IMG/VR virus record: IMGVR_UViG_3300027821_000012
Location: 1-40,151 of that record
Direction: 5' to 3' (one strand)
Source: a virus
Length of the DNA stretch: 40,151 nt
Shown: positions 1 to 40,151 of the stretch, piece by piece
Layout of the letters: each line of letters begins with the position of its first letter
How positions within the stretch are numbered: the stretch's first letter is position 1
The notes under the pieces: generated by a model
What the model was told of the DNA's origin: nothing
Database searches by the model: none
The model's input: the letters and a program-made list of their open reading frames with translations, nothing else
Translations under genes and position numbers: made by a program

Positions 1-601
1 CTACGGTGATATCTAGTGTTGCTGGTAGATCAGCAGCGAGCATCATTTTTTCTTGACGACAGCCGCCACCTCCGCCGCCGCCTCCATCACCTACAACTGT
101 TGTACTAGCTCGGCAACGACCTCCACCTCCGCCGCCTCCCCCACCAACAAGAATGAAGTGAACGACAGTAGCTCCGGCAGGCTTTACCCAACTACCATTA
201 GCAAGGAATTTTTGAACATCTGCTCCAGGCGGAGCATTAGTCCATTGAGTATCGTAGTCGGCATCGGTTTTCTTAACGAGCCTTTGTCCGGTAGTACCTC
301 CGGGGGCAACACCTGGTCCCGCGGAACCGGTAGGACCTGTACCTCCCGTATTTCCAGTAGGGCCTTGAACACCTTGTGGGCCCTGTGGGCCAGGAGGCCC
401 TGTATATCCAACATCACCTTTTGGACCTTGAGGTCCCATAGGACCACCCGCCGGCCCAGGAGGGCCGGGTGGGCCAATATTTCCAGAGGCCAAAATTACT
501 ACATCGGGAATTTTCCCGACTGGAACTTCTGCGACCGGAGAGACGGCGATTACGATTTCGTCGTACTCTACTTCAACGAAGACGTCGTCATCGAGTGACA
601 T
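1..601 (-). CDS. Collagen-like, glycine-rich tail fibre protein (3' end outside window)
   Basis: Open from an ATG at 601 to the window edge, so the C-terminus is missing. Translating the minus strand gives an acidic N-terminus, then a collagen-like stretch (about residues 45-100) of Gly-X-Y triplets such as [11 protein letters not shown] and GPQGPKGD. A linker with the motif DADYDTQW follows, then a domain starting [19 protein letters not shown] with long Gly runs. That last pattern is typical of glycine-rich phage adhesins, which bind receptors at the tail tip. The start overlaps the upstream gene by 14 bases, which suggests translational coupling. Role as a tail fibre or adhesin is inferred from composition and neighbours; the receptor is unknown. 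Confidence 0.75.
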
Positions 602-974
602 CAGCGACACACTCGACTATACCTTGACAGATCGTTCTCGGTTCAGATTCAGCCGGCTCCCATTCGACGTCCCAGACCCCAGAGAACTTCAAACCATCGC
701 CAACCGGTTCATCGGTCAGAGCTTGAGTTTGCGCACCAGTGATCGATAGGACAATGATCCCTTGGAAGGCATCAGTCATACCAACCGTAAATTCTTGAAT
801 AGGAGGATTTTCGGGAGTAGTTCTGTCTTTACGAATCTGAGCTTTGACTGTGCCTCCCATGTCAATGGAGTCTCCTGCCGCGTTCTTGCACACCATTCGG
901 AAAGAAAATCCGTCTCCAGAGTACAACTGAAGATTCAGAACTTGAGGCTGCATGTCAATAGTTTGGGTAGCCAC
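588..974 (-). CDS. Putative minor tail/baseplate protein preceding the fibre
   Basis: 128 residues with a GTG start preceded by a perfect AAAGGAGG site. Predicted mostly beta: motifs [15 protein letters not shown] near residue 14, VKAQIRKDR near 43 and a C-terminal SGVWDVEW. This resembles the small beta-sandwich proteins that many actinophages place immediately upstream of a collagen-like fibre, where they probably attach the fibre to the baseplate (family recollection, not searched). It overlaps the fibre gene by 14 bases. A separate promoter upstream is possible at about 1025-1075. Confidence 0.6.
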
Positions 975-1078
975 GAAACCTCCTTTCGCCCTTCGCGATG
1001 AAATAAACGAAAAAGAAAGTGACTTATCCTATGCCCTTCCATAATATACCGCGAATTACTTACACCCAAATATCTGTT
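975..1078 (-). promoter_or_regulatory. Intergenic region with possible promoter for the fibre unit
   Basis: About 100 AT-rich bases. The minus strand has TTCGCGGTATATTATGG near 1038-1055, which shares the TTCGCG and TATA parts of the repeated promoter of this phage but with shorter spacing. No intrinsic terminator is apparent. Start of a separate tail-fibre transcript is an inference. Confidence 0.35.
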
Positions 1079-1300
1079 CTACTTCTTTCCTTCTGAGGTT
1101 GATTCTGGATACCTTTTCTTCAATTCTTGATCGACTCGTTCCACTGAATCCACCATACCAATCAGATGACCATCGGTCACAATCGCATCCGTCCAGATCG
1201 TAATCACCCACGAATAGACGCCGGCTGCTGTACGACGAAGTTCAATCGATCCACGTCCAGGAACAGGATCTCTATACGGTTTCACTGTCTCATTAGGCAT
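1079..1300 (-). CDS. Hypothetical protein, 73 aa
   Basis: The ATG at 1300 (MPNETVKPYRDPVPGRG) is chosen because a G-rich Shine-Dalgarno lies 8 bases upstream and it clears the preceding gene. The protein looks like a small mixed alpha/beta fold, with VYSWVITIWTDAIV in the middle and a charged C-terminus ending EGKK. No recognised motif. It follows the 56-aa gene by 4 bases, so the two are probably co-transcribed. Confidence 0.6.
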   Translation of the reverse strand: MPNETVKPYRDPVPGRGSIELRRTAAGVYSWVITIWTDAIVTDGHLIGMVDSVERVDQELKKRYPESTSEGKK

Positions 1301-1304
1301 ATAT

Positions 1305-1475
1305 CTAACCCCCCGATGTTTGTTCTGCGGATTCGTAACCCAACAACTTGGCGGCCATGGAACCAACTCGAATTTTCTGAGGTTTTGGCTTTCCGTTTAG
1401 TGTGACGATTGAGTGAACATACCACTTCGTTCCATCAGGATCTTCGACAATGTCACCTTTCTTCAGCTCAGACAT
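1305..1475 (-). CDS. Hypothetical small protein, 56 aa
   Basis: Begins MSELKKGDIVEDPDGTKWYV with GGAG six bases upstream of the ATG. It overlaps the end of the NUMOD4 gene by 8 bases. The GDIVEDPDGTKWYV stretch resembles the short SH3-like beta barrels found in small phage proteins, but no function can be named. Confidence 0.6.
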   Translation of the reverse strand: MSELKKGDIVEDPDGTKWYVHSIVTLNGKPKPQKIRVGSMAAKLLGYESAEQTSGG

Positions 1476-1968
1476 CAGCAACTCCAAACTGTTGGTAGGT
1501 AGGCCAGACATAGGTTCGAGCGATGATCGATTCGACTAGATCTTGCTCGAGAAGACCATAACGAATTGCACAAGCTAGTGAGTCGTGACTCACTTCTCCT
1601 GTATGGAGATCCACGATAGGGCGATCAATGCGTGAACGATATGGATTACGGAACTGTTGATGGTAGCGAATCGCAAACCACCTAGGCCGCCATGTGAGAT
1701 TTGCTGCTCGATTATCCTCTCGGTCTCCATTCATGTTGATAGGAGTATCGAAAGGTCCATCAACCTCAGGCACGAAGGCCTTCGCAACTAGGAGAGGGAG
1801 AGATCGATGCCATCGTTTCCCATCCCTCATCATTCCGACTTGAACTAGGCCATACTGCGTGAGAGACAGTGACAGATTGCGATCGAACCGATCTGAATGG
1901 ATCCGACCGAGATTACTGACGCTGTACCCTGGAAAATCAGGTATCGGAAGCCACACTTCTTCTGTCAT
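1468..1968 (-). CDS. NUMOD4 / degenerate HNH-type DNA-binding protein
   Basis: 166 residues from the ATG at 1968 (MTEEVWLPIPDFPGYSVSN). The N-terminus carries the NUMOD4 signature (W-x-P-I-P-x-F-x-G-Y-x-V-S-N-x-G-R-I), a DNA-binding module of homing endonucleases. The middle has LLVAKAFVPEVDG and INMNGDREDNRAANLTW, the position where HNH_3 nucleases carry NHxDGNxxNNxxxNLxW. The expected His of that motif is Met-Asn here, so cleavage activity is doubtful. The C-terminal WRPRWFAIRYHQQF segment is one I recall from HNH-annotated actinophage proteins. It could be a nuclease relative kept as a DNA-binding regulator. The reading frame extends upstream past a strong Shine-Dalgarno at 2036-2042 without an ATG there. 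Confidence 0.75.
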   Translation of the reverse strand: MTEEVWLPIPDFPGYSVSNLGRIHSDRFDRNLSLSLTQYGLVQVGMMRDGKRWHRSLPLLVAKAFVPEVDGPFDTPINMNGDREDNRAANLTWRPRWFAIRYHQQFRNPYRSRIDRPIVDLHTGEVSHDSLACAIRYGLLEQDLVESIIARTYVWPTYQQFGVADV

Positions 1969-2152
1969 ACTCCATCCTCTGAAATCTTTAGAGGCCTTGG
2001 GCAAAGGCGCGGCCTTGTGGGCAGTTTTTATGCGTCCTCCTTGTAGGTCGGTCACGCCCACTTTTCCTCGCAAAAAACTTTCTATACGCTTACCCTAATA
2101 TCTGTATATCCTTTTCGCTTATTAGGTTCGCGCGTACAGAAGAGTTTTTGAA
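1969..2152 (-). promoter_or_regulatory. Leader region of the NUMOD4 gene
   Basis: 184 bases between the helicase stop and the NUMOD4 start. It holds an inverted repeat (CCTAATA at 2094-2100, TATTAGG at 2120-2126), a possible -10 (GTATAG on the minus strand near 2081-2086) and a strong AAGGAGG at 2036-2042. The only codon well spaced after that site is ATA (2029-2031), in frame with the NUMOD4 gene. This may be a regulated leader or a non-canonical start; I cannot tell which. Confidence 0.35.
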
Positions 2153-3340
2153 CTAAAAGTGGGCTAGAGAAGAAACGTCGAATTTTGAGGGTTGAAAATT
2201 CTCTTTGGCGACTAGAGACCTTCGAATCGCCCTATCCACGCCACTTTTGGACCGGAGCTCGAAATAATTCAGATCCGTAAAAGGCGTGTCCATCCGGTCA
2301 ATTCTGCCATGAGCCTGATGCCACATCTTATATGAGTACGTATATGAGTAGAAAAGTGAGGTATCTGTGGTAGTGCAATTCCACCCCTCAGACCCCGCTA
2401 CGTACTGCACAAAATAAAGCCAGTTTTCAGAAGTGGGCAGAAGTTCGTGCTTCCAACCATTCCATTCTGCGGTCTCGACATCCGCGTTCAGACGCCTCAA
2501 AATGTCGAGTTCGTAGTTGAAATTGTAGAAGATCACCATCTTCGGATGACGCCCGAGCAATCCCTCGATCTTCTTCGATCTCGATGGGTCACTATTGACC
2601 ACTCTACGCATCACTCCGAAGAGCTCTGCGATATCTTTGATGGGACGATTCTCATAGATATGCCAGCGATTCTTGAGTACATGCTGAACGAGCTCCTCGT
2701 TGTGCTCCACAGCCAACGTCACGTAGTGTTTGATCGTCTCGCTGGAGTACCGCATATGAACGAGAATACTGTCTCTTATCTTGTTCAGACGCCTTTCACC
2801 GATATAGCCGATGACCTTGGGAAACTTTGTGTGGGGCGCATAGCGCACGTGCTCGAGTTTGAATTGAGTCCTGTTAGCGTAGAACCCGTTGGCGATGAAA
2901 ACTGGGATATAGTCGAGCCATGTGTCTCCTGGGGTAGCGGACAACATGATCCAGTAGTTCTGACGAGCAATCTTGAGAAACGACCTTACCCACTTTCCAC
3001 TACCCACCAGCCGTTGTTCGTCGAAGATGAAGAAAGCACCATGAACGCCCGTGTACTTCTCGATGTTGTTCCAGCTGTCAACAGTGAGAACTCCATGAAC
3101 AGTGGCGTTCGGAGCGTTACCGACACCGATACGAGCGAAGTCGGTTTGCCAATCGATGCTGTCTCTCTTCTTCGCTGTGGTGATGACGAAGACGTCTCGC
3201 TCTTTGTGCTCGCGTTTGTAATAGGCCACAGCCACACGCGACTTACCAGAGCCAACTCCACCCCACAGGATGTTTCCGTTATCGAGCTGCTTTAGAGCGG
3301 CTTCTTGATGTGGTCTGAGGTCTAGCAACGTTCTCCTCAA
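2153..3340 (-). CDS. SF2 DNA helicase (DEAD/SNF2-like ATPase)
   Basis: About 390 residues. Superfamily 2 helicase motifs appear in order: a Q-motif-like RPHQEAALKQL, Walker A GGVGSGKS (residues ~27-34), Walker B FFIFDEQR (~104), motif III LSATPGD (~134), then a second RecA-like domain with MVIFYNF, YVAGSEGWNC and motif VI QAHGRIDR (~340). It should use ATP to move on DNA during phage replication or recombination. The start is uncertain: TTG at 3340 overlaps the upstream stop, while TTG at 3328 has GAGGAG just before it. From memory, very similar helicases accompany PolB and SSB-like genes in gut siphophages, so it is probably part of this replisome although encoded 5 kb away from the polymerase. 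Confidence 0.9.
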   Translation of the reverse strand: MRRTLLDLRPHQEAALKQLDNGNILWGGVGSGKSRVAVAYYKREHKERDVFVITTAKKRDSIDWQTDFARIGVGNAPNATVHGVLTVDSWNNIEKYTGVHGAFFIFDEQRLVGSGKWVRSFLKIARQNYWIMLSATPGDTWLDYIPVFIANGFYANRTQFKLEHVRYAPHTKFPKVIGYIGERRLNKIRDSILVHMRYSSETIKHYVTLAVEHNEELVQHVLKNRWHIYENRPIKDIAELFGVMRRVVNSDPSRSKKIEGLLGRHPKMVIFYNFNYELDILRRLNADVETAEWNGWKHELLPTSENWLYFVQYVAGSEGWNCTTTDTSLFYSYTYSYKMWHQAHGRIDRMDTPFTDLNYFELRSKSGVDRAIRRSLVAKENFQPSKFDVSSLAHF

Positions 3341-3546
3341 TTTCTTGGGACATACCCTTGCCCCTTACAGATTTGACATGGTGACTTTGCATCCAACTCA
3401 GGATCGTAGGCCATTGATTTGACTCCTTGGTCATACTTGGAAATTAGACCATGACCCTTACACTTTGAACAAATAAGATGTCCCTCGGGCACTTCTACAG
3501 GTTCTGTTACGATCCTGCTACGAAGAATGACCGGCCTATCGCTCAT
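3337..3546 (-). CDS. Small zinc-finger protein (DnaJ-type CxxCxGxG)
   Basis: 69 residues. Two cysteine pairs, CSKCKGHG near residue 26 and CQICKGQG near 57, have the spacing of a single DnaJ-like zinc-binding repeat. The start (ATG at 3546) overlaps the upstream stop as ATGA, and the end overlaps the helicase start, so it is translationally coupled on both sides. No J domain is present; it is probably a stand-alone zinc-binding adaptor. Role unknown. Confidence 0.7.
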   Translation of the reverse strand: MSDRPVILRSRIVTEPVEVPEGHLICSKCKGHGLISKYDQGVKSMAYDPELDAKSPCQICKGQGYVPRN

Positions 3547-3782
3547 CTCTCGCTTCTTTCACGTAGTTGTAGTGTCCTTAGAAATTGAACAACACGATAG
3601 GGATCTGGCCCGATCGGAGACATCTCGTTTTCGTCTAGAGTTACTTCTAGAGCTTCACTCCACATCTCTAGAAGATTAGGTGAGCCATGCTCGTCGGGAA
3701 CCCATCCTTCTTCTATCCATCTCTCCATAAGTCGAATCGCCCGACAACAGTGAGTAGAAGATAGGTACCAAACATCACTCAT
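3543..3782 (-). CDS. Hypothetical protein, 79 aa
   Basis: Starts MSDVWYLSSTHCCRAIRLM at the ATG at 3782, with AAAGGG 9 bases upstream. Predicted helical, with RLMERWIEEGWVPDE and a C-terminal RVVQFLRTLQLRERSER. The frame stays open upstream to a GTG at 3983, which would give 146 residues, but the added part covers a strongly self-complementary DNA region, so I prefer the shorter form. Coupled to the zinc-finger gene by ATGA. Function unknown. Confidence 0.6.
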   Translation of the reverse strand: MSDVWYLSSTHCCRAIRLMERWIEEGWVPDEHGSPNLLEMWSEALEVTLDENEMSPIGPDPYRVVQFLRTLQLRERSER

Positions 3783-4086
3783 GCGCAATATCCCTTTCAA
3801 AAAAATAGAAGACGTGTATGGCCGGCGAAGGACTAGGAGATCGTTACCCCCTAGTCCCTCACAAGATTCATCTAGAGAGGGGAAGCTAGTAGGACACCCG
3901 TACCAGGTGCGCGTTCCTCGGTCCTCGGTCCAAGGCGTCCACGCGGCAAGATCCGACTTGTCTAGCTGCAATCCGGATCGCACTGGTCATGTCCTATCTC
4001 CGGCCGCCAAGCGGGATTCCCCTCTCTAGTTTTTGGAAGCAAGGCGGATGGGGACGCCTAGATGCGGTGTCTAAAACGCCCCCACC
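3783..4086. other. About 300 bases with strong self-complementarity
   Basis: Holds several long inverted repeats: GGACTAGG/CCTAGTCC (about 3829-3857), a perfect 12-base pair of arms at 3872-3883 and 4018-4029 followed on the plus strand by five T, TAGGACA/TGTCCTA (about 3890 and 3990) and GATCCG/CGGATC. The T-run after the 12-base stem fits a plus-strand RNA better than a minus-strand one. No tRNA fold was found. A GTG-initiated extension of the downstream gene (to 3983) also covers part of it, so coding cannot be excluded. Confidence 0.4.
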
Positions 4087-4299
4087 CTATCCTCGGACGT
4101 TCTGCCCCGTCACACCGCCGGGAAGGGAGTCACAGCGGTGGACAGCATCCGAGGAATCTCTCGCTTCCTTAGTTTGGCGAGCTATCCGGTCTACACCGGA
4201 CCGCGCGACGTTTTTATCCCTCAAGCGTTCAGGACGCCTCGTGGATTGCTTTGACTCGCCAAAGTCCTCTTTCAAGATATCGATGTTGTCGATTCCCAA
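4087..4299 (-). CDS. Hypothetical charged protein, 70 aa (TTG start)
   Basis: A TTG at 4299 lies 6 bases after a strong AGGAGG, which also sits at the stop of the preceding 36-aa frame. The product begins GIDNIDILKEDFGESKQ and is highly charged (many Arg, Asp, Glu), without hydrophobic segments; it is probably largely disordered. Function unknown. The Shine-Dalgarno is the main support. Confidence 0.45.
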   Translation of the reverse strand: MGIDNIDILKEDFGESKQSTRRPERLRDKNVARSGVDRIARQTKEARDSSDAVHRCDSLPGGVTGQNVRG

Positions 4300-4309
4300 A
4301 CGCTCCCTC

Positions 4310-4420
4310 CTAAAGTGATGCACAGAGATGCAGCCGGACGGCTATCTCATCGGACGCGTCGATCGAAACAACCACGTTTACGATGTTGTTGCCAGCCACC
4401 GAGTTAATCACGCCCTTCAT
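4310..4420 (-). CDS. Possible 36-aa protein
   Basis: ATG at 4420, MKGVINSVAGNNIVNVV and onward to the stop at 4310, which lies inside the Shine-Dalgarno of the next gene. GAGAGG lies immediately upstream of the ATG, closer than ideal. Predicted beta-rich. Supported only by composition and tight packing with its neighbours. Confidence 0.35.
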   Translation of the reverse strand: MKGVINSVAGNNIVNVVVSIDASDEIAVRLHLCASL

Positions 4421-4517
4421 ACCTCTCGGTAACGCCCGTCAAAGCGATCCTGGCCCGCTGTAGTAGCCGCCACGAGGAATCCAGACGTATTAACCCTGAC
4501 GGATGGTGCCGCTGCAT
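4404..4517 (-). CDS. Possible 37-aa protein
   Basis: ATG at 4517 with GGTGAA just upstream; product MQRHHPSGLIRLDSSWRLL... ending RYEGRD. It overlaps the start of the 36-aa frame, as is common in this region. No recognisable motif; low confidence. Confidence 0.3.
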   Translation of the reverse strand: MQRHHPSGLIRLDSSWRLLQRARIALTGVTERYEGRD

Positions 4518-4544
4518 TTCACCATCCAGCTGCATCTTTGTACA

Positions 4545-4745
4545 TCACTCTTGTTCCTTGGTATCACCCTTACTAGTTTTGTGATCTCCTTCGTGTCCCT
4601 CGTCGAGACCACAAATATGGTGCCGGTTGATCGGCATACCAAGAAGAAATCCTGGGGTATCCCACGTAAACGCACAGACCATGAATCCGGTCAAGTCGTC
4701 ATAGCGAGGTACGCAGACACCGAGTTCAGAGATGGGCGTTCCCAT
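4545..4745 (-). CDS. Small putative zinc-binding protein, 66 aa
   Basis: Begins MGTPISELGVCVPRYDDL at the ATG at 4745, overlapping the upstream stop as ATGA. The C-terminal half has HHICGLDEGHEGDH, a Cys/His arrangement found in many short phage proteins and probably metal-binding. It has one other Cys in VCVPRY and FMVCAF. Role unknown. Confidence 0.6.
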   Translation of the reverse strand: MGTPISELGVCVPRYDDLTGFMVCAFTWDTPGFLLGMPINRHHICGLDEGHEGDHKTSKGDTKEQE

Positions 4746-4999
4746 CAGAAAGTACTCGGTACGTTCTTGTAGACCCAAGGATATAGCTTCTTACCCCGGG
4801 CAACTTCACGATCATGAACGCGCATCCACGTCGTGTCATCAGGAGTGGCACGCGGAATAACACCGACACACTTCATGTTGCCTGTATCAACATGACGCCA
4901 CTCTCTTGTACCTTCGGTCCGTCCGTTCTTGAACTGCTTGATTCCGTAGTACACTCGCTTTCCGCAGTTCTGACAGTCGCTTTGATCTTTGTATTCCAT
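4745..4999 (-). CDS. Zinc-ribbon-like protein, 84 aa
   Basis: ATG at 4999 is preceded by AAGGAG at good spacing. The CQNCGK motif near residue 9, with HVDTGNMKC about 35 residues later, suggests a small treble-clef or ribbon zinc site. The C-terminus is basic and aromatic (RGKKLYPWVYKNV). It is the first gene after the promoter and hairpin at 5021-5090, and its stop overlaps the next gene, so it leads the transcript that runs down to the helicase. Confidence 0.6.
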   Translation of the reverse strand: MEYKDQSDCQNCGKRVYYGIKQFKNGRTEGTREWRHVDTGNMKCVGVIPRATPDDTTWMRVHDREVARGKKLYPWVYKNVPSTF

Positions 5000-5020
5000 A
5001 GGGTCTCCTTCAAGGCGAAA

Positions 5021-5062
5021 GAAAAAATGAGAAGCGAGTCGGTACGTTGACTCTTTCTTCTC
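5021..5062 (-). ncRNA. Hairpin leader (attenuator or short RNA) before the 84-aa gene
   Basis: Directly downstream of the promoter, the minus strand can fold as GAGAAG-aaa-GAGTC ... GACTC-g-CTTCTC followed by ATTTTTT, an intrinsic-terminator shape placed before the first Shine-Dalgarno. Transcription must read through it to reach the operon below, so it is a candidate attenuator or antitermination site. Its outer stem has the same GAGAAG/CTTCTC sequence as the other RNA units in this phage. Confidence 0.5.
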
Positions 5063-5091
5063 ACTATACCCCATGTTTTATTCGCGACTAG
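5061..5091 (-). promoter_or_regulatory. Repeated promoter element
   Basis: Minus strand TCGCGAATAAAACATGGGG then -10 TATAGT (5063-5068). Copy of the consensus repeat; the -35 position (CTAGTC) is weak. It would drive the operon from 4999 to about 2153. Confidence 0.6.
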
Positions 5092-5187
5092 TATAGCAAC
5101 GCCGGATTCCCAACCTTACCGACGTTTTATTGCGGATTCCCGTAGACAGCAGGTTAAAGTTGGGACGGAAACTTTAAGTCTTACTCG
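5092..5187 (-). other. Intergenic segment with inverted and direct repeats
   Basis: Minus strand has TTAAAGTT ... AACTTTAA (an 8-bp stem without a U-tract) just after the membrane-protein stop, then two GGGAATCCG direct repeats, the second within a stem ACGTCGG/CCGGCGT. Possibly a weak terminator or RNA-processing structure; nothing coding seen. Confidence 0.35.
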
Positions 5188-5442
5188 CTACACGCGACCG
5201 TGCTTGTAGATGACCGCGCCGACGACGAACATGGATGCACCCAGTGCCATGAGACCTCCGCCCCATAGCCGGCACTCCTGAGCGAGGATCGCTGCCGTCT
5301 TGATGACCTCGGTCTTGTTGACGATGACTTCCGTGGGCCGGTTGGCCTTCTTGAGCAGATCGTTGTACGTCTCGACCGTGATCTTGACACTTCCGTCGCT
5401 CGTCTGCTTGATCTCGTTGATGTTGGTGACTTCGTCTGCCAT
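5188..5442 (-). CDS. Small membrane protein, 84 aa
   Basis: ATG at 5442 with AAGGAG upstream. The hydrophilic N-terminal 50 residues (MADEVTNINEIKQTSDG..., then a short basic helix) precede a C-terminal hydrophobic helix LMALGASMFVVGAVIYK and a short basic tail. This gives one transmembrane segment with the bulk probably cytoplasmic. Part of a set of microproteins with single TM segments next to the lysozyme-like gene. Function unknown. Confidence 0.7.
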   Translation of the reverse strand: MADEVTNINEIKQTSDGSVKITVETYNDLLKKANRPTEVIVNKTEVIKTAAILAQECRLWGGGLMALGASMFVVGAVIYKHGRV

Positions 5443-5495
5443 TTACTCTCCTTGAAGATATGAAGTTATAGGGTACGAGGCGACTTGTAGAAGAG

Positions 5496-5576
5496 TTACT
5501 TCCAGTACTTCCTGGCGAGGAGCGCCCCTGCGACTGCGCCGACAACTGCGGAGAAGTAGTGAATACGAATAACCAT
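5496..5576 (-). CDS. Membrane microprotein, 26 aa
   Basis: MVIRIHYFSAVVGAVAGALL then ARKYWK, from the ATG at 5576 with an excellent GAGGAGG site. Nearly the whole protein is one hydrophobic helix with a small-residue (Ala/Gly) face and a basic end. A possible holin-like or regulatory microprotein, but no direct evidence. Confidence 0.6.
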   Translation of the reverse strand: MVIRIHYFSAVVGAVAGALLARKYWK

Positions 5577-5703
5577 CTTGACCTCCTCTCACATAATTTA
5601 GCCGTTGGAGGTAGGAAATGGTCCCTTTGACAGAGGACTCTCCACCCCCTACCCCCTTCGGCTCTACCCCCATTGGAAGGCGGCTCCTTCCGGGGGAGCT
5701 TGT

Positions 5704-5832
5704 CTACTTTTTGTTCTGGTTCGCCTTGATTGCCCTCCCCTGCTTTGCTGCTCTCCCCTTTGCGCCTTTTCCGTGGTAGACCTTTCCGGTCGTACCATAC
5801 TTGTATCCGCCCTTACTCTTCCGAACTGGCAT
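5704..5832 (-). CDS. Small basic protein (MPVRKSKGGY family), 42 aa
   Basis: MPVRKSKGGYKYGTTGKVYH followed by GKGAKGRAAKQGRA and a Lys-rich tail. The ATG at 5832 follows AGGAGG. Short, very basic, Gly-rich proteins with this opening are frequent in phage genomes (recollection); they probably bind nucleic acid or assemble with other proteins. A GGAAGG/CCTTCC hairpin lies just downstream (5680-5700) without a clear U-tract. Confidence 0.7.
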   Translation of the reverse strand: MPVRKSKGGYKYGTTGKVYHGKGAKGRAAKQGRAIKANQNKK

Positions 5833-5842
5833 GTGAAACCTC

Positions 5843-5992
5843 CTAGAGGACGATTGTCCATACGAAGTTGAGGATGATTCCGACGATGATGGATATGATT
5901 ACTCCAATGATGACTCCATGTCGAAATCCTTCGTTGTACTTCTCGTTCAGACGCTGAGTGGTGCTAAGAGGAAGAATAGGGACTTGTTTCAC
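5843..5992 (-). CDS. Small membrane protein, 49 aa, possible holin-like
   Basis: The GTG at 5992 follows GGAGGAG. N-terminal 25 residues are hydrophilic (LSTTQRLNEKYNEGFRHG), then one strongly hydrophobic helix VIIGVIISIIVGIILNFVW up to the C-terminus. It is directly downstream of the secreted lysozyme-like gene, which makes a role in lysis plausible, but single-TM small proteins abound in this phage. Confidence 0.55.
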   Translation of the reverse strand: MKQVPILPLSTTQRLNEKYNEGFRHGVIIGVIISIIVGIILNFVWTIVL

Positions 5993-6014
5993 GACTCCTC
6001 CTGCGTCAGTTCTT

Positions 6015-6365
6015 CTATCTAAGTCCGCACATCCGTGACGTGTTGGGCCATGCACCCCAGCCCTGGACTTTCCAGCCGCGATACGCGACAAGTAGCTGTG
6101 TTCTGATCGGCCAGTGATCGGCTGTTCCGAGATGGCGAAGGGACCAGCCACCGTAGTGGCTCATGAATGTCCAGTCCATCTGCATGCCGCCGTAGTAGGG
6201 ATGCCCCGGATCTTGCCACGAGCCTTCGTACTTGTGCACACAGAGTGCACTGGGGATCCACCACTTCGGTACTTCTCGATTGAACTCACCCTTTGCTTGG
6301 GCGTCAACGGCGAGCGCCAGCATTGCAGCGCTTACCAGAACTGTGATGAACACGCGCAACTTCAC
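6015..6365 (-). CDS. Secreted lysozyme-like / Rpf-type muralytic protein
   Basis: 116 residues with a GTG start preceded by GGAGACG. The N-terminus is a clear signal peptide (MKLRVFITVLVSAAMLALA then VDAQA, cleavage near residue 24). The mature part has CVHKYEGSWQ (Glu as the likely catalytic acid), YYGGMQMDWTFMSHYGG and AWPNTSRMCGL, the layout of transglycosylase-like domains related to resuscitation-promoting factors. The two Cys probably form a disulfide. It likely cleaves peptidoglycan outside the membrane, as an endolysin with its own signal or as a wall-remodelling enzyme. Its start overlaps the upstream stop (GTGA). Confidence 0.75.
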   Translation of the reverse strand: MKLRVFITVLVSAAMLALAVDAQAKGEFNREVPKWWIPSALCVHKYEGSWQDPGHPYYGGMQMDWTFMSHYGGWSLRHLGTADHWPIRTQLLVAYRGWKVQGWGAWPNTSRMCGLR

Positions 6366-6613
6366 GACACGTCTCCTTGATCGCTTACAGGGGGTGTTCC
6401 TTTGAAGAGAACGATCCTGTCGGAGCTTTCAGGAGGATTCTTGACTTTCCATCCATGTCTTTTCAAGTGGTCAATTCGAGTCCACATCTTTGCAGGGTCT
6501 TTGGTGAAAGGGACTTCGTACTCGTATCCTATGTCGCTGGGGTCTTCTTCGATGCTCCACCACAGCCCATCAGCAAACTCGAAGATCGTCTCTTCGTATG
6601 GTTCTTCACTCAT
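6362..6613 (-). CDS. Hypothetical acidic protein, 83 aa
   Basis: MSEEPYEETIFEFADGLWWS from the ATG at 6613 with AAAGGA upstream. Acidic N-terminal half, then VPFTKDPAKMWTRIDHLKRHG and a mixed C-terminus. No transmembrane segment. Coupled to the lysozyme-like gene by a 4-base overlap. The frame is open further upstream, without a better start. Confidence 0.55.
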   Translation of the reverse strand: MSEEPYEETIFEFADGLWWSIEEDPSDIGYEYEVPFTKDPAKMWTRIDHLKRHGWKVKNPPESSDRIVLFKGTPPVSDQGDVS

Positions 6614-6777
6614 AGGAATCCTTTCGGATATAGGGGTGGACATCGCGTAGTTGTTCAGCGTTCTAGCGGGTATTAAGTTTACCAACTACCATGCCCTCTC
6701 ACGTTCGCCTAACTTGCTTTCGTCGACAGGAGGAAAGTTCTGCCCCGCTCCGTGAGGTAAAACAAGGGTGGTACCTG
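6614..6777 (-). promoter_or_regulatory. Intergenic region, 164 bases
   Basis: No gene found. The minus strand has a short hairpin GGTAAACTTAATACC (arms GGTA/TACC) near 6669-6683 and no clear U-tract terminator. It does not carry the repeated promoter element. Possible weak promoter for the 83-aa gene; otherwise nothing recognised. Confidence 0.25.
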
Positions 6778-6909
6778 CTACTTCCTGAGTCGCGCCTTCC
6801 GGAACTCGTCCTTCTCCTCACTGCTGAGGGACTTCCAGAACGCCGCGAACTCACCCTCCTTCAAGGGACGTCCGGGGGTGCTGTCGAAGAACCTCATGAT
6901 CTCGGTCAT
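6778..6909 (-). CDS. Small charged protein, 43 aa
   Basis: MTEIMRFFDSTPGRPLKEGE and a C-terminal SSEEKDEFRKARLRK. The ATG at 6909 follows a long purine-rich GGAGGGGGAG. The FFDSTPGRPL...EFAAFWKSLSSEEKDEF pattern is one I recall from short actinophage proteins. Function unknown. Confidence 0.6.
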   Translation of the reverse strand: MTEIMRFFDSTPGRPLKEGEFAAFWKSLSSEEKDEFRKARLRK

Positions 6910-6961
6910 GGTGTTCTCCCCCTCCATGTTCGGAATATCAATCACCCCCTTTCGTCGTCTC

Positions 6962-7288
6962 CTAGTCGGAAGATTCGTCGTCCACCTTCGTGAAGTTGGC
7001 TTGGAACGCCTTTGTCGTGTACACCTTGTACCCACGTTCTGTGTAGAGGATCCAATCCCCCACGAACGCCTTCGTCTGACGTGGGTTCTTCGGGTTGTGG
7101 ACGCGCACATGGATATACTGCTTAGTAGGCTCATAGTCTTTCGACCTATCGACGGGACTTTCGTCGATATTGCCTACTTCTCCGAAGCACCAACGTGCGA
7201 TGTCGCCGAAGTTCTCTTCCGTGACTTGCACCGCATCGACGTATAGCGGCTTTCTGACGTACTTCTGGGTAATACTGGTGGTTTCCAT
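6962..7288 (-). CDS. Conserved phage protein, VRKPLYVDAVQVTEEN family, 108 aa
   Basis: Opens METTSITQKYVRKPLYVDAV with AGGAACCT before the ATG at 7288. Further motifs are QYIHVRVHNP, AFVGDWILYT and GYKVYTTKAFQANF, an arrangement widespread in phage genomes, where the segment around GDWxxxxxxGxKVYxxxxF is conserved. Probably a small soluble alpha/beta protein; its biochemical role is not established to my knowledge. Confidence 0.65.
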   Translation of the reverse strand: METTSITQKYVRKPLYVDAVQVTEENFGDIARWCFGEVGNIDESPVDRSKDYEPTKQYIHVRVHNPKNPRQTKAFVGDWILYTERGYKVYTTKAFQANFTKVDDESSD

Positions 7289-7294
7289 AGGTTC

Positions 7295-7399
7295 CTATTC
7301 GTTAGGAGGGTTACGATGAGCACCTAGGAAGTAGCCGAAGGCTACACTAATCAGTACCAAGATTGCGACGACGACAACGAGGAAGGCGGCTTCGATCAT
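7295..7399 (-). CDS. Membrane microprotein, 34 aa
   Basis: MIEAAFLVVVVAILVLISVA then FGYFLGAHRNPPNE. ATG at 7399 overlaps the upstream stop (ATGA) and has GAGGATACG upstream. One N-terminal transmembrane helix and a short basic, Pro-containing tail. Function unknown. Confidence 0.6.
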   Translation of the reverse strand: MIEAAFLVVVVAILVLISVAFGYFLGAHRNPPNE

Positions 7400-7593
7400 C
7401 GCGTATCCTCGTACAGTCCGGCAGGTAGCGCAGCCTGTACCACCGGTAGAACACGTTCGAGCAACTCAACGACCTTTTCTGGATCTCCTCGAAACACGAA
7501 ATAGAAGTCGTCCTTACCTTTGGGTGTTCCGATAGATATCCGAGTGTCTGCGATTAGGTCGTCAGGTTCTCGGATTATGGCGGCCTCCACCAT
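7396..7593 (-). CDS. Hypothetical protein of the replication cluster, 65 aa
   Basis: MVEAAIIREPDDLIADTRIS, then DDFYFVFRGDPEKVVELLER and a C-terminus PAGLYEDTR. A small alpha/beta protein; its start overlaps the SSB-like stop (TAATG). A similar short protein follows the SSB-like gene in related gut-phage gene clusters as I remember them, so it may act with the replisome. Confidence 0.65.
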   Translation of the reverse strand: MVEAAIIREPDDLIADTRISIGTPKGKDDFYFVFRGDPEKVVELLERVLPVVQAALPAGLYEDTR

Positions 7594-8066
7594 TATCGCT
7601 GAGGAACTTCGCTGTACTTCATCTCCAGAGGATCCTCTTCGATCACGACGAACATGCTCTGAAGATATGCGGTGATCCCGCTAGTACCGTCCTGCTCTCT
7701 TTCCCATGCGAACGGACGTACGATCAGGTCGACGTTGAGAATATCGGCCCAATCGAGCATCTCGACTTGAGCTTCGTCAAGGTTCACCCGTCCTCCACTG
7801 GTGACCAGAACGATTCGAGGAGGCTTCCAACTGTCGAAGTTGATCTTCACCTGCAGAAATGGTGGCCGATCGACATCCTCCTCGTCCCTTGGCTTCCTTC
7901 GTCTGATCTTCCACCCATCTGCGGCCATCGCAGCGGCCGTATCCTCATCGAGAACGACGCAGAAGTTTCGATCTCCGGGGTTGTTGTACTGTCTCTTCTC
8001 GCCCTTGAAGTTGCGATAAAGGATTCGTGCACCTTCGATCACAACAGTACCGTCACCTTGTGCCAT
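7593..8066 (-). CDS. Probable single-strand DNA-binding / replication accessory protein
   Basis: 157 residues, AAGGAG before the ATG at 8066. Features: IEGARILYRNFKGEKRQYNN, RNFCVVLDEDTAAAMAADGW, PFLQVKINFDSWKPPRIVLV, LDEAQVEMLDWADILNVDLI and an acidic C-terminal region FVVIEEDPLEM. Beta-rich with an acidic tail region, as in OB-fold SSB proteins. It lies 9 bases after the polymerase gene in reading order, and I recall similar proteins beside PolB and SF2 helicase genes in siphophages. Assignment as SSB is from context and fold expectation, not from a diagnostic motif. Confidence 0.6.
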   Translation of the reverse strand: MAQGDGTVVIEGARILYRNFKGEKRQYNNPGDRNFCVVLDEDTAAAMAADGWKIRRRKPRDEEDVDRPPFLQVKINFDSWKPPRIVLVTSGGRVNLDEAQVEMLDWADILNVDLIVRPFAWEREQDGTSGITAYLQSMFVVIEEDPLEMKYSEVPQR

Positions 8067-8075
8067 CTATGCTCC

Positions 8076-11000
8076 TTAGAACGGAGGAACGAGTGTGATG
8101 AGTTCCGTAAACGGAATGAACTTCTCGATTGTTGCGATAGCCTCATCCCTCAACTTAACGAAATATGACATGTCGATTTGGAGATCAGGCCAGGTCTTGG
8201 CAATCTCAGCTTCGATCCAGAGATGCCCCTTTGTTCCTGTTACGGCATAGTACTTGTCGTCTTTGACACGGTAGAGAGTGCCGCCGCCTTGTAGGACTGG
8301 AACAAATCGGCCAGTCCGACCAAGGTGACGCATCCGACGATGATCGAGAGTCTCGCGATTCTCATGATCTTCCTCCTTTGAGAGGTACATTGTCCCCTGA
8401 AGCACACTTCTGCTTTCACAGAAATCATCAAACGTGAGATCTTCTTCAGAGAACAGAGATTTGAATACATACGGGTGTTGGAACTGAGAGCCTACGGCGG
8501 TCCATTTTCCGTCCTTGACTGCGACGTAGACCGCATCGTTCACGAGACAGAGCTTGTCGTACGTGATCTCGTGCTCGAAGTCGTAACCGTATTTCTTTCC
8601 GAACTCGATTACGAAATCGATGGTTTCTTGTGTTACGCCCGGAAGTTTCACCGAGTCGGTCTTGATGTGGATGACCTGCTGTCCACGCTCTTGAAGAGCA
8701 TGTTTCAAGTCGATCATGAACAGAGCACCACGCTTGGCGACGATGTTGTCCTTGTTTCGTGGATCCATGAACGGGTTCGGGAACTTCGCCGACGTCAACC
8801 CGTACACGATGTTGATGACGATCTTAAGAGCGTATGCCAGCTTGTCCGCTCCATCTTCATGCTCAAGATATGGAGCAAGTCGACCGTCCATCATCTTCCG
8901 TGCACTCTCGTAATCGCCCCTCTTGATCGCTAGACGCGCCTCTTTTAGGGCCGAGAAGTTGGCCGTGTACGGGCCGAAGAGATCGAGTATCTCAATCGAG
9001 GTCGGGTGCATCGAAGCGACATCCAAAAGAGCAACGTTGGAATAACACCCAGGTTCAGCGTATACGTAACCACCTTCACCGGGGCATTCTCCACGGTAGT
9101 GACTGACGCCTGAATCAAACGAATATCCATCGAACTCCTCTGCGAGATTTGTGTACACGAAGTACTTCTGCGGGTTCTTCTCTTTCCCGAATATGATCTG
9201 AGCGGTATGTCTCTGAGTAGTGTCGTTCACGGTCAATCCGCTAAGTTCTGCGAGGATTTGCCGTGCTACGAAATCTTCCCAGCGATCTTCGAGCACCGCC
9301 TCAGTGGCTCGAACATCGTTGACACAATATTCCACTACTCGCGCCCAATCACTTTCGTCGACGGGTTGATCAAGAGGTAGATCCAACTCCATGTGATGGA
9401 TTCCTAGATCGATCTCGAACTTCTTGAGACTCTGTTTGACCGAACTGAAATCCCACACGTCGGTGTACGACAGGTTGTACGCCTGAGCGAAAAATGCGTT
9501 ACGGTTACCATCGATGACAATCTTTCGGGTCAGCTTGTACAGTTGTTCGACCGTGTAACCTAGCATCGCAGCGTAGAGAATATGGTTGTCGAAGCGTCGA
9601 TTGTAGAAACCGACCAACTTCGTCTTGCATAGATTCTCAATTTCCTCGCGCGAAGGATTGATCATACGAACAACTGTGTCGTCGCCTTTGAACTTCCAAC
9701 AGACAACGAACAAATTTGGATAGACCTCGATGTCGAATATGACCATTCGTGGATCGCTCACTTCGACAGATATGTCCGGATCTCCTTCAAGATCGTGTTC
9801 GGACTTGAACTTCATCGTTTGAACCGTCTTCAAGCACGTTGTCGCTTGATTCGTACTGTTGTTTGCGAACGCCAATATCCGTGTTCGCATGTCCGTCACG
9901 TCGTACTGCAGCCCATCCTCGTAGGCTTCTTCGAGAATATGAGCAATGAAGTCGATAGACGGCTTGGTTCCCGGATGGATCTCCTTCTTGAGGTTCCGCT
10001 CAATTAGTTCTCGGAGACCCTTCTCACTAGTAACCGTCTTAGCCTTAAGCATCTTCTCCTTCTTCTGTTTGAGCGGAAGCCCACTGCTTATGCCCGAAAC
10101 AGGAATGGAATTACACAGCGTAACACGTCGTCTCAGAGATGAGTCTCCCGTATAGACCTTGATCTCGATTCCTTCAGAATATACGGTAGCCAACTCCGAT
10201 GTGTCACCAGGATACACGTAATGGAGATGTACTCCAGTACCCGACTTACTGAGCTCGGCGTATGTCGGTGGCCACCGACTCGCTGCCTCAAGATTACGTT
10301 CGAGCGCGGATATACCGTTACCTCCGTGAAGATCGAAGTCAATCACGATGTGATTTTCTGGGACCTTTACGAAGTGAACCTTGTTTGTAGCAATATCTGA
10401 AAGTGTCGTCGTAACATTCGCCCAGGCTTTCAGAGGAGTTTCGTCTTTGCTCGCCAACTGGGCCGGTTGGTCCGCAAACAAGGCGTCCAGCAGTGACTCT
10501 GTTTCCTCCATAACAAGCGAGAACGCTGGAAGTTCTTCGCCTATGTCTTTCGGGAACTTGAACTTCTCTGCGTTGAAGCCGAAATATACGCTACGGAATC
10601 TTTCGCCGTTAACTTCAGCACGGTCCTTGAACTCATCGTAGTAGTTTCTCAGCTCTTCGCGTATCTTATACTGCGCACGAGGTTCGATTCCATTCTCGGA
10701 ACAGAACTCCTTGTACAAGCCGTAGGCCTGTTTCAAGGTGATGTAGTCCTGCTTCTTGAGCACGTCGTAATATGCCTCGATGAAATTGAAGAAGACGTCG
10801 GTTTGCAACATCATCTCTAGGGGACGGTAGCCGTTGTAAGCGTTCTTACCCATCTCCAAATATACCTTGAGGCAATGAGTCGCGATTGATCCCAACTCAA
10901 AGTCGATCTGACTCATCAAGGTCGTGTAATGTCGAACCGGGATTCTTACGCCTGTAGGGTGAATATCGATGAGTCTGCGAATTATTCCCGATTTGGCATC

Positions 11001-11843
11001 TGTGATCTTGACTGGCTGGTTCGACCCAAGAAAGAGAAGTGCGTTCGAACGTGCTGTGTAACTCGGCTTATACTTCTCGTTCATCGTCATCTGTTCGTGT
11101 GAGACGATGGAATTCAGCCGAGTGTTGTCGTCGATTTTGGAAAGATCAGCATCGTGCTGAATCGCAACCAAGGGGTTGTTCCGAAACGCTTCGGTTGAGA
11201 AATTTCCGTCGGATCGACCTAGGGCTTTCCCGTCAAAGGTCGTGGTGTAACCTTCGAACAGTTTCTCTATGATATTGAGGATAGTAGACTTACCGGATCC
11301 AGCAGGTCCATAGAATACGAAGAACTTCTGCAGTTTCTTCGAATCTCCCGCCACGATGGATCCGATAGCCCACTCGATCTTGGCTCTCTCCTCAATGGAA
11401 TATAGCGTGCCGACTAGCTCATTCCAAGCCGAAATATCGCCCTCTTCAAGCGGGTAAGACAAAGTCTTGCTCACGTAATCGGTTCTCTTTACTTCAGAGT
11501 TTAGAAACGTGAGCGAGGAGTCAAGAGGACGACTGCTGTCGCTGATGTGTGCCAGGAATTTTCGGAAATGCGCCCACGACTGACTTTGAAACGAGCGCAT
11601 GGACTTTACGGTGAATATGAGTCCTGTCTCAGCGTGCAACCTTGCAGCTTCGGCGTCCAGCTCTTCATCTACAAGTCGTTGCACGTCATATTCATCGCGT
11701 GACCAGAATCCCCGAGCTTCATCCCAGATAGCGTAGAAGGTTCGACCTTGTACCATCAGATCCCTAGAACGACCGACTATGAAGTCAGGATATACTTCCC
11801 ATCCTGCCTTCGTCTCTCTAGTTCGGATCTGATAGAAATCCAT
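8076..11843 (-). CDS. Fused SF3 helicase - PrimPol primase - family B DNA polymerase
   Basis: About 1255 residues from the ATG at 11843, which overlaps the upstream stop (TGATG) and follows AGGGGGG. Domains in order: N-terminal region; SF3 helicase with Walker A GPAGSGKST (~178), QHDADL, LLFLGSNQPV and IIRRLIDI; archaeo-eukaryotic primase motifs VIDFDLHGGNG (~500) and SGTGVHLHYVY (~535); family B polymerase with exonuclease motifs DIEVYPN (~702), NRRFDNH and YCVNDVRA, then motif A DVASMHPTSI (~940), motif B KIVINIVYGLTSAKF (~1006) and motif C IKTDSVK (~1060). All key Asp and Lys residues are present. It should unwind, prime, extend and proofread in one chain. Usually primase and helicase form one protein with the primase first, and the polymerase is separate; here the helicase comes first and all are joined. 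Confidence 0.92.
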   Translation of the reverse strand: MDFYQIRTRETKAGWEVYPDFIVGRSRDLMVQGRTFYAIWDEARGFWSRDEYDVQRLVDEELDAEAARLHAETGLIFTVKSMRSFQSQSWAHFRKFLAHISDSSRPLDSSLTFLNSEVKRTDYVSKTLSYPLEEGDISAWNELVGTLYSIEERAKIEWAIGSIVAGDSKKLQKFFVFYGPAGSGKSTILNIIEKLFEGYTTTFDGKALGRSDGNFSTEAFRNNPLVAIQHDADLSKIDDNTRLNSIVSHEQMTMNEKYKPSYTARSNALLFLGSNQPVKITDAKSGIIRRLIDIHPTGVRIPVRHYTTLMSQIDFELGSIATHCLKVYLEMGKNAYNGYRPLEMMLQTDVFFNFIEAYYDVLKKQDYITLKQAYGLYKEFCSENGIEPRAQYKIREELRNYYDEFKDRAEVNGERFRSVYFGFNAEKFKFPKDIGEELPAFSLVMEETESLLDALFADQPAQLASKDETPLKAWANVTTTLSDIATNKVHFVKVPENHIVIDFDLHGGNGISALERNLEAASRWPPTYAELSKSGTGVHLHYVYPGDTSELATVYSEGIEIKVYTGDSSLRRRVTLCNSIPVSGISSGLPLKQKKEKMLKAKTVTSEKGLRELIERNLKKEIHPGTKPSIDFIAHILEEAYEDGLQYDVTDMRTRILAFANNSTNQATTCLKTVQTMKFKSEHDLEGDPDISVEVSDPRMVIFDIEVYPNLFVVCWKFKGDDTVVRMINPSREEIENLCKTKLVGFYNRRFDNHILYAAMLGYTVEQLYKLTRKIVIDGNRNAFFAQAYNLSYTDVWDFSSVKQSLKKFEIDLGIHHMELDLPLDQPVDESDWARVVEYCVNDVRATEAVLEDRWEDFVARQILAELSGLTVNDTTQRHTAQIIFGKEKNPQKYFVYTNLAEEFDGYSFDSGVSHYRGECPGEGGYVYAEPGCYSNVALLDVASMHPTSIEILDLFGPYTANFSALKEARLAIKRGDYESARKMMDGRLAPYLEHEDGADKLAYALKIVINIVYGLTSAKFPNPFMDPRNKDNIVAKRGALFMIDLKHALQERGQQVIHIKTDSVKLPGVTQETIDFVIEFGKKYGYDFEHEITYDKLCLVNDAVYVAVKDGKWTAVGSQFQHPYVFKSLFSEEDLTFDDFCESRSVLQGTMYLSKEEDHENRETLDHRRMRHLGRTGRFVPVLQGGGTLYRVKDDKYYAVTGTKGHLWIEAEIAKTWPDLQIDMSYFVKLRDEAIATIEKFIPFTELITLVPPF

Positions 11844-12367
11844 CACATCCCCCCTAGAGCATTCATCTCGATTACGTAAGCATTCATTTGGTACCAGATT
11901 TCGATCCGTCGTTGATCTTCTTCGGGGTGTTTTAGAGGAAAGAGCCCTCCCTGCCCGTTCGGCTCGTACGTTCTCCAGATCAAGCTCGCGATCGTCTGGT
12001 CGAGAATATCCGCTTTGCGATGTGTCAGCGGATCGTACATGCTGTGGAGATGAAGATTCTTGAGGAGCTTCCAAGCCCACGTATCTGCAGGCCAACTTGT
12101 CAAGAACTCCAATCTTCTGCTAAGCCCGATCAGAACTTCGAGGACAGAGACGGCCTCCATGCTCGGTGTGAATGCTGCGCCTTCGGAAAACTCTTCACGC
12201 AAATATCGAGCGTCTGCGATCCGATTCTCGTCGTGCTGGACCGAAGGCATACACACAAACTCCGTCGCATGGAGTCTATCGAACAACTCGTTGTAAGTCC
12301 GTCGACGCGGAGGCGTTCGAATTTGTGAAGTGAGCCAAGCAAAGTATTGGTAATCAACCCTCTTCAT
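11843..12367 (-). CDS. Conserved phage protein of the replication cluster, 174 aa
   Basis: MKRVDYQYFAWLTSQI from the ATG at 12367, overlapping the upstream gene by 14 bases and the polymerase gene by one base. Predicted helical: YNELFDRLHATEF, VSVLEVLIGLSRRLEFL, LLKNLHLHSMYD, then GGLFPLKHPEEDQRRIEIWYQMNAYV. I recall this pattern (GGLFxL near the end, EIWYQMNxY) in siphophages that share the DUF6353 neighbours. No enzyme motif. Tight coupling to the polymerase suggests a replication partner. Confidence 0.7.
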   Translation of the reverse strand: MKRVDYQYFAWLTSQIRTPPRRRTYNELFDRLHATEFVCMPSVQHDENRIADARYLREEFSEGAAFTPSMEAVSVLEVLIGLSRRLEFLTSWPADTWAWKLLKNLHLHSMYDPLTHRKADILDQTIASLIWRTYEPNGQGGLFPLKHPEEDQRRIEIWYQMNAYVIEMNALGGM

Positions 12368-13136
12368 GAGAGTCGAATCCAAGGACGTACTCTTCGTAGG
12401 ACTTGTCGACCCGAGTGACCTCCATCTCGAGCATTCGCTCTGGATTCCGGATGAACACGAGGTCCGGATCGGTTGATCCCACACCGAAGCGGAGATTGTA
12501 ATTCCCGATGACCTCTTCCGCGTTCGGAACTACTTCTCCGTCCTCGTTCGTCAGAACGTCGTCACGAGCGTAGTACGTCATCGCGGTTTGCGTCCATCCC
12601 GGACGAGGAAGACCATCTTCCGTTTCGTGGTACTCATCTTCATGGATCACGTGAGGCTCGCCTGGAATTCTCTTGGCGAGCTCCTCCTCGAAGTTCCATT
12701 GCGGGTCATGGACAGGCTTCGTGGGCTCCGGAGGTGGAGGAGCCCTGTGGTATTGGATGGGCTCCTGAACGGGAACCGGAGGCTTGAGTCGAGTCACCGT
12801 TGTGTCAGAACTCGCGTTCTCTGCTCCAGGTGAGCCTGCGTGAGCGTATCCCTGCCCCTTGACGATCTCCTCCGGCGTTCCAGGTTTCTCCTGCACAACA
12901 GCGCGAGCAGAATATGCCTCTCGGATCTGCTCGACCTCAGCCTTGCTCTCCTCGAATGCTTCCGCGCGAAGCTTCTCCTTCAGGTACTTGTGCCCGTAGT
13001 AGAACCCGATACCTGCGCCGATGATCAGACCGACACCGAAATATCCGAACCCGGCAGCGCTACCGATCTTGCGTGTCACTTCAGCCACCTCTTCGAGATT
13101 GGTGGCAATTTCCTCTGCGATCACTTCAGTTGCCAT
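12354..13136 (-). CDS. Membrane-anchored protein with coiled coil and Pro-rich linker
   Basis: 260 residues, with AGGAG upstream. N-terminal amphipathic segment, one transmembrane helix FGYFGVGLIIGAGIGFYYG (~30-48), a charged helix KEKLRAEAFEESKAEVEQ likely to be coiled coil, a Pro-rich linker (PPVPVQEP, APPPPEPTKP), and a C-terminal domain with PHVIHEDEYHE, MTYYARDDVLTNEDGEVV, EEVIGNYNLRFG and FIRNPERMLEMEV. I recall the C-terminal domain (YVIxxEEY ... LTYYxxDxVLTDE ... VxVRN) in gut siphophages. It is probably cytoplasmic, tethered to the membrane beside DUF6353 proteins. Confidence 0.7.
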   Translation of the reverse strand: MATEVIAEEIATNLEEVAEVTRKIGSAAGFGYFGVGLIIGAGIGFYYGHKYLKEKLRAEAFEESKAEVEQIREAYSARAVVQEKPGTPEEIVKGQGYAHAGSPGAENASSDTTVTRLKPPVPVQEPIQYHRAPPPPEPTKPVHDPQWNFEEELAKRIPGEPHVIHEDEYHETEDGLPRPGWTQTAMTYYARDDVLTNEDGEVVPNAEEVIGNYNLRFGVGSTDPDLVFIRNPERMLEMEVTRVDKSYEEYVLGFDSHEEG

Positions 13137-13144
13137 CAGGGCTC

Positions 13145-14053
13145 CTAGATCTTGTCGTAGATTGGACCGTCGACGTTGAAATCGAGCAGGATTGCACCTT
13201 CACGACCGTTCACAAAGTCGCGAACAACCTGCGTATCACCACGAAAAACGCCGAAGTCGATGAAGTTGTCACCCGTGTGAGTCGGATCGTTCGGACGCCA
13301 GAGCCATCCGACCACCTGACCAGCTTTGGTTCGAGGAATATCGAGCATGTCGTAGACCTCGTTTAGAAACACGTGCCCGCGAGATCGAAGTGTGTCGTTC
13401 GCCCAATTCTGCTGCGACTGAATGAAGAACATGTTGAGTTCGGGATCCTTGCTGAACGGTCGACATGCCTCGTCGAAGAACTTGGCGTAGATGGATTCTC
13501 CGTTCGGACCCACACGCTCGACGGTCTTCTTGCGACCCGTCTCCGGGTTGACGATCTCGACCTTCTCCGATCCATAACGAAGACGTCGATCTTCGTCTTC
13601 ACCGTACTTTTCGACGACACGCGCTCTGTACTCCTTGAATCCCCTGTCGAGAGCCGTGTACGCCGCGGACAGAGCTGCTGCTCGCTGTACGTGAATGCGA
13701 TTCGACGTTGCGATCAGAGCAAGACCGAAAGCGCCCGCAAGGATTGACGGTGCGTAGAGCCTGAGTGTCGCGACCGTGGACCTGTAGTAGATGATCGCGA
13801 TGTCACGTTGCCGATCCTGCTCGGTGTACTCGGTGTCCTCCATGTCTTTCGCGACCTCGAAGGCCTGATGCGCCTTCGAAATATCGTGCTTGGCCTTTCC
13901 CAAGACCTCGTCCATCTTGAGTGTGGCTCGACACGCCAGAACGGTGCTCCCCACCATGCTGACGGCCCCCGCAACAAGAAGAACTTCGGGGGAATTCTTC
14001 TGTGCGAGTGGAGAAGTGATCACTTTTCCAATCGCATCGGGAAGGAATCTCAT
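13145..14053 (-). CDS. DUF6353-type membrane protein, copy 1
   Basis: 302 residues, AGGAGG before the ATG at 14053. Two hydrophobic segments, PEVLLVAGAVSMVGSTVLAC (~22-41) and LYAPSILAGAFGLALIATS (~97-115), flank a charged helix (KMDEVLGKAKHDISKAHQ). After them come a helical RAAALSAAYTALDRGFKEYR and a long soluble C-terminal domain with NMFFIQSQQNWANDTLRSRG and VFLNEVYDMLDIP. Organisation matches the second gene at 16122-16922, so they are paralogs. The family name is from memory; function is unknown. Both lie in the membrane cluster just ahead of the replisome gene. Confidence 0.7.
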   Translation of the reverse strand: MRFLPDAIGKVITSPLAQKNSPEVLLVAGAVSMVGSTVLACRATLKMDEVLGKAKHDISKAHQAFEVAKDMEDTEYTEQDRQRDIAIIYYRSTVATLRLYAPSILAGAFGLALIATSNRIHVQRAAALSAAYTALDRGFKEYRARVVEKYGEDEDRRLRYGSEKVEIVNPETGRKKTVERVGPNGESIYAKFFDEACRPFSKDPELNMFFIQSQQNWANDTLRSRGHVFLNEVYDMLDIPRTKAGQVVGWLWRPNDPTHTGDNFIDFGVFRGDTQVVRDFVNGREGAILLDFNVDGPIYDKI

Positions 14054-14061
14054 CGTGCCTC

Positions 14062-14277
14062 CTAATTTCCGCTCATGTATTCGAATAGACCCGTGAGAGA
14101 ACCTTGTGCGGAGTCAAGCACGGCGGTTCCGGTCGCCAGATCTGCGGCTGTTTCTTTCAGTTGTTCTAGAACTTTGACGTCGTCTGACCCGTCTTTGTCG
14201 ACACGAGAAAGAAAAAAGTCGCACACTCTTTCTACTCGTCCAGCAAACTCAATGAGATCAACGGTTTTGACTGTCAT
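14062..14277 (-). CDS. Hypothetical helical protein, 71 aa
   Basis: MTVKTVDLIEFAGRVERVCD FF..., then DDVKVLEQLKETAADLATG and a C-terminal GLFEYMSGN. Soluble and helical. No strong Shine-Dalgarno is visible for the ATG at 14277; translation may be coupled to the preceding gene, whose stop is 3 bases upstream. Function unknown. Confidence 0.6.
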   Translation of the reverse strand: MTVKTVDLIEFAGRVERVCDFFLSRVDKDGSDDVKVLEQLKETAADLATGTAVLDSAQGSLTGLFEYMSGN

Positions 14278-14280
14278 GAT

Positions 14281-14940
14281 CTAGAGTGGGTGAGGAGAGG
14301 GTAGATCGAGCAAATATCCGTCACGGACTTTCGTCACGCCGGCACCTGTCAGATCCGTCCATCCCCACTTGTGATCGACATGAGAAGCCTCGAACGAAAC
14401 GAGCTCGTAGAGATTCGCGACGGATGCTTGTCCGTAACGAGCCACGATGTTCATGAGTTGGTCGATGGTCTGTTCGGCATCGGATCGCAACGTCAGAACG
14501 ATTTCGTCGAAGTTGTGAGCAGCGCGTGCTTGACGACTCATTACGCGCTCTGGTCCAGGCATCCCACCAGGAGTCCTAGGCAAGAAACGACTCCCAAGCC
14601 CCTGTGAAATCTGGTTGTACATGATGTTCCCTGCAGGACCTGTCTGCGGGGGATACAACGAACCGCTTCTTCGCTTACTACTGCCGAATATGATTCTTTC
14701 AACACCTTGAGTGATCGATTCGGCGACGACCTCTCTCGCACCAGGGAGAAGAACCTCGAATATCACCCAGTAGCCGGCACTCTTTGCGTCTCCGGCGACG
14801 AATGTCTCCTTGAACTGCCTCCGAAGAGACTTTCTTCTCCTCTTAGCCCCGCCTGTAACGACGGGATCTACCTTCGGCTCACCTCTAGGGCCAGCCCGCT
14901 TGCTCTCATCGCTGTTCGGAGGGAATTCTTCCGGATGCAT
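14281..14940 (-). CDS. Conserved phage protein of the membrane/replication cluster, 219 aa
   Basis: Basic N-terminus with GGAKRRRKSLRRQFKETF, a hydrophobic stretch SAGYWVIFEVLLPG (~55), then a Pro/Gly-rich linker, and a C-terminal domain LMNIVARYGQASVANLYELV, DHKWGWTDL and VRDGYLLDLP. The C-terminal pattern (YGxxSVAxLYELV ... KWGWTxLxxAxVxxVRDGYxLxLP) is one I recall from siphophages with DUF6353 genes, supporting a conserved module. Possibly membrane-associated through the central segment. Role unknown. Confidence 0.7.
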   Translation of the reverse strand: MHPEEFPPNSDESKRAGPRGEPKVDPVVTGGAKRRRKSLRRQFKETFVAGDAKSAGYWVIFEVLLPGAREVVAESITQGVERIIFGSSKRRSGSLYPPQTGPAGNIMYNQISQGLGSRFLPRTPGGMPGPERVMSRQARAAHNFDEIVLTLRSDAEQTIDQLMNIVARYGQASVANLYELVSFEASHVDHKWGWTDLTGAGVTKVRDGYLLDLPSPHPL

Positions 14941-14961
14941 GTATGTCCTATCTTCGGAAAG

Positions 14962-15000
14962 GAAAAAAGCTAGAGACCATGTTTCAGGTTTCTAGCTTTC
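14962..15000 (-). terminator. Intrinsic terminator
   Basis: Minus strand AAAGCTAGAAACC ... GGTCTCTAGCTTT followed by TTT: a long stem with a U-tract. It ends the transcript of the 94-aa gene; downstream genes need readthrough or a promoter near 14945. Confidence 0.75.
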
Positions 15001-15005
15001 AGTTT

Positions 15006-15290
15006 TTACGCCTCTTCGGCGGGTGGTGGAGTGTTCTCCGTTGTTTTGGAGTTCTTCTCTTCCTTCTTCTTCTCGAGCCAGTTCTGCAGCTGATCGACGC
15101 GTCCGTGCATGCGTTCGGTTGCGGTGTCGACGACGAGACCGCTAATCAACAGGCTTCCCGTGGCAACCTTCAGCGCATCGGCTTTGGTCACAACGTTCGT
15201 GTTGTTCGCGATCACATCGTTGATCACCTTACCGACGCCGATGAGGGCGCCGACACTGATGACCGACTTAGCGATAGAGAAAGGGTTCAT
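15006..15290 (-). CDS. Membrane protein with C-terminal coiled coil, 94 aa
   Basis: AGGAGAGAG precedes the ATG at 15290. MNPFSIAKSVISVGALIGVG forms a first hydrophobic helix; VATGSLLISGLVVDTATERM is a second. The C-terminal 35 residues are charged (QLQNWLEKKKEEKNSK) and end in a Pro-rich tail. Two membrane segments are likely, with a cytoplasmic coiled coil. Preceded by its own repeated promoter and followed by a terminator, so it is a single-gene transcript. Confidence 0.7.
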   Translation of the reverse strand: MNPFSIAKSVISVGALIGVGKVINDVIANNTNVVTKADALKVATGSLLISGLVVDTATERMHGRVDQLQNWLEKKKEEKNSKTTENTPPPAEEA

Positions 15291-15312
15291 CTCTCTCCTA
15301 AATTAGAGTTAA

Positions 15313-15347
15313 CATTCCATTATAGGGCGAGTTTTACTCGCGACTAC
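15313..15347 (-). promoter_or_regulatory. Repeated promoter element
   Basis: Minus strand TCGCGAGTAAAACTCGCCC then -10 TATAAT (15319-15324). The stop codon region of the upstream 180-aa gene abuts it. Confidence 0.65.
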
Positions 15348-15886
15348 TCATCGATCACGACCTCGCCGGCTCCGAGCTGACGTCCAAGCTCTTCCAACTC
15401 TTCCGCGGGCGTCTTGAGAAACTCTTCCCGCGAAATATGACGTGGCTCTGGCTTTGGCACCTCCCTGAGCGTTGGTTCTTCTTCCTTCTTTTCTGCTGTT
15501 ACGAGTCCAGCCTGGCGAATTGCGTCTTCGGTTACTTCTCCAGGCACGACTCCACGCACAAACTCGATCTGAGCTTCTGTGCTGAAGATGAGCTCCATGA
15601 AAAATGCCGAATATGCCTCGCTTGCAAGAAACTCTTGACGAATCTCGTCGGTCTTGATGAACCGCCCACCTTCGCGAATTCCGTATGCCGAACTGACGAT
15701 GCGCTCAAATATCGCCATGATCTCTTTACCGTCTTGTGTCACGCCGAGACGTTTCAGAGATTCACTGAGACCACCGTGCTCACTGACCTCGAGTTTGACG
15801 ATTTCGGCCTGAGTCAGGTGGAAGTAAATATCCTCCACCACCTGATCACCGTCGAAGTTTGTGTACGTGACCGTTTTTTTGAGCAC
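15344..15886 (-). CDS. Conserved phage protein, 180 aa
   Basis: GTG start at 15886 with AAGGATAACTAC upstream. MLKKTVTYTNFDGDQVVEDI opens a domain continuing FHLTQAEIVKLEVSEHGG, IMAIFERIVSSAYGI, GRFIKTDEIRQEF and AYSAFFMELIFS. A less conserved charged tail follows (EKKEEEPTLREVPKPEP, then EELGRQLGAGEVV). I recall this N-terminal pattern (YTxFxGxxxxExFYFxLTxAE) from siphophage genomes, where some copies are annotated as tail-assembly proteins. Its position here among membrane genes, far from the tail block, leaves the role open. Confidence 0.6.
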   Translation of the reverse strand: MLKKTVTYTNFDGDQVVEDIYFHLTQAEIVKLEVSEHGGLSESLKRLGVTQDGKEIMAIFERIVSSAYGIREGGRFIKTDEIRQEFLASEAYSAFFMELIFSTEAQIEFVRGVVPGEVTEDAIRQAGLVTAEKKEEEPTLREVPKPEPRHISREEFLKTPAEELEELGRQLGAGEVVIDE

Positions 15887-15890
15887 GTAG

Positions 15891-16007
15891 TTATCCTTCC
15901 TTGTTGGGTCCTTCGATTGCTTTTAGGATCTTCTTGGTGCCGAAGAAAATCGCGCCGGCGGCGAAAGTGATGATGAAGGCGATCTTGAGCGCCACATTAC
16001 GAGCCAT
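15891..16007 (-). CDS. Membrane microprotein, 38 aa
   Basis: MARNVALKIAFIITFAAGAI then FFGTKKILKAIEGPNKEG; ATG at 16007 follows AGGAGAGG and is directly after the stop of the upstream frame (TAAATG). One transmembrane helix and a basic C-terminus. Function unknown. Confidence 0.6.
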   Translation of the reverse strand: MARNVALKIAFIITFAAGAIFFGTKKILKAIEGPNKEG

Positions 16008-16121
16008 TTAAGCCTCTCCTTCTTGATATTCGTCGCGAAACCATGGTTGACATCCACCCCGGTATTTCTCCCACCAGGGCTTACCGAAGTAGTTCTCGCC
16101 TCGGTCGAGTTGTCCAAGCAT
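16008..16121 (-). CDS. Small Trp-rich protein, 37 aa
   Basis: MLGQLDRGENYFGKPWWEKY then RGGCQPWFRDEYQEGEA. The ATG at 16121 directly follows the upstream TGA. The codon choice and the tight fit between two genes support it; no function can be suggested. Confidence 0.55.
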   Translation of the reverse strand: MLGQLDRGENYFGKPWWEKYRGGCQPWFRDEYQEGEA

Positions 16122-16922
16122 TCACTCGTACATGCTCTCGTAACCCGTCTTCGGCATGGGATCGAAGTCGATCGCGATGCAAGGGCGTCCATCTGTGGAC
16201 ATCGTGGTCGAGTATTGCACGTTGAGTGGAAGATCCATGCACCACCCAACCGAGTCCGTGAACGTAGTTGCTCCGAGCCCCACGATCTCGAAGAACTCGG
16301 AGAGACTCGCATGGGATCGGTGAAGAAGCTGATGGTTGATGTCGTTCTCGGCCCCACGAAGCTTCTCCATCGAACTGGTGAAATATCGCCCCGTGAGGTT
16401 GTCGTAGCAGAGAACGTCTCCCGCACCAGTCATGATGACCTGGCTCCCCTCCACGGGATTCTTGTTAACACGATCCTGCGCGATCTCGTCTCGAACTTCC
16501 TCGGCCTTCTTCTCGCCGAGCTTCTGTGTGATCTTGTCCTTGTACTCCTGGAACGCTCTCTCCGTAACCGCCGAAGACATCGTCAAAGCCGCGATCTTCT
16601 TCGCATCGACACGATGTGCCACAACGATCGACGCGATCGTCACGAGTCCAGATGTGACCGCCGGCAAATATAGCGGCCAGACAGCTTTGACCTTCTCTTT
16701 AGTCGTTAGGTAAACCGGATCTTTGGTTTGATCTGGACCACCCGTATTAGCAATAACCGTTGCTTCTTCGATGACCTCTGCCGCCTTGAACGATGCCTTA
16801 CCCGTCAAGACTGCAGTTGTGACCGTTCCGACAACCCCCATCGCGGTGAGGATCGTCGTGGAGTTCTCGTTCACGAGGTACTTCATCTTGTTGGCGTGTG
16901 GCGCCAAGCTTTGAAGGATCAT
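16122..16922 (-). CDS. DUF6353-type membrane protein, copy 2
   Basis: 266 residues, AAAGGGACTC before the ATG at 16922. Two hydrophobic segments, STTILTAMGVVGTVTTAVLT (~22-41) and YLPAVTSGLVTIASIVVAH (~86-104), separated by a charged segment; then IAALTMSSAVTERAFQEYKD and a soluble domain with MTGAGDVLCYDNLTGRYF and LSEFFEIVGLGA. Shared features with the 302-aa copy: N-terminal ILTAxGxVG-type helix, second helix ending in a His/Arg-containing segment, AALxxAxxxxxxxFxEYxxR/K, and a soluble C-terminal domain of similar order. It likely acts at the membrane; possible hetero-oligomer with copy 1. Confidence 0.75.
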   Translation of the reverse strand: MILQSLAPHANKMKYLVNENSTTILTAMGVVGTVTTAVLTGKASFKAAEVIEEATVIANTGGPDQTKDPVYLTTKEKVKAVWPLYLPAVTSGLVTIASIVVAHRVDAKKIAALTMSSAVTERAFQEYKDKITQKLGEKKAEEVRDEIAQDRVNKNPVEGSQVIMTGAGDVLCYDNLTGRYFTSSMEKLRGAENDINHQLLHRSHASLSEFFEIVGLGATTFTDSVGWCMDLPLNVQYSTTMSTDGRPCIAIDFDPMPKTGYESMYE

Positions 16923-16944
16923 GAGTCCCTTTCAGTTCGCGTGG

Positions 16945-17076
16945 TTAGCGATTCCGCATCTCGCGGATGAAGATCCAGATGAGCCACAGGCCACCGGTCA
17001 GGAGAACCAGCGTGCAGTCACACAGGAACTTGAAGAGTCCGTAGCTCTTCTTCTCTTTGATGTAGATGACGCTCAT
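16945..17076 (-). CDS. Membrane microprotein (KEKKSYGLFKF), 43 aa
   Basis: MSVIYIKEKKSYGLFKFLCD, then CTLVLLTGGLWLIWIFIREM and a basic end. GAGAGGAGG precedes the ATG at 17076. One hydrophobic helix with GGLWLIW. It is the first gene of the transcript running toward the polymerase and sits immediately after the hairpin leader at 17094-17160. Function unknown; similar proteins exist in related phages as I recall. Confidence 0.65.
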   Translation of the reverse strand: MSVIYIKEKKSYGLFKFLCDCTLVLLTGGLWLIWIFIREMRNR

Positions 17077-17093
17077 AGATATACCTCCTCTCA

Positions 17094-17160
17094 AAAAAAG
17101 AATAGGCGAGGTTAACAGCATGGATAGCTGACAGGGTTCCTCAATTGGAACCTCTCCTCA
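17094..17160 (-). ncRNA. Structured leader / attenuator before the replication-side operon
   Basis: Starts just after a TATAAT promoter. Outer stem AGGAGAGGTT (17149-17158) with AACCTCGCCT (17104-17113, one mismatch), hairpin TTCC-AATTGA-GGAA and hairpin CAGC-TATCCAT-GCTG (17117-17131), ending in ATTCTTTTTTT and then the Shine-Dalgarno of the next gene. Terminator-like structure inside a 5' leader, so expression of the genes below may depend on readthrough. Confidence 0.55.
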
Positions 17161-17190
17161 TTATAATGCATGTTTTCTCCGCGAGGTCAA
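17156..17190 (-). promoter_or_regulatory. Repeated promoter element
   Basis: -10 TATAAT (17160-17165), CGCGGAGAAAACATGC upstream, and a TTGACC at 17185-17190 as alternative -35 at 19-base spacing. Likely main promoter for the operon from 17076 downward. Confidence 0.65.
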
Positions 17191-17206
17191 TATCTGTCGA
17201 TGCGTC

Positions 17207-17449
17207 TTACTCGCCTTCGTTCGGAACGACGGTCATGTTCAACCCCAGTTCCTTTAGAGCGATCAGGTCGAACTCTTCAGGAGCAACACCTTCTCGAATC
17301 ATGACTTCGCAGAGATACGAGATGATCTTTTGAGCCTTGTCACCCTGGCGTTTGTGCGCCTTTTGGAGCTTGTGATACTTATACAGAATGAGACCCAAAT
17401 CGGCGATCAAAATAGCCGAGGCGAGCTGAAATTTCTGAAGTTCGGTCAT
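17207..17449 (-). CDS. Small membrane-anchored protein, 80 aa
   Basis: MTELQKFQLASAILIADLGL ILY forms an N-terminal hydrophobic helix, followed by basic KYHKLQKAHKRQGDKAQK and a C-terminal helical domain SYLCEVMIREGV and EFDLIALKELGLNMTVV. The C-terminal motif (EFDxIALxxLG) is shared with the 71-aa protein at 19729-19944, so they are probably paralogs. Weak Shine-Dalgarno. Function unknown. Confidence 0.6.
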   Translation of the reverse strand: MTELQKFQLASAILIADLGLILYKYHKLQKAHKRQGDKAQKIISYLCEVMIREGVAPEEFDLIALKELGLNMTVVPNEGE

Positions 17450-17453
17450 CCTG

Positions 17454-17819
17454 CTATTCACATCCTCGTCTGAACGTCTTGAGCTCGGGGTCGTATTGCC
17501 ACCAGCAGATCTTGTCATCGAAGGGCATACGCCAGAGCATGTCCGGCTCGAGGCCCATCGGCTTCTTGCAGTGAAGGCATTGACCGCCGTCGGCCAGCCT
17601 CTCACAAAGTCTGAGTGCAGCGCGGGTTGCAGAAGTCGATGCGTCAACCTCAACACCTTTGATCTTCCTGGGGTTCTTGCCGTTGTAGATCGCGACCACC
17701 ATCCAGATGATCGGATGTTCATCGTCGGAATATCGGATCTGGACTTGTGCTGCTCCAGTACGACGAATAAACTCGATCGACGCCTTGATCTTGTCTTGGT
17801 TCTCCGGTTCGCGGTCCAT
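17454..17819 (-). CDS. Putative zinc-binding protein, 121 aa
   Basis: AAGGATCCCAT precedes the ATG at 17819. Middle: STSATRAALRLCERLADGG followed by QCLHCKKPMG, then CWWQYDPELKTFRRGCE at the C-terminus. The Cys pairs CLHC and C...C near the end likely bind zinc. I associate the ending YDPELxTFRRGCE with actinophages. The gene follows the three tandem RNA units, and lies below the U-tract of RNA unit A. Confidence 0.65.
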   Translation of the reverse strand: MDREPENQDKIKASIEFIRRTGAAQVQIRYSDDEHPIIWMVVAIYNGKNPRKIKGVEVDASTSATRAALRLCERLADGGQCLHCKKPMGLEPDMLWRMPFDDKICWWQYDPELKTFRRGCE

Positions 17820-17837
17820 ATGGGATCCTTACTAGTT

Positions 17838-17929
17838 GAAAAGAGAAAAGAAAAATGGAGACTCCATGAAAGTACTGCAAAGCAGCGCGATCGAGGGGTA
17901 CTGCAAAGCAGCGCCCTATGAGTCTCCAT
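17838..17929 (-). ncRNA. Twin-hairpin small RNA, unit A
   Basis: From a TATAAT promoter the predicted RNA begins at about 17922 and is closed by a perfect 10-bp stem: ATGGAGACTC (17920-17929) with GAGTCTCCAT (17855-17864), followed by TTTTTCTTTTC. Inside are two exact 17-base copies (17872-17888 and 17898-17914), each forming the hairpin CTGC-TTT-GCAG. No reading frame. Function unknown; the terminator-like closing stem suggests a discrete RNA of about 75 nt, or an attenuator for the 121-aa gene. Confidence 0.65.
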
Positions 17930-17958
17930 TATAAGGGATGTTTTTTCTGCGAGAGAAA
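17925..17958 (-). promoter_or_regulatory. Repeated promoter element (unit A)
   Basis: -10 TATAAT (17928-17933) preceded by CGCAGAAAAAACATCCCT. The TCGCGA core is changed to TCGCAG. Confidence 0.6.
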
Positions 17959-18049
17959 AGAGTGAAAGAGAAGCCTGGTGTACTATGTGTCCGAGCAAAT
18001 TACGGTCTACCATAGAGCCCCGAGCAAATTACGAGGCGACTTCTCTTTC
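17951..18049 (-). ncRNA. Twin-hairpin small RNA, unit B
   Basis: Closed by GAAAGAGAAG (18040-18049) with CTTCTCTTTC (17964-17973). It contains two exact 14-base copies (17991-18004 and 18020-18033) that present the same loop GTAATTTGCTC on different stems; the second has a lower stem CTATG/CATAG. Ends CACCAGGCTTCTCTTTC, as unit C does. No open reading frame. The loop shares TGCTC with the loops of unit D. Confidence 0.65.
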
Positions 18050-18080
18050 ATTAGAGGGCATGTTTTCTCTGCGAGAGAAA
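18047..18080 (-). promoter_or_regulatory. Repeated promoter element (unit B)
   Basis: -10 TCTAAT (18050-18055) preceded by CGCAGAGAAAACATGCCC; -35 region weak. Confidence 0.5.
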
Positions 18081-18167
18081 ATGAAAGAGAAGCCTGGTGT
18101 AGTATGCGTCCTCGCTGGTGAGGTCTGCCATACCCGTCCTCTCTGGTGAGGTCTGACTTCTCTTTCA
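18070..18167 (-). ncRNA. Twin-hairpin small RNA, unit C
   Basis: Closed by GAAAGAGAAG (18157-18166) with CTTCTCTTTC (18083-18092). Two 21-base copies differing at one base (18107-18127 and 18135-18155) each fold as CCTC-ACCAGM-GAGG. The second hairpin has a lower stem GTATG/CATAC, parallel to unit B. U-tract is interrupted (TTTCATTTTC). Unit B and C share flanking sequence but differ in the hairpin heads. Confidence 0.65.
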
Positions 18168-18196
18168 TTAAAGGCCATGTTTCCTTCGCGAACTAA
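18164..18196 (-). promoter_or_regulatory. Repeated promoter element (unit C)
   Basis: -10 TTTAAT (18167-18172) preceded by TTCGCGAAGGAAACATGGCC. The stop codon of the 145-aa gene (18193-18195) lies in its upstream end. Confidence 0.55.
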
Positions 18197-18630
18197 CCGG
18201 CAGCCAATCCTTCGATCACGAAGTGGAGTCCCTGAACTTGTTCTTTGTGTCCGTTTAGATGTTGCGACATCATAGAAATTGGAACTCCTACTACTTCTGC
18301 CGCCTTGCTCACAGACGGCCACATCTCATCCGTCTCGACACAGCGCACGATCTTGCGCATGTAGCCACCGTTGTTCACAGTGTTCTTGATCGCATTGGTG
18401 AACACCGGAGTGTTGTTAATGCTGTTGTTGAACACCGGAGCGATCGCCTGCGGCCGGCGAAGCAAATATCCGACCACAAGACATCCACCACCGATCAAGT
18501 ACTCGCGCTGATGACTCTTCCAGTGTGCTTGAAGCTTCTGTACCTGCTGCCCCGCTGCGAATGCCTCGACCTTTTGGCGGATCGTTCGCTTCGGCTCTTT
18601 CGACTCCTTTGGCTCTTTTGGCTCAGCCAT
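18193..18630 (-). CDS. Membrane-anchored HTH protein (NUMOD1-like C-terminus), 145 aa
   Basis: ATG at 18630 follows AAAGGATTAGTC. A Lys/Glu/Pro-rich N-terminus, a basic helix, then a transmembrane helix YLIGGGCLVVGYLLRR (~49-64), an Asn-rich linker (FNNSINNTPVF), and a C-terminal domain ETDEMWPSVSKAAEVVGVPI followed by SMMSQHLNGHKEQVQGLHF. That last part has the helix-turn-helix pattern of NUMOD1 modules (SxxxAAxxxG...SxxLNG). It shares layout and motif with the gene at 20032-20409. Likely a membrane-tethered nucleic-acid-binding protein; target unknown. Confidence 0.7.
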   Translation of the reverse strand: MAEPKEPKESKEPKRTIRQKVEAFAAGQQVQKLQAHWKSHQREYLIGGGCLVVGYLLRRPQAIAPVFNNSINNTPVFTNAIKNTVNNGGYMRKIVRCVETDEMWPSVSKAAEVVGVPISMMSQHLNGHKEQVQGLHFVIEGLAAG

Positions 18631-18688
18631 GACTAATCCTTTCTATAGGTGGAAGAATATAGAGAGACTCTTGTGGTTCGGGTCTTCC

Positions 18689-19033
18689 TCACTTCAAACG
18701 AAGTATGAGGGGGGAGTTTTCATAGAAGTCGTACTTACCTGCCATTTCGCGCTGAGTCATGATTCTTGGAACCACGAGACTGTCCAAATCCGCATCGAAG
18801 ATGAAGTAGTTCTTCTGCGAATCGTTCAGACGAAGACGCTCTGCGGATGGTTCACCGCCATTCAGATGAGTAATTAGATCGAGACTGTTTTCCGTGATCT
18901 CGATAGCGTACAAATTCGGCATACCATCCTTTCGTAGAATAACGCTCAACTTCCCTTCTTTTGTAAATCCACTCGCCGACCACCCCGGTCCGACCTTGTC
19001 CCGGGCCGTGTTCTCCCGTGGACGCCGACTCAT
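18689..19033 (-). CDS. Hypothetical protein, ~114 aa
   Basis: The frame opens at an ATG at 19099 without any Shine-Dalgarno; the ATG at 19033 (MSRRPRENTARDKVGPGWSA) has AGGGGAA close upstream and is preferred. Basic N-terminus, then beta-rich KLSVILRKDGMPNLYAIEIT, a DLITHLNGGEPSAERLRL loop and YFIFDADLDSLVVPRIM. Soluble. No repeated promoter is visible upstream. Confidence 0.55.
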   Translation of the reverse strand: MSRRPRENTARDKVGPGWSASGFTKEGKLSVILRKDGMPNLYAIEITENSLDLITHLNGGEPSAERLRLNDSQKNYFIFDADLDSLVVPRIMTQREMAGKYDFYENSPLILRLK

Positions 19034-19142
19034 TTCCCCTGCGCAAGGGCGAACGATTTGTCCTTGACAAGTGCGCACCGTCAAGGTTTGTCGTTCCATA
19101 GAGTTTTTTGATCGGAGTGATCGGCGACTAGATTCACAAAAC
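19034..19142 (-). other. Region between two small genes, no repeated promoter
   Basis: Contains the possible N-terminal extension of the preceding entry (to 19099). A TTGACG lies at about 19079-19084, but I see no convincing -10 17 bases downstream. It begins with the U-tract of the terminator of the 40-aa gene. Confidence 0.3.
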
Positions 19143-19171
19143 GAAAAAAAGTTGCGGCTTGTTAGGCCACA
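19143..19171 (-). terminator. Intrinsic terminator of the 40-aa gene
   Basis: GTTGTGGC-CTAACAA-GCCGCAAC then TTTTTTT; the stop codon lies in the loop. Confidence 0.75.
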
Positions 19172-19284
19172 ACCTTTGTCGGGTTCAACAGTCCGTTGGC
19201 GGACAGGTGCTCGATCGTCTGAAGCCGGATCTTCTGGTCGTAGTTGTTCTTGACCTTCTTGATCTGCTTGATCGGGTTGAGCAT
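19162..19284 (-). CDS. Small basic protein, 40 aa
   Basis: MLNPIKQIKKVKNNYDQKIR then LQTIEHLSANGLLNPTKVVA. ATG at 19284 follows AAGGAGACAAA. Amphipathic, basic, helical. Has its own promoter (19309-19343) and terminator. Function unknown. Confidence 0.65.
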   Translation of the reverse strand: MLNPIKQIKKVKNNYDQKIRLQTIEHLSANGLLNPTKVVA

Positions 19285-19308
19285 TTTGTCTCCTTCATAA
19301 GTTGTTTA

Positions 19309-19343
19309 CCTTTCACTATATGCCCTGTTTTTTTCGCGAACAA
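19309..19343 (-). promoter_or_regulatory. Repeated promoter element
   Basis: TTGTTC (19338-19343), 17-base spacer GCGAAAAAAACAGGGCA, -10 TATAGT (19315-19320). One of the best copies. Confidence 0.7.
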
Positions 19344-19462
19344 AAAAAGATGAAGAGATCCTAGAGCCTAATATTAAGATCTCGTCTAAACGTATCGTTC
19401 ATTACTATTGTCCCATTTATTTTAATAGGTGGGAACAAGTAATATACTTGATTATTTTCTAT
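19344..19462 (-). ncRNA. AU-rich structured RNA unit G (or 13-aa leader peptide)
   Basis: Between a TATAAT promoter and the next U-tract lie about 110 bases without a normal gene. Folds: CAAGTA-TAT-TACTTG, CCCA...TGGG, and GAGATC...GATCTC before TTCATCTTTTTTT. Much richer in A and T than its surroundings. The only short frame is MNDTFRRDLNIRL with a weak GGGA 10 bases upstream. RNA is the preferred reading. Confidence 0.45.
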
Positions 19463-19489
19463 TATACTACATGTTTTACGCGCGAAAAA
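19459..19489 (-). promoter_or_regulatory. Repeated promoter element (unit G)
   Basis: TTTTTC (19484-19489), 17-base spacer, -10 TATAAT (19461-19466). Confidence 0.65.
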
Positions 19490-19517
19490 AAGAGAGTCCG
19501 TGTTTGGAATCTCTTTA
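19484..19517 (-). terminator. Intrinsic terminator of the 44-aa gene
   Basis: AAGAGATTCC-AAACA-CGGACTCTCTT with TTTTT; its U-tract forms the -35 hexamer of the unit G promoter. Confidence 0.75.
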
Positions 19518-19523
19518 AACCTG

Positions 19524-19658
19524 CTACTTGCGGTACAGCAGATAGTTGACTTCGTTGTAGGCCTCGTCGAAGCGCTCTCTGGTGAGTTCTGGATTGTGGT
19601 TCTTCAGAATATCCCAGACGCGCTCTTGACGACGGATCCTACGAATCTTCTTCAACAT
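19524..19658 (-). CDS. Small basic helical protein, 44 aa
   Basis: MLKKIRRIRRQERVWDILKN HNPELT..., ending NEVNYLLYRK. ATG at 19658 follows AAGGAGAGCAATC. Very basic N-terminus; probably nucleic-acid or membrane-surface binding. Own promoter and terminator. Function unknown. Confidence 0.65.
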   Translation of the reverse strand: MLKKIRRIRRQERVWDILKNHNPELTRERFDEAYNEVNYLLYRK

Positions 19659-19683
19659 GATTGCTCTCCTTGATAGATTTAGG

Positions 19684-19716
19684 TTTCATTATACACCCTG
19701 TTTTTCTCGCGAAAAA
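19684..19716 (-). promoter_or_regulatory. Repeated promoter element
   Basis: TTTTTC (19711-19716), 17-base spacer, -10 TATAAT (19688-19693). Confidence 0.7.
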
Positions 19717-19746
19717 GAAGAAGCCCTGTTAGGCTTCCTCTTCTGT
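19711..19746 (-). terminator. Intrinsic terminator overlapping the 71-aa gene end
   Basis: GAAGAGGAAGCC-TAACA-GGGCTTCTTC then TTTTTC; the last codons and stop of the gene form the upstream arm. Confidence 0.7.
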
Positions 19747-19944
19747 TTCTACCGTGATTCCGAGTTGCGCGAGTGCGATCTTGTCGAATTCATCGATCTC
19801 GACCTTGCCGTCGTTGATCATGCCGACCATGTACGCAGCAACCTCGTTGGTGTTGTTGACCTTACGAGACTTTCTTTGTGCATGGATCTTCATTCCAACG
19901 GTCACGGCGGTCATGACGATGAATCGAACCATAGCGGGGTTCAT
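19729..19944 (-). CDS. Small membrane-anchored protein, 71 aa
   Basis: MNPAMVRFIVMTAVTVGMKI as one N-terminal transmembrane helix, basic HAQRKSRKVN, then helical AAYMVGMINDGKVEIDEFDK and IALAQLGITV with an acidic end. AAGGAGTTTGC precedes the ATG at 19944. Same plan and C-terminal EFDxIALxxLG motif as the gene at 17207-17449. Function unknown. Confidence 0.65.
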   Translation of the reverse strand: MNPAMVRFIVMTAVTVGMKIHAQRKSRKVNNTNEVAAYMVGMINDGKVEIDEFDKIALAQLGITVETEEEA

Positions 19945-19963
19945 GCAAACTCCTTCTTAGTAG

Positions 19964-19996
19964 TTTCACTATACCCCCTGTTTTCCACGCGAAAAA
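19964..19996 (-). promoter_or_regulatory. Repeated promoter element
   Basis: TTTTTC (19991-19996), spacer 17, -10 TATAGT (19968-19973). Confidence 0.7.
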
Positions 19997-20023
19997 AAGA
20001 GAATCCGTGTTGGACCCTCTTTC
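19991..20023 (-). terminator. Intrinsic terminator of the 125-aa gene
   Basis: AAGAGGGTCC-AACA-CGGATTCTCTT then TTTTTC, 10 paired positions including G-U. Confidence 0.75.
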
Positions 20024-20031
20024 TTCGTGAA

Positions 20032-20409
20032 CTATGCAGCGGCCAGCGCCACGCGCTCGTACACTTCACCGCCAGCGTTGGGAAGCATTCCGTTCAAATG
20101 CTTGGACATGTGAACTGGATCGATGCCATTAGCTGCAGCTGCTTGCGCTTGTGACAAGAAAAGCTCACCCGTTGTCTTGTTACGAACAACCCAACTCGGC
20201 GGACCCTTACGAAACACTTCGATGACTTGCCAGACGTTGTTGGTAGTCGGAGAGTTGATCTGAAGCTTGTATGCGTCCACGATCTGGATGCTTCCACCCA
20301 TACCATAGAATGTCCCGACAACCGTGATCGCGCCGAGAATAACGCCGCCCGTACCCACGAGATAATACTTCTTGTTCTCGCGGAAATGACCTTTGATACG
20401 ATCGAACAT
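20032..20409 (-). CDS. Membrane-anchored HTH protein, paralog, 125 aa
   Basis: AAAGGAGCTCTT before the ATG at 20409. Basic N-terminus MFDRIKGHFRENKKYYL, transmembrane helix VGTGGVILGAITVVGTFYG (~18-36), linker with SPTTNN, then VVRNKTTGELFLSQAQAAAA and NGIDPVHMSKHLNG. The final motif is the same NUMOD1-like helix-turn-helix as in the gene at 18193-18630. It follows the twin-hairpin RNA unit D, as the other copy precedes units A-C, so these proteins and the RNAs may be connected (inference). Confidence 0.7.
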   Translation of the reverse strand: MFDRIKGHFRENKKYYLVGTGGVILGAITVVGTFYGMGGSIQIVDAYKLQINSPTTNNVWQVIEVFRKGPPSWVVRNKTTGELFLSQAQAAAANGIDPVHMSKHLNGMLPNAGGEVYERVALAAA

Positions 20410-20424
20410 AAGAGCTCCTTTCAG

Positions 20425-20515
20425 AGCATAGAAAACAAAAAGAGAGTGACTCGATCGAGCATAACAAGATCGATTCAACGATGTAGTCGAGCATGACAAG
20501 ACTACATCTCTCTCA
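20425..20515 (-). ncRNA. Twin-hairpin small RNA, unit D
   Basis: Between promoter and the 125-aa gene. Outer stem GAGAGA with TCTCTT near 20441-20447, then TTTTTGTTTTC. Hairpin 1: GATGTAGTC (20500-20508) with GACTACATC (20480-20488), 9 perfect pairs, loop TTGTCATGCTC. Hairpin 2: TCGATC/GATCGA (20451-20473), loop TTGTTATGCTC. Stems differ completely while the 11-base loops differ at one position, so the loop is what is conserved. Confidence 0.7.
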
Positions 20516-20543
20516 TAATGCCCTATGTTTTTTTCGCGAACAA
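20513..20543 (-). promoter_or_regulatory. Repeated promoter element (unit D)
   Basis: TTGTTC (20538-20543), 17-base spacer, -10 CATTAT (20515-20520), a weaker -10 than in other copies. Confidence 0.55.
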
Positions 20544-20577
20544 AAAAAGAGAGTCAGTATTTCGACTCCCTTTTCGA
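20541..20577 (-). terminator. Intrinsic terminator of the 53-aa gene
   Basis: AAAGGGAGTCGAAATACTGACTCTCTTT followed by TTTG; strong stem and U-tract. Confidence 0.75.
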
Positions 20578-20583
20578 AGGGTA

Positions 20584-20745
20584 TTACCGACGAGCATCCT
20601 TCATGGAACGGCGTGAGACCTCGCGCGACCAGGCCATCGAGTTCATGATCTTCGCGGCGCCGGTGAGCACTGCTGCTGCGACACCGAGAGCGATGATGGG
20701 GTTCTCTTCTGCTTGGCGCTTGAGATTCTCCAGAAACTTTTCCAT
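20584..20745 (-). CDS. Small membrane protein, 53 aa
   Basis: MEKFLENLKRQAEENPIIAL, then GVAAAVLTGAAKIMNSMAWS and a basic C-terminus REVSRRSMKDARR. AAGGATTACTCC precedes the ATG at 20745. One Ala/Gly-rich transmembrane helix. Resembles short membrane proteins of other actinophages (recollection). Function unknown. Confidence 0.65.
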   Translation of the reverse strand: MEKFLENLKRQAEENPIIALGVAAAVLTGAAKIMNSMAWSREVSRRSMKDARR

Positions 20746-20773
20746 GGAGTAATCCTTTCTTGGTAGGGTTACC

Positions 20774-20806
20774 TTTCACTATAGGGAGTGAAAATATCGC
20801 GAAAAA
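20774..20806 (-). promoter_or_regulatory. Repeated promoter element
   Basis: TTTTTC (20801-20806), spacer 17 containing GCGATATTTTCACTCCC, -10 TATAGT (20778-20783). Confidence 0.65.
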
Positions 20807-20837
20807 AGAAAGCCGATGTTTAGGCTTCCCTTTTTGA
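20801..20837 (-). terminator. Intrinsic terminator of the 59-aa gene
   Basis: GGGAAGCC-TAAACAT-CGGCTTTC then TTTTTTC. Confidence 0.65.
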
Positions 20838-20840
20838 AAT

Positions 20841-21020
20841 CTACTTTCCGTACTTCTGCTTTTTCGCTTCTTTGGCGGCGTTCTTGATCTGTTCGGCTTT
20901 CTCGATGATCATGTCGAAGTCTTCTTCCGTAAGCTCTTGCTTAGCGTTGAAGTTTCTCAATTCACTATCGAATGACAGTCCAGGGCGAAGAAGGTCTACC
21001 ATATGCGCGTGTCTTTGCAT
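20841..21020 (-). CDS. Small charged helical protein, 59 aa
   Basis: MQRHAHMVDLLRPGLSFDSE, then LRNFNAKQELTEEDFDMIIE and a Lys/Ala-rich helix KAEQIKNAAKEAKKQKYGK. AAGGAGATCGCT precedes the ATG at 21020, so this start is chosen over the ATG at 21044. Soluble, helical. Own promoter and terminator. Function unknown. Confidence 0.65.
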   Translation of the reverse strand: MQRHAHMVDLLRPGLSFDSELRNFNAKQELTEEDFDMIIEKAEQIKNAAKEAKKQKYGK

Positions 21021-21039
21021 AGCGATCTCCTTAAGTAGT

Positions 21040-21071
21040 TTCACTATAGGGAGTGAAAATATCGCGACTAG
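21040..21071 (-). promoter_or_regulatory. Repeated promoter element
   Basis: -10 TATAGT (21043-21048) preceded by TCGCGATATTTTCACTCCC; overlaps the 3' end of the 69-aa gene. -35 region CTAGTC is weak. Confidence 0.6.
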
Positions 21072-21277
21072 AGGATGGTTACTGGGGCGAAGATCGTGAT
21101 CGGCGGATGACTGACAACGTTCTCCTCAGGAAGGCTCCCCATGTTGTACTGCCCTGGCTCCATATCCGTGTTCACGAAGAAATAGAACTCGCCGTGAATA
21201 TATGGGAGAGAACGGCCGTGAATGAACTCACAGAACGGAAGCGTTTCAGGAGTGACCTTGATGGCGTATTTAGGCAC
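21068..21277 (-). CDS. Hypothetical soluble protein, 69 aa
   Basis: GTG start at 21277 with AAAGGAG 9 bases upstream. MPKYAIKVTPETLPFCEFIH, then GEFYFFVNTDMEPGQYNMG and a hydrophobic C-terminus TIFAPVTIL. Beta-rich. Has a similar look to the 71-aa protein at 22439-22654 (MIRKYAIALEEKNLELIQ..., YFVFYAGPMM), so the two may be related. Function unknown. Confidence 0.6.
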   Translation of the reverse strand: MPKYAIKVTPETLPFCEFIHGRSLPYIHGEFYFFVNTDMEPGQYNMGSLPEENVVSHPPITIFAPVTIL

Positions 21278-21319
21278 GAGTACTTCTCCTTTACGAAGTA
21301 ATATCTGCGACTTGGGAGG

Positions 21320-21355
21320 AAATTACCCCCCGGGGTTTTTTCGGTCGCGAAAAAA
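21320..21355 (-). promoter_or_regulatory. Degenerate promoter element
   Basis: Minus strand TTTTTCGCGACCGAAAAAACCCCGG region then TAATTT (21320-21325). Keeps the U-tract and TCGCGA but has an altered, GC-rich spacer. Possible weaker promoter for the 69-aa gene. Confidence 0.35.
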
Positions 21356-21447
21356 AAGAGAATGTCTGCTGGTATGGTTTTCTGTCCCAGGTCAACTAGC
21401 CACACTACATCCCGGACTCGCAAGTACGGGAGCATGGCTCCATTCTC
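21349..21447 (-). ncRNA. Structured small RNA, unit F
   Basis: Closed by GAGAATG (21441-21447) with CATTCTC (21358-21364), then TTTTTTTT. Inside: GGAGC-CAT-GCTCC and CCCG...CGGG hairpins, and a stretch (GGGATGTAGTGTGGCTAGTTG) that superficially resembles a tRNA D-arm. No twin repeats and no reading frame of note. Lies between two promoters. Confidence 0.55.
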
Positions 21448-21476
21448 ACTATATACCCTGTTTTTTTCGCGAACAA
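21445..21476 (-). promoter_or_regulatory. Repeated promoter element (unit F)
   Basis: TTGTTC (21471-21476), spacer 17, -10 TATAGT (21448-21453). Confidence 0.7.
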
Positions 21477-21572
21477 AAAAGAGAAGGAGGACACTGGTGT
21501 AGCTCGATCCTTATAGCCGTGACGCGATTAGCCTTTGACATTACTGTCTCCGGTACCACGGCTTCCTTCTCC
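21474..21572 (-). ncRNA. Structured small RNA, unit E
   Basis: Outer stem GAGAAGGA (21564-21571) with TCCTTCTC (21481-21488), then TTTTTTG. Second stem AGCCGTG (21557-21563) with CACGGCT (21515-21521), enclosing GACA-GTAA-TGTC (21537-21548), a GNRA-type tetraloop. The 3' part holds CTACACCAGTG, similar to TACACCAGG at the 3' side of units B and C. Looks like a stable nested RNA of about 95 nt with its own promoter and terminator. Confidence 0.6.
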
Positions 21573-21601
21573 ATTATACACCTTGTTTTTTTCGCGAACA
21601 A
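21571..21601 (-). promoter_or_regulatory. Repeated promoter element (unit E)
   Basis: TTGTTC (21596-21601), spacer 17, -10 TATAAT (21573-21578). Confidence 0.7.
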
Positions 21602-21632
21602 AAAAGAGAAGCCGGGTTTCGACTCCTCTTTC
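21599..21632 (-). terminator. Intrinsic terminator of the 61-aa gene
   Basis: AAAGAGGAGTCG-AAAC-CCGGCTTCTCTTT then TTG; some mismatches but a clear U-tract. Confidence 0.65.
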
Positions 21633-21637
21633 GGGAA

Positions 21638-21823
21638 CTACGCGACGGGCTGGTTCTGCCACTCCTCGAACAGTCCCTTCTCCTGAAGGAAGGTCTCCAT
21701 GTCGTTGACGGTCAGAAGCGCGCCGTACGCGACGACGACCAGTGTGGTCGTGCCGGCGATGACGATGTACTTCTTGGCGTTCCGACGGAGATGCCTTCCA
21801 ACCTTGTTGGGGAAGTCCTTCAT
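21638..21823 (-). CDS. Small membrane protein, 61 aa
   Basis: MKDFPNKVGRHLRRNAKKYI, then VIAGTTTLVVVAYGALLTV as one transmembrane helix, and an acidic C-terminus NDMETFLQEKGLFEEWQNQ. AAAGGATTTCCC precedes the ATG at 21823. The basic-helix then TM opening resembles the HTH proteins at 18193 and 20032 but without the HTH domain. Confidence 0.65.
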   Translation of the reverse strand: MKDFPNKVGRHLRRNAKKYIVIAGTTTLVVVAYGALLTVNDMETFLQEKGLFEEWQNQPVA

Positions 21824-21844
21824 GGGAAATCCTTTCGTTAGTAG

Positions 21845-21877
21845 TTTCACTATACACCTTGTTTTTCTCGCGAAAAA
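21845..21877 (-). promoter_or_regulatory. Repeated promoter element
   Basis: TTTTTC (21872-21877), spacer 17, -10 TATAGT (21849-21854). Confidence 0.7.
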
Positions 21878-21926
21878 AAATGGGAAAGGTTTAGAAAAAG
21901 GAAATCCCCTTATGGGGTTCCTTTTC
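21873..21926 (-). terminator. Intrinsic terminator of the 29-aa gene
   Basis: AAAAGGAA-CCCC-ATAA-GGGG-A-TTTCCTTTT, a long near-perfect stem, with TTTTTTTT further down. Confidence 0.75.
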
Positions 21927-22015
21927 TAGATCAGGCCAGGTAGGGCGTCTGAAAGTCCAACATACACTGACGTTTGCTGGACGCGAATCCAGACGGTAAG
22001 CATAGTTACGAACAT
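21926..22015 (-). CDS. Microprotein, 29 aa
   Basis: MFVTMLTVWIRVQQTSVYVG LSDALPGLI. The ATG at 22015 follows AAGGAGACATCAAA, and the frame has its own promoter and terminator, which argues it is real. Amphipathic, possibly membrane-associated. Confidence 0.6.
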   Translation of the reverse strand: MFVTMLTVWIRVQQTSVYVGLSDALPGLI

Positions 22016-22042
22016 TTTGATGTCTCCTTAAATTGGTTTGAT

Positions 22043-22075
22043 CTTCACTATACTCCCTGTTTTTTTCGCGAAAAA
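22043..22075 (-). promoter_or_regulatory. Repeated promoter element
   Basis: TTTTTC (22070-22075), spacer 17, -10 TATAGT (22047-22052). Confidence 0.7.
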
Positions 22076-22101
22076 AAGAGAATCCGTGTTGGATCCTCTT
22101 C
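22070..22101 (-). terminator. Intrinsic terminator of the 77-aa gene
   Basis: AAGAGGATCC-AACA-CGGATTCTCTT then TTTTT; nearly the same sequence as the terminator at 19991-20023. Confidence 0.75.
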
Positions 22102-22112
22102 TTGAAGCTGAA

Positions 22113-22346
22113 CTACTTCGAGCGTGGAGTGCTGATGGCAATCACAGGCTCAAATTCTTCACGGGGAACGTTATGTCTCTCGAGTACACGGACCAGTTCA
22201 TCAATCTGGATTTCCTTGACTTTCATCTGAATCTCGTGACTGTCACACAGTCTACGAAATCCTTTCTTCAAGTTCCAGGTCAGATGAAGACCGTATAGCT
22301 CGCGAATAATCACGATTCCCGCAAGAGCTTGAGTTCGATTGAACAT
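22113..22346 (-). CDS. Hypothetical protein, 77 aa
   Basis: MFNRTQALAGIVIIRELYGL has a modest hydrophobic N-terminus; then basic LTWNLKKGFRRLCDSHE and a C-terminal VKEIQIDELVRVLERHNV, EEFEPVIAI. The end loosely matches the EFDxIAL motif of the two small anchored proteins. AAAGGAGG precedes the ATG at 22346. Function unknown. Confidence 0.6.
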   Translation of the reverse strand: MFNRTQALAGIVIIRELYGLHLTWNLKKGFRRLCDSHEIQMKVKEIQIDELVRVLERHNVPREEFEPVIAISTPRSK

Positions 22347-22372
22347 TACACCTCCTTTCGAGATAGTTTACC

Positions 22373-22405
22373 TTTCATTATACGCCCTGTTTTATGTGCG
22401 AAAAA
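22373..22405 (-). promoter_or_regulatory. Repeated promoter element
   Basis: TTTTTC (22400-22405), spacer 17 (GCACATAAAACAGGGCG), -10 TATAAT (22377-22382). TCGCGA is TCGCAC here. Confidence 0.65.
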
Positions 22406-22432
22406 AGAGAATCCGTATTAGGGACTCTCTTT
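22400..22432 (-). terminator. Intrinsic terminator of the 71-aa gene
   Basis: AAAGAGAGTCCC-TAATA-CGGATTCTCTTT with following TTTC. Confidence 0.7.
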
Positions 22433-22438
22433 ACGTTA

Positions 22439-22654
22439 TTACAATAGGAAGGTGATGTTTTCCCTAGCATAACCGTACTCATCGTAGAGATCGTTTTCGG
22501 TGATGATCATAGGACTTTGAACTTCGGTCATCATCGGTCCAGCGTAGAAGACGAAATACATTCCATCTTTTGGCTCGACCGGGACGGCCTTGTTCAAGAC
22601 TTGGATCAACTCCAAATTTTTCTCTTCGAGAGCAATGGCATATTTGCGAATCAT
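22439..22654 (-). CDS. Hypothetical soluble protein, 71 aa
   Basis: MIRKYAIALEEKNLELIQVL, then DGMYFVFYAGPMMTEVQSPM and a Tyr-rich C-terminus NDLYDEYGYARENITFLL. AAAGGAATGC precedes the ATG at 22654. Small alpha/beta protein with own promoter and terminator. Function unknown. Confidence 0.65.
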   Translation of the reverse strand: MIRKYAIALEEKNLELIQVLNKAVPVEPKDGMYFVFYAGPMMTEVQSPMIITENDLYDEYGYARENITFLL

Positions 22655-22670
22655 GCATTCCTTTCGTAGT

Positions 22671-22703
22671 TTTCACTATAAGCCCTGTTTTACGTGCGAA
22701 AAA
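22671..22703 (-). promoter_or_regulatory. Repeated promoter element
   Basis: TTTTTC (22698-22703), spacer 17, -10 TATAGT (22675-22680). TCGCAC variant. Confidence 0.65.
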
Positions 22704-22737
22704 AATAGGAAAGGCCGCTTTCGCGGCCCCGCCTATT
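22698..22737 (-). terminator. Intrinsic terminator of the 105-aa gene
   Basis: AATAGGCGGGGCCGC-GAAA-GCGGCCTTTCCTATT then TTTTT. The strongest terminator of the window, GNRA-type loop. Confidence 0.85.
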
Positions 22738-22760
22738 CGACTCTTCTTGGGCTGTTGTTT

Positions 22761-23078
22761 CTAACGCAACCGACCCACGAAGCCTAGTGCCTTCGAGGTT
22801 ACTGGATGAGCCCACTCGTGCTTGAGGATCATCGCGATACCCACAAGGTTCGCGCCTGCGCCGACCAACGCATCCTTACTCACGGACGATGACTTTCGGT
22901 TGTTTGTTCTTTCCTGTTTCATCATCATCTCGTGCAGTCTTTCGATGTTGGCCAGCACGGTGCTGTATTCCTTGGTGTTCGGCTGATAACCGCTCAAGCT
23001 AGCGATGGCGAGCTCGAGTTCTTTCTCCAGAAGGCTCTGGTAGTACTTCGGTGGTTCGGGATTTTTCGTCCAAAACAT
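22761..23078 (-). CDS. Hypothetical protein, 105 aa, one C-terminal membrane segment
   Basis: AAAGGAGCGTCA before the ATG at 23078. MFWTKNPEPPKYYQSLLEKE then helical LASLSGYQPNTKEYSTVLAN-type region (heptads around YSTVLANIERLHEMM), basic linker, VGAGANLVGIAMILKHEW as a hydrophobic segment and the end SKALGFVGRLR. I recall the ending xVxTSKALxFVxxxR from other actinophages. Helical, probably membrane-associated. Function unknown. Confidence 0.65.
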   Translation of the reverse strand: MFWTKNPEPPKYYQSLLEKELELAIASLSGYQPNTKEYSTVLANIERLHEMMMKQERTNNRKSSSVSKDALVGAGANLVGIAMILKHEWAHPVTSKALGFVGRLR

Positions 23079-23097
23079 TGACGCTCCTTTAGTTGAG

Positions 23098-23130
23098 TCC
23101 CATTATAGGCCAAGTTTCACTCGCGATCGG
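23098..23130 (-). promoter_or_regulatory. Repeated promoter element, first of the small-gene region
   Basis: -10 TATAAT (23102-23107) preceded by TCGCGAGTGAAACTTGGCC; -35 hexamer weak. It overlaps the stop of the upstream membrane protein. Confidence 0.6.
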
Positions 23131-23350
23131 GATTTTCTCCTGAAGCGTCAACGTCAAAGACGACCATCTTCTTGAATTCGAGCTTTTCGGGATACTCGCT
23201 TAGCTCGAGTGAATATAGAGTTCGACCACCTTCCTTGGTCACGACAATCGTCCCGCTCTTGGAGCGTCCGACCAAATATGACTTGATAACGTAGCCTAGA
23301 ACGATCCCTACGAGAAGGACGAACAGGCAAACCAATGTATCGGTAGCCAT
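23117..23350 (-). CDS. Small membrane protein at the end of the tail block, 77 aa
   Basis: MATDTLVCLFVLLVGIVLGY VIKSYL is an N-terminal transmembrane helix; the remainder is soluble and beta-rich: GTIVVTKEGGRTLYSLELSE and YPEKLEFKKMVVFDV. ATG directly follows the stop of the Gp37-like gene. The pattern GTIVVxxEEGxTLYSLELxxxPExLxFxxxVxFxV is frequent in actinophage membrane proteins as I recall. Function unknown. Confidence 0.65.
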   Translation of the reverse strand: MATDTLVCLFVLLVGIVLGYVIKSYLVGRSKSGTIVVTKEGGRTLYSLELSEYPEKLEFKKMVVFDVDASGENPDRE

Positions 23351-24568
23351 CTAGTTACTCGGGGTAAGTGAAACGACGGTGGGATATGATCTCTCTCCAT
23401 TCGAGTCTTGAGAACGGATAAATTCAGTAACCATCGCGGCTGAAATTGCTCCACTGTTACCTTGAACTTCGATAATATCGCCGAGCCCATAATCAACACC
23501 ATACTTGAACTGGTTTCCTGGAACGATCTCACCATCTACGGCAATGAGAAATGGTCGAGCTTTGAGCTCAGTTGTGGCACGAGCATTCAAAACGGCTTTG
23601 AGATTGGCTGCGCTTGTTCCAACCTGGTCAGTGGTGATATCATCAGCAAAGACCATCAAAGCGCGCACATCTGCCCACCAAAGATCTCGTCTCGTACCAT
23701 CGGTGTTTTCCCACTGGTTGTACGAACGAGCTGCGGCGGCGGCCATTCCTGTTGCCAATCCTCCGGGATTTGACGGCGCGAATACGTAGACGACAGTCTT
23801 CTGACCCGAAGCCGACTGCATTTCTTTGATGTCGGTCAACGAATCGAACTGTGGTGAAAATCGAACCGCAGGATATGTTGTTTGAGAACTTGTTCGATCG
23901 ACTCCCTTGTAACTTGTGAACTCGAGGAAGTATCCCGGATTAGTATAGCCATTGGGATTGAAAATACCCGAATCCATAACATAGTACGGTTTGTCAGTTG
24001 TGTACGACAAGAGAATACGCATTCCGATCCCGTAACCTTCAGCAACTTGTCGCAACGCGTCATAGAGAGGACCGTAAGGAATTGCCAAGTCAACGTTAGG
24101 ACCCGACGTATCATATCGGCCAAGAGTCAATCCAGTGATTCCTAGCTGATGAGCATGTCCGATTCCGTAATCGTACCATCCCTGAACGAAGGGACTGTCA
24201 TACGAACACATGTTGTAAATCATGGTCCAAAGAGCTTGTCCAGCGGGTTGACCCGACAAGTACCAATATCGATCTTCATGCTTGTTCGACTTTCGCAGAA
24301 TTCGGTTATTGAGCCAAGGTGGGAGTGAAATGCCCTTTACCTTGAGGAGATTCTTCTCAACGCTCATAGTTTCGACGATCATTGGTCTATCCGACCCTAC
24401 AAGACCTATGAAAGTACCAACCGCCAACATACGAATATTGTCCATCGATAGCGGAAGAACAATCTCGAATTCGTCATCTCCGTAATATCGCACTGTCCAG
24501 ATGGCAGAAGTGAACGTGTCTATGACTTCAGACTTCTGAAACAAGCGATCAAACGTGAAGAACTCCAT
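23351..24568 (-). CDS. Tail protein, siphovirus Gp37-like (baseplate/tail tip)
   Basis: 405 residues from the ATG at 24568 (MEFFTFDRLFQKSEVIDTFT), which overlaps the upstream stop as TAATG after GGAGGACTC. Typical features of the ReqiPepy6 Gp37-like family: opening FDxxxxxxxxIDxFxSAIWTVRYY, LVGSDRPMIVETMSVEKN and ILRKSNKHEDRYWYLSGQPA, then GISLPPWLNNR, the PYYVMDSGIFNP region, YKGVDRTSSQTTYPAVRF and VVYVFAPSNPGG. Forms part of the distal tail next to the Dit-like protein. Placement right after the distal tail gene supports this. Confidence 0.75.
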   Translation of the reverse strand: MEFFTFDRLFQKSEVIDTFTSAIWTVRYYGDDEFEIVLPLSMDNIRMLAVGTFIGLVGSDRPMIVETMSVEKNLLKVKGISLPPWLNNRILRKSNKHEDRYWYLSGQPAGQALWTMIYNMCSYDSPFVQGWYDYGIGHAHQLGITGLTLGRYDTSGPNVDLAIPYGPLYDALRQVAEGYGIGMRILLSYTTDKPYYVMDSGIFNPNGYTNPGYFLEFTSYKGVDRTSSQTTYPAVRFSPQFDSLTDIKEMQSASGQKTVVYVFAPSNPGGLATGMAAAAARSYNQWENTDGTRRDLWWADVRALMVFADDITTDQVGTSAANLKAVLNARATTELKARPFLIAVDGEIVPGNQFKYGVDYGLGDIIEVQGNSGAISAAMVTEFIRSQDSNGERSYPTVVSLTPSN

Positions 24569-25419
24569 TAGAGTCCTCCAAACCTTTCGGAATATGTCAA
24601 CGTCCAATCGTGAAGACCGACATCTGTGATGACGAAGAACTGATTATCACCCGATTCAAGATTAGGCCACAGGGAACCTTCACGAATGTTGATCTTGGAA
24701 TAAAGATTCGTGAAGACGCCCGTACCAATACCGACGTTATTGATGTACTTGTTCTTCTGAACCGTGTTCATCTCGAAATATGACGTAGCCGAAACTGTCG
24801 CGACCACGCTGAAGTACTGAAGCCGTGGATTTCCGATCTGAACGGCGATATACGAGGGAGCTGGTTGTCCCGCCGCGAAAGTGACTTTGAGATTCAATCC
24901 CGTTTCAACGTTTCCAGGATAGTTGACAACCGTTACTGCTCCTCCTGGAGGAACGGTCTTCCCTGTAACAACTGTCGGATCCAACGACGTGAAATATGGA
25001 TCAGGACAGATAATCGACACTACCAGCTCAGGATCTTTGCTAAACTGATTGACGGCGACGCTTTCGACAACACCGTAGATATCGACAGTGTCCAAATCGT
25101 TGCTATAGAAGACCAGCCGAACATCTCGTTTAGGCATGAAATATGTATACAGAAGACGACGAAGACTCTCGTATGTCCACGTGTCCCAATCCGGGTTCGG
25201 ACGGATCGTAAGGACAATATTGCGATTCTCGACGCTTGCTCCTCCAATCGACGTTCCGTCGACCGACCCTAGAGGAGTTGAAGAAATCCCAGCTTTGACT
25301 GGGTCCAGTCCTTGAATATCACGAATTTGAAGAAGATCTGTCTCTTCTCTACCAGCAGGGCTCAAGGCCAGCGTAGGAGCTGAATGCCATGAGCTATATG
25401 CTTGCACTTTAGTCAGCAC
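24568..25419 (-). CDS. Distal tail protein (Dit-like)
   Basis: 283 residues, GTG start after GGAGGGAAAGCC. N-terminal half has LLQIRDIQGLDPVKAGISS, ENRNIVLTIRPNPDWDTWTY and LLYTYFMPKRDVRLVFYSND, the tail-tube-like fold of Dit proteins that link the tube to the baseplate. C-terminal half has VSIICPDPYFTSLDP, NYPGNVETGLNLKVTF and NLYSKINIREGSLWPNLESG, matching the galectin-like part. It follows the tape measure gene as expected. Confidence 0.8.
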   Translation of the reverse strand: MLTKVQAYSSWHSAPTLALSPAGREETDLLQIRDIQGLDPVKAGISSTPLGSVDGTSIGGASVENRNIVLTIRPNPDWDTWTYESLRRLLYTYFMPKRDVRLVFYSNDLDTVDIYGVVESVAVNQFSKDPELVVSIICPDPYFTSLDPTVVTGKTVPPGGAVTVVNYPGNVETGLNLKVTFAAGQPAPSYIAVQIGNPRLQYFSVVATVSATSYFEMNTVQKNKYINNVGIGTGVFTNLYSKINIREGSLWPNLESGDNQFFVITDVGLHDWTLTYSERFGGL

Positions 25420-25431
25420 GGCTTTCCCTCC

Positions 25432-28400
25432 TTACGCTATTCCGGCAGCGGTCTTGAGCTGCGAGAGCACGTTGTTGGTTTGTCTGTAGATCTCGATCTC
25501 ACTGAGAGCTTCTGGCGAGTAGTTGTTCTGCTCGAACTTGATGTTCGTCCCAGCAACAGTACCTACGGTTTCGTCCGTCGTAGGCGGCTGCTGCATAGCA
25601 GATATAGCGGACGCTTGTCCAAACGACGTTGCCGTCGAAATTGGCGTCATCTTTGTTAGAGAAGCCAGATCGGAAGCCTGAGCTTGAACTTGACTTAGAT
25701 CGAGAATTGGGGTGATGACCGGGTTACTGTCAATGCCCGTCGCGATCGCGTCTGAAATATCGCCGATAGTCTTCTTAACTCCTTCGAGAGCACCCATAGC
25801 AGCATCTGTAATCGCACCAGCTGCGCCGGAGAACCCTGCCGAGAAGCCCTCCATCGAATATCGACCAAGTTCGGCAAACACCTTAGACGGAGACTTGATG
25901 CCGAGCTCGTCCTTCAGAGCTTTGACCATGATCCGAGCAATAGTCTCCATCTCCTTACGAATGGTGCTCTCCTGCGTCTTGAGCCCCTGAACAATTCCCT
26001 GAGCTGCAGCGACACCAGCATCCTTGAGATTATGCCCAGCGTGCTGAGCAAGAACAGTGGCGTTCTTCTTGAGCTGAGCGTCGAGAGTGTTCAAACCCTG
26101 GACCGCAGTCTTTCCACCAGCAAGAAGCTGAGTTGCGAACTGCTGATCGGCCGTACCTTCCTCGAGAAGCTTCTGGTACGTTGCGTCGTCCAGACCCAGA
26201 GCTCGGAGCTGATCAAGAGTCGACTGATATGCAGCCACAGCGTCTGCCTGATGCTTAAGAGCGTCCTCATACGTCGCTAGCTGATCGATAGCATTGCCTT
26301 CGGCGTCCGTTGTGACAACATCGGGAAGCGTCGAATACTGATCGGTAAATCCCTGAATTGCAGCGTCGCGCTCTTTCTTGAGATCAGCAAGCTTCTTTTG
26401 CGCCGCATCGAGTTTCGTAGCTACCGAGTCGTATTGATTCGCCAGACCCATCAACTGACCCTTTGTATAGGCTAGCGTCTGAGTCAGAAGAATATGACCA
26501 GCAACAGATTTGTCCAACAGTGCTTGGTTCTGAGAGATGATGTCCTGTGCCTTCTTGACCGCAGCGGCGTCCGGCTTGGCCTGAGCCATCTCGTCCTTGA
26601 GTTTGGCCCTTTCTGAAGCGATCGTCTCTCTCGCTCCTCGTGCTGTTTCGAGAAGCTTCTGATCCATTTCGGCCCATGCGTTCTTGATGTCATCGGCAGA
26701 TCCACGAATACCTTCCGCGAATCCTTGAGTGACGTACTGGCCAATCTGGAAGAACACCTTGGAGGGAGAGGCAATTCCGAGGATGTTCGTAACTGAAGAT
26801 ATGAGATTCTTGGACATGGCGATCGCACTATCAATCACATTTTTGTGATCGTCCATCCCCATAGCCATACCTTCGCCGATGCCCTGACCAATAGGAATAA
26901 GCGCCTTTGCGGGAGAATTGAAGCCTAGGTGTCCAGCGATCCCACCGACGGCACCCTTGGCCAGGTCGATTCCAGCTTTGGCGACATCCTTAGCTGAGCC
27001 GGCCATGCCCTTGATTATCCCCTTAGCAATCGCAATGCCGATGCGATTACCAGCACGGATCATCTCAGGTTCGTATTTGTCGATAGCGTCCGCGATACCG
27101 TTCAAGAACCGGATAACAGCGCGAGCTCCGGCGTCCACAAGCTTGAGAGACTCCTTGACAAGGGCGTTCATGAACCGGATCATCATGTTTGTACCGGCGG
27201 TAGCAACTCGACCAATGTTGTTCCCGATTCCGGTAAGAATATTGACGACCAAGTTTGCACCTGCTGTGATGACACGATTAATTCCACCAGCGATCGCTCC
27301 AAGGAATTTGGCGAGAATATTCAAGCCCATTGTGGCAATTTTCCCGAGATTGTTGGCGATACCTTCAAGGAATTTCGTAACGATAGTGACCGCCGTCGAG
27401 ATGACCTTTGTATATCCGCTTGCGATGCCCTTAATAAGCGCTAGAAGCACGTTTAGACCGGCGTTGACGATCCTTCCAATATTTTTCGCTATGGCATTCA
27501 AGATGTTGGTAATAATATCGAGAATGGCCTTAACCACGGCACCGATGTTGTTACGAATTCCTATCAGCAGAGCAAGAATAAGATCGATACCCGCTTGGAT
27601 AATCTTGTCCTGCTTGTCATGGAAAATCTTCACTATCGCGTCAACCAACGCTTCGATTAGCTGAACGAGCTTTGGAAGAATCTTGATCAGACCATCGACA
27701 ACGGTATTAAGGATCTTCACAATCGCAGTCATGAACTTCGGAGCGGTTGCGGCAAGCGCATCGACGATCTGAAGCACCCCGAGAATGATGTTCTTTATGT
27801 TCTCGATTAGCGCTTTCTCCAGTTGTGTAAGCGCGGAAATAAGAATCCCGACTGCTGTCGGGCCAGCAACAGCTATTGCACTAAGTCCGACACCGATCAA
27901 TGCAATTCCGGCGCCCGCCAATGCAAGACCCCCACCGATAAGCACCAGAGCAACGCCAAGTCCCAGAAGGGAAGGAATTGCTTCGGTTAGCAAAATACCG
28001 GCGGCGCCAATTATCACAAGCGCGGCTGCAAGAGAAACCAGACTTTTCAGAATTTGGCCCCATGACTGCTTCCCTAGAGAGACGAGAGCCTTGGACAAGA
28101 GAAATATACCGGCAGAAACGACGGTCAAAGCCGCTGCTCCAGCAACAGACTCTTGCATGAGAACCATAGCTCCGGCCAATATGAGTAGCGCTCCACCAAG
28201 AGCCGCAAGACCCCTTGCTATCTCCATCCAGCCCATCTTGCTCATGGCTAGAACGGCTTTAGCGATTCGTCCAAGCGCAAAGGAGACAACGAGAAGACCG
28301 GCAGCGATCAAGGGCATCTCTGGTGGGAACAGCTCCATCGCGTAAGCGATTGCAACAAGAGATCCACCCACGCCCAACATGCCCTTACCTAGCTGTTTCA

Positions 28401-31068
28401 AGTTCATACCGGCGAACTTCTCGAAGACATTACCCATAATTCTGAGAGCAAAAGCGATTCCGATGAGTCCAATACCGGCCGCGATCATCCGCTCTGTGGG
28501 CATACCCTCAACCCCCGTTGCGATCAGGCCGAGAGATATAGCTACGGCACCGAGACCCTTTCCTAGCTCCTTCAAATTCATACCGCCGAATTGCTTTACA
28601 GCCAGAGCCATAAGGTTAAGACCGATAGCAAGAGCAGTAACGCCGATGCCCGCTCGAATAAGACCTGGCGCTCCCTTACCTAGAGGACCAGCAGCGGCTG
28701 CGAGAATGGCGAGCGAACCTCCAACTCCAGCCAAACCCTTGCCAAGCTGATTCCAATCCAATCGACTGAGCGCAAGAACCGCCAGCGCCATAAGGTCCAT
28801 AGCGAAAGCCAGCTCGATTAGAGCGGCAGAAATAACCGGAAGCTTGATGAAGCCGGTCGTCTTTGTCGTAGCGGTAAGGATCGCCATTGCGCCCAGAAGC
28901 TGACCGAACGCGACGGTCATCCCTGCGAGAGCGGACTTAAGCTTCTCGGGATCGACGAACGACAGTCCGATCACAGATGCAGTAAGAAATGCGACTGCCT
29001 TTGCGATCTTCAAGAGTGTGTCGGCCTTGATGTTTGTTTGTAGAGCCTTTAGTGAACCCGTCAAATTATCGAACATACCTGACAGATTCTTGACGAACCC
29101 TCCGCCCGTATTACTGAGCTGCTCAAGGAGAGACCCCTTGCCTAGGAAGCGCTTCAGAATAACGAACATGCCTCCGAGAAGACCGGTTCGAATAACGGAG
29201 AGAATGGGCTCGAAACTCATAGTGGACGCAGCTTTGCCAATAGCTGTTCCGAAACCTTGAATCAACTGGATGATCTTGTCGAGTGCGGGCTGAATATCGG
29301 CGTTCGCGATCGAATCGGTGAACCTACTCCAAGCTTTCTCAATAGCCTCGACCAACTGCTTAAACGGAGTGAACGCCTTGGTCATTCCGCCTACTTGATC
29401 AGAAACTCCCCCGGAGGAAAGTCCCGAAAATAGAGTGACAAGAGCATCCTTCAACTTGAGAATCATCTGAAGAGGCTTGGAAAGAGAATCGCCAATCTTT
29501 CCGAAGAACTCAGAGACCTTGCTGCCCTTCTTCAACCATTTATCGAAAGCTACAATCAGATCACCAAGGTTGCCCGTAAACTTCAGAACACCACCGTTAC
29601 CAGCTCCAACAGAATGGAAAAGGTGCTCGAACATCGTAAATATACCCTTGACAATCTGCTTACCAATATCGAGAAGCGCAAACACGCCTCGGAACGTCTT
29701 CCTCAAGTTCTCGATGGTCTGAGTACTTGGCTTCATAGCTTCAGCGAGATGCTGGAATCTTAGCGTGAGCTCATAAAGTTGTTTTCCCGTCTTCGCAGGG
29801 AAAATATCCCGGAATGCCTTACCGATAGGCGTCAAAATTTGCTTTAGAGCTTCAAACGCTGTCTTGATAGCGTTGATCAAAACGGTTCTTCCACCAAGTT
29901 CCTTCCAATCAGCCAACACCTTGTTACGGGCATTCGAGCTAGCGTTGATGAAACCGTTGATCGTGTTCGAAAGGGCGGTAAAGGTCGTTTTGGCCTCACC
30001 AAAGTTACCAAATATAACCTGCCAGGTCTGAGCCCAACCCGAGCCGGCGGTCTCCTTCGCGACATCGAGAACTTGTGAAAGTGTCTTGACCTCGGTCGCG
30101 GCATGCATGGCGGTATTTGCCGTCTGCTGAATCGCTTTGATCTGCGTTTCGTTGAATCCCATAGCAGCGAGCTCAGCATCAGACAGATCGCCAGTGAACT
30201 GCTTAAGAGTGGTAGTAAGAACTTTCGATGTCAACCAAGATTGCTGACCCGGTTTTGCCTGCATCGATTGCCGGAAAGACTCTCCATGAATCGACACATT
30301 CTTCATCGGGCCTTCGAGTTTGACGGCGCCCTTTTGCAAAGTGCCCATAGCTTCGGCCGTCTGGGCAAGTGCTCTCTGGAAGACCGTACCGCCCATACCC
30401 GCATTGACAACCGAGTTCCAGTCCTGCAGCCCGACTCGTCCTGCAGATATGGCCTGAGAAAGCTGATACATCGCTGTAGAAGCCTGCTCTGCATTCGAAC
30501 CCGAGAGAGCAGCTAGGTTAGCGATACCTTTGATCGAAGCGGTTGAAGTCTTGAGATCCACACCAGCAGCCGTGAATGTGCCGATGTTCTTGGCCATCTG
30601 GCTGAAGTTGTAGATCGTCTTGTCAGAGTACTTATTCAGATCGAGCAGAGCAGAGTTGACGTCCTTGAGAGTTGCGCCTGAGGCCTGCGTGTTGGCCAGA
30701 ATCGTCTGAACAGCATTCAGATTCGTCGCATACTCTTGAAAACCCTGAATAAGAGGTTGAAGTGTGAATGACTTTACGAACTGAGCTCCTGATCGAACAG
30801 CAGACGCAGCAATATTTCCCAGAACACTGATAGCCACGAGCTGCATCGCACGAAGACGTTTCTGAACGTTCTCGGCTGCGTCACCGATTCGATTAAGTTG
30901 GAAGTGACCCACTGCGCGACTAACACTCTCGAGTCCAGCACCAGCGTCTTTGAACGTCAATGCCTTCTTCAACTTGTCGAGTGAATTGATAGTATCGTTT
31001 ACGCCTCGTTCGAACTTACTCGACTCGAAACTCATTGCTACGACTTTATCGTCAATAGGAGTCGCCAT
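25432..31068 (-). CDS. Tail tape measure protein
   Basis: 1878 residues from the ATG at 31068 (MATPIDDKVVAMSFESSKFE), overlapping the upstream stop as TAATG. The N-terminal ~300 residues carry the phage-tail tape-measure core (ISVLGNIAASAVRSGAQFVK, QTILANTQASGATLKDVNSA, IAALSGSNAEQASTAMYQLS, GLQDWNSVVNAGMGG). The middle (~600-1000) has repeated hydrophobic helices LxxLGKGLxxVGxSL; about 1000-1250 has repeats around IxxNIGxVxxAGxNxLxxLL; a C-terminal coiled coil and two copies of SPSKVFxxxGxYxxxGFxxG follow. It sets tail length (long tail expected) and may reach the membrane at injection. No lysozyme or peptidase domain was seen. Confidence 0.95.
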   Translation of the reverse strand: MATPIDDKVVAMSFESSKFERGVNDTINSLDKLKKALTFKDAGAGLESVSRAVGHFQLNRIGDAAENVQKRLRAMQLVAISVLGNIAASAVRSGAQFVKSFTLQPLIQGFQEYATNLNAVQTILANTQASGATLKDVNSALLDLNKYSDKTIYNFSQMAKNIGTFTAAGVDLKTSTASIKGIANLAALSGSNAEQASTAMYQLSQAISAGRVGLQDWNSVVNAGMGGTVFQRALAQTAEAMGTLQKGAVKLEGPMKNVSIHGESFRQSMQAKPGQQSWLTSKVLTTTLKQFTGDLSDAELAAMGFNETQIKAIQQTANTAMHAATEVKTLSQVLDVAKETAGSGWAQTWQVIFGNFGEAKTTFTALSNTINGFINASSNARNKVLADWKELGGRTVLINAIKTAFEALKQILTPIGKAFRDIFPAKTGKQLYELTLRFQHLAEAMKPSTQTIENLRKTFRGVFALLDIGKQIVKGIFTMFEHLFHSVGAGNGGVLKFTGNLGDLIVAFDKWLKKGSKVSEFFGKIGDSLSKPLQMILKLKDALVTLFSGLSSGGVSDQVGGMTKAFTPFKQLVEAIEKAWSRFTDSIANADIQPALDKIIQLIQGFGTAIGKAASTMSFEPILSVIRTGLLGGMFVILKRFLGKGSLLEQLSNTGGGFVKNLSGMFDNLTGSLKALQTNIKADTLLKIAKAVAFLTASVIGLSFVDPEKLKSALAGMTVAFGQLLGAMAILTATTKTTGFIKLPVISAALIELAFAMDLMALAVLALSRLDWNQLGKGLAGVGGSLAILAAAAGPLGKGAPGLIRAGIGVTALAIGLNLMALAVKQFGGMNLKELGKGLGAVAISLGLIATGVEGMPTERMIAAGIGLIGIAFALRIMGNVFEKFAGMNLKQLGKGMLGVGGSLVAIAYAMELFPPEMPLIAAGLLVVSFALGRIAKAVLAMSKMGWMEIARGLAALGGALLILAGAMVLMQESVAGAAALTVVSAGIFLLSKALVSLGKQSWGQILKSLVSLAAALVIIGAAGILLTEAIPSLLGLGVALVLIGGGLALAGAGIALIGVGLSAIAVAGPTAVGILISALTQLEKALIENIKNIILGVLQIVDALAATAPKFMTAIVKILNTVVDGLIKILPKLVQLIEALVDAIVKIFHDKQDKIIQAGIDLILALLIGIRNNIGAVVKAILDIITNILNAIAKNIGRIVNAGLNVLLALIKGIASGYTKVISTAVTIVTKFLEGIANNLGKIATMGLNILAKFLGAIAGGINRVITAGANLVVNILTGIGNNIGRVATAGTNMMIRFMNALVKESLKLVDAGARAVIRFLNGIADAIDKYEPEMIRAGNRIGIAIAKGIIKGMAGSAKDVAKAGIDLAKGAVGGIAGHLGFNSPAKALIPIGQGIGEGMAMGMDDHKNVIDSAIAMSKNLISSVTNILGIASPSKVFFQIGQYVTQGFAEGIRGSADDIKNAWAEMDQKLLETARGARETIASERAKLKDEMAQAKPDAAAVKKAQDIISQNQALLDKSVAGHILLTQTLAYTKGQLMGLANQYDSVATKLDAAQKKLADLKKERDAAIQGFTDQYSTLPDVVTTDAEGNAIDQLATYEDALKHQADAVAAYQSTLDQLRALGLDDATYQKLLEEGTADQQFATQLLAGGKTAVQGLNTLDAQLKKNATVLAQHAGHNLKDAGVAAAQGIVQGLKTQESTIRKEMETIARIMVKALKDELGIKSPSKVFAELGRYSMEGFSAGFSGAAGAITDAAMGALEGVKKTIGDISDAIATGIDSNPVITPILDLSQVQAQASDLASLTKMTPISTATSFGQASAISAMQQPPTTDETVGTVAGTNIKFEQNNYSPEALSEIEIYRQTNNVLSQLKTAAGIA

Positions 31069-31454
31069 TAGACTCTGGTCACCTCCTCCCACGCTTTGTT
31101 GGCCATCTCTTCAAATATAGGACGCACAGCCGGATTGATGTAGTCCCGACCTTGGACATATCCGCCCGTACCAGTTCCATGTCCATACTGAATAAGAATT
31201 GCAACGGGAATACCATCAACAACGTGGCTATTGTGGAACCTAATGGAGTAATATCCCGGTCGTTGAACGATGGAATAACTCCAAGAATTTGCAGTTTCAC
31301 TTGAGTCCATAGGTGTGGCATTTGACAACGCATTAACTCCTTGAGTGGCGTATCTCTCAAGAATTTCAAGACGTTTTGGCGCACTAAGTCTTCTCAAATA
31401 TCGTTCAGTATTCCTGAACGATCCCTTCTGAGTGAACGTAATAGGGCCCGCCAT
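31068..31454 (-). CDS. Tail completion/HK97 gp10-like protein, 128 aa
   Basis: MAGPITFTQKGSFRNTERYL, then LEILERYATQGVNALSNATP and MDSSETANSWSYSI, HNSHVVDGIPVAILIQYGHG, YVQGRDYINPAVRPIFEEMA. The TP-x-DSxxTAxSW and YGHGTGxGGxVxGRDYINPAI pattern is known from gp10-like proteins of head-tail or tail completion, and I recall it just before tape measure genes in gut siphophages. GGAGTAAGC precedes the ATG. Role: tail assembly, inferred. Confidence 0.7.
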   Translation of the reverse strand: MAGPITFTQKGSFRNTERYLRRLSAPKRLEILERYATQGVNALSNATPMDSSETANSWSYSIVQRPGYYSIRFHNSHVVDGIPVAILIQYGHGTGTGGYVQGRDYINPAVRPIFEEMANKAWEEVTRV

Positions 31455-31456
31455 GC

Positions 31457-32341
31457 TTACTCCGCGGTAAGACGAAGGACCACGATACCGGGATCACCAG
31501 CAGCATAGCCCTTACCGCTTCCGTAAACCGTTGGAAGACCATTGAGTAGAGTGGCCTTTCCTCCACCACCGCCACCAGGAATGATGGCAGGAAATGGAGA
31601 AGTGAGACCACCATCGACTGCAATCGGTTGACCAGAACAGTAATAGCTGAGATCGGTTGAGTTGTACGACCCACGACCTCCGGCGCCAGCCGTCAAATAT
31701 AGATTAGGAGCAGCTCCGTACTTACCTTGCCCTCCTCCGCCTCCACCAGCACCAGCTCCGATACCATTCGCGTATGCGCCATCTCCACCACTCATAGCAA
31801 TCGGAGGAGTAGTGATGTTAGCGTTCGCATAGGTCCACCCCTGGTTACCACCTCCTCCTGCTGCGGATCGACCACCGAGACCACCGTATCCACCCCAACC
31901 TTGCGGGTCCCCGGTCGTCGAGTTGACACGAACGCCGTATCCACCTGTACCACCAGACGCTTGGGCGGTGTTGGTGTTAAAAGACGAATATCCGCCGTTT
32001 CCTCCGTCAGTTACAAGAGAAATGTTGCTGGCGTGATTGTTTCCTCTTCCCCCACCAACACCAACAACAACCGGAACTGTTGCTGGCAGCTGCGACAAGA
32101 GACCTTGAACGCGATGAAGTCCTCCCCCACCTCCTCCTCCACCGTAGATTCGGAGCAAGTTTCCAGCATTTGCGCTGTCAATACCGCCACCAGCTCCGCC
32201 TCCGGCGCCGATAACGATTACATCGAAAAGCTTATACCCCAACGCCAAATATGTAGCTGGAATGAAGTTCTGATTCGCGGCGAACGTCAGGACAATGGGA
32301 TCGGGAAGATATAGCGTTCCTGAGAGTTCGAACCTAGGCAT
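31457..32341 (-). CDS. Glycine-rich tail adhesin-like protein
   Basis: 294 residues from the ATG at 32341 (MPRFELSGTLYLPDPIVLTF). After ~60 residues come about ten glycine-rich motifs separated by polar turns: [68 protein letters not shown]; the end is DPGIVVLRLTAE. This resembles adhesins that pack polyglycine-II helices, such as the tip protein of phage S16 (family knowledge). Probably a receptor-binding protein paired with the collar fibre upstream. Unusual place, between tail tube and tape measure genes. Confidence 0.6.
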   Translation of the reverse strand: MPRFELSGTLYLPDPIVLTFAANQNFIPATYLALGYKLFDVIVIGAGGGAGGGIDSANAGNLLRIYGGGGGGGGLHRVQGLLSQLPATVPVVVGVGGGRGNNHASNISLVTDGGNGGYSSFNTNTAQASGGTGGYGVRVNSTTGDPQGWGGYGGLGGRSAAGGGGNQGWTYANANITTPPIAMSGGDGAYANGIGAGAGGGGGGQGKYGAAPNLYLTAGAGGRGSYNSTDLSYYCSGQPIAVDGGLTSPFPAIIPGGGGGGKATLLNGLPTVYGSGKGYAAGDPGIVVLRLTAE

Positions 32342-32342
32342 G

Positions 32343-33032
32343 TCAGCCGTCCAGACATATGATGTACGGAACGAACACGGTTGGCTGAACGTTCTCGTGC
32401 GCTCCACTACCTCCCGTGGCCTTCGTCACGAGGTCAGAACTGGTTGTGGTGTTGGCCTTGGCAGGAGCAGTCGTGCTACCAACAGCCGTGCCCGCTCCGT
32501 TGGAGTTGTGAGTATGCGACGGCATCTCCGCGATGGTGATGACGTGAGTCTCTTCACCTGTCTTTCCCGCAAGAGTGATAGCAACAGCACGAGTCATGCG
32601 ATTAGCTCGAGTACCTCCCGGCATCTGATCCAGGCCCGCCGGAACAAGACCTCTCATATCAGGAACACGGAAGTTGGCCACTCCAGGATCACTAGCTCCT
32701 CCGAAAGTGCGCCATGCTGCAGCGATGTTGCCTGCTGCGAGAGGGTGTTGTGCAACAACGTAAACCGCACCGTCAGCCCAAACCCATGTTCCATAAGTAG
32801 CGGGATTTGGAAGAACACTCCCCGGCCACAGACGCATTTCGCCTGGAATGAACGTTCCTCCAGGACCAACGGGACCCACCGGACCAGGTGGACCCACCAC
32901 AGACCCAGCATTGATCGGCGTTCCGTCTCTACGAGTCAAATATAGAGTTCCACCGGTAACTGTTCCACCGACAATAGACTCATCTTCGATCTCTTGCATT
33001 CTTTCCGCCGTGTACCCCGTGATTGTCGCCAT
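32343..33032 (-). CDS. Tail fibre protein with short collagen stretch and tail-collar domain
   Basis: 229 residues; GGAGGTGAG just before the ATG. N-terminal ITGYTAERMQEIEDESIVGG attachment-type segment, then GTVTGGTLYLTRRDGTPINA, a short collagen stretch GPPGPVGPVGPGG (~47-59), and a tail-collar region: FIPGEMRLWPGS, WVWADGAVYVV, NFRVPDMRGLVPAGLDQ, EMPSHTHNSNGAG and VQPTVFVPYIICL at the end. The His pair in SHTHN is typical of phage collar/fibre tips and could bind metal. A receptor-binding fibre is the likely role. Confidence 0.8.
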   Translation of the reverse strand: MATITGYTAERMQEIEDESIVGGTVTGGTLYLTRRDGTPINAGSVVGPPGPVGPVGPGGTFIPGEMRLWPGSVLPNPATYGTWVWADGAVYVVAQHPLAAGNIAAAWRTFGGASDPGVANFRVPDMRGLVPAGLDQMPGGTRANRMTRAVAITLAGKTGEETHVITIAEMPSHTHNSNGAGTAVGSTTAPAKANTTTSSDLVTKATGGSGAHENVQPTVFVPYIICLDG

Positions 33033-33041
33033 CTCACCTCC

Positions 33042-33854
33042 CTAGCCCGATCCGCTGACGTTTGTGGACGAAATTTGATACGTATCCGGATCGACAACCA
33101 CAACATCGGCATCATCAATCTGGAATTCGGTATCGCTCACCATAGAAATATAAGTGTCTGAATAGTCGATCGCAGACCAGGTACCATCACCGTGATCAAC
33201 GATGAGTAGAGCGCCCAAATATCCGAAGTATTCGGCGAGCTCTTCAATCGACGGAAGAATAGGACTAGTCGCTTCTGTTCCATACAAAGATGACTCGATG
33301 AGATTCAAGACTTCGGGAGGAGTTTTAGTCGAATCGATCGAAATATGAACAGTTGGACGATGTCCTGTAATCTTAGGTGGGGTTCCTGTCAGTGTCCAGG
33401 TAAGCTCGATGGGTTGCACCGATGAGTCTTGCAAGGTTGTATACCCGATGCTTTCGGGATCCGCGATAACGTTGTACAGAATATGGATCTTGTATCCGAA
33501 GTCATGACCTTCGAGTGCGTTACCCACTCGAGTTCGATAGGTGAGGCTAAAACTTTTTGCTGGCTGATTATGAAACGAGAACCCAGGGGAAGGCCTGGCA
33601 ATTCCGTTTACGTCTTCGAAGGCGTCGGGATAGGTAATAGCCTTTAGTTTTGCCGAAAAATCCCCCGGGGTAAAATTCACCAAATAACGAACCCCATCGA
33701 GAGTAAACACCTTGACTTCATTGTCCGAAGATTCTTCAACACCAGTAAGACCGTTCCACGCAACCGCTGTACCATCTTCGAGATACAAAACTCCTCGATC
33801 AACTCCAAGTTGATACAACCGTTCATCTAGTTTGTCCCACACAAGAGTTGCCAC
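33042..33854 (-). CDS. Second tail-tube-like protein (paralog of major tail protein)
   Basis: 270 residues, GTG start after AAAGGGGGTGAC. It aligns along its length with the product of 34435-35091: MATLVWDKLDERLYQLGVDR against MAPLTWDQVGDRFYETGVDR, AWNGLT, AITYPDAFEDVNG against ALTYPDEFAECDG, APSPG/ARPSPG, SLTYRTRVGN and DSTK. It has an extra C-terminal ~50 residues (LLIVDHGDGTWSAIDYSDTY onward). Probably a specialised tail protein, at the tip or as a tube variant. Codon use here is less biased than in the major copy. Confidence 0.75.
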   Translation of the reverse strand: MATLVWDKLDERLYQLGVDRGVLYLEDGTAVAWNGLTGVEESSDNEVKVFTLDGVRYLVNFTPGDFSAKLKAITYPDAFEDVNGIARPSPGFSFHNQPAKSFSLTYRTRVGNALEGHDFGYKIHILYNVIADPESIGYTTLQDSSVQPIELTWTLTGTPPKITGHRPTVHISIDSTKTPPEVLNLIESSLYGTEATSPILPSIEELAEYFGYLGALLIVDHGDGTWSAIDYSDTYISMVSDTEFQIDDADVVVVDPDTYQISSTNVSGSG

Positions 33855-33866
33855 GTCACCCCCTTT

Positions 33867-34409
33867 CTATCCTTTAGTGCCTAGCTGAGCCTTCCTCCGA
33901 GCATTAAGTTCACGATTCCGAGCTCCAATTTCCGCTCTAGTCATCTTTCTCGGCTTGGCGGACTTGATGTTACACACTCGAATCAACGTGAACAATCGGT
34001 TTAGATGCCAATACTGACATTCGAACGGAATGGTAAACGTAACCATCCAGTAATAGATGAGCTCCGCAGTAATCACTTCACGACTTTGTGGGGCGCCAGG
34101 AGGTTCGTTGAACCACGTAGCTGTCATCTTAGCGTCAAGATAGGCGTTTATGGCCTCCAAATTCTCTTCAGAGAGTCTGGAGAAAATTTCCTCTGGAACT
34201 TTGGGGGTCAACGTCATGCATCTTATGTAGTCTAGAACTTGTTCGGACGTCTTCTCAGTTTTGCCTAGAAACGGAATTTCGTGTTTTGACTCCCATTTTG
34301 ACAGTGAGACCAGAGAATGCTCTAGCTCCAAGGTGAAATCACCTTCGGTGACGAATTCAGTTGCTTTTTCGTCATACATTTCAGGACCCGGAACGACAAT
34401 AGTAAGCAT
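33867..34409 (-). CDS. Putative tail assembly protein (chaperone position), 180 aa
   Basis: ATG at 34409 after [32 protein letters not shown], then [80 protein letters not shown] and a basic tail ([12 protein letters not shown]). I recall close relatives in siphophages between the major tail protein and tape measure genes. No slippery sequence or second overlapping frame typical of gpG/gpGT was recognised. Chaperone role is positional inference. Confidence 0.65.
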
Positions 34410-34434
34410 TCTCTAGTCTCCTGTCGAAGAGAGA

Positions 34435-35091
34435 TTACGGACCGGCGAAGAGTGCGATGACCGCGTCCGGCATCGGAAGAGCGGCCTCGACCGAGGCCTT
34501 TCCGTACAGCAGGTCCTCCAGAGCAGCCAGATCGGTTGCATCGACCTTGGTGGAATCGATGGTGATCTGAGATGTCGGCTTGAGATTCGTGACGGGAACG
34601 GGTTGGGTGGTGACTTCCCAGCTGAAGGTGATCGCTTCCGGGGAGTCGTTGATTGTGGCGTATGCCCTCTCCGACGGAGCGGCCTGAGCTCCGTAGACGA
34701 GGTGTAGCTTGTAGCCATGATCCGCCCCGTCCACGTCGTTGCCGACCTTCGTCCGGTAGCTCAGACCGAAGATCTTCCGACCCTGCTGACCGACGGCGAC
34801 TCCCGGAGACGGAGCGGCCGTGCCATCGCACTCCGCGAATTCGTCCGGGTAGGTGAGCGCCTCGATGGTGGCCCCGAACTCCTCTGCCGACACGAGGTTC
34901 AGGTACTTGATGTTGTCTGCGTACTGCGGATTCGAGTCCGCTCCGGACGGCGACTCGGTGACCGTGGTGAGGCCGTTCCACGCGTAGCCCTTGTTGTACA
35001 CTCCCGCAGCGTCCGGGATATACAGAACTCCGCGATCCACACCCGTTTCGTAGAACCGATCGCCGACCTGGTCCCATGTGAGAGGGGCCAT
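34435..35091 (-). CDS. Major tail (tube) protein
   Basis: 218 residues, AAGGAAGGAC before the ATG. MAPLTWDQVGDRFYETGVDR, GYAWNGLTTVTESPSGADSN, EEFGATIEALTYPDEFAEC, APSPGVAVGQQGRKIFGLSY, HGYKLHLVYGAQAAPSERAY, ITIDSTKVDA and LPMPDAVIALF. Typical tail-tube protein size and position. The gene is visibly richer in G and C, with C/G-ending codons, than its neighbours, as expected for an abundant virion protein. Has a tandem paralog at 33042-33854. Confidence 0.85.
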   Translation of the reverse strand: MAPLTWDQVGDRFYETGVDRGVLYIPDAAGVYNKGYAWNGLTTVTESPSGADSNPQYADNIKYLNLVSAEEFGATIEALTYPDEFAECDGTAAPSPGVAVGQQGRKIFGLSYRTKVGNDVDGADHGYKLHLVYGAQAAPSERAYATINDSPEAITFSWEVTTQPVPVTNLKPTSQITIDSTKVDATDLAALEDLLYGKASVEAALPMPDAVIALFAGP

Positions 35092-35104
35092 GTCCTTCCT
35101 TTCC

Positions 35105-35404
35105 CTAGAAGTATACTACGTAGACGTCGTGATTGAGTTCATCAGCTGTGAAGAAACGGTTGAACGACGACATTCGCAAAGCAGCAACTTTCGCTGGAAT
35201 TGCACTATCCGGATCGCGATCGATTACGGTGACCATGTACCGCAAGGTCTGCTTATACGGATCGTTATCCGCGAAAAAAGTGGTTGCGAAATCTCGTTTG
35301 TAGACGATACACGGATACTTCAGCTGAACGTTAGTTGGTGGCTGAAAATATACGTTCGGAGCGAGGGCCTCAAGGATCTGGTGGAGTTCTACGCGTTGGC
35401 CCAT
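35105..35404 (-). CDS. Head-tail joining / tail terminator-like protein, 99 aa
   Basis: GGGAGGTGTACA before the ATG at 35404. MGQRVELHQILEALAPNVYF, QPPTNVQLKYPCIVYKRDF, YMVTVIDRDPDSAIPAKVAA and LNHDVYVVYF. Size, fold pattern and location just before the major tail gene match tail terminators. Overlaps the upstream gene by 35 bases. Assignment by position and remembered relatives. Confidence 0.7.
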   Translation of the reverse strand: MGQRVELHQILEALAPNVYFQPPTNVQLKYPCIVYKRDFATTFFADNDPYKQTLRYMVTVIDRDPDSAIPAKVAALRMSSFNRFFTADELNHDVYVVYF

Positions 35405-35714
35405 TGTACACCTCCCCTAGTCGCAGAAGGAGGCGAGGGCTCTGGACTTCGACGCTGGAAACGGTCCACAGAACCCCCGCCCACTCCACGTAGCGAATGG
35501 CAAAGATATGATCGATAGCAAATTCGTCAGCCACGATAGATATCGAGTTTTGGACGCTAAGATTCGGATTGAGATTCTCACCTTCGCGGAGTTCTCGAGA
35601 ATTGCGAACAACATCTCCGTAATATGTTTGCTCCGTGATCTCATCTGTCCATACGCCTGGCGCCGTCTCTATTTGTTCGCCGGCATAACCGACGCGACCA
35701 AAGAACCTTGCCAT
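35370..35714 (-). CDS. Head-tail connector-like protein, 114 aa
   Basis: MARFFGRVGYAGEQIETAPG, VWTDEITEQTYYGDVVRNSR, ISIVADEFAIDHIFAIRYVE and VEVQSPRLLLRLGEVYNGPT. Beta-rich, as in phage stopper or connector proteins; related proteins sit at the same place in other siphophages as I recall. The start is the ATG at 35714 after AAGGTAGGTCC. Confidence 0.65.
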   Translation of the reverse strand: MARFFGRVGYAGEQIETAPGVWTDEITEQTYYGDVVRNSRELREGENLNPNLSVQNSISIVADEFAIDHIFAIRYVEWAGVLWTVSSVEVQSPRLLLRLGEVYNGPTRRTPPDP

Positions 35715-35726
35715 GGAGGACCTACC

Positions 35727-37805
35727 TTAGCTCTGATTCGTGTACGTCCACTCGTCGCCCTGGTTGCTGGCGAAGTAGTACCCAGAGTCGGCTGTCGCCT
35801 CGACCGTCAACGACTCGCCCTCTGCCAACGTGACCGGACTACCGGTCGTCAGCGTGGCGCCTGTGTTCTTGTTGCGATAGGTCACATGCGGAGTCGTCTT
35901 GACGGTGACCTTGGTGCCGTCGAAGTCCGGCTCCTGAGGAGCCACGAGCGATGCGCCCGCGGGAGCCCTCTTGATGACGAGCGCCGAGAGGATCTTCGTG
36001 AGTGCACCGGAGATGCGGGTCTCGTACAGGTACTTGTACTGGTTGTAGTCGATGTCGAAGTCGTCGAAGAAGTTGACCTCTCCGCCCTTGTCGGCACCGA
36101 TCGTGTAGTCCTTGAGATTGACGACGATCCCGATGAGATCGTCTTCGCCTTCCATGACCTCGACGGTGACGATGGTCGACACGCCCATCTCGGACGCGAG
36201 CTCGGAGACGGTCCTCCAGAGACGATGACCGTCGTTGTCACGATGCACCAGCAGCTTCGTGAGCATCGGAAGCGTGGTGTAGAGCGTCGGCGATCCCGAG
36301 CCCTTGTAGTACTGCATCGCACTGACGACCGAGTCGACGACCTTGTCGGGTGTATCGTTGTCGTCGAGCGTGACCGTGGTCGCGTAGAGATCGTGGTCGT
36401 GCAGGATCGAGCGAATGCCTGCCCCGTCCTGCGCGCCGGCCGGATCTTTGATCTTGTCGTCGCTGTCAACTGCCCGACCGTCTCCGATCAGGACGGCACG
36501 AGCGATCTCCTCGTCGAGCATGAGACGCATCTCGGCCTTCAGCCACATCACGACGTCGAAGTCGGTGATGTCGACGATATCGTCGCGATCCAGCTTCTGC
36601 TTCTTGTAGATCGTGCTGGGAGACGTGGTCCGCTTCGCGACTCCGAACCACTCCTCCTTCTTGAACTTGCCCTTGATGTAGCCGCGAGCGCGAGCGTCCT
36701 CGTACGTGAGATCGGCCACGAGCGACTTGATGCGCGAGAACGGCGAGTGTTTCGTGCCGTCGATGACACCCTGAACCCACTCGATCCGCCGGCTGTTGAA
36801 CTCCGGGGTATCGGTGACTGCACGAGCGTCGGGGAAGAGGGTCTCGATGTCCTCGATCCCGTGCTTGAAGGCGTAGGCCTCGACGGCCTCCTTCAGCGAG
36901 CCGGTCCGAATCGCATCCGAAACGATACCGCTCATCGCATCGTGTGAGAGAACCTGCTTCTTCTTCTCGCCTCCCTGCTGCTGCTCGAAGACATTCCGAG
37001 ACATTCGGCGTCCTTCCTCTCCAGTTTGATCACCATGGACGAGTTCCTTCTCTTCGGACTTGGCCTTGTCCTTGTCCTTGTCCTCCTTGGACTTGGACTC
37101 GTTGTCGTCCTCGAGAGAGGAATGGGATGCTGCGTCTGAGGCGGCTGCTTCCAGCGCAGCGCCCACCATGTAGTGCACGACCGCTTGCTCCTCTTCGGTC
37201 ATGCCGTCGTAGACTTCCTGGACTGTTGGACCATCTCCCTCTCCACCATCACCGGCGGCGTGTTCGAGCTGCTCGTCGTCCTCTTCGTCCTTCTCTTCTT
37301 TCTCTTCCTTCTCTTCCGAAGATTCGACGGAGGAATGGACAAGCTCTTCTCCGGTGTAGATGACGGCTTCGTCTTCGAGAGTGACCAGGTCACCGTCTCC
37401 GTGCTGAATCGTCACGAAGTCGATAAGAGCTCCCGGATTCGCACCCGAGAGAACAAGGCTCAGCTCACGAATAACGCCGTGGAACACCTGCTTGGCGCGC
37501 TCGGTGAGCTGATTCGCATAGATGGATAGCGACACGATGTCGCCGTGAGTCACCAGCGTCTTGGCGTTCTTCGCCCCGTCGGTGTCGTTGAAGAAACCGT
37601 AAGCGTAGACGCCTTCCTCGCGGTGTTCGAGCGTTGCGTAGCCGAGTACGTTGCCGGGATCGTTGTGCCCATGCTGCCAGACAAGCGGAACGCGTGCTTG
37701 ATCCTGATGCTTGAAGGCATCGGGCATGATGACGCGGCCATCTGCGCATCGGAGCCCAGCTTTCGTGGCCCAGCCGCTGAAATCAGGCTTAGCCTGTTCT
37801 CCCAT
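35727..37805 (-). CDS. Capsid maturation protease fused to major capsid protein
   Basis: 692 residues after AAGGACGG. N-terminal protease of the HK97 prohead type: VPLVWQHGHNDPG (His ~45), HGDIVSLSIYANQL (Ser ~95), VIRELSLVLSGANPGALID. A long acidic, coiled region with runs of Glu/Lys/Asp (about 150-265, EEKEEKEEKDEEDDE) follows and likely acts as scaffold. The major capsid region (~290-630) has the E-loop-like part and DAFLF-free HK97 core segments (WVQGVIDGTKHSPFSRIKSL, DIVDITDFDVVMWLKAEMRL, IGDGRAVDSDDKIKDP). The C-terminus (~635-692) has a small beta repeat domain (ATLTTGSPVTLAEGESLTVE, ATADSGYYFA), possibly surface decoration. GC-rich, biased codons. Protease, scaffold and capsid in one chain implies self-cleavage. 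Confidence 0.85.
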   Translation of the reverse strand: MGEQAKPDFSGWATKAGLRCADGRVIMPDAFKHQDQARVPLVWQHGHNDPGNVLGYATLEHREEGVYAYGFFNDTDGAKNAKTLVTHGDIVSLSIYANQLTERAKQVFHGVIRELSLVLSGANPGALIDFVTIQHGDGDLVTLEDEAVIYTGEELVHSSVESSEEKEEKEEKDEEDDEQLEHAAGDGGEGDGPTVQEVYDGMTEEEQAVVHYMVGAALEAAASDAASHSSLEDDNESKSKEDKDKDKAKSEEKELVHGDQTGEEGRRMSRNVFEQQQGGEKKKQVLSHDAMSGIVSDAIRTGSLKEAVEAYAFKHGIEDIETLFPDARAVTDTPEFNSRRIEWVQGVIDGTKHSPFSRIKSLVADLTYEDARARGYIKGKFKKEEWFGVAKRTTSPSTIYKKQKLDRDDIVDITDFDVVMWLKAEMRLMLDEEIARAVLIGDGRAVDSDDKIKDPAGAQDGAGIRSILHDHDLYATTVTLDDNDTPDKVVDSVVSAMQYYKGSGSPTLYTTLPMLTKLLVHRDNDGHRLWRTVSELASEMGVSTIVTVEVMEGEDDLIGIVVNLKDYTIGADKGGEVNFFDDFDIDYNQYKYLYETRISGALTKILSALVIKRAPAGASLVAPQEPDFDGTKVTVKTTPHVTYRNKNTGATLTTGSPVTLAEGESLTVEATADSGYYFASNQGDEWTYTNQS

Positions 37806-37842
37806 TTTGACCGTCCTTCTTCAGTCTTGGGAACATTGTGCA

Positions 37843-38367
37843 CTAACCGTTCTTAGTGGCTGCAGCCAGCGCTCTCTGCTTAGCCACTGCAGCTCGAAGA
37901 TTGCTCCGAATCTTGACGATCTTATGTTCGAGCTCAACGACTCCACTCTGTTTGGTATGTGACTTCGATGAGTGGGTCTTGCTCGCTCTTCTTCGTGCTT
38001 TTGAAGCGAGCTCCGAACGATGCTTCTCTCTGTACTTCCTGGCATCACGCTTAGTCTTCGAACGATCCGCCGCGGTCGGTTTATGAACCGTCTTTCGTTG
38101 AGCAGCAGCTTTCATCTCTTTAAGTTTTGCGCTCAATTCAAGTAGACGGGTCTTGATCTCACCGACTCTCTTGGAGGCGTAGGCTTTCTGCTCTTTCAGC
38201 TGTTGCTCTGAAAGACGAATAGTACCTCCGCCATCAGTCTTGACCGTGTAACTGGTCCCCTTCTTTCGACCTTTGAGCTGCCTTGTCCGCATGTAGTACT
38301 CATGGGCTTTTCGTGGATCGTATGGAGCTTTCCCATGCATGAGGATTGTCCCGTCTGGCAACTCCAT
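37843..38367 (-). CDS. Basic coiled-coil head-associated protein, 174 aa
   Basis: Start overlaps the portal stop (TAATG). MELPDGTILMHGKAPYDPRK, AHEYYMRTRQLKGRKKG, then long basic helices (RVGEIKTRLLELSAKLKEMK, KTKRDARKYREKHRSELASK) and VELEHKIVKIRSNLRAAVAK. The PYDPxKAHEYYxRTRxLKGRKxG opening is one I recall near portal genes in related siphophages. A possible internal scaffold-like or DNA-contacting head protein. Not certain. Confidence 0.6.
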   Translation of the reverse strand: MELPDGTILMHGKAPYDPRKAHEYYMRTRQLKGRKKGTSYTVKTDGGGTIRLSEQQLKEQKAYASKRVGEIKTRLLELSAKLKEMKAAAQRKTVHKPTAADRSKTKRDARKYREKHRSELASKARRRASKTHSSKSHTKQSGVVELEHKIVKIRSNLRAAVAKQRALAAATKNG

Positions 38368-39713
38368 TAGGGACCACTCCCGTTACTAGACGTCAGCCCC
38401 GCAAAGGCCTCGTCAAGAGCTGAGTCAATTTCATCGAATGAATCCGACATGATCTGTTGAGTTTCTCCAGCCGGAGCCACGGGCTGATCTGTTGGCAAAG
38501 GCTGAGATCCATCAGATGGAGGCGATACCGGCTGCGGCATGTTGCTGTTGATCAACTGGTCCGCTTTCGGGTCCTTATGAGGGACCATACCAATCGCCTG
38601 TCTGATCTCATTCGAACTTGCGATTTCGTTACGAGTAAACTTGTCGGCCACTTCAGCGATATCACCGATAGGCATGAGACGGAACGGATCACGGAAGAAC
38701 ATGACACTTTGCTTTTGAGTTCTCGCCGTCTTTGTCAAGAACGTTCGTCGCATAGCCTCGACAATTGCGGTGAGCATCGGCTCAACAGTCCGATTCCAAT
38801 AGTTGATCATGGTCTTTTCGTCAGCAGTTCCGTTCATAACTTCTTTGGTAATACCGAGTTGACCGTAAAGCATCTCAGTCAGGTACTCGATCTGCGCCAT
38901 CAGGTTGTTCTCGGCGGGTCGATTCAGCTGGGTGATCTTCTCAGTACCATCCGTATAGGCGATTCCATACTGACTGCCCTTCAGCTGGAACTCGATGTCT
39001 GCACGACGTTGCTCTGCCTGCTGTCTACGTGCCTCGGACTTGATCACGTACGGAAGCTGAATAATGAGATCGAGTTTTCCCGAAGCAGAAGCCTCGTCAA
39101 CGGAGTCCAAAAGATTGAGCTTGTGAATAAGACGCTGCAACGTCGAATTTGGCTCATTCATAACCGCATACAGCGGGTTCTCGACGATAGCTACTGCAGA
39201 TTTGTTGAGCGTAATCTCTTCGCGTTGACCAATCGCTTCATTATACACGCTTACGCGAATATGCTTTGGATACCACATCACAATTTCGCCAACACGAAGC
39301 GTAAGGATGTCGTATCCTCCAGATGTCTCCGGATTGATCGACGTATCAACTGGTACGAGAGCTGCAACGCCTCTATCGAAAAGGGTATGTGCAATATCTT
39401 GCCTAAAGGCGCGAGCTGCTTGATCGAGATTGGCCTCCACTGTTAGACAGTTATTGAGACCGCTCTCAATATCTTCGAGATACCTCTTCTCATCGTCCAA
39501 TCTTACGTGACGCATATCTACGGAGGCGACATCGATACTGATTCGCGTGTTGATCGAGGTGATCATCGAACGTTCGTTCGAAACGAGAAGTCGCGCGCGA
39601 TCGGGTCGTCTTCCAGAGCCGCCGCCGTAATACTGAGTATAGGGACGAGTTCGTTGATCGTTATTGAGAAACACGTTCCAAGCGTGTCTCAGTGTTGCAC
39701 GAAGTTGTGGCAT
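38367..39713 (-). CDS. Portal protein
   Basis: 448 residues, GGAGTAAACC before the ATG. MPQLRATLRHAWNVFLNNDQ, YGGGSGRRPDRARLLVSNER, SMITSINTRISIDVASVDM, RHVRLDDEKRYLEDIESGLN, ARAFRQDIAHTLFDRGVAAL, VVMWYPKHIRVSVYNEAIGQ-type wing region (EIVMWYPKHIRVSVYN), a long clip/stem segment and AEVADKFTRNEIASSNEIRQ followed by IGMVPHKDPKADQLINSNMP, typical of SPP1/HK97-type portals where FTRNEIRxxxGxxPxxDPxAD is conserved. Forms the dodecameric DNA channel at the head vertex. Confidence 0.9.
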   Translation of the reverse strand: MPQLRATLRHAWNVFLNNDQRTRPYTQYYGGGSGRRPDRARLLVSNERSMITSINTRISIDVASVDMRHVRLDDEKRYLEDIESGLNNCLTVEANLDQAARAFRQDIAHTLFDRGVAALVPVDTSINPETSGGYDILTLRVGEIVMWYPKHIRVSVYNEAIGQREEITLNKSAVAIVENPLYAVMNEPNSTLQRLIHKLNLLDSVDEASASGKLDLIIQLPYVIKSEARRQQAEQRRADIEFQLKGSQYGIAYTDGTEKITQLNRPAENNLMAQIEYLTEMLYGQLGITKEVMNGTADEKTMINYWNRTVEPMLTAIVEAMRRTFLTKTARTQKQSVMFFRDPFRLMPIGDIAEVADKFTRNEIASSNEIRQAIGMVPHKDPKADQLINSNMPQPVSPPSDGSQPLPTDQPVAPAGETQQIMSDSFDEIDSALDEAFAGLTSSNGSGP

Positions 39714-39727
39714 GGTTTACTCCGCTC

Positions 39728-40151
39728 CTAGAGTTTCATGCCCATGTGCTGCAAAAAATCAGCACCTAGCTCCATGGTTTGAGCCATCGAGGTATCGACC
39801 ATCTCTACGTCGATGATGTAACCCTCGTCATCGAAAATAGGTCGAACTGTAAAAGTGCCAACTCCATCTGCAGCGTGTGCGATCGGCTGAGTCGAAACTT
39901 GCCAGAGGTACTGACTGGTGTTCGGTTTTCCCTTTTCTTTCAACGTGTACTGGCGAGTTCCACGAATGTTCGTCAACTCATTCGCCGAAGATTCGAGATG
40001 CTTCAAATATGCCGTTTTAACATCAGCCCGATATGCTTTGGCTTCCTTGCTGAACGGCTTCTTCGCACGATTCCGGACCTTCCCGTACGCTCCATGTTTC
40101 GCCTTGATTCCTGGAAGATCGCCTCGCAGCTTCTTTCCCGCCTTATCAGCG
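39728..40151 (-). CDS. Unknown head-region protein (5' end outside window)
   Basis: The frame stays open to the window edge (ADKAGKKLRGDLPGIKAKHG at the truncated end), so about 140 C-terminal residues are visible. Basic helical region (KVRNRAKKPFSKEAKAY), then a mixed domain TRQYTLKEKGKPNTSQYLWQ, GTFTVRPIFDDEGYIIDVEM and the end TMELGADFLQHMGMKL. Lies directly upstream of the portal, where a terminase or head gene would be expected, but no terminase motif is visible in this part. Confidence 0.55.
   Translation of the reverse strand, partial: ADKAGKKLRGDLPGIKAKHGAYGKVRNRAKKPFSKEAKAYRADVKTAYLKHLESSANELTNIRGTRQYTLKEKGKPNTSQYLWQVSTQPIAHAADGVGTFTVRPIFDDEGYIIDVEMVDTSMAQTMELGADFLQHMGMKL

Follow-up and report, generated by a model that had tools for sequence, protein, structure and literature searches.

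The HelPrimPolB group was named in 2020 by Kazlauskas and colleagues for its domain order, SF3 helicase-PrimPol-PolB (PMC7544198). GP55 of Lactococcus phage 1706 was purified in 2025 and found to have helicase, priming, polymerase and proofreading activity, with dimerisation mediated by the helicase and hand-off from primase to polymerase in trans (PMC12205980). Unwinding was UTP/dTTP-dependent and the priming site was CCAAC; the aHD was required for priming, with both Y655 and F667 needed, and knock-outs were assayed at K189, D509, Y655, F667, D712, E714 and D949 (PMC12205980). The same phage genome encodes gp75 (L082 24083-27172), annotated as an RNA-dependent RNA polymerase.

The window, by which we mean the whole stretch of 40,151 nucleotides analysed here, contains a gene of this type, delimited as follows:

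8076..11843, minus strand: HelPrimPolB / GP55-like replicase gene, 1255 aa (PHROG 4210 and 252 phage records)
11849..11855, minus strand: replicase Shine-Dalgarno sequence AGGGGGG, read directly from the sequence

An earlier note on this DNA had described one uninterrupted frame, and its coordinates and length of 1255 residues proved exact; the strand is minus, the plus strand of the same interval giving many stops on translation. The ATG lies at 11843-11841, 5 bases after AGGGGGG, and the TAA at 8076. A mechanical ORF call was longer (1339 aa from a TTG), and the start was placed at ATG 11843 because homologue matches begin at residue 1. PHROG 4210 matched residues 1-1249 with 1920 bits, and at least 80% of the protein was covered in 252 phage records, many of them annotated as "DNA primase/polymerase" or "DNA polymerase". 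Motif conservation was scored on an alignment of 79 full-length rows, GP55 included, in which the motif residues of all domains were invariant or nearly so. Against the nearest relatives, dN was 0.06-0.36 in every bin and dS about 1-5 or saturated, dN being much smaller than dS in all bins that allowed dS to be estimated; at the domain junctions dN stayed low (0.12-0.36). This confirmed a single constrained frame carrying an SF3 helicase, an AEP, a four-helix domain and a PolB with 3'-5' exonuclease. The highest synonymous conservation peak of the gene within the window's clade was located at residues 240-262 (window 11058-11126), at 1.37 of expectation.

The N-terminal part was assigned from the following features:

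10554..11843, minus strand: SF3 helicase region, residues 1-430 (Pfam DUF5906, sequence match to PDB 7ola)
11286..11309, minus strand: Walker A GPAGSGKS, residues 179-186 (G179, K185, S186), with K185 invariant in 79 rows and equivalent to GP55 K189
10974..10979, minus strand: arginine finger R289/R290, invariant in 79 rows

Pfam DUF5906 scored above its cut-off at residues 177-290, and the region matched the sequence of PDB 7ola, a DNA primase; a TIGR01613 match fell under its cut-off. Together with N275 as SF3 motif C, these matches support the reading of residues 1-430 as a putative SF3 helicase.

The middle of the chain comprises a primase domain and a helical domain:

10062..10505, minus strand: AEP (PriS-like) primase domain, residues 447-594 (Pfam Prim-Pol, AF2 model)
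10332..10340, minus strand: AEP motif I DFD, residues 502-504, with D502 and D504 invariant and D504 equivalent to GP55 D509
10227..10229, minus strand: AEP sxH histidine H539, within SGTGVHLHY, invariant
10164..10166, minus strand: AEP motif III acid E560, invariant, its role assigned by position in the motif
9819..10025, minus strand: aHD four-helix domain, residues 607-675, with four helices in the AF2 model

The domain search around residues 480-640 that the earlier note had proposed returned Pfam Prim-Pol above cut-off in mid-chain. A sequence-profile search of the AEP domain against the PDB gave zero matches, and fold comparison was therefore used. The AF2 model of residues 447-594 matched NrS-1 PrimPol with Z 10 over 138 residues at 3.1 Å, compared with Z values of 7 or less for other AEP structures and unrelated chains. 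In the alignment, the aHD counterparts of GP55 Y655 and F667 are Y647 and F659. Fold matches of the aHD model were restricted to generic helical bundles, which do not count as evidence for a new fold.

The C-terminal part is a polymerase with a proofreading domain:

8097..9755, minus strand: family B polymerase with exonuclease, residues 697-1249 (AF2 model, profile match)
9726..9734, minus strand: ExoI DIE, residues 704-706 (D704/E706), aligned with GP55 D712/E714
9588..9602, minus strand: ExoII, N748-D752 (79-row alignment)
9315..9329, minus strand: ExoIII, Y839-D843 (79-row alignment)
9021..9023, minus strand: PolB motif A, D941, equivalent to GP55 D949
8799..8813, minus strand: PolB motif B, N1011-G1015 (79-row alignment)
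8652..8663, minus strand: PolB motif C KTDS, residues 1061-1064, in which all 79 rows, that of GP55 among them, keep K1061 and D1063

The AF2 model of this part had a pLDDT of 88, and its best fold matches were KOD, Pol alpha and E. coli Pol II (Z 15-17, ~450 residues). Foldseek returned archaeal PolB with E down to 2.9e-18, and E. coli Pol II was also matched by profile (E=2.5e-7). Lysine replaces the usual first aspartate of motif C throughout the family, which is no argument against activity because the active GP55 also has KTDS. Structure prediction, likewise proposed in the earlier note and run for the AEP, aHD and PolB parts, thus yielded matching folds for the first and last and four helices for the aHD. 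The motifs which that note had listed (SF3, AEP with DFD and SGTGVHLHY, and family B exonuclease and polymerase) were all found, invariant or nearly so in 79 relatives, and so was its order of SF3 helicase, AEP primase and proofreading PolB in one chain, backed by fold comparison for the AEP and PolB.

Not fully accurate was the remark that no internal Shine-Dalgarno sequence occurs at the domain borders: AAGGAG precedes an in-frame ATG598 at the AEP/aHD border, although with unconvincing spacing, and a strong out-of-frame sequence precedes ATG 8365 within the PolB region:

8240..8365, minus strand: nested ORF in the +1 frame, 41 aa, with one predicted membrane segment (Shine-Dalgarno AAAGGAGG, ATG 8365)

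The peptide, found by a scan of all frames, reads MRIARLSIIVGCVTLVGLADLFQSYKAAALSTVSKTTSTMP. An ORF of 30 aa or more, led by a Shine-Dalgarno sequence and starting with ATG or GTG, was present at this site in 22 of 24 sequences of a clade that was chosen after the ORF had been noticed. The next best position for such an ORF in the whole replicase gene reached 14. Residues 1157-1187 carry a synonymous conservation peak that ranks second in the gene. When sampled relatives were grouped by identity to the window protein, a membrane-like nested ORF was found in 35/37 at 70% or above, 4/17 at 65-70% and 3/134 below, counts that include near-duplicates and the same contig fetched twice, so that independent cases are fewer than counted. 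Members examined later also had it (L096, L097, L104, L025, L091 and L076), except for L111. The peptide gave no significant match in PHROG or Pfam and no match in phage records, searches in which 40-aa queries are weak.

These patterns point to a probable overprinted gene of one phage clade, predicted to encode a single-pass membrane peptide of ~40 residues with its own Shine-Dalgarno sequence; it may be new. As to its role, our guess is that it might act in host takeover, exclusion or lysis, or might tether replication to the membrane. Alternatively, there may be no gene here, and the ORF could have arisen as a side effect of codon constraint in PolB or could reflect an RNA element, given that its hydrophobic composition is partly dictated by PolB residues (e.g. 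VGRTGRFVPV) and that the nested-gene hypothesis was drawn from the same data. We consider this unlikely. Synonymous codon resampling with the PolB protein fixed (200 runs) gave a mean of 3.7 of 24 sequences with the ORF and a maximum of 7, against the 22 observed; 31.8 stops were expected in the segment against 6 observed; and peak hydrophobicity was 0.64 (standard deviation 0.13) in resampled sequences against 2.42. Synonymous divergence, too, was below the level that resampling predicts. Moreover, there is almost no signal in more distant relatives, and the predicted RNA at the site is not unusually structured (z -0.64), so that RNA structure finds no support as an explanation of the synonymous conservation.

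The in-frame ATG598 (window 10052, minus strand) raises the possibility of a second, shorter aHD-PolB protein of 658 aa. T7 gene 4 is an example of a replication gene with two products. Methionine occupies this position in 51/79 rows, 47 of which have a Shine-Dalgarno-like 4-mer upstream, and a modest synonymous conservation peak covers residues 583-613. Conversely, valine stands there in 22/79 rows, and the purine run doubles as codons of a conserved lysine-rich stretch. The distance from AAGGAG to the ATG is 3 nt, too short for a convincing Shine-Dalgarno sequence, and we rate a second product as quite improbable.

That an assembly or sequencing error joined two or three separate genes (the earlier note had considered a sequencing error merging two), as might be feared of a metagenomic contig of 40151 bases providing a single copy of the sequence, has a negligible chance of being correct and was excluded because the same fusion recurs uninterrupted in sequenced phage isolates, at 72/80 prokaryote-genome loci and on 71 or more IMG/VR contigs, with low dN over both domain junctions.

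The fusion was uninterrupted in at least 71/80 IMG/VR relatives: 71 of the 80 loci kept gave full-length frames for alignment, and the remainder were mostly cut by contig ends. Among prokaryote genomes, mostly Firmicutes by title, 72/80 loci had the whole fusion in one ORF, and at the other eight the ORFs start at a contig or locus edge. No split versions of the replicase were found among the relatives in IMG/VR and prokaryote genomes. A separate "helicase", gp55 of the Streptomyces phage CricKo (L083 2977-3474), was rejected as a split version: it is an additional SF3-like fragment with 27% identity, and the complete fusion, gp59, is encoded a few genes downstream of it. In one homologue, L022, the frame is interrupted by one TAG at about residue 908 (near position 7916), reflecting an error, a pseudogene or readthrough. 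In several cases one genome or MAG contained a pair of distinct HelPrimPolB genes, each on its own contig (L115/L116, L117/L146, L123/L186 and L145/L177), which suggests two prophages or phage contigs each.

We are highly confident in assigning the gene to the phage replicases of the HelPrimPolB / GP55-like family, the four activities, the dimer and the hand-off in trans being attributed by analogy with GP55. The N-terminal SF3 helicase would unwind template DNA and, judging from GP55, probably also dimerises the chain. The AEP and aHD would make short RNA primers, to be extended and proofread by the C-terminal PolB, with primer hand-off possible within one replicase subunit or between two. 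A downstream ssDNA-binding protein probably coats the template. The genes on either side are:

7593..8066, minus strand: ssDNA-binding / single-strand annealing protein, directly downstream of the replicase (PF24083, E=8.7e-57; PHROG 4787)
11843..12484, minus strand: conserved gene upstream, which overlaps the start of the replicase (PHROG 4678)

The ssDNA-binding gene beside the replicase fits a compact replication module. A similar-sized gene lies directly upstream of the replicase in Pherobrine, Scap1, Daddyjeff and contig89. A search for a second primase or polymerase among the window genes scanned turned up none; a separate helicase gene is present at 2153-3340 (PHROG 62). Elsewhere in the window, two PHROG 2152 paralogues (13145-14053 and 16122-16922, minus strand), the first of which also matches DUF6353, flank a tail assembly chaperone gene (15344-15886).

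With this replicase, a family for which we found one assayed enzyme gains members from actinobacterial phages, prophages of gut Firmicutes and uncultivated phages; over that wide range the positions probed in GP55, among them the two aHD residues needed for priming, are conserved. If translated, the nested ORF would be a gene overlapping the replicase of a dsDNA phage and gained at a sharp boundary within the family, which would make its origin by overprinting directly testable.

Among known systems, the window protein can be compared with GP55, with which it shares 40% identity over 1178 residues (1-1178), the order SF3-AEP-aHD-PolB, KTDS as motif C and a similar length (1317 aa in GP55, 1255 aa here). 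All seven GP55 positions checked were identical: K189, D509, Y655, F667, D712, E714 and D949 correspond to K185, D504, Y647, F659, D704, E706 and D941. GP55 differs in belonging to another host group and in falling outside the clade with the nested ORF; it also sits on a long branch of the within-family tree (1.84), so that UTP/dTTP use and the CCAAC site may not transfer to the window protein. NrS-1 primase-polymerase (PDB 6A9W, 7RR3) has a like AEP fold, matched with a Z of about 10 across 138-140 residues, whereas its helical accessory domain is another one and PolB is lacking (PMC12205980). An NrS-1-type primase-helicase, with the AEP N-terminal to the helicase and no PolB, was rejected since here the helicase precedes the AEP and PolB follows. 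The "DNA primase/polymerase" proteins of Gordonia, Rhodococcus, Arthrobacter and Streptomyces phages (e.g. Pherobrine gp63 and ReqiPoco6 gp72) are full-length homologues of about 50-62% identity, the replicase of Gordonia phage Pherobrine reaching 62% over 1250 residues; unlike the window, Pherobrine, Scap1, CricKo, Daddyjeff and ReqiPepy6 do not have the membrane-like nested ORF. No differences were found from the HelPrimPolB group, in which SF3 helicase and PrimPol are likewise N-terminal to PolB and motif C is also divergent (PMC7544198). The fusion to PolB, which the earlier note had taken as non-standard, is thus an architecture already described for that group (PMC7544198) and for GP55 (PMC12205980) and present in hundreds of phage records; the novelty implied there falls with these many homologues of identical architecture. 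The window replicase is best read as one more ordinary representative of a family already known.

Follow-up and report, generated by a model that had tools for sequence, protein, structure and literature searches.

The window examined here is a 40,151-nt stretch of viral DNA (IMG/VR record IMGVR_UViG_3300027821_000012, positions 1 to 40,151). It carries, on its minus strand, four small non-coding units, A to D, beside the genes of two small membrane-anchored HTH proteins, P1 and P2. Unit A (17854..17930) is an RNA gene with an 11 bp closing stem and two hairpin heads of core C-GCUGC-UUU-GCAGU-A (loop UUU). Both copies read GCGCTGCTTTGCAGTAC, copy 1 at 17898..17914 and copy 2 at 17872..17888, and a -10 hexamer, TATAAT, lies at 17928..17933. 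Unit B (17963..18050) is closed by a 12 bp stem and has two heads with the loop UAAUUUGCU, namely TCGTAATTTGCTCGG (copy 1, 18020..18034, the end coordinate by count) and CCGTAATTTGCTCGG (copy 2, 17991..18005). Unit C (18080..18169; closing stem, 14 bp) is built on the scaffold of unit B, a kinship that the initial annotation had already proposed. Its heads, A-CCUC-ACCAG(A/C)-GAGG-A, are CCTCACCAGAGAGG (copy 1, 18138..18151) and CCTCACCAGCGAGG (copy 2, 18110..18123), with ACCAG(A/C) as the loop. The gene of P1 (145 aa; 18193..18630, minus strand) stops some 24 nt short of unit C, on its upstream side. Unit D (about 20438..20515) lies directly upstream of the gene of P2 (125 aa; 20032..20409, minus strand). 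It has a closing stem of about 6–8 bp and two UUGU(C/U)AUGCUC heads on unrelated outer stems, the loop copies being TTGTCATGCTC (copy 1, 20489..20499) and TTGTTATGCTC (copy 2, 20457..20467).

The initial annotation had placed the four units at essentially these coordinates and had given each a TATAAT-like promoter, a closing stem, and a T-run, all of which are found in all four. The hexamers at the predicted starts are TTTAAT in C, TCTAAT in B, TATAAT in A, and CATTAT in D. Units combining promoter, closing stem, and T-run number five to six in the window, against zero to one per Markov-shuffled window, and units A to D are predicted to be transcribed from these putative promoters. The heads usually consist of 3–9 nt loops on 2–5 bp stems. 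The near identity of the two heads within a unit is also borne out: with at most one mismatch, the copies share 18 nt in A, 15 in B, 20 in C, and 15 in D, and no repeat of that length arose in 3,000 shuffles of each unit's interior. The shuffled-sequence control, suggested at the outset as a means of refutation, thus failed to reproduce the paired repeats.

Two companion structured RNAs without twin heads lie further along the same strand: unit F (21358..21447), with a homolog in L008, and unit E (21481..21571), with homologs in L007, L273, and L319, across which 9 of 27 pairs change in a compensatory way. These units, at 21.4–21.6 kb, had been overlooked in the initial annotation, as had the strand and the tight linkage of units to the P1/P2 family.

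The existence of the two membrane-anchored HTH proteins is confirmed; they are homologous to each other, and both match PHROG 27818, a family of unknown function, over most of its profile (8.6e-6 for P1 and 8.1e-17 for P2). Each joins a hydrophobic helix to a C-terminal NUMOD-like HTH. In the AlphaFold model of P2, a helix at residues 13–34 is followed by a low-confidence linker and an HTH domain at residues 72–123 (pLDDT ~94–98). The HTH structure resembles, with weak E-values, the DNA-binding domains of the NUMOD homing endonucleases I-HmuI and I-TevI. P1 and P2 share the fold of these enzymes but not their nuclease domain, having instead an N-terminal hydrophobic helix and linked multivalent RNA genes. 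A Pfam search gave no nuclease domain in either protein and a weak, sub-cut-off NUMOD-like match in P1 only. Basic residues precede the hydrophobic helix in P2-type proteins, which suggests an N-in/C-out topology.

RNAs of the same class occur in related actinophages from soil, both metagenomic and isolated (Gordonia, Rhodococcus, and Arthrobacter phages), often with three identical heads. Unit A has homologs in L010 and L096, and in L298 with a swapped head; unit B has homologs in L064, L070, and, for one head, L296. The scaffold of unit C is common to L064, L067, and L296, and a syntenic homolog of unit D lies upstream of a P2-like gene in L049/L318. In an alignment of eight phages, 15 of 31 pairs show compensatory change, with a covariation of 0.515; slid partners do not exceed 0.156, and 0 of 500 shuffles reached the observed value. 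Since the units have homologs and covary, the family stands on both of these points, on which it had been offered for refutation. The outer stems differ in sequence yet remain complementary (165 pairs versus 119 ± 9). This stricter statistic replaced a first, too permissive one, which gave no clear signal (329 versus 302 ± 18). Folding prediction gives twin hairpins inside the closing stem. The necks of the heads are C.A or A.A mismatches or tandem G.U pairs, and among unit A homologs the loop is 3 or 4 nt long while the half-sites are constant.

Rfam returned no match at curated threshold across the whole window, only sub-threshold chance matches with E up to 5, in keeping with the initial annotation, which had not recognized any RNA family in the units. 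A direct DNA search of the phage collection with the window region and the units found nothing. Broad patterns for heads A and B gave mostly chance matches in IMG/VR and one true new unit A homolog, L096; alignments A1 and A3 proved too heterogeneous to be used in collection scans. The sole genome_contigs match, L306, was set aside, as it covers the N-terminal part only and probably stems from a phage contig binned with a metagenome-derived genome.

The units adjoin a PHROG 27818 gene, upstream or downstream, or are nested inside it. Of the 45 units whose twin repeat reaches 12 nt or more, 24 have a PHROG 27818-like gene no more than 250 nt away, compared with 19 of 458 units lacking such a repeat (p = 2e-17). 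Among 18 loci found through the protein only, 14 show twin copies close to the gene, whereas only 8 out of 135 control windows do (p = 3e-11). One of these loci is that of Arthrobacter phage Qui, where a search beside gp75 for a predicted unit turned up one with three copies, closed by a 16 bp stem. Three head types (A, B, and C) lie beside the single protein P1 in the window, and in L316, as in L319, a single gene has two head types next to it. It follows that the pairing of head and protein is not one-to-one.

The initial annotation saw the heads as interchangeable paired elements on a common scaffold, and swaps between relatives bear this out: the head changes on a retained scaffold between unit A of the window and L298, and among Avazak, Artorias, and Perkunas. 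In each of the last three phages, and in Rickmore, a common scaffold bears three heads of identical sequence. One host strain served for the isolation of both Avazak and Artorias, whose units share the predicted RNA start TATAATGAGA and yet have different heads, CCCGUUAUACGGA and ACCUUUAUGAGGA. From one to the other, all three heads switch together (31% divergence, against 2% in the RNA scaffold), and the linked gene (Avazak gp56, Artorias gp55) diverges mainly in the HTH (34%, against 3.7% in its 5′ part). Across eight nested loci, the recognition helix tracks the head (rank r = 0.70, exact Mantel p = 0.0003 for a 10-residue window picked after the data were seen, and p = 0.013 with 30 residues), whereas a control protein segment does not (r = -0.03, p = 0.55). 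A Mantel test on six Gordonia phages was rejected as evidence because it is confounded by phylogeny: head distance follows the HTH-flanking segment (r = 0.87) better than the HTH itself (r = 0.66), a pattern that phylogeny could account for in these six phages.

The linkage and the sequence tracking together indicate the membrane HTH protein as the partner of the RNAs. We propose, with a probability of roughly 0.6, that units A to D are multivalent RNA ligands of the co-encoded membrane-anchored HTH protein. A closing stem would present a short hairpin head in duplicate (elsewhere in triplicate), and the non-canonical neck below the head (an A.A or C.A mismatch, or tandem G.U), by our inference, widens the deep groove. 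The NUMOD-like recognition helix could then read the 2–5 bp inner stem and the loop, and the heads of one RNA would bind two or three protein copies and cluster, or sequester, them at the membrane. As head and recognition helix change together, each phage would keep its own matched pair. Of the targets first imagined for these RNAs, another RNA or a host regulator is not supported as stated, since linkage and tracking point to the co-encoded protein. The units may be sponges, decoys, or scaffolds, and the RNA would presumably activate, scaffold, or restrain a protein that it binds directly. Besides the pairing that is not one-to-one and the limits of the Mantel tests given above, two further observations speak against this proposal. 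The nearest solved relatives of the P1/P2 HTH bind DNA, not RNA; and an N-in/C-out topology, with the helix spanning the membrane, would put the HTH outside the cell. The proposal needs an HTH inside the cell.

The DNA-binding relatives invite the reading that the heads are DNA operators, inverted repeats within the locus of the HTH protein, which would bind them as DNA to control the unit or to tether phage DNA to the membrane, the RNA being a by-product. Two or three copies of an inverted repeat, tracked by a recognition helix, are indeed what a repressor and its operators would look like. However, the outer stems vary while staying complementary and covarying, the loops of unit A homologs change length between unchanged half-sites, the mismatched or G.U necks form no DNA palindrome, and a separate promoter and terminator-like end mark every unit. 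We consider this reading unlikely.

Slightly less probable still is that the units sequester a host or competitor factor, such as a defence protein, a toxin nuclease, or a CRISPR component, with the HTH protein a mere mobile neighbor. Several head types per genome and fast head turnover resemble an arms race, and RNA anti-CRISPRs (Racrs), short phage RNAs with one or few repeats in accessory regions, provide a precedent (PMC10651486). The heads studied here, judged by length and shape, are unlike CRISPR repeats, being hairpins of 10–20 nt that are set in a closed scaffold, with a protein gene linked to them. Moreover, the linkage is very tight, even to nesting within the gene, head changes follow the recognition helix, and the shared host strain of Avazak and Artorias did not keep their heads alike.

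The multivalent-ligand proposal includes, as a special case that predicts toxicity, an RNA antitoxin neutralizing a toxic small membrane protein. A small protein with a hydrophobic helix, an adjacent repeat RNA with its own promoter, and two or three repeats suited to stoichiometric binding recall type III toxin–antitoxin systems such as ToxI/ToxN, in which a repeat-bearing RNA likewise adjoins a small protein gene. Yet neither a ribonuclease fold nor a ToxN-like endoribonuclease was found in P1 or P2, the partner being a membrane-anchored HTH protein; the repeats are hairpins in a closed, branched RNA rather than tandem pseudoknots, as far as a fold predicted without pseudoknot modelling tells; and one protein can serve several unit types. 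We rank this as the least probable of the three. Ordinary antisense or anticodon mimicry was dropped, because most loops, at 3–9 nt on 2–5 bp stems, vary freely and are too short as ordinary antisense seeds.

For multivalent ligands of the membrane HTH protein, a close parallel is with CsrB/RsmZ, small RNAs whose many short hairpins sequester CsrA/RsmA. The heads bound by CsrA all carry GGA, whereas GGA is absent from the repeated-hairpin loops of the units, heads differ between RNAs and are replaced in concert, and the gene beside the RNA codes for a membrane HTH protein. Two actinophage genome surveys are silent on RNAs of this kind, and in literature outside subscription papers and preprints we found no NUMOD proteins named together with phage small RNAs. 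The sequence comparisons point to a previously undescribed RNA–protein pair with a changeable recognition code. We see about even odds that it forms an undescribed two-component phage system, in which the membrane HTH protein reads an inner-stem sequence code in identical RNA hairpins, and the pair co-evolves, can be re-coded, and clusters proteins at the membrane. Its role may lie in counter-defence, in excluding other phages, or in controlling a membrane effector; we lean toward the last, with the RNA governing the activity of such an effector.

If the proposal is true, the well-studied teaching-collection phages of Gordonia, Rhodococcus, and Arthrobacter hold an unannotated class of RNA genes, next to genes currently labelled "HNH endonuclease", "membrane protein", or "hypothetical". 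The HTH fold would join the means of sequence-specific RNA hairpin recognition, and natural matched pairs would be available for testing the recognition code. The units also pose a question of concerted evolution, namely how two or three separate heads stay identical on stems that are themselves different.

Four non-coding units, each opening at a TATAAT-like promoter, closed by a stem and a T-run and holding two near-identical hairpin heads, had been described in the initial annotation of the window. That anatomy holds: units A (17854–17930), B (17963–18050), C (18080–18169) and D (20438–20515) each have a −10-like hexamer at the start, a closing stem and a terminal T-run, and all are read on the minus strand. 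Five to six such promoter, stem and T-run units occur in the window, against zero or one in shuffled windows. The paired heads share copies of 15–20 nt, a length never reached in 3,000 shuffles per unit, and the statement that the units match no RNA family agrees with an Rfam search, which returned no match. The 12-mer CTCACCAGAGAG of the unit C head has one further copy, at 19575–19586 (−) within a small coding sequence, which may be chance. Two companion structured RNAs with their own promoters lack twin heads, unit F (21358–21447, −; homolog in related locus L008) and unit E (21481–21571, −; homologs in L007, L273 and L319). Their unpaired bases are strongly conserved, including in unit E an AGUAAU loop, CUAAUCGCGUC and GAGCUACACCAGUG.

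The window, a 40,151-base virus record, carries siphophage genes on the minus strand, and no tRNA was found in it. The closest annotated relatives of its DNA polymerase (58–62%) are in Gordonia and Rhodococcus phages, and remoter ones come from phages of Arthrobacter, Streptomyces and Curtobacterium. The host is therefore probably an actinobacterium. The segment 17000–22700 (−) holds many monocistronic small genes, each with its own terminator, whose T-run directly abuts the promoter of the following gene, and with the common promoter TTCGCG-AAAAAAACA-N-TATAAT. At 19343–19466 (−), a promoter precedes a stretch that looks structured and has no obvious gene in it, possibly a further RNA gene. 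The ORF at 21638–21820 and similar small ORFs share with protein P2 (20032–20409) an N-terminal basic and hydrophobic module (K-x-x-x-H-x-x-x-N-K-K-Y) and differ at their C-termini, as if a single module for membrane targeting had been combined with various cargo domains.

The family first noticed in the window alone extends to related loci from metagenomes and isolated phages (L-numbers), where homologs were found for A, B, the C scaffold and D. Unit A recurs in L096 and in L010, the latter with heads GCGCTGC-ATTA-GCAGTAC. In L298, the unit A scaffold is kept and the head is new in both copies, GCUUC-UAU-GAAGU replacing GCUGC-UUU-GCAGU, with a compensatory switch from G-C to U-A that took place twice. 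Unit B has homologs in L070 and L064 and, for one head only, in L296; the B/C scaffold is found again in L064, L067 and L296. Because L067 and L296 carry two different heads, identity of heads is a rule that is not absolute. A syntenic homolog of unit D lies directly upstream of a P2-like gene in L049/L318; its outer stem is altered, and both copies have the loop UUGUAAUGCUC. L231 has three units of the class, one with three copies.

In Gordonia phages of the Deejayvirinae, RNAs of this class sit in unannotated gaps. In each of Avazak, Artorias, Perkunas and Rickmore, a 13-nt head core is present in three identical copies, and related units occur in Pherobrine, Odesza, Petito and Rhodococcus phage ReqiPepy6. 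An alignment of these eight RNAs upholds the proposed pairing, with compensatory changes at 15 of the 31 pairs and a covariation score of 0.515, reached in none of 500 shuffles. The share of cells that pair, 95%, is favoured by deriving the structure from the same alignment; slid partners nonetheless score far lower in covariation, at most 0.156.

The proteins adjoining the units match PHROG 27818, to which P1 (18193–18630) and P2 both belong. They have about 120–160 residues, with a hydrophobic helix towards the N-terminus and a NUMOD-like HTH towards the C-terminus, the HTH being predicted by AlphaFold at high confidence. The Pfam matches, all below threshold, are to the NUMOD-like domain of I-HmuI. 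The closest solved structures, at weak E-values, belong to a Paulinella DNA-binding protein, I-HmuI and the DNA-binding domain of I-TevI. From the charge pattern around the helix, the side of the membrane on which the HTH would lie is uncertain. Units lie downstream of the gene (P1, L070, L096, Gordonia), upstream of it (D-P2, L010, L231, L303), or nested in its linker between helix and HTH (L313, L314, L316, L318, L319).

Among all loci gathered, some of them retrieved by unit patterns, a PHROG 27818-like gene is found within 250 nt for 24 of the 45 units that have a twin repeat (12 nt or longer), compared with 19 of the 458 units that lack such a repeat (Fisher p = 2e-17). Shuffled unit interiors alone give 12–22 such repeats, so most unlinked twin-repeat units are background. 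Loci found by the protein alone provide a cleaner test, owing to that retrieval by pattern: 14 of 18 have twin copies (13 nt or longer) near the gene, compared with 8 of the 135 control windows (p = 3e-11). As a forward test, similarity to P2 was used to locate the protein in the 114 kb genome of Arthrobacter phage Qui, of a different genus; right behind the gene lies a unit with three copies and a closing stem of 16 bp. At the level of sequence, we consider both the RNA class and the linkage with PHROG 27818 well established.

Head and protein also appear to vary in step. When Avazak is compared with Artorias, divergence in the gene is 3.7% for the 5′ part and 34% for the HTH part, and in the RNA 2% for the scaffold and 31% for the heads, with the identical change in all three heads, including a compensatory G-C to U-A; Perkunas heads are intermediate, with the mismatch base of Avazak and the stem of Artorias. 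Across six Gordonia phages, the head/helix correlation is confounded by phylogeny. Across eight nested-head loci, recognition-helix distance follows that of the heads (r = 0.70; Mantel p = 0.0003 in the exact test and 0.0004 in the partial one) with a 10-residue window picked after looking, 30 residues giving p = 0.013; a control protein segment shows no correlation (r = −0.03). L317 and L319 have head GAUGUUAUC in common and nearly alike helices (SNLSRHLNGLQENA and SNISRQLNGLQENA).

No Rfam family covers the RNA/protein pair, the records examined do not annotate it, and the literature searched does not describe it. In its working it would come closest to CsrB-type multi-hairpin RNAs or type III antitoxins, but their testable defining features are absent here. 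Another recurrent unannotated phage RNA family, with GAAUGCGUAGGU...CUACC, CUGGUG and UGGGCUGUGAACCC-like elements, is possibly tRNA- or tmRNA-like (L027 402–510, L028 1535–1655, L011 4147–4270, L037 15101–15212, L295 2817–2929, L277 9249). Arthrobacter phage Mudcat gp94 (L280, 34403 onward) is annotated as an RNA-dependent RNA polymerase, and relatives have at its position long genes named HTH DNA-binding proteins; it may be a phage RNA polymerase with a bearing on the unusual promoters.

We consider direct recognition of the heads by the HTH protein the likelier account, at a probability of roughly 60%. A strict one-to-one code between head and protein leaves the three head types beside P1 unexplained. 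Beneath nearly every main-group head lies a 1×1 mismatch (C·A or A·A, the 3′ base being A), in many cases present twice, on either side of a single G-C pair (AGA-head-ACA), and nested heads have tandem G·U in its place; sequences were checked, and the pairs were assigned by hand on predicted folds. In Rev-RRE and similar complexes, non-canonical pairs widen the deep groove, so that an α-helix reads the adjacent base pairs. Drawing on these pairs and on that precedent, we propose that the HTH recognition helix would read the inner stem of the head, and that the RNA may activate, scaffold or restrain the protein, which its two or three heads would gather at the membrane.

Follow-up and report, generated by a model that had tools for sequence, protein, structure and literature searches.

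The window analysed here is a 40,151-nt stretch of a soil phage genome (IMG/VR record IMGVR_UViG_3300027821_000012), and the features described below lie on its minus strand. Between 19 and 23 kb, predicted terminators fused to predicted promoters string together tiny genes and small RNAs. The array has one small ORF per coding unit (22761-23078, 22439-22654, 22113-22346, 21926-22015, 21638-21823, 21068-21277, 20841-21020, 20584-20745, 20032-20409, 19729-19944, 19524-19658 and 19162-19284; overall 19162..23078). A Pfam scan of five of these ORFs gave no match. The original prediction, that gene ends in this region follow the order hairpin, T-run and TATA box, was borne out, with a hairpin and T-run before most of 12 hexamer sites. 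It had also placed TTGTTC or TTTTTC 17 bases before the TATA box in at least twelve copies, and we counted exactly 12 such minus-strand sites (TTTTTC at 8, TTGTTC at 4); seven further window sites have other hexamers at this position. TATA(A/G)T occurs 19 times on the minus strand and twice on the plus strand.

The conserved unit at these sites is TCGC-N8-CA-N5-TATA(A/G)TG, with TCGC exactly 19 bases before the TATA hexamer. The strict form, TCGC-N8-CA-N5-TATARTG, was found 14 times on the minus strand of the window and not at all on the plus strand or in the reversed control, where about 0.001 per strand would be expected by chance. Shifting the spacing by one base left 8 stretches, compared to more than 118 at the true spacing. 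When sites were selected by the box alone (TATA(A/G)TG(A/G), TCGC not used as a criterion), TCGC was present at -19 in 16/17 sites in the window, 11/12 in Inked, 23/28 in Qui, 9/9 in Scarif, 14/14 in ReqiPepy6 and 7/7 in Chikenjars, and at none of the opposite-strand sites of the window and the other actinophages. The promoter may take the fuller form TCGC(A/G)-N3-WWWW-ACA-N5-TATA(A/G)T, followed by a presumptive +1 G (GAGA or GAAA). As they have no TTGACA box, all of these minus-strand promoters escaped a generic sigma-70 scan.

The array opens with a stand-alone motif that has no terminator before it (TCGCGAGTGAAACTTGGCCTATAAT, 23102..23126). Fused units follow at 22675..22737 (hairpin 22737-22704, -22.1 kcal/mol, then a T-run and motif 22699-22675), 22377..22430 (hairpin 22430-22406, -11.3; motif 22401-22377) and 22047..22100 (hairpin 22100-22076, -12.4; motif 22071-22047), the terminator of the last being close to a copy of that at 20021-19997. 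At 21849..21922 the hairpin (21922-21899, -10.7) and motif (21873-21849) are separated by a 25-base gap with a second T-run. The unit at 21573..21631 (hairpin 21631-21603, -15.0; motif 21597-21573) leads into a predicted ncRNA unit (21480..21572), the 5' end of which (GGAGAAGGA) pairs with TCCTTCTC ahead of the next T-run. The next motif (21448..21472) is fused to the 3' end of this ncRNA and precedes a second predicted ncRNA unit (21358..21447; GAGAATG:CATTCTC pairing ahead of the T-run, z -2.8). A stand-alone motif without a T-run lies right behind the TAG stop of ORF 21068-21277 (21043..21067). The fused unit at 20778..20830 (hairpin 20830-20807, -10.0; motif 20802-20778) is followed by one with the variant box CATTAT (20515..20574; hairpin 20574-20545, -13.5; motif 20539-20515), and directly behind it a predicted ncRNA unit (20438..20514) combines a closing stem with two hairpins that share the loop CTTGTYATGCTCG. 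The remaining fused units are at 19968..20021 (hairpin 20021-19997, -11.9; motif 19992-19968), 19688..19740 (hairpin 19740-19717, -14.2, whose loop contains the stop codon TAA; motif 19712-19688), 19461..19515 (hairpin 19515-19490, -9.3; motif 19485-19461) and 19315..19383 (hairpin 19383-19355, -8.3; motif 19339-19315). The last terminator of the array (19147..19177) also has a TAA stop codon in its loop, and no promoter follows it.

Promoter sites occur beyond 19-23 kb as well (18055, 17933, 17165, 15324 and 5068). Two of these precede predicted ncRNAs: 17964..18074 (motif 18074-18050, box TCTAAT; duplicated loop CGTAATTTGCTCGG, z -4.3) and 17857..17952 (motif 17952-17928; duplicated hairpin GCGCTGCTTTGCAGTAC, z -4.2). 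The others are stand-alone motifs at 17160..17184, at 15319..15343, right behind the TAG stop of ORF 15344-15886, and at 5063..5087. The GC-containing hairpin followed by a U-tract that characterizes intrinsic terminators is found in the array. At 11 of the 18 sites tested, the 75 nt preceding the motif contained a hairpin of -8 kcal/mol or lower with a T-rich tail, and at most of these 11 the stem ended 4-5 bases before TCGC; among random positions, 10 of 150 reached -6 with a T tail. These data support the proposed fusion of terminator and promoter within about 60 bases.

The original prediction further held that the end of the U-tract doubles as the -35 box of the next promoter. This did not withstand comparison. 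A T-rich hexamer accompanies the box-only sites in 10/17 cases in the window, 4/12 in Inked, 15/28 in Qui, 0/9 in Scarif, 1/14 in ReqiPepy6 and 1/7 in Chikenjars; T-richness is thus lost at most sites in other phages and at stand-alone sites, while TCGC persists. Five stand-alone sites in the window (23107, 21048, 17165, 15324 and 5068), with neither terminator nor T-run, retain TCGC. The four U-tract positions of the hexamer carry 0.05-0.25 bit each across 449 motif-selected sites. No TTGA-type -35 box was observed at any coding-strand box-only site of the window and five phages, nor was the near-TTGACA -35 at 16-18 spacing of host sigma-A promoters. The overlap with the -35 position is therefore not conserved across copies and relatives, TCGC being the constant element. 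At the level of sequence, the conserved element excludes the U-tract.

The ncRNA units bear on the start of transcription. In 35 cases their closing stem begins with the first base behind the hexamer, compared with 4.2 in shuffled sequences, and helices of at least 9 bp start at this base in 19 of 34. This RNA pairing suggests that the start is the G right after TATA(A/G)T, and the hexamer is therefore probably not a sigma -10. A perfect TATAAT would also be attractive to a host sigma. Searched against Rfam and for tRNAs, the region gave only a chance-level radC match.

Whole units are present or absent between the window and its relative G002, which is 80.7% identical elsewhere, as expected of the self-contained plug-in cassettes that had been proposed. 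The ncRNA unit at 20438..20514 has a homologue at another place in G002. The presence or absence of whole units fits shuffling between related genomes with breakpoints at the cassette. The terminators at 19991-20023 and 22070-22101, noted earlier as nearly identical, match at 30/32 positions after a one-base shift. Whole-unit gain and loss, the relocated unit and these terminators support cassette-like behaviour. The earlier reading thus stands for the terminator-promoter fusion and the cassettes, and falls for the U-tract as a -35 box.

The motif was confined to one strand in 50/50 phage contigs (control, 0). Among these contigs (at least 30 kb), 41 encode phrog_4291, which was found in 0/8 spacing-control contigs (Fisher p about 1e-5). 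The nine motif contigs without it are pieces of 31-46 kb and may be incomplete. Four phages lacking the phrog_4291 polymerase had no motifs. Of seven further polymerase-bearing actinophages, six carry 2-14 motifs and one, Eevee, has a variant. The polymerase-bearing Lactococcus phage P078 has the repeats TTTTACATACCCTATAATG, in which WWWWACA is kept and the TCGC part is changed. FP_oengus has the polymerase; the TCGC-type motif was absent, and a de novo search of this phage yielded no clear promoter motif. Upstream of SPbeta yonK (YonO start region, coordinate approximate), there was no match to WWWAC(A/T)-N5-TATA(A/G)T. A host motif was rejected, since 257 Gb of genomes from bacteria and archaea contained 88 motif stretches, the chance level, and actinobacteria were not enriched. 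We found no description of a TCGC/ACA/TATARTG motif in open-licence papers. These sequence comparisons show the motif with its exact spacing and one-strand use, and connect it to phages that have the phrog_4291 polymerase.

By its best structural match, phrog_4291 is a single-chain two-barrel RNA polymerase with a QDE-1-like fold and putative DNA-dependent RNA synthesis. The predicted model, of moderate quality (pLDDT 67, pTM 0.41), has the two-barrel fold in one chain (Foldseek QDE-1; VIA Z 10.6) and best matched QDE-1 (Foldseek E 2.4e-6, prob 1.00) and P74-26 gp62; the crAss-like phi14:2 polymerase was absent among the structural matches listed. A sequence profile search of solved structures returned only helix-turn-helix proteins and unrelated chains. 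The DxDxD active-site motif is invariant in relatives as LSGADFDGD. Sigma70_r4_2 matches occur in 9/10 members, pointing to sigma-region-4-like helix-turn-helix domains fused to the enzyme, and helix-turn-helix matches sit near both ends. The polymerase gene is absent from the 40-kb window fragment, which ends short of its place in relatives (L006, Inked, Qui and Scarif encode it), and presumably lies off the left end as it does in them. L006 and the window have cassette and helicase DNA in common. Because the co-occurrence of motif and polymerase follows the shared descent of the whole group, another conserved gene could give the specificity, for example phrog_4303, which adjoins the polymerase in 5/5 phages checked.

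We consider it probable that these are polymerase-specific phage promoters placed directly behind intrinsic terminators and read by the phage's single-chain two-barrel RNA polymerase. We also lean, with somewhat better than even confidence, towards a broader reading in which TCGC, the AT-rich ACA element, a start-proximal TATA(A/G)T and a +1 G define the promoter class of a widespread two-barrel polymerase family with its own sigma-like helix-turn-helix, deployed as terminator-promoter cassettes for individual small proteins, for tRNA-like RNAs or for closed duplicated-loop ncRNAs. Each unit would run from the hairpin and U-tract of the previous gene through the promoter, the +1 G and a short leader that includes a ribosome site to a small ORF or structured ncRNA. 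The helix-turn-helix domains fused to the enzyme would bind TCGC, the WWWWACA segment or both, with melting at the TATA(A/G)T box (-6..-1). As the U-tract would only end the previous transcript, each unit would be insulated and could be gained or lost whole.

Host RNA polymerase might instead be redirected, with its main sigma, by a MotA-like phage protein bound to TCGC near -30, TATAAT being a true -10. T4 middle promoters have such a layout, in which an excellent -10 without a -35 is joined by a phage element centred near -30, the MotA box (PMC2988021), and TATAAT at -12..-7 would put TCGC at -31..-28. We regard this as unlikely, since the ncRNA closing stems would then begin upstream of the sigma-type start, WWWWACA is kept in the Lactococcus phage with a changed TCGC part, and no MotA- or AsiA-like match appeared among the proteins scanned. 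The inferred start position and the polymerase differ from those of T4 middle promoters. Ordinary host sigma promoters with the U-tract end as -35 are very improbable. TTTTTC or TTGTTC does precede 12 of the 19 window boxes by 17 bases, but T-richness is missing at most sites of other phages and at the stand-alone sites here, where TCGC stays, no coding-strand site has a TTGA-type -35, and bacterial genomes contain the motif only at chance level. The stoperators of mycobacteriophage L5 are repeated, intergenic and in one orientation, and the conserved block shares these traits, as it would if it were an operator for a phage repressor behind each gene. We give this hardly any credence, because a TATA box and a downstream start codon accompany almost every array copy and the ncRNA units begin exactly where the block ends.

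To our knowledge, the repeats of halovirus HF2 have no fused bacterial-type terminators. HF2 resembles the window phage in its repeated intergenic promoter elements and differs in being an archaeal virus (PMC8707807). The PeSLs of T4-like phages are composite promoter-terminator cassettes that, as here, join a stem-loop and a promoter in one short repeated cassette among small genes and are tied to gene shuffling (Arbiol 2010, Comeau 2014, cited in PMC4503421). PeSLs have a host-type early promoter, whereas the window units have the TCGC/ACA/TATARTG motif without a TTGA-type -35 and also carry ncRNAs. The window phage is not a T4-like myovirus, having a siphovirus-like tape measure and head protease and polymerase relatives in actinophages. 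We therefore describe the array as PeSL-like and do not claim PeSL membership.

Among phage enzymes, YonO of Bacillus phage SPbeta is also a single-chain two-barrel RNA polymerase, with its promoter and any helper factors stated as still to be determined (PMC5467207); unlike YonO, which serves one late operon, phrog_4291 has many candidate promoters, and helix-turn-helix matches lie close to both of its ends. The non-virion polymerases P23-45 gp64 and P74-26 gp62 are likewise single-subunit two-barrel enzymes with their own promoter motifs (PMC10770324), and phrog_4291 matches the latter structurally (8f5m, Z 10.5), but they are smaller proteins from Thermus phages, and the profile search detected no sequence relation to it. 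The start-proximal TA box recalls phiKZ (TATG, G being the start) and AR9 (AACA-N6-T(A/G), start at its end; PMC5312081), the latter also having an upstream AACA, although those enzymes are multi-subunit and their promoters lack TCGC and have other spacing.

Promoter recognition by single-chain two-barrel phage polymerases is largely an open question. It becomes testable in cultured phages of Arthrobacter, Streptomyces and Gordonia, given hundreds of exactly spaced candidate promoters, a prediction of the start base and a candidate enzyme that carries its own DNA-binding domains. In addition, the cassettes reveal a set of predicted, apparently undescribed phage ncRNAs, and extend modular gene gain of the PeSL kind beyond T4-like phages.

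At 40,151 bases and 51% GC, the window is a piece of a virus record. Its minus strand carries genes for a head protease, portal, tape measure, primase-polymerase and helicase, and the window's proteins and gene order agree with those of the Arthrobacter phages Inked and Qui and the Streptomyces phage Scarif. A DUF6353 (PF19880) paralogue pair lies at 13145-14053 and 16122-16922, and the two are paralogous in Inked and Qui too. TATA(A/G)T boxes number 19 on the minus strand versus two on the plus strand, and there are 19 sites, variants included, for the motif TCGC-N8-CA-N5-TATA(A/G)TG. The original prediction was that each terminator U-tract doubles as the -35 box of the next promoter. As it stated, TTTTTC or TTGTTC lies 17 bases 5' of the box at 12 sites; a hairpin at least as stable as -8 kcal/mol, followed by a T-rich tail, stands in front at 11, and the two terminators named as near-identical (19991-20023 and 22070-22101) agree at 30 of 32 positions. 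The terminator-promoter composite in the window is therefore real, with the hairpin stem usually ending 4-5 bases 5' of the TCGC element. The TAA stop codon of a gene lies inside its own terminator hairpin loop at 19740-19717 and 19177-19147. At 22055-22080 the palindrome TTTTTTTCGCGAAAAAAA, built from T-run, TCGCGA and A-tract, is probably a by-product of the terminator-promoter fusion.

An ungapped alignment of the window sites, anchored on the box, showed that TCGC (positions -19 to -16) and the C at -7 never vary; a run of A or T comes before CA. The terminator-less sites (23107, 21048, 17165, 15324 and 5068) keep TCGC and have no T-run. A TAG stop codon stands immediately 5' of TCGC at 21048 and 15324 (window 21060-21070 and 15340-15346), and therefore the promoter requires nothing conserved 5' of TCGC. 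TCGC-N8-CA-N5-TATARTG occurs in Qui (23 copies), Inked (10), Scarif (9), ReqiPepy6 (14) and Chikenjars (7), on a single strand in each, while the reversed pattern gave no matches in these five actinophages. Circularity was avoided by picking sites by TATA(A/G)TG(A/G) alone and then scoring the upstream bases. TCGC was found at -19 in 16/17 sites in the window, 11/12 in Inked, 23/28 in Qui, 9/9 in Scarif, 14/14 in ReqiPepy6 and 7/7 in Chikenjars. No TTGA-type -35 boxes were found at coding-strand sites of the window and the five phages, and T-rich hexamers were frequent in some phages only. In a profile of 449 sites, for which selection fixed TCGC, CA and TATARTG, the part of the proposed -35 hexamer that falls in the U-tract, four positions, holds 0.05-0.25 bit per position, and no T-run lies near 235 of the sites. 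The U-tract therefore adjoins the promoter in the window phage without serving as the element by which it is recognised.

Several units lack an ORF and hold a structured RNA, a predicted ncRNA; five are in the window (21572-21480, 21447-21358, 20514-20438, 18049-17964 and 17927-17857). The ncRNA 5' end pairs with the bases immediately ahead of the U-tract. Among 554 sites, 7-base pairing from the first base after the box was found 35 times, versus 4.2 when leaders were shuffled among sites, and 19 of 34 helices of at least 9 bp start at the base directly after the box. This pairing points to the G of TATA(A/G)TG as +1, since a sigma-type start 6-8 bases downstream would exclude paired bases from the RNA. 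With +1 directly after it, the box probably does not act as a sigma-type -10. Such a start resembles that of phiKZ late promoters, TATG, in which G is the start (PMC5312081).

Two or three same-sequence hairpins sit within one closing stem in the ncRNA units at 20514-20438, 18049-17964 and 17927-17857, and in other records at L223:2586, L223:41749, L043:4025, L043:4261, L071:1787 and L089:958. Internal direct repeats of at least 12 nt are present in 9/52 non-coding units, versus 0.6 expected from shuffles. These RNAs could be multivalent decoys or sponges. Related phages also have tRNA-like units between such promoters and terminators (L257:5192, L026:4584, L056:2923 and L258 near 4600).

In viral contigs, more than 118 stretches fitting a 15-base form of the motif were among the matches listed, versus 8 with the spacing shifted by one base. 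Bacterial and archaeal genomes totalling 257 Gb yielded 88 stretches for the same form, without actinobacterial enrichment, and a host signal was rejected on these grounds. One bacterial MAG record (G061) has six motifs and phrog_4291, a predicted single-chain two-barrel phage RNA polymerase with sigma-region-4-like helix-turn-helix domains, on one contig, consistent with phage sequence in a bacterial bin. Motif clusters occur on two contigs binned as bacterial, CANRPE010000009.1 (MAG contig), which encodes the polymerase, and CAMYWN010000004.1 (Saccharibacteria MAG), from whose genome it is absent; each could be phage DNA or have been binned wrongly.

The polymerase is encoded in 41 of 50 motif-bearing contigs or phages of at least 30 kb, nearly all as full-length matches, and the nine without it are 31-46 kb pieces. 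It was found in 0/8 spacing-control contigs, several of them short (p about 1e-5), and the motif was absent from the unrelated phiC31, ArV2, GTE2 and R4, which are not among the polymerase matches listed. A variant of the motif, TTTTACATACCCTATAATG, is repeated in P078, a Lactococcus phage with the polymerase, and oral phage D_HF4_2 has the variant CGCA...TATAATGAGAA; FP_oengus, with the polymerase but not the motif, is an exception. The protein has an invariant LSGADFDGD, weak RdRP-family matches in 9/10 members, and helix-turn-helix matches, sigma-region-4-type and others, near both ends. An AlphaFold2 model (pLDDT 67) of the polymerase of a relative, L006, matched QDE-1 (Foldseek E 2.4e-6; VIA Z 10.6) and P74-26 gp62 (Z 10.5). 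Since L006 has cassette and helicase sequence in common with the window, the polymerase gene of the window phage very likely lies beyond the window's left end. The polymerase probably reads the motif, but the two are of common descent, which could by itself account for their co-occurrence. The small protein phrog_4303 could be an alternative reader, or a partner of the polymerase; it is encoded directly after the polymerase gene in 5/5 phages checked (L222:29531-29800, L224:46849-47103, L247:49104-49334, L249:36303-36536 and L248:22992-23261). The two lie side by side in phages with hosts from Actinobacteria to Lactococcus and Faecalibacterium.

The array was predicted to consist of cassettes, and comparison with the relative G002 (80.7% identity over 17.5 kb, reaching up to the array) agrees, with units present or absent whole. 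Seven unit bodies have G002 counterparts in the same order, that of 19320 being weak, and none was found there for the ORFs or ncRNAs of 22680, 22382, 21578, 21453, 21048, 19693 and 19466. Two further units, at 3064 and 2662, occur in G002 and not in the window. Unit 21854 retains its gene sequence in G002 with a different terminator. The ncRNA unit 20520 (20514-20438) has its G002 homologue (L225:197-121) at another array position, and the stem of the first hairpin differs between the two by a compensatory change. The simplest reading of these sequences is that whole units would be gained and lost, with breaks within the terminator-promoter. Such turnover would be like that of the PeSLs, the promoter-terminator cassettes of T4-like phages, for which PMC4503421 and its references describe gain and loss of units at the terminator-promoter.
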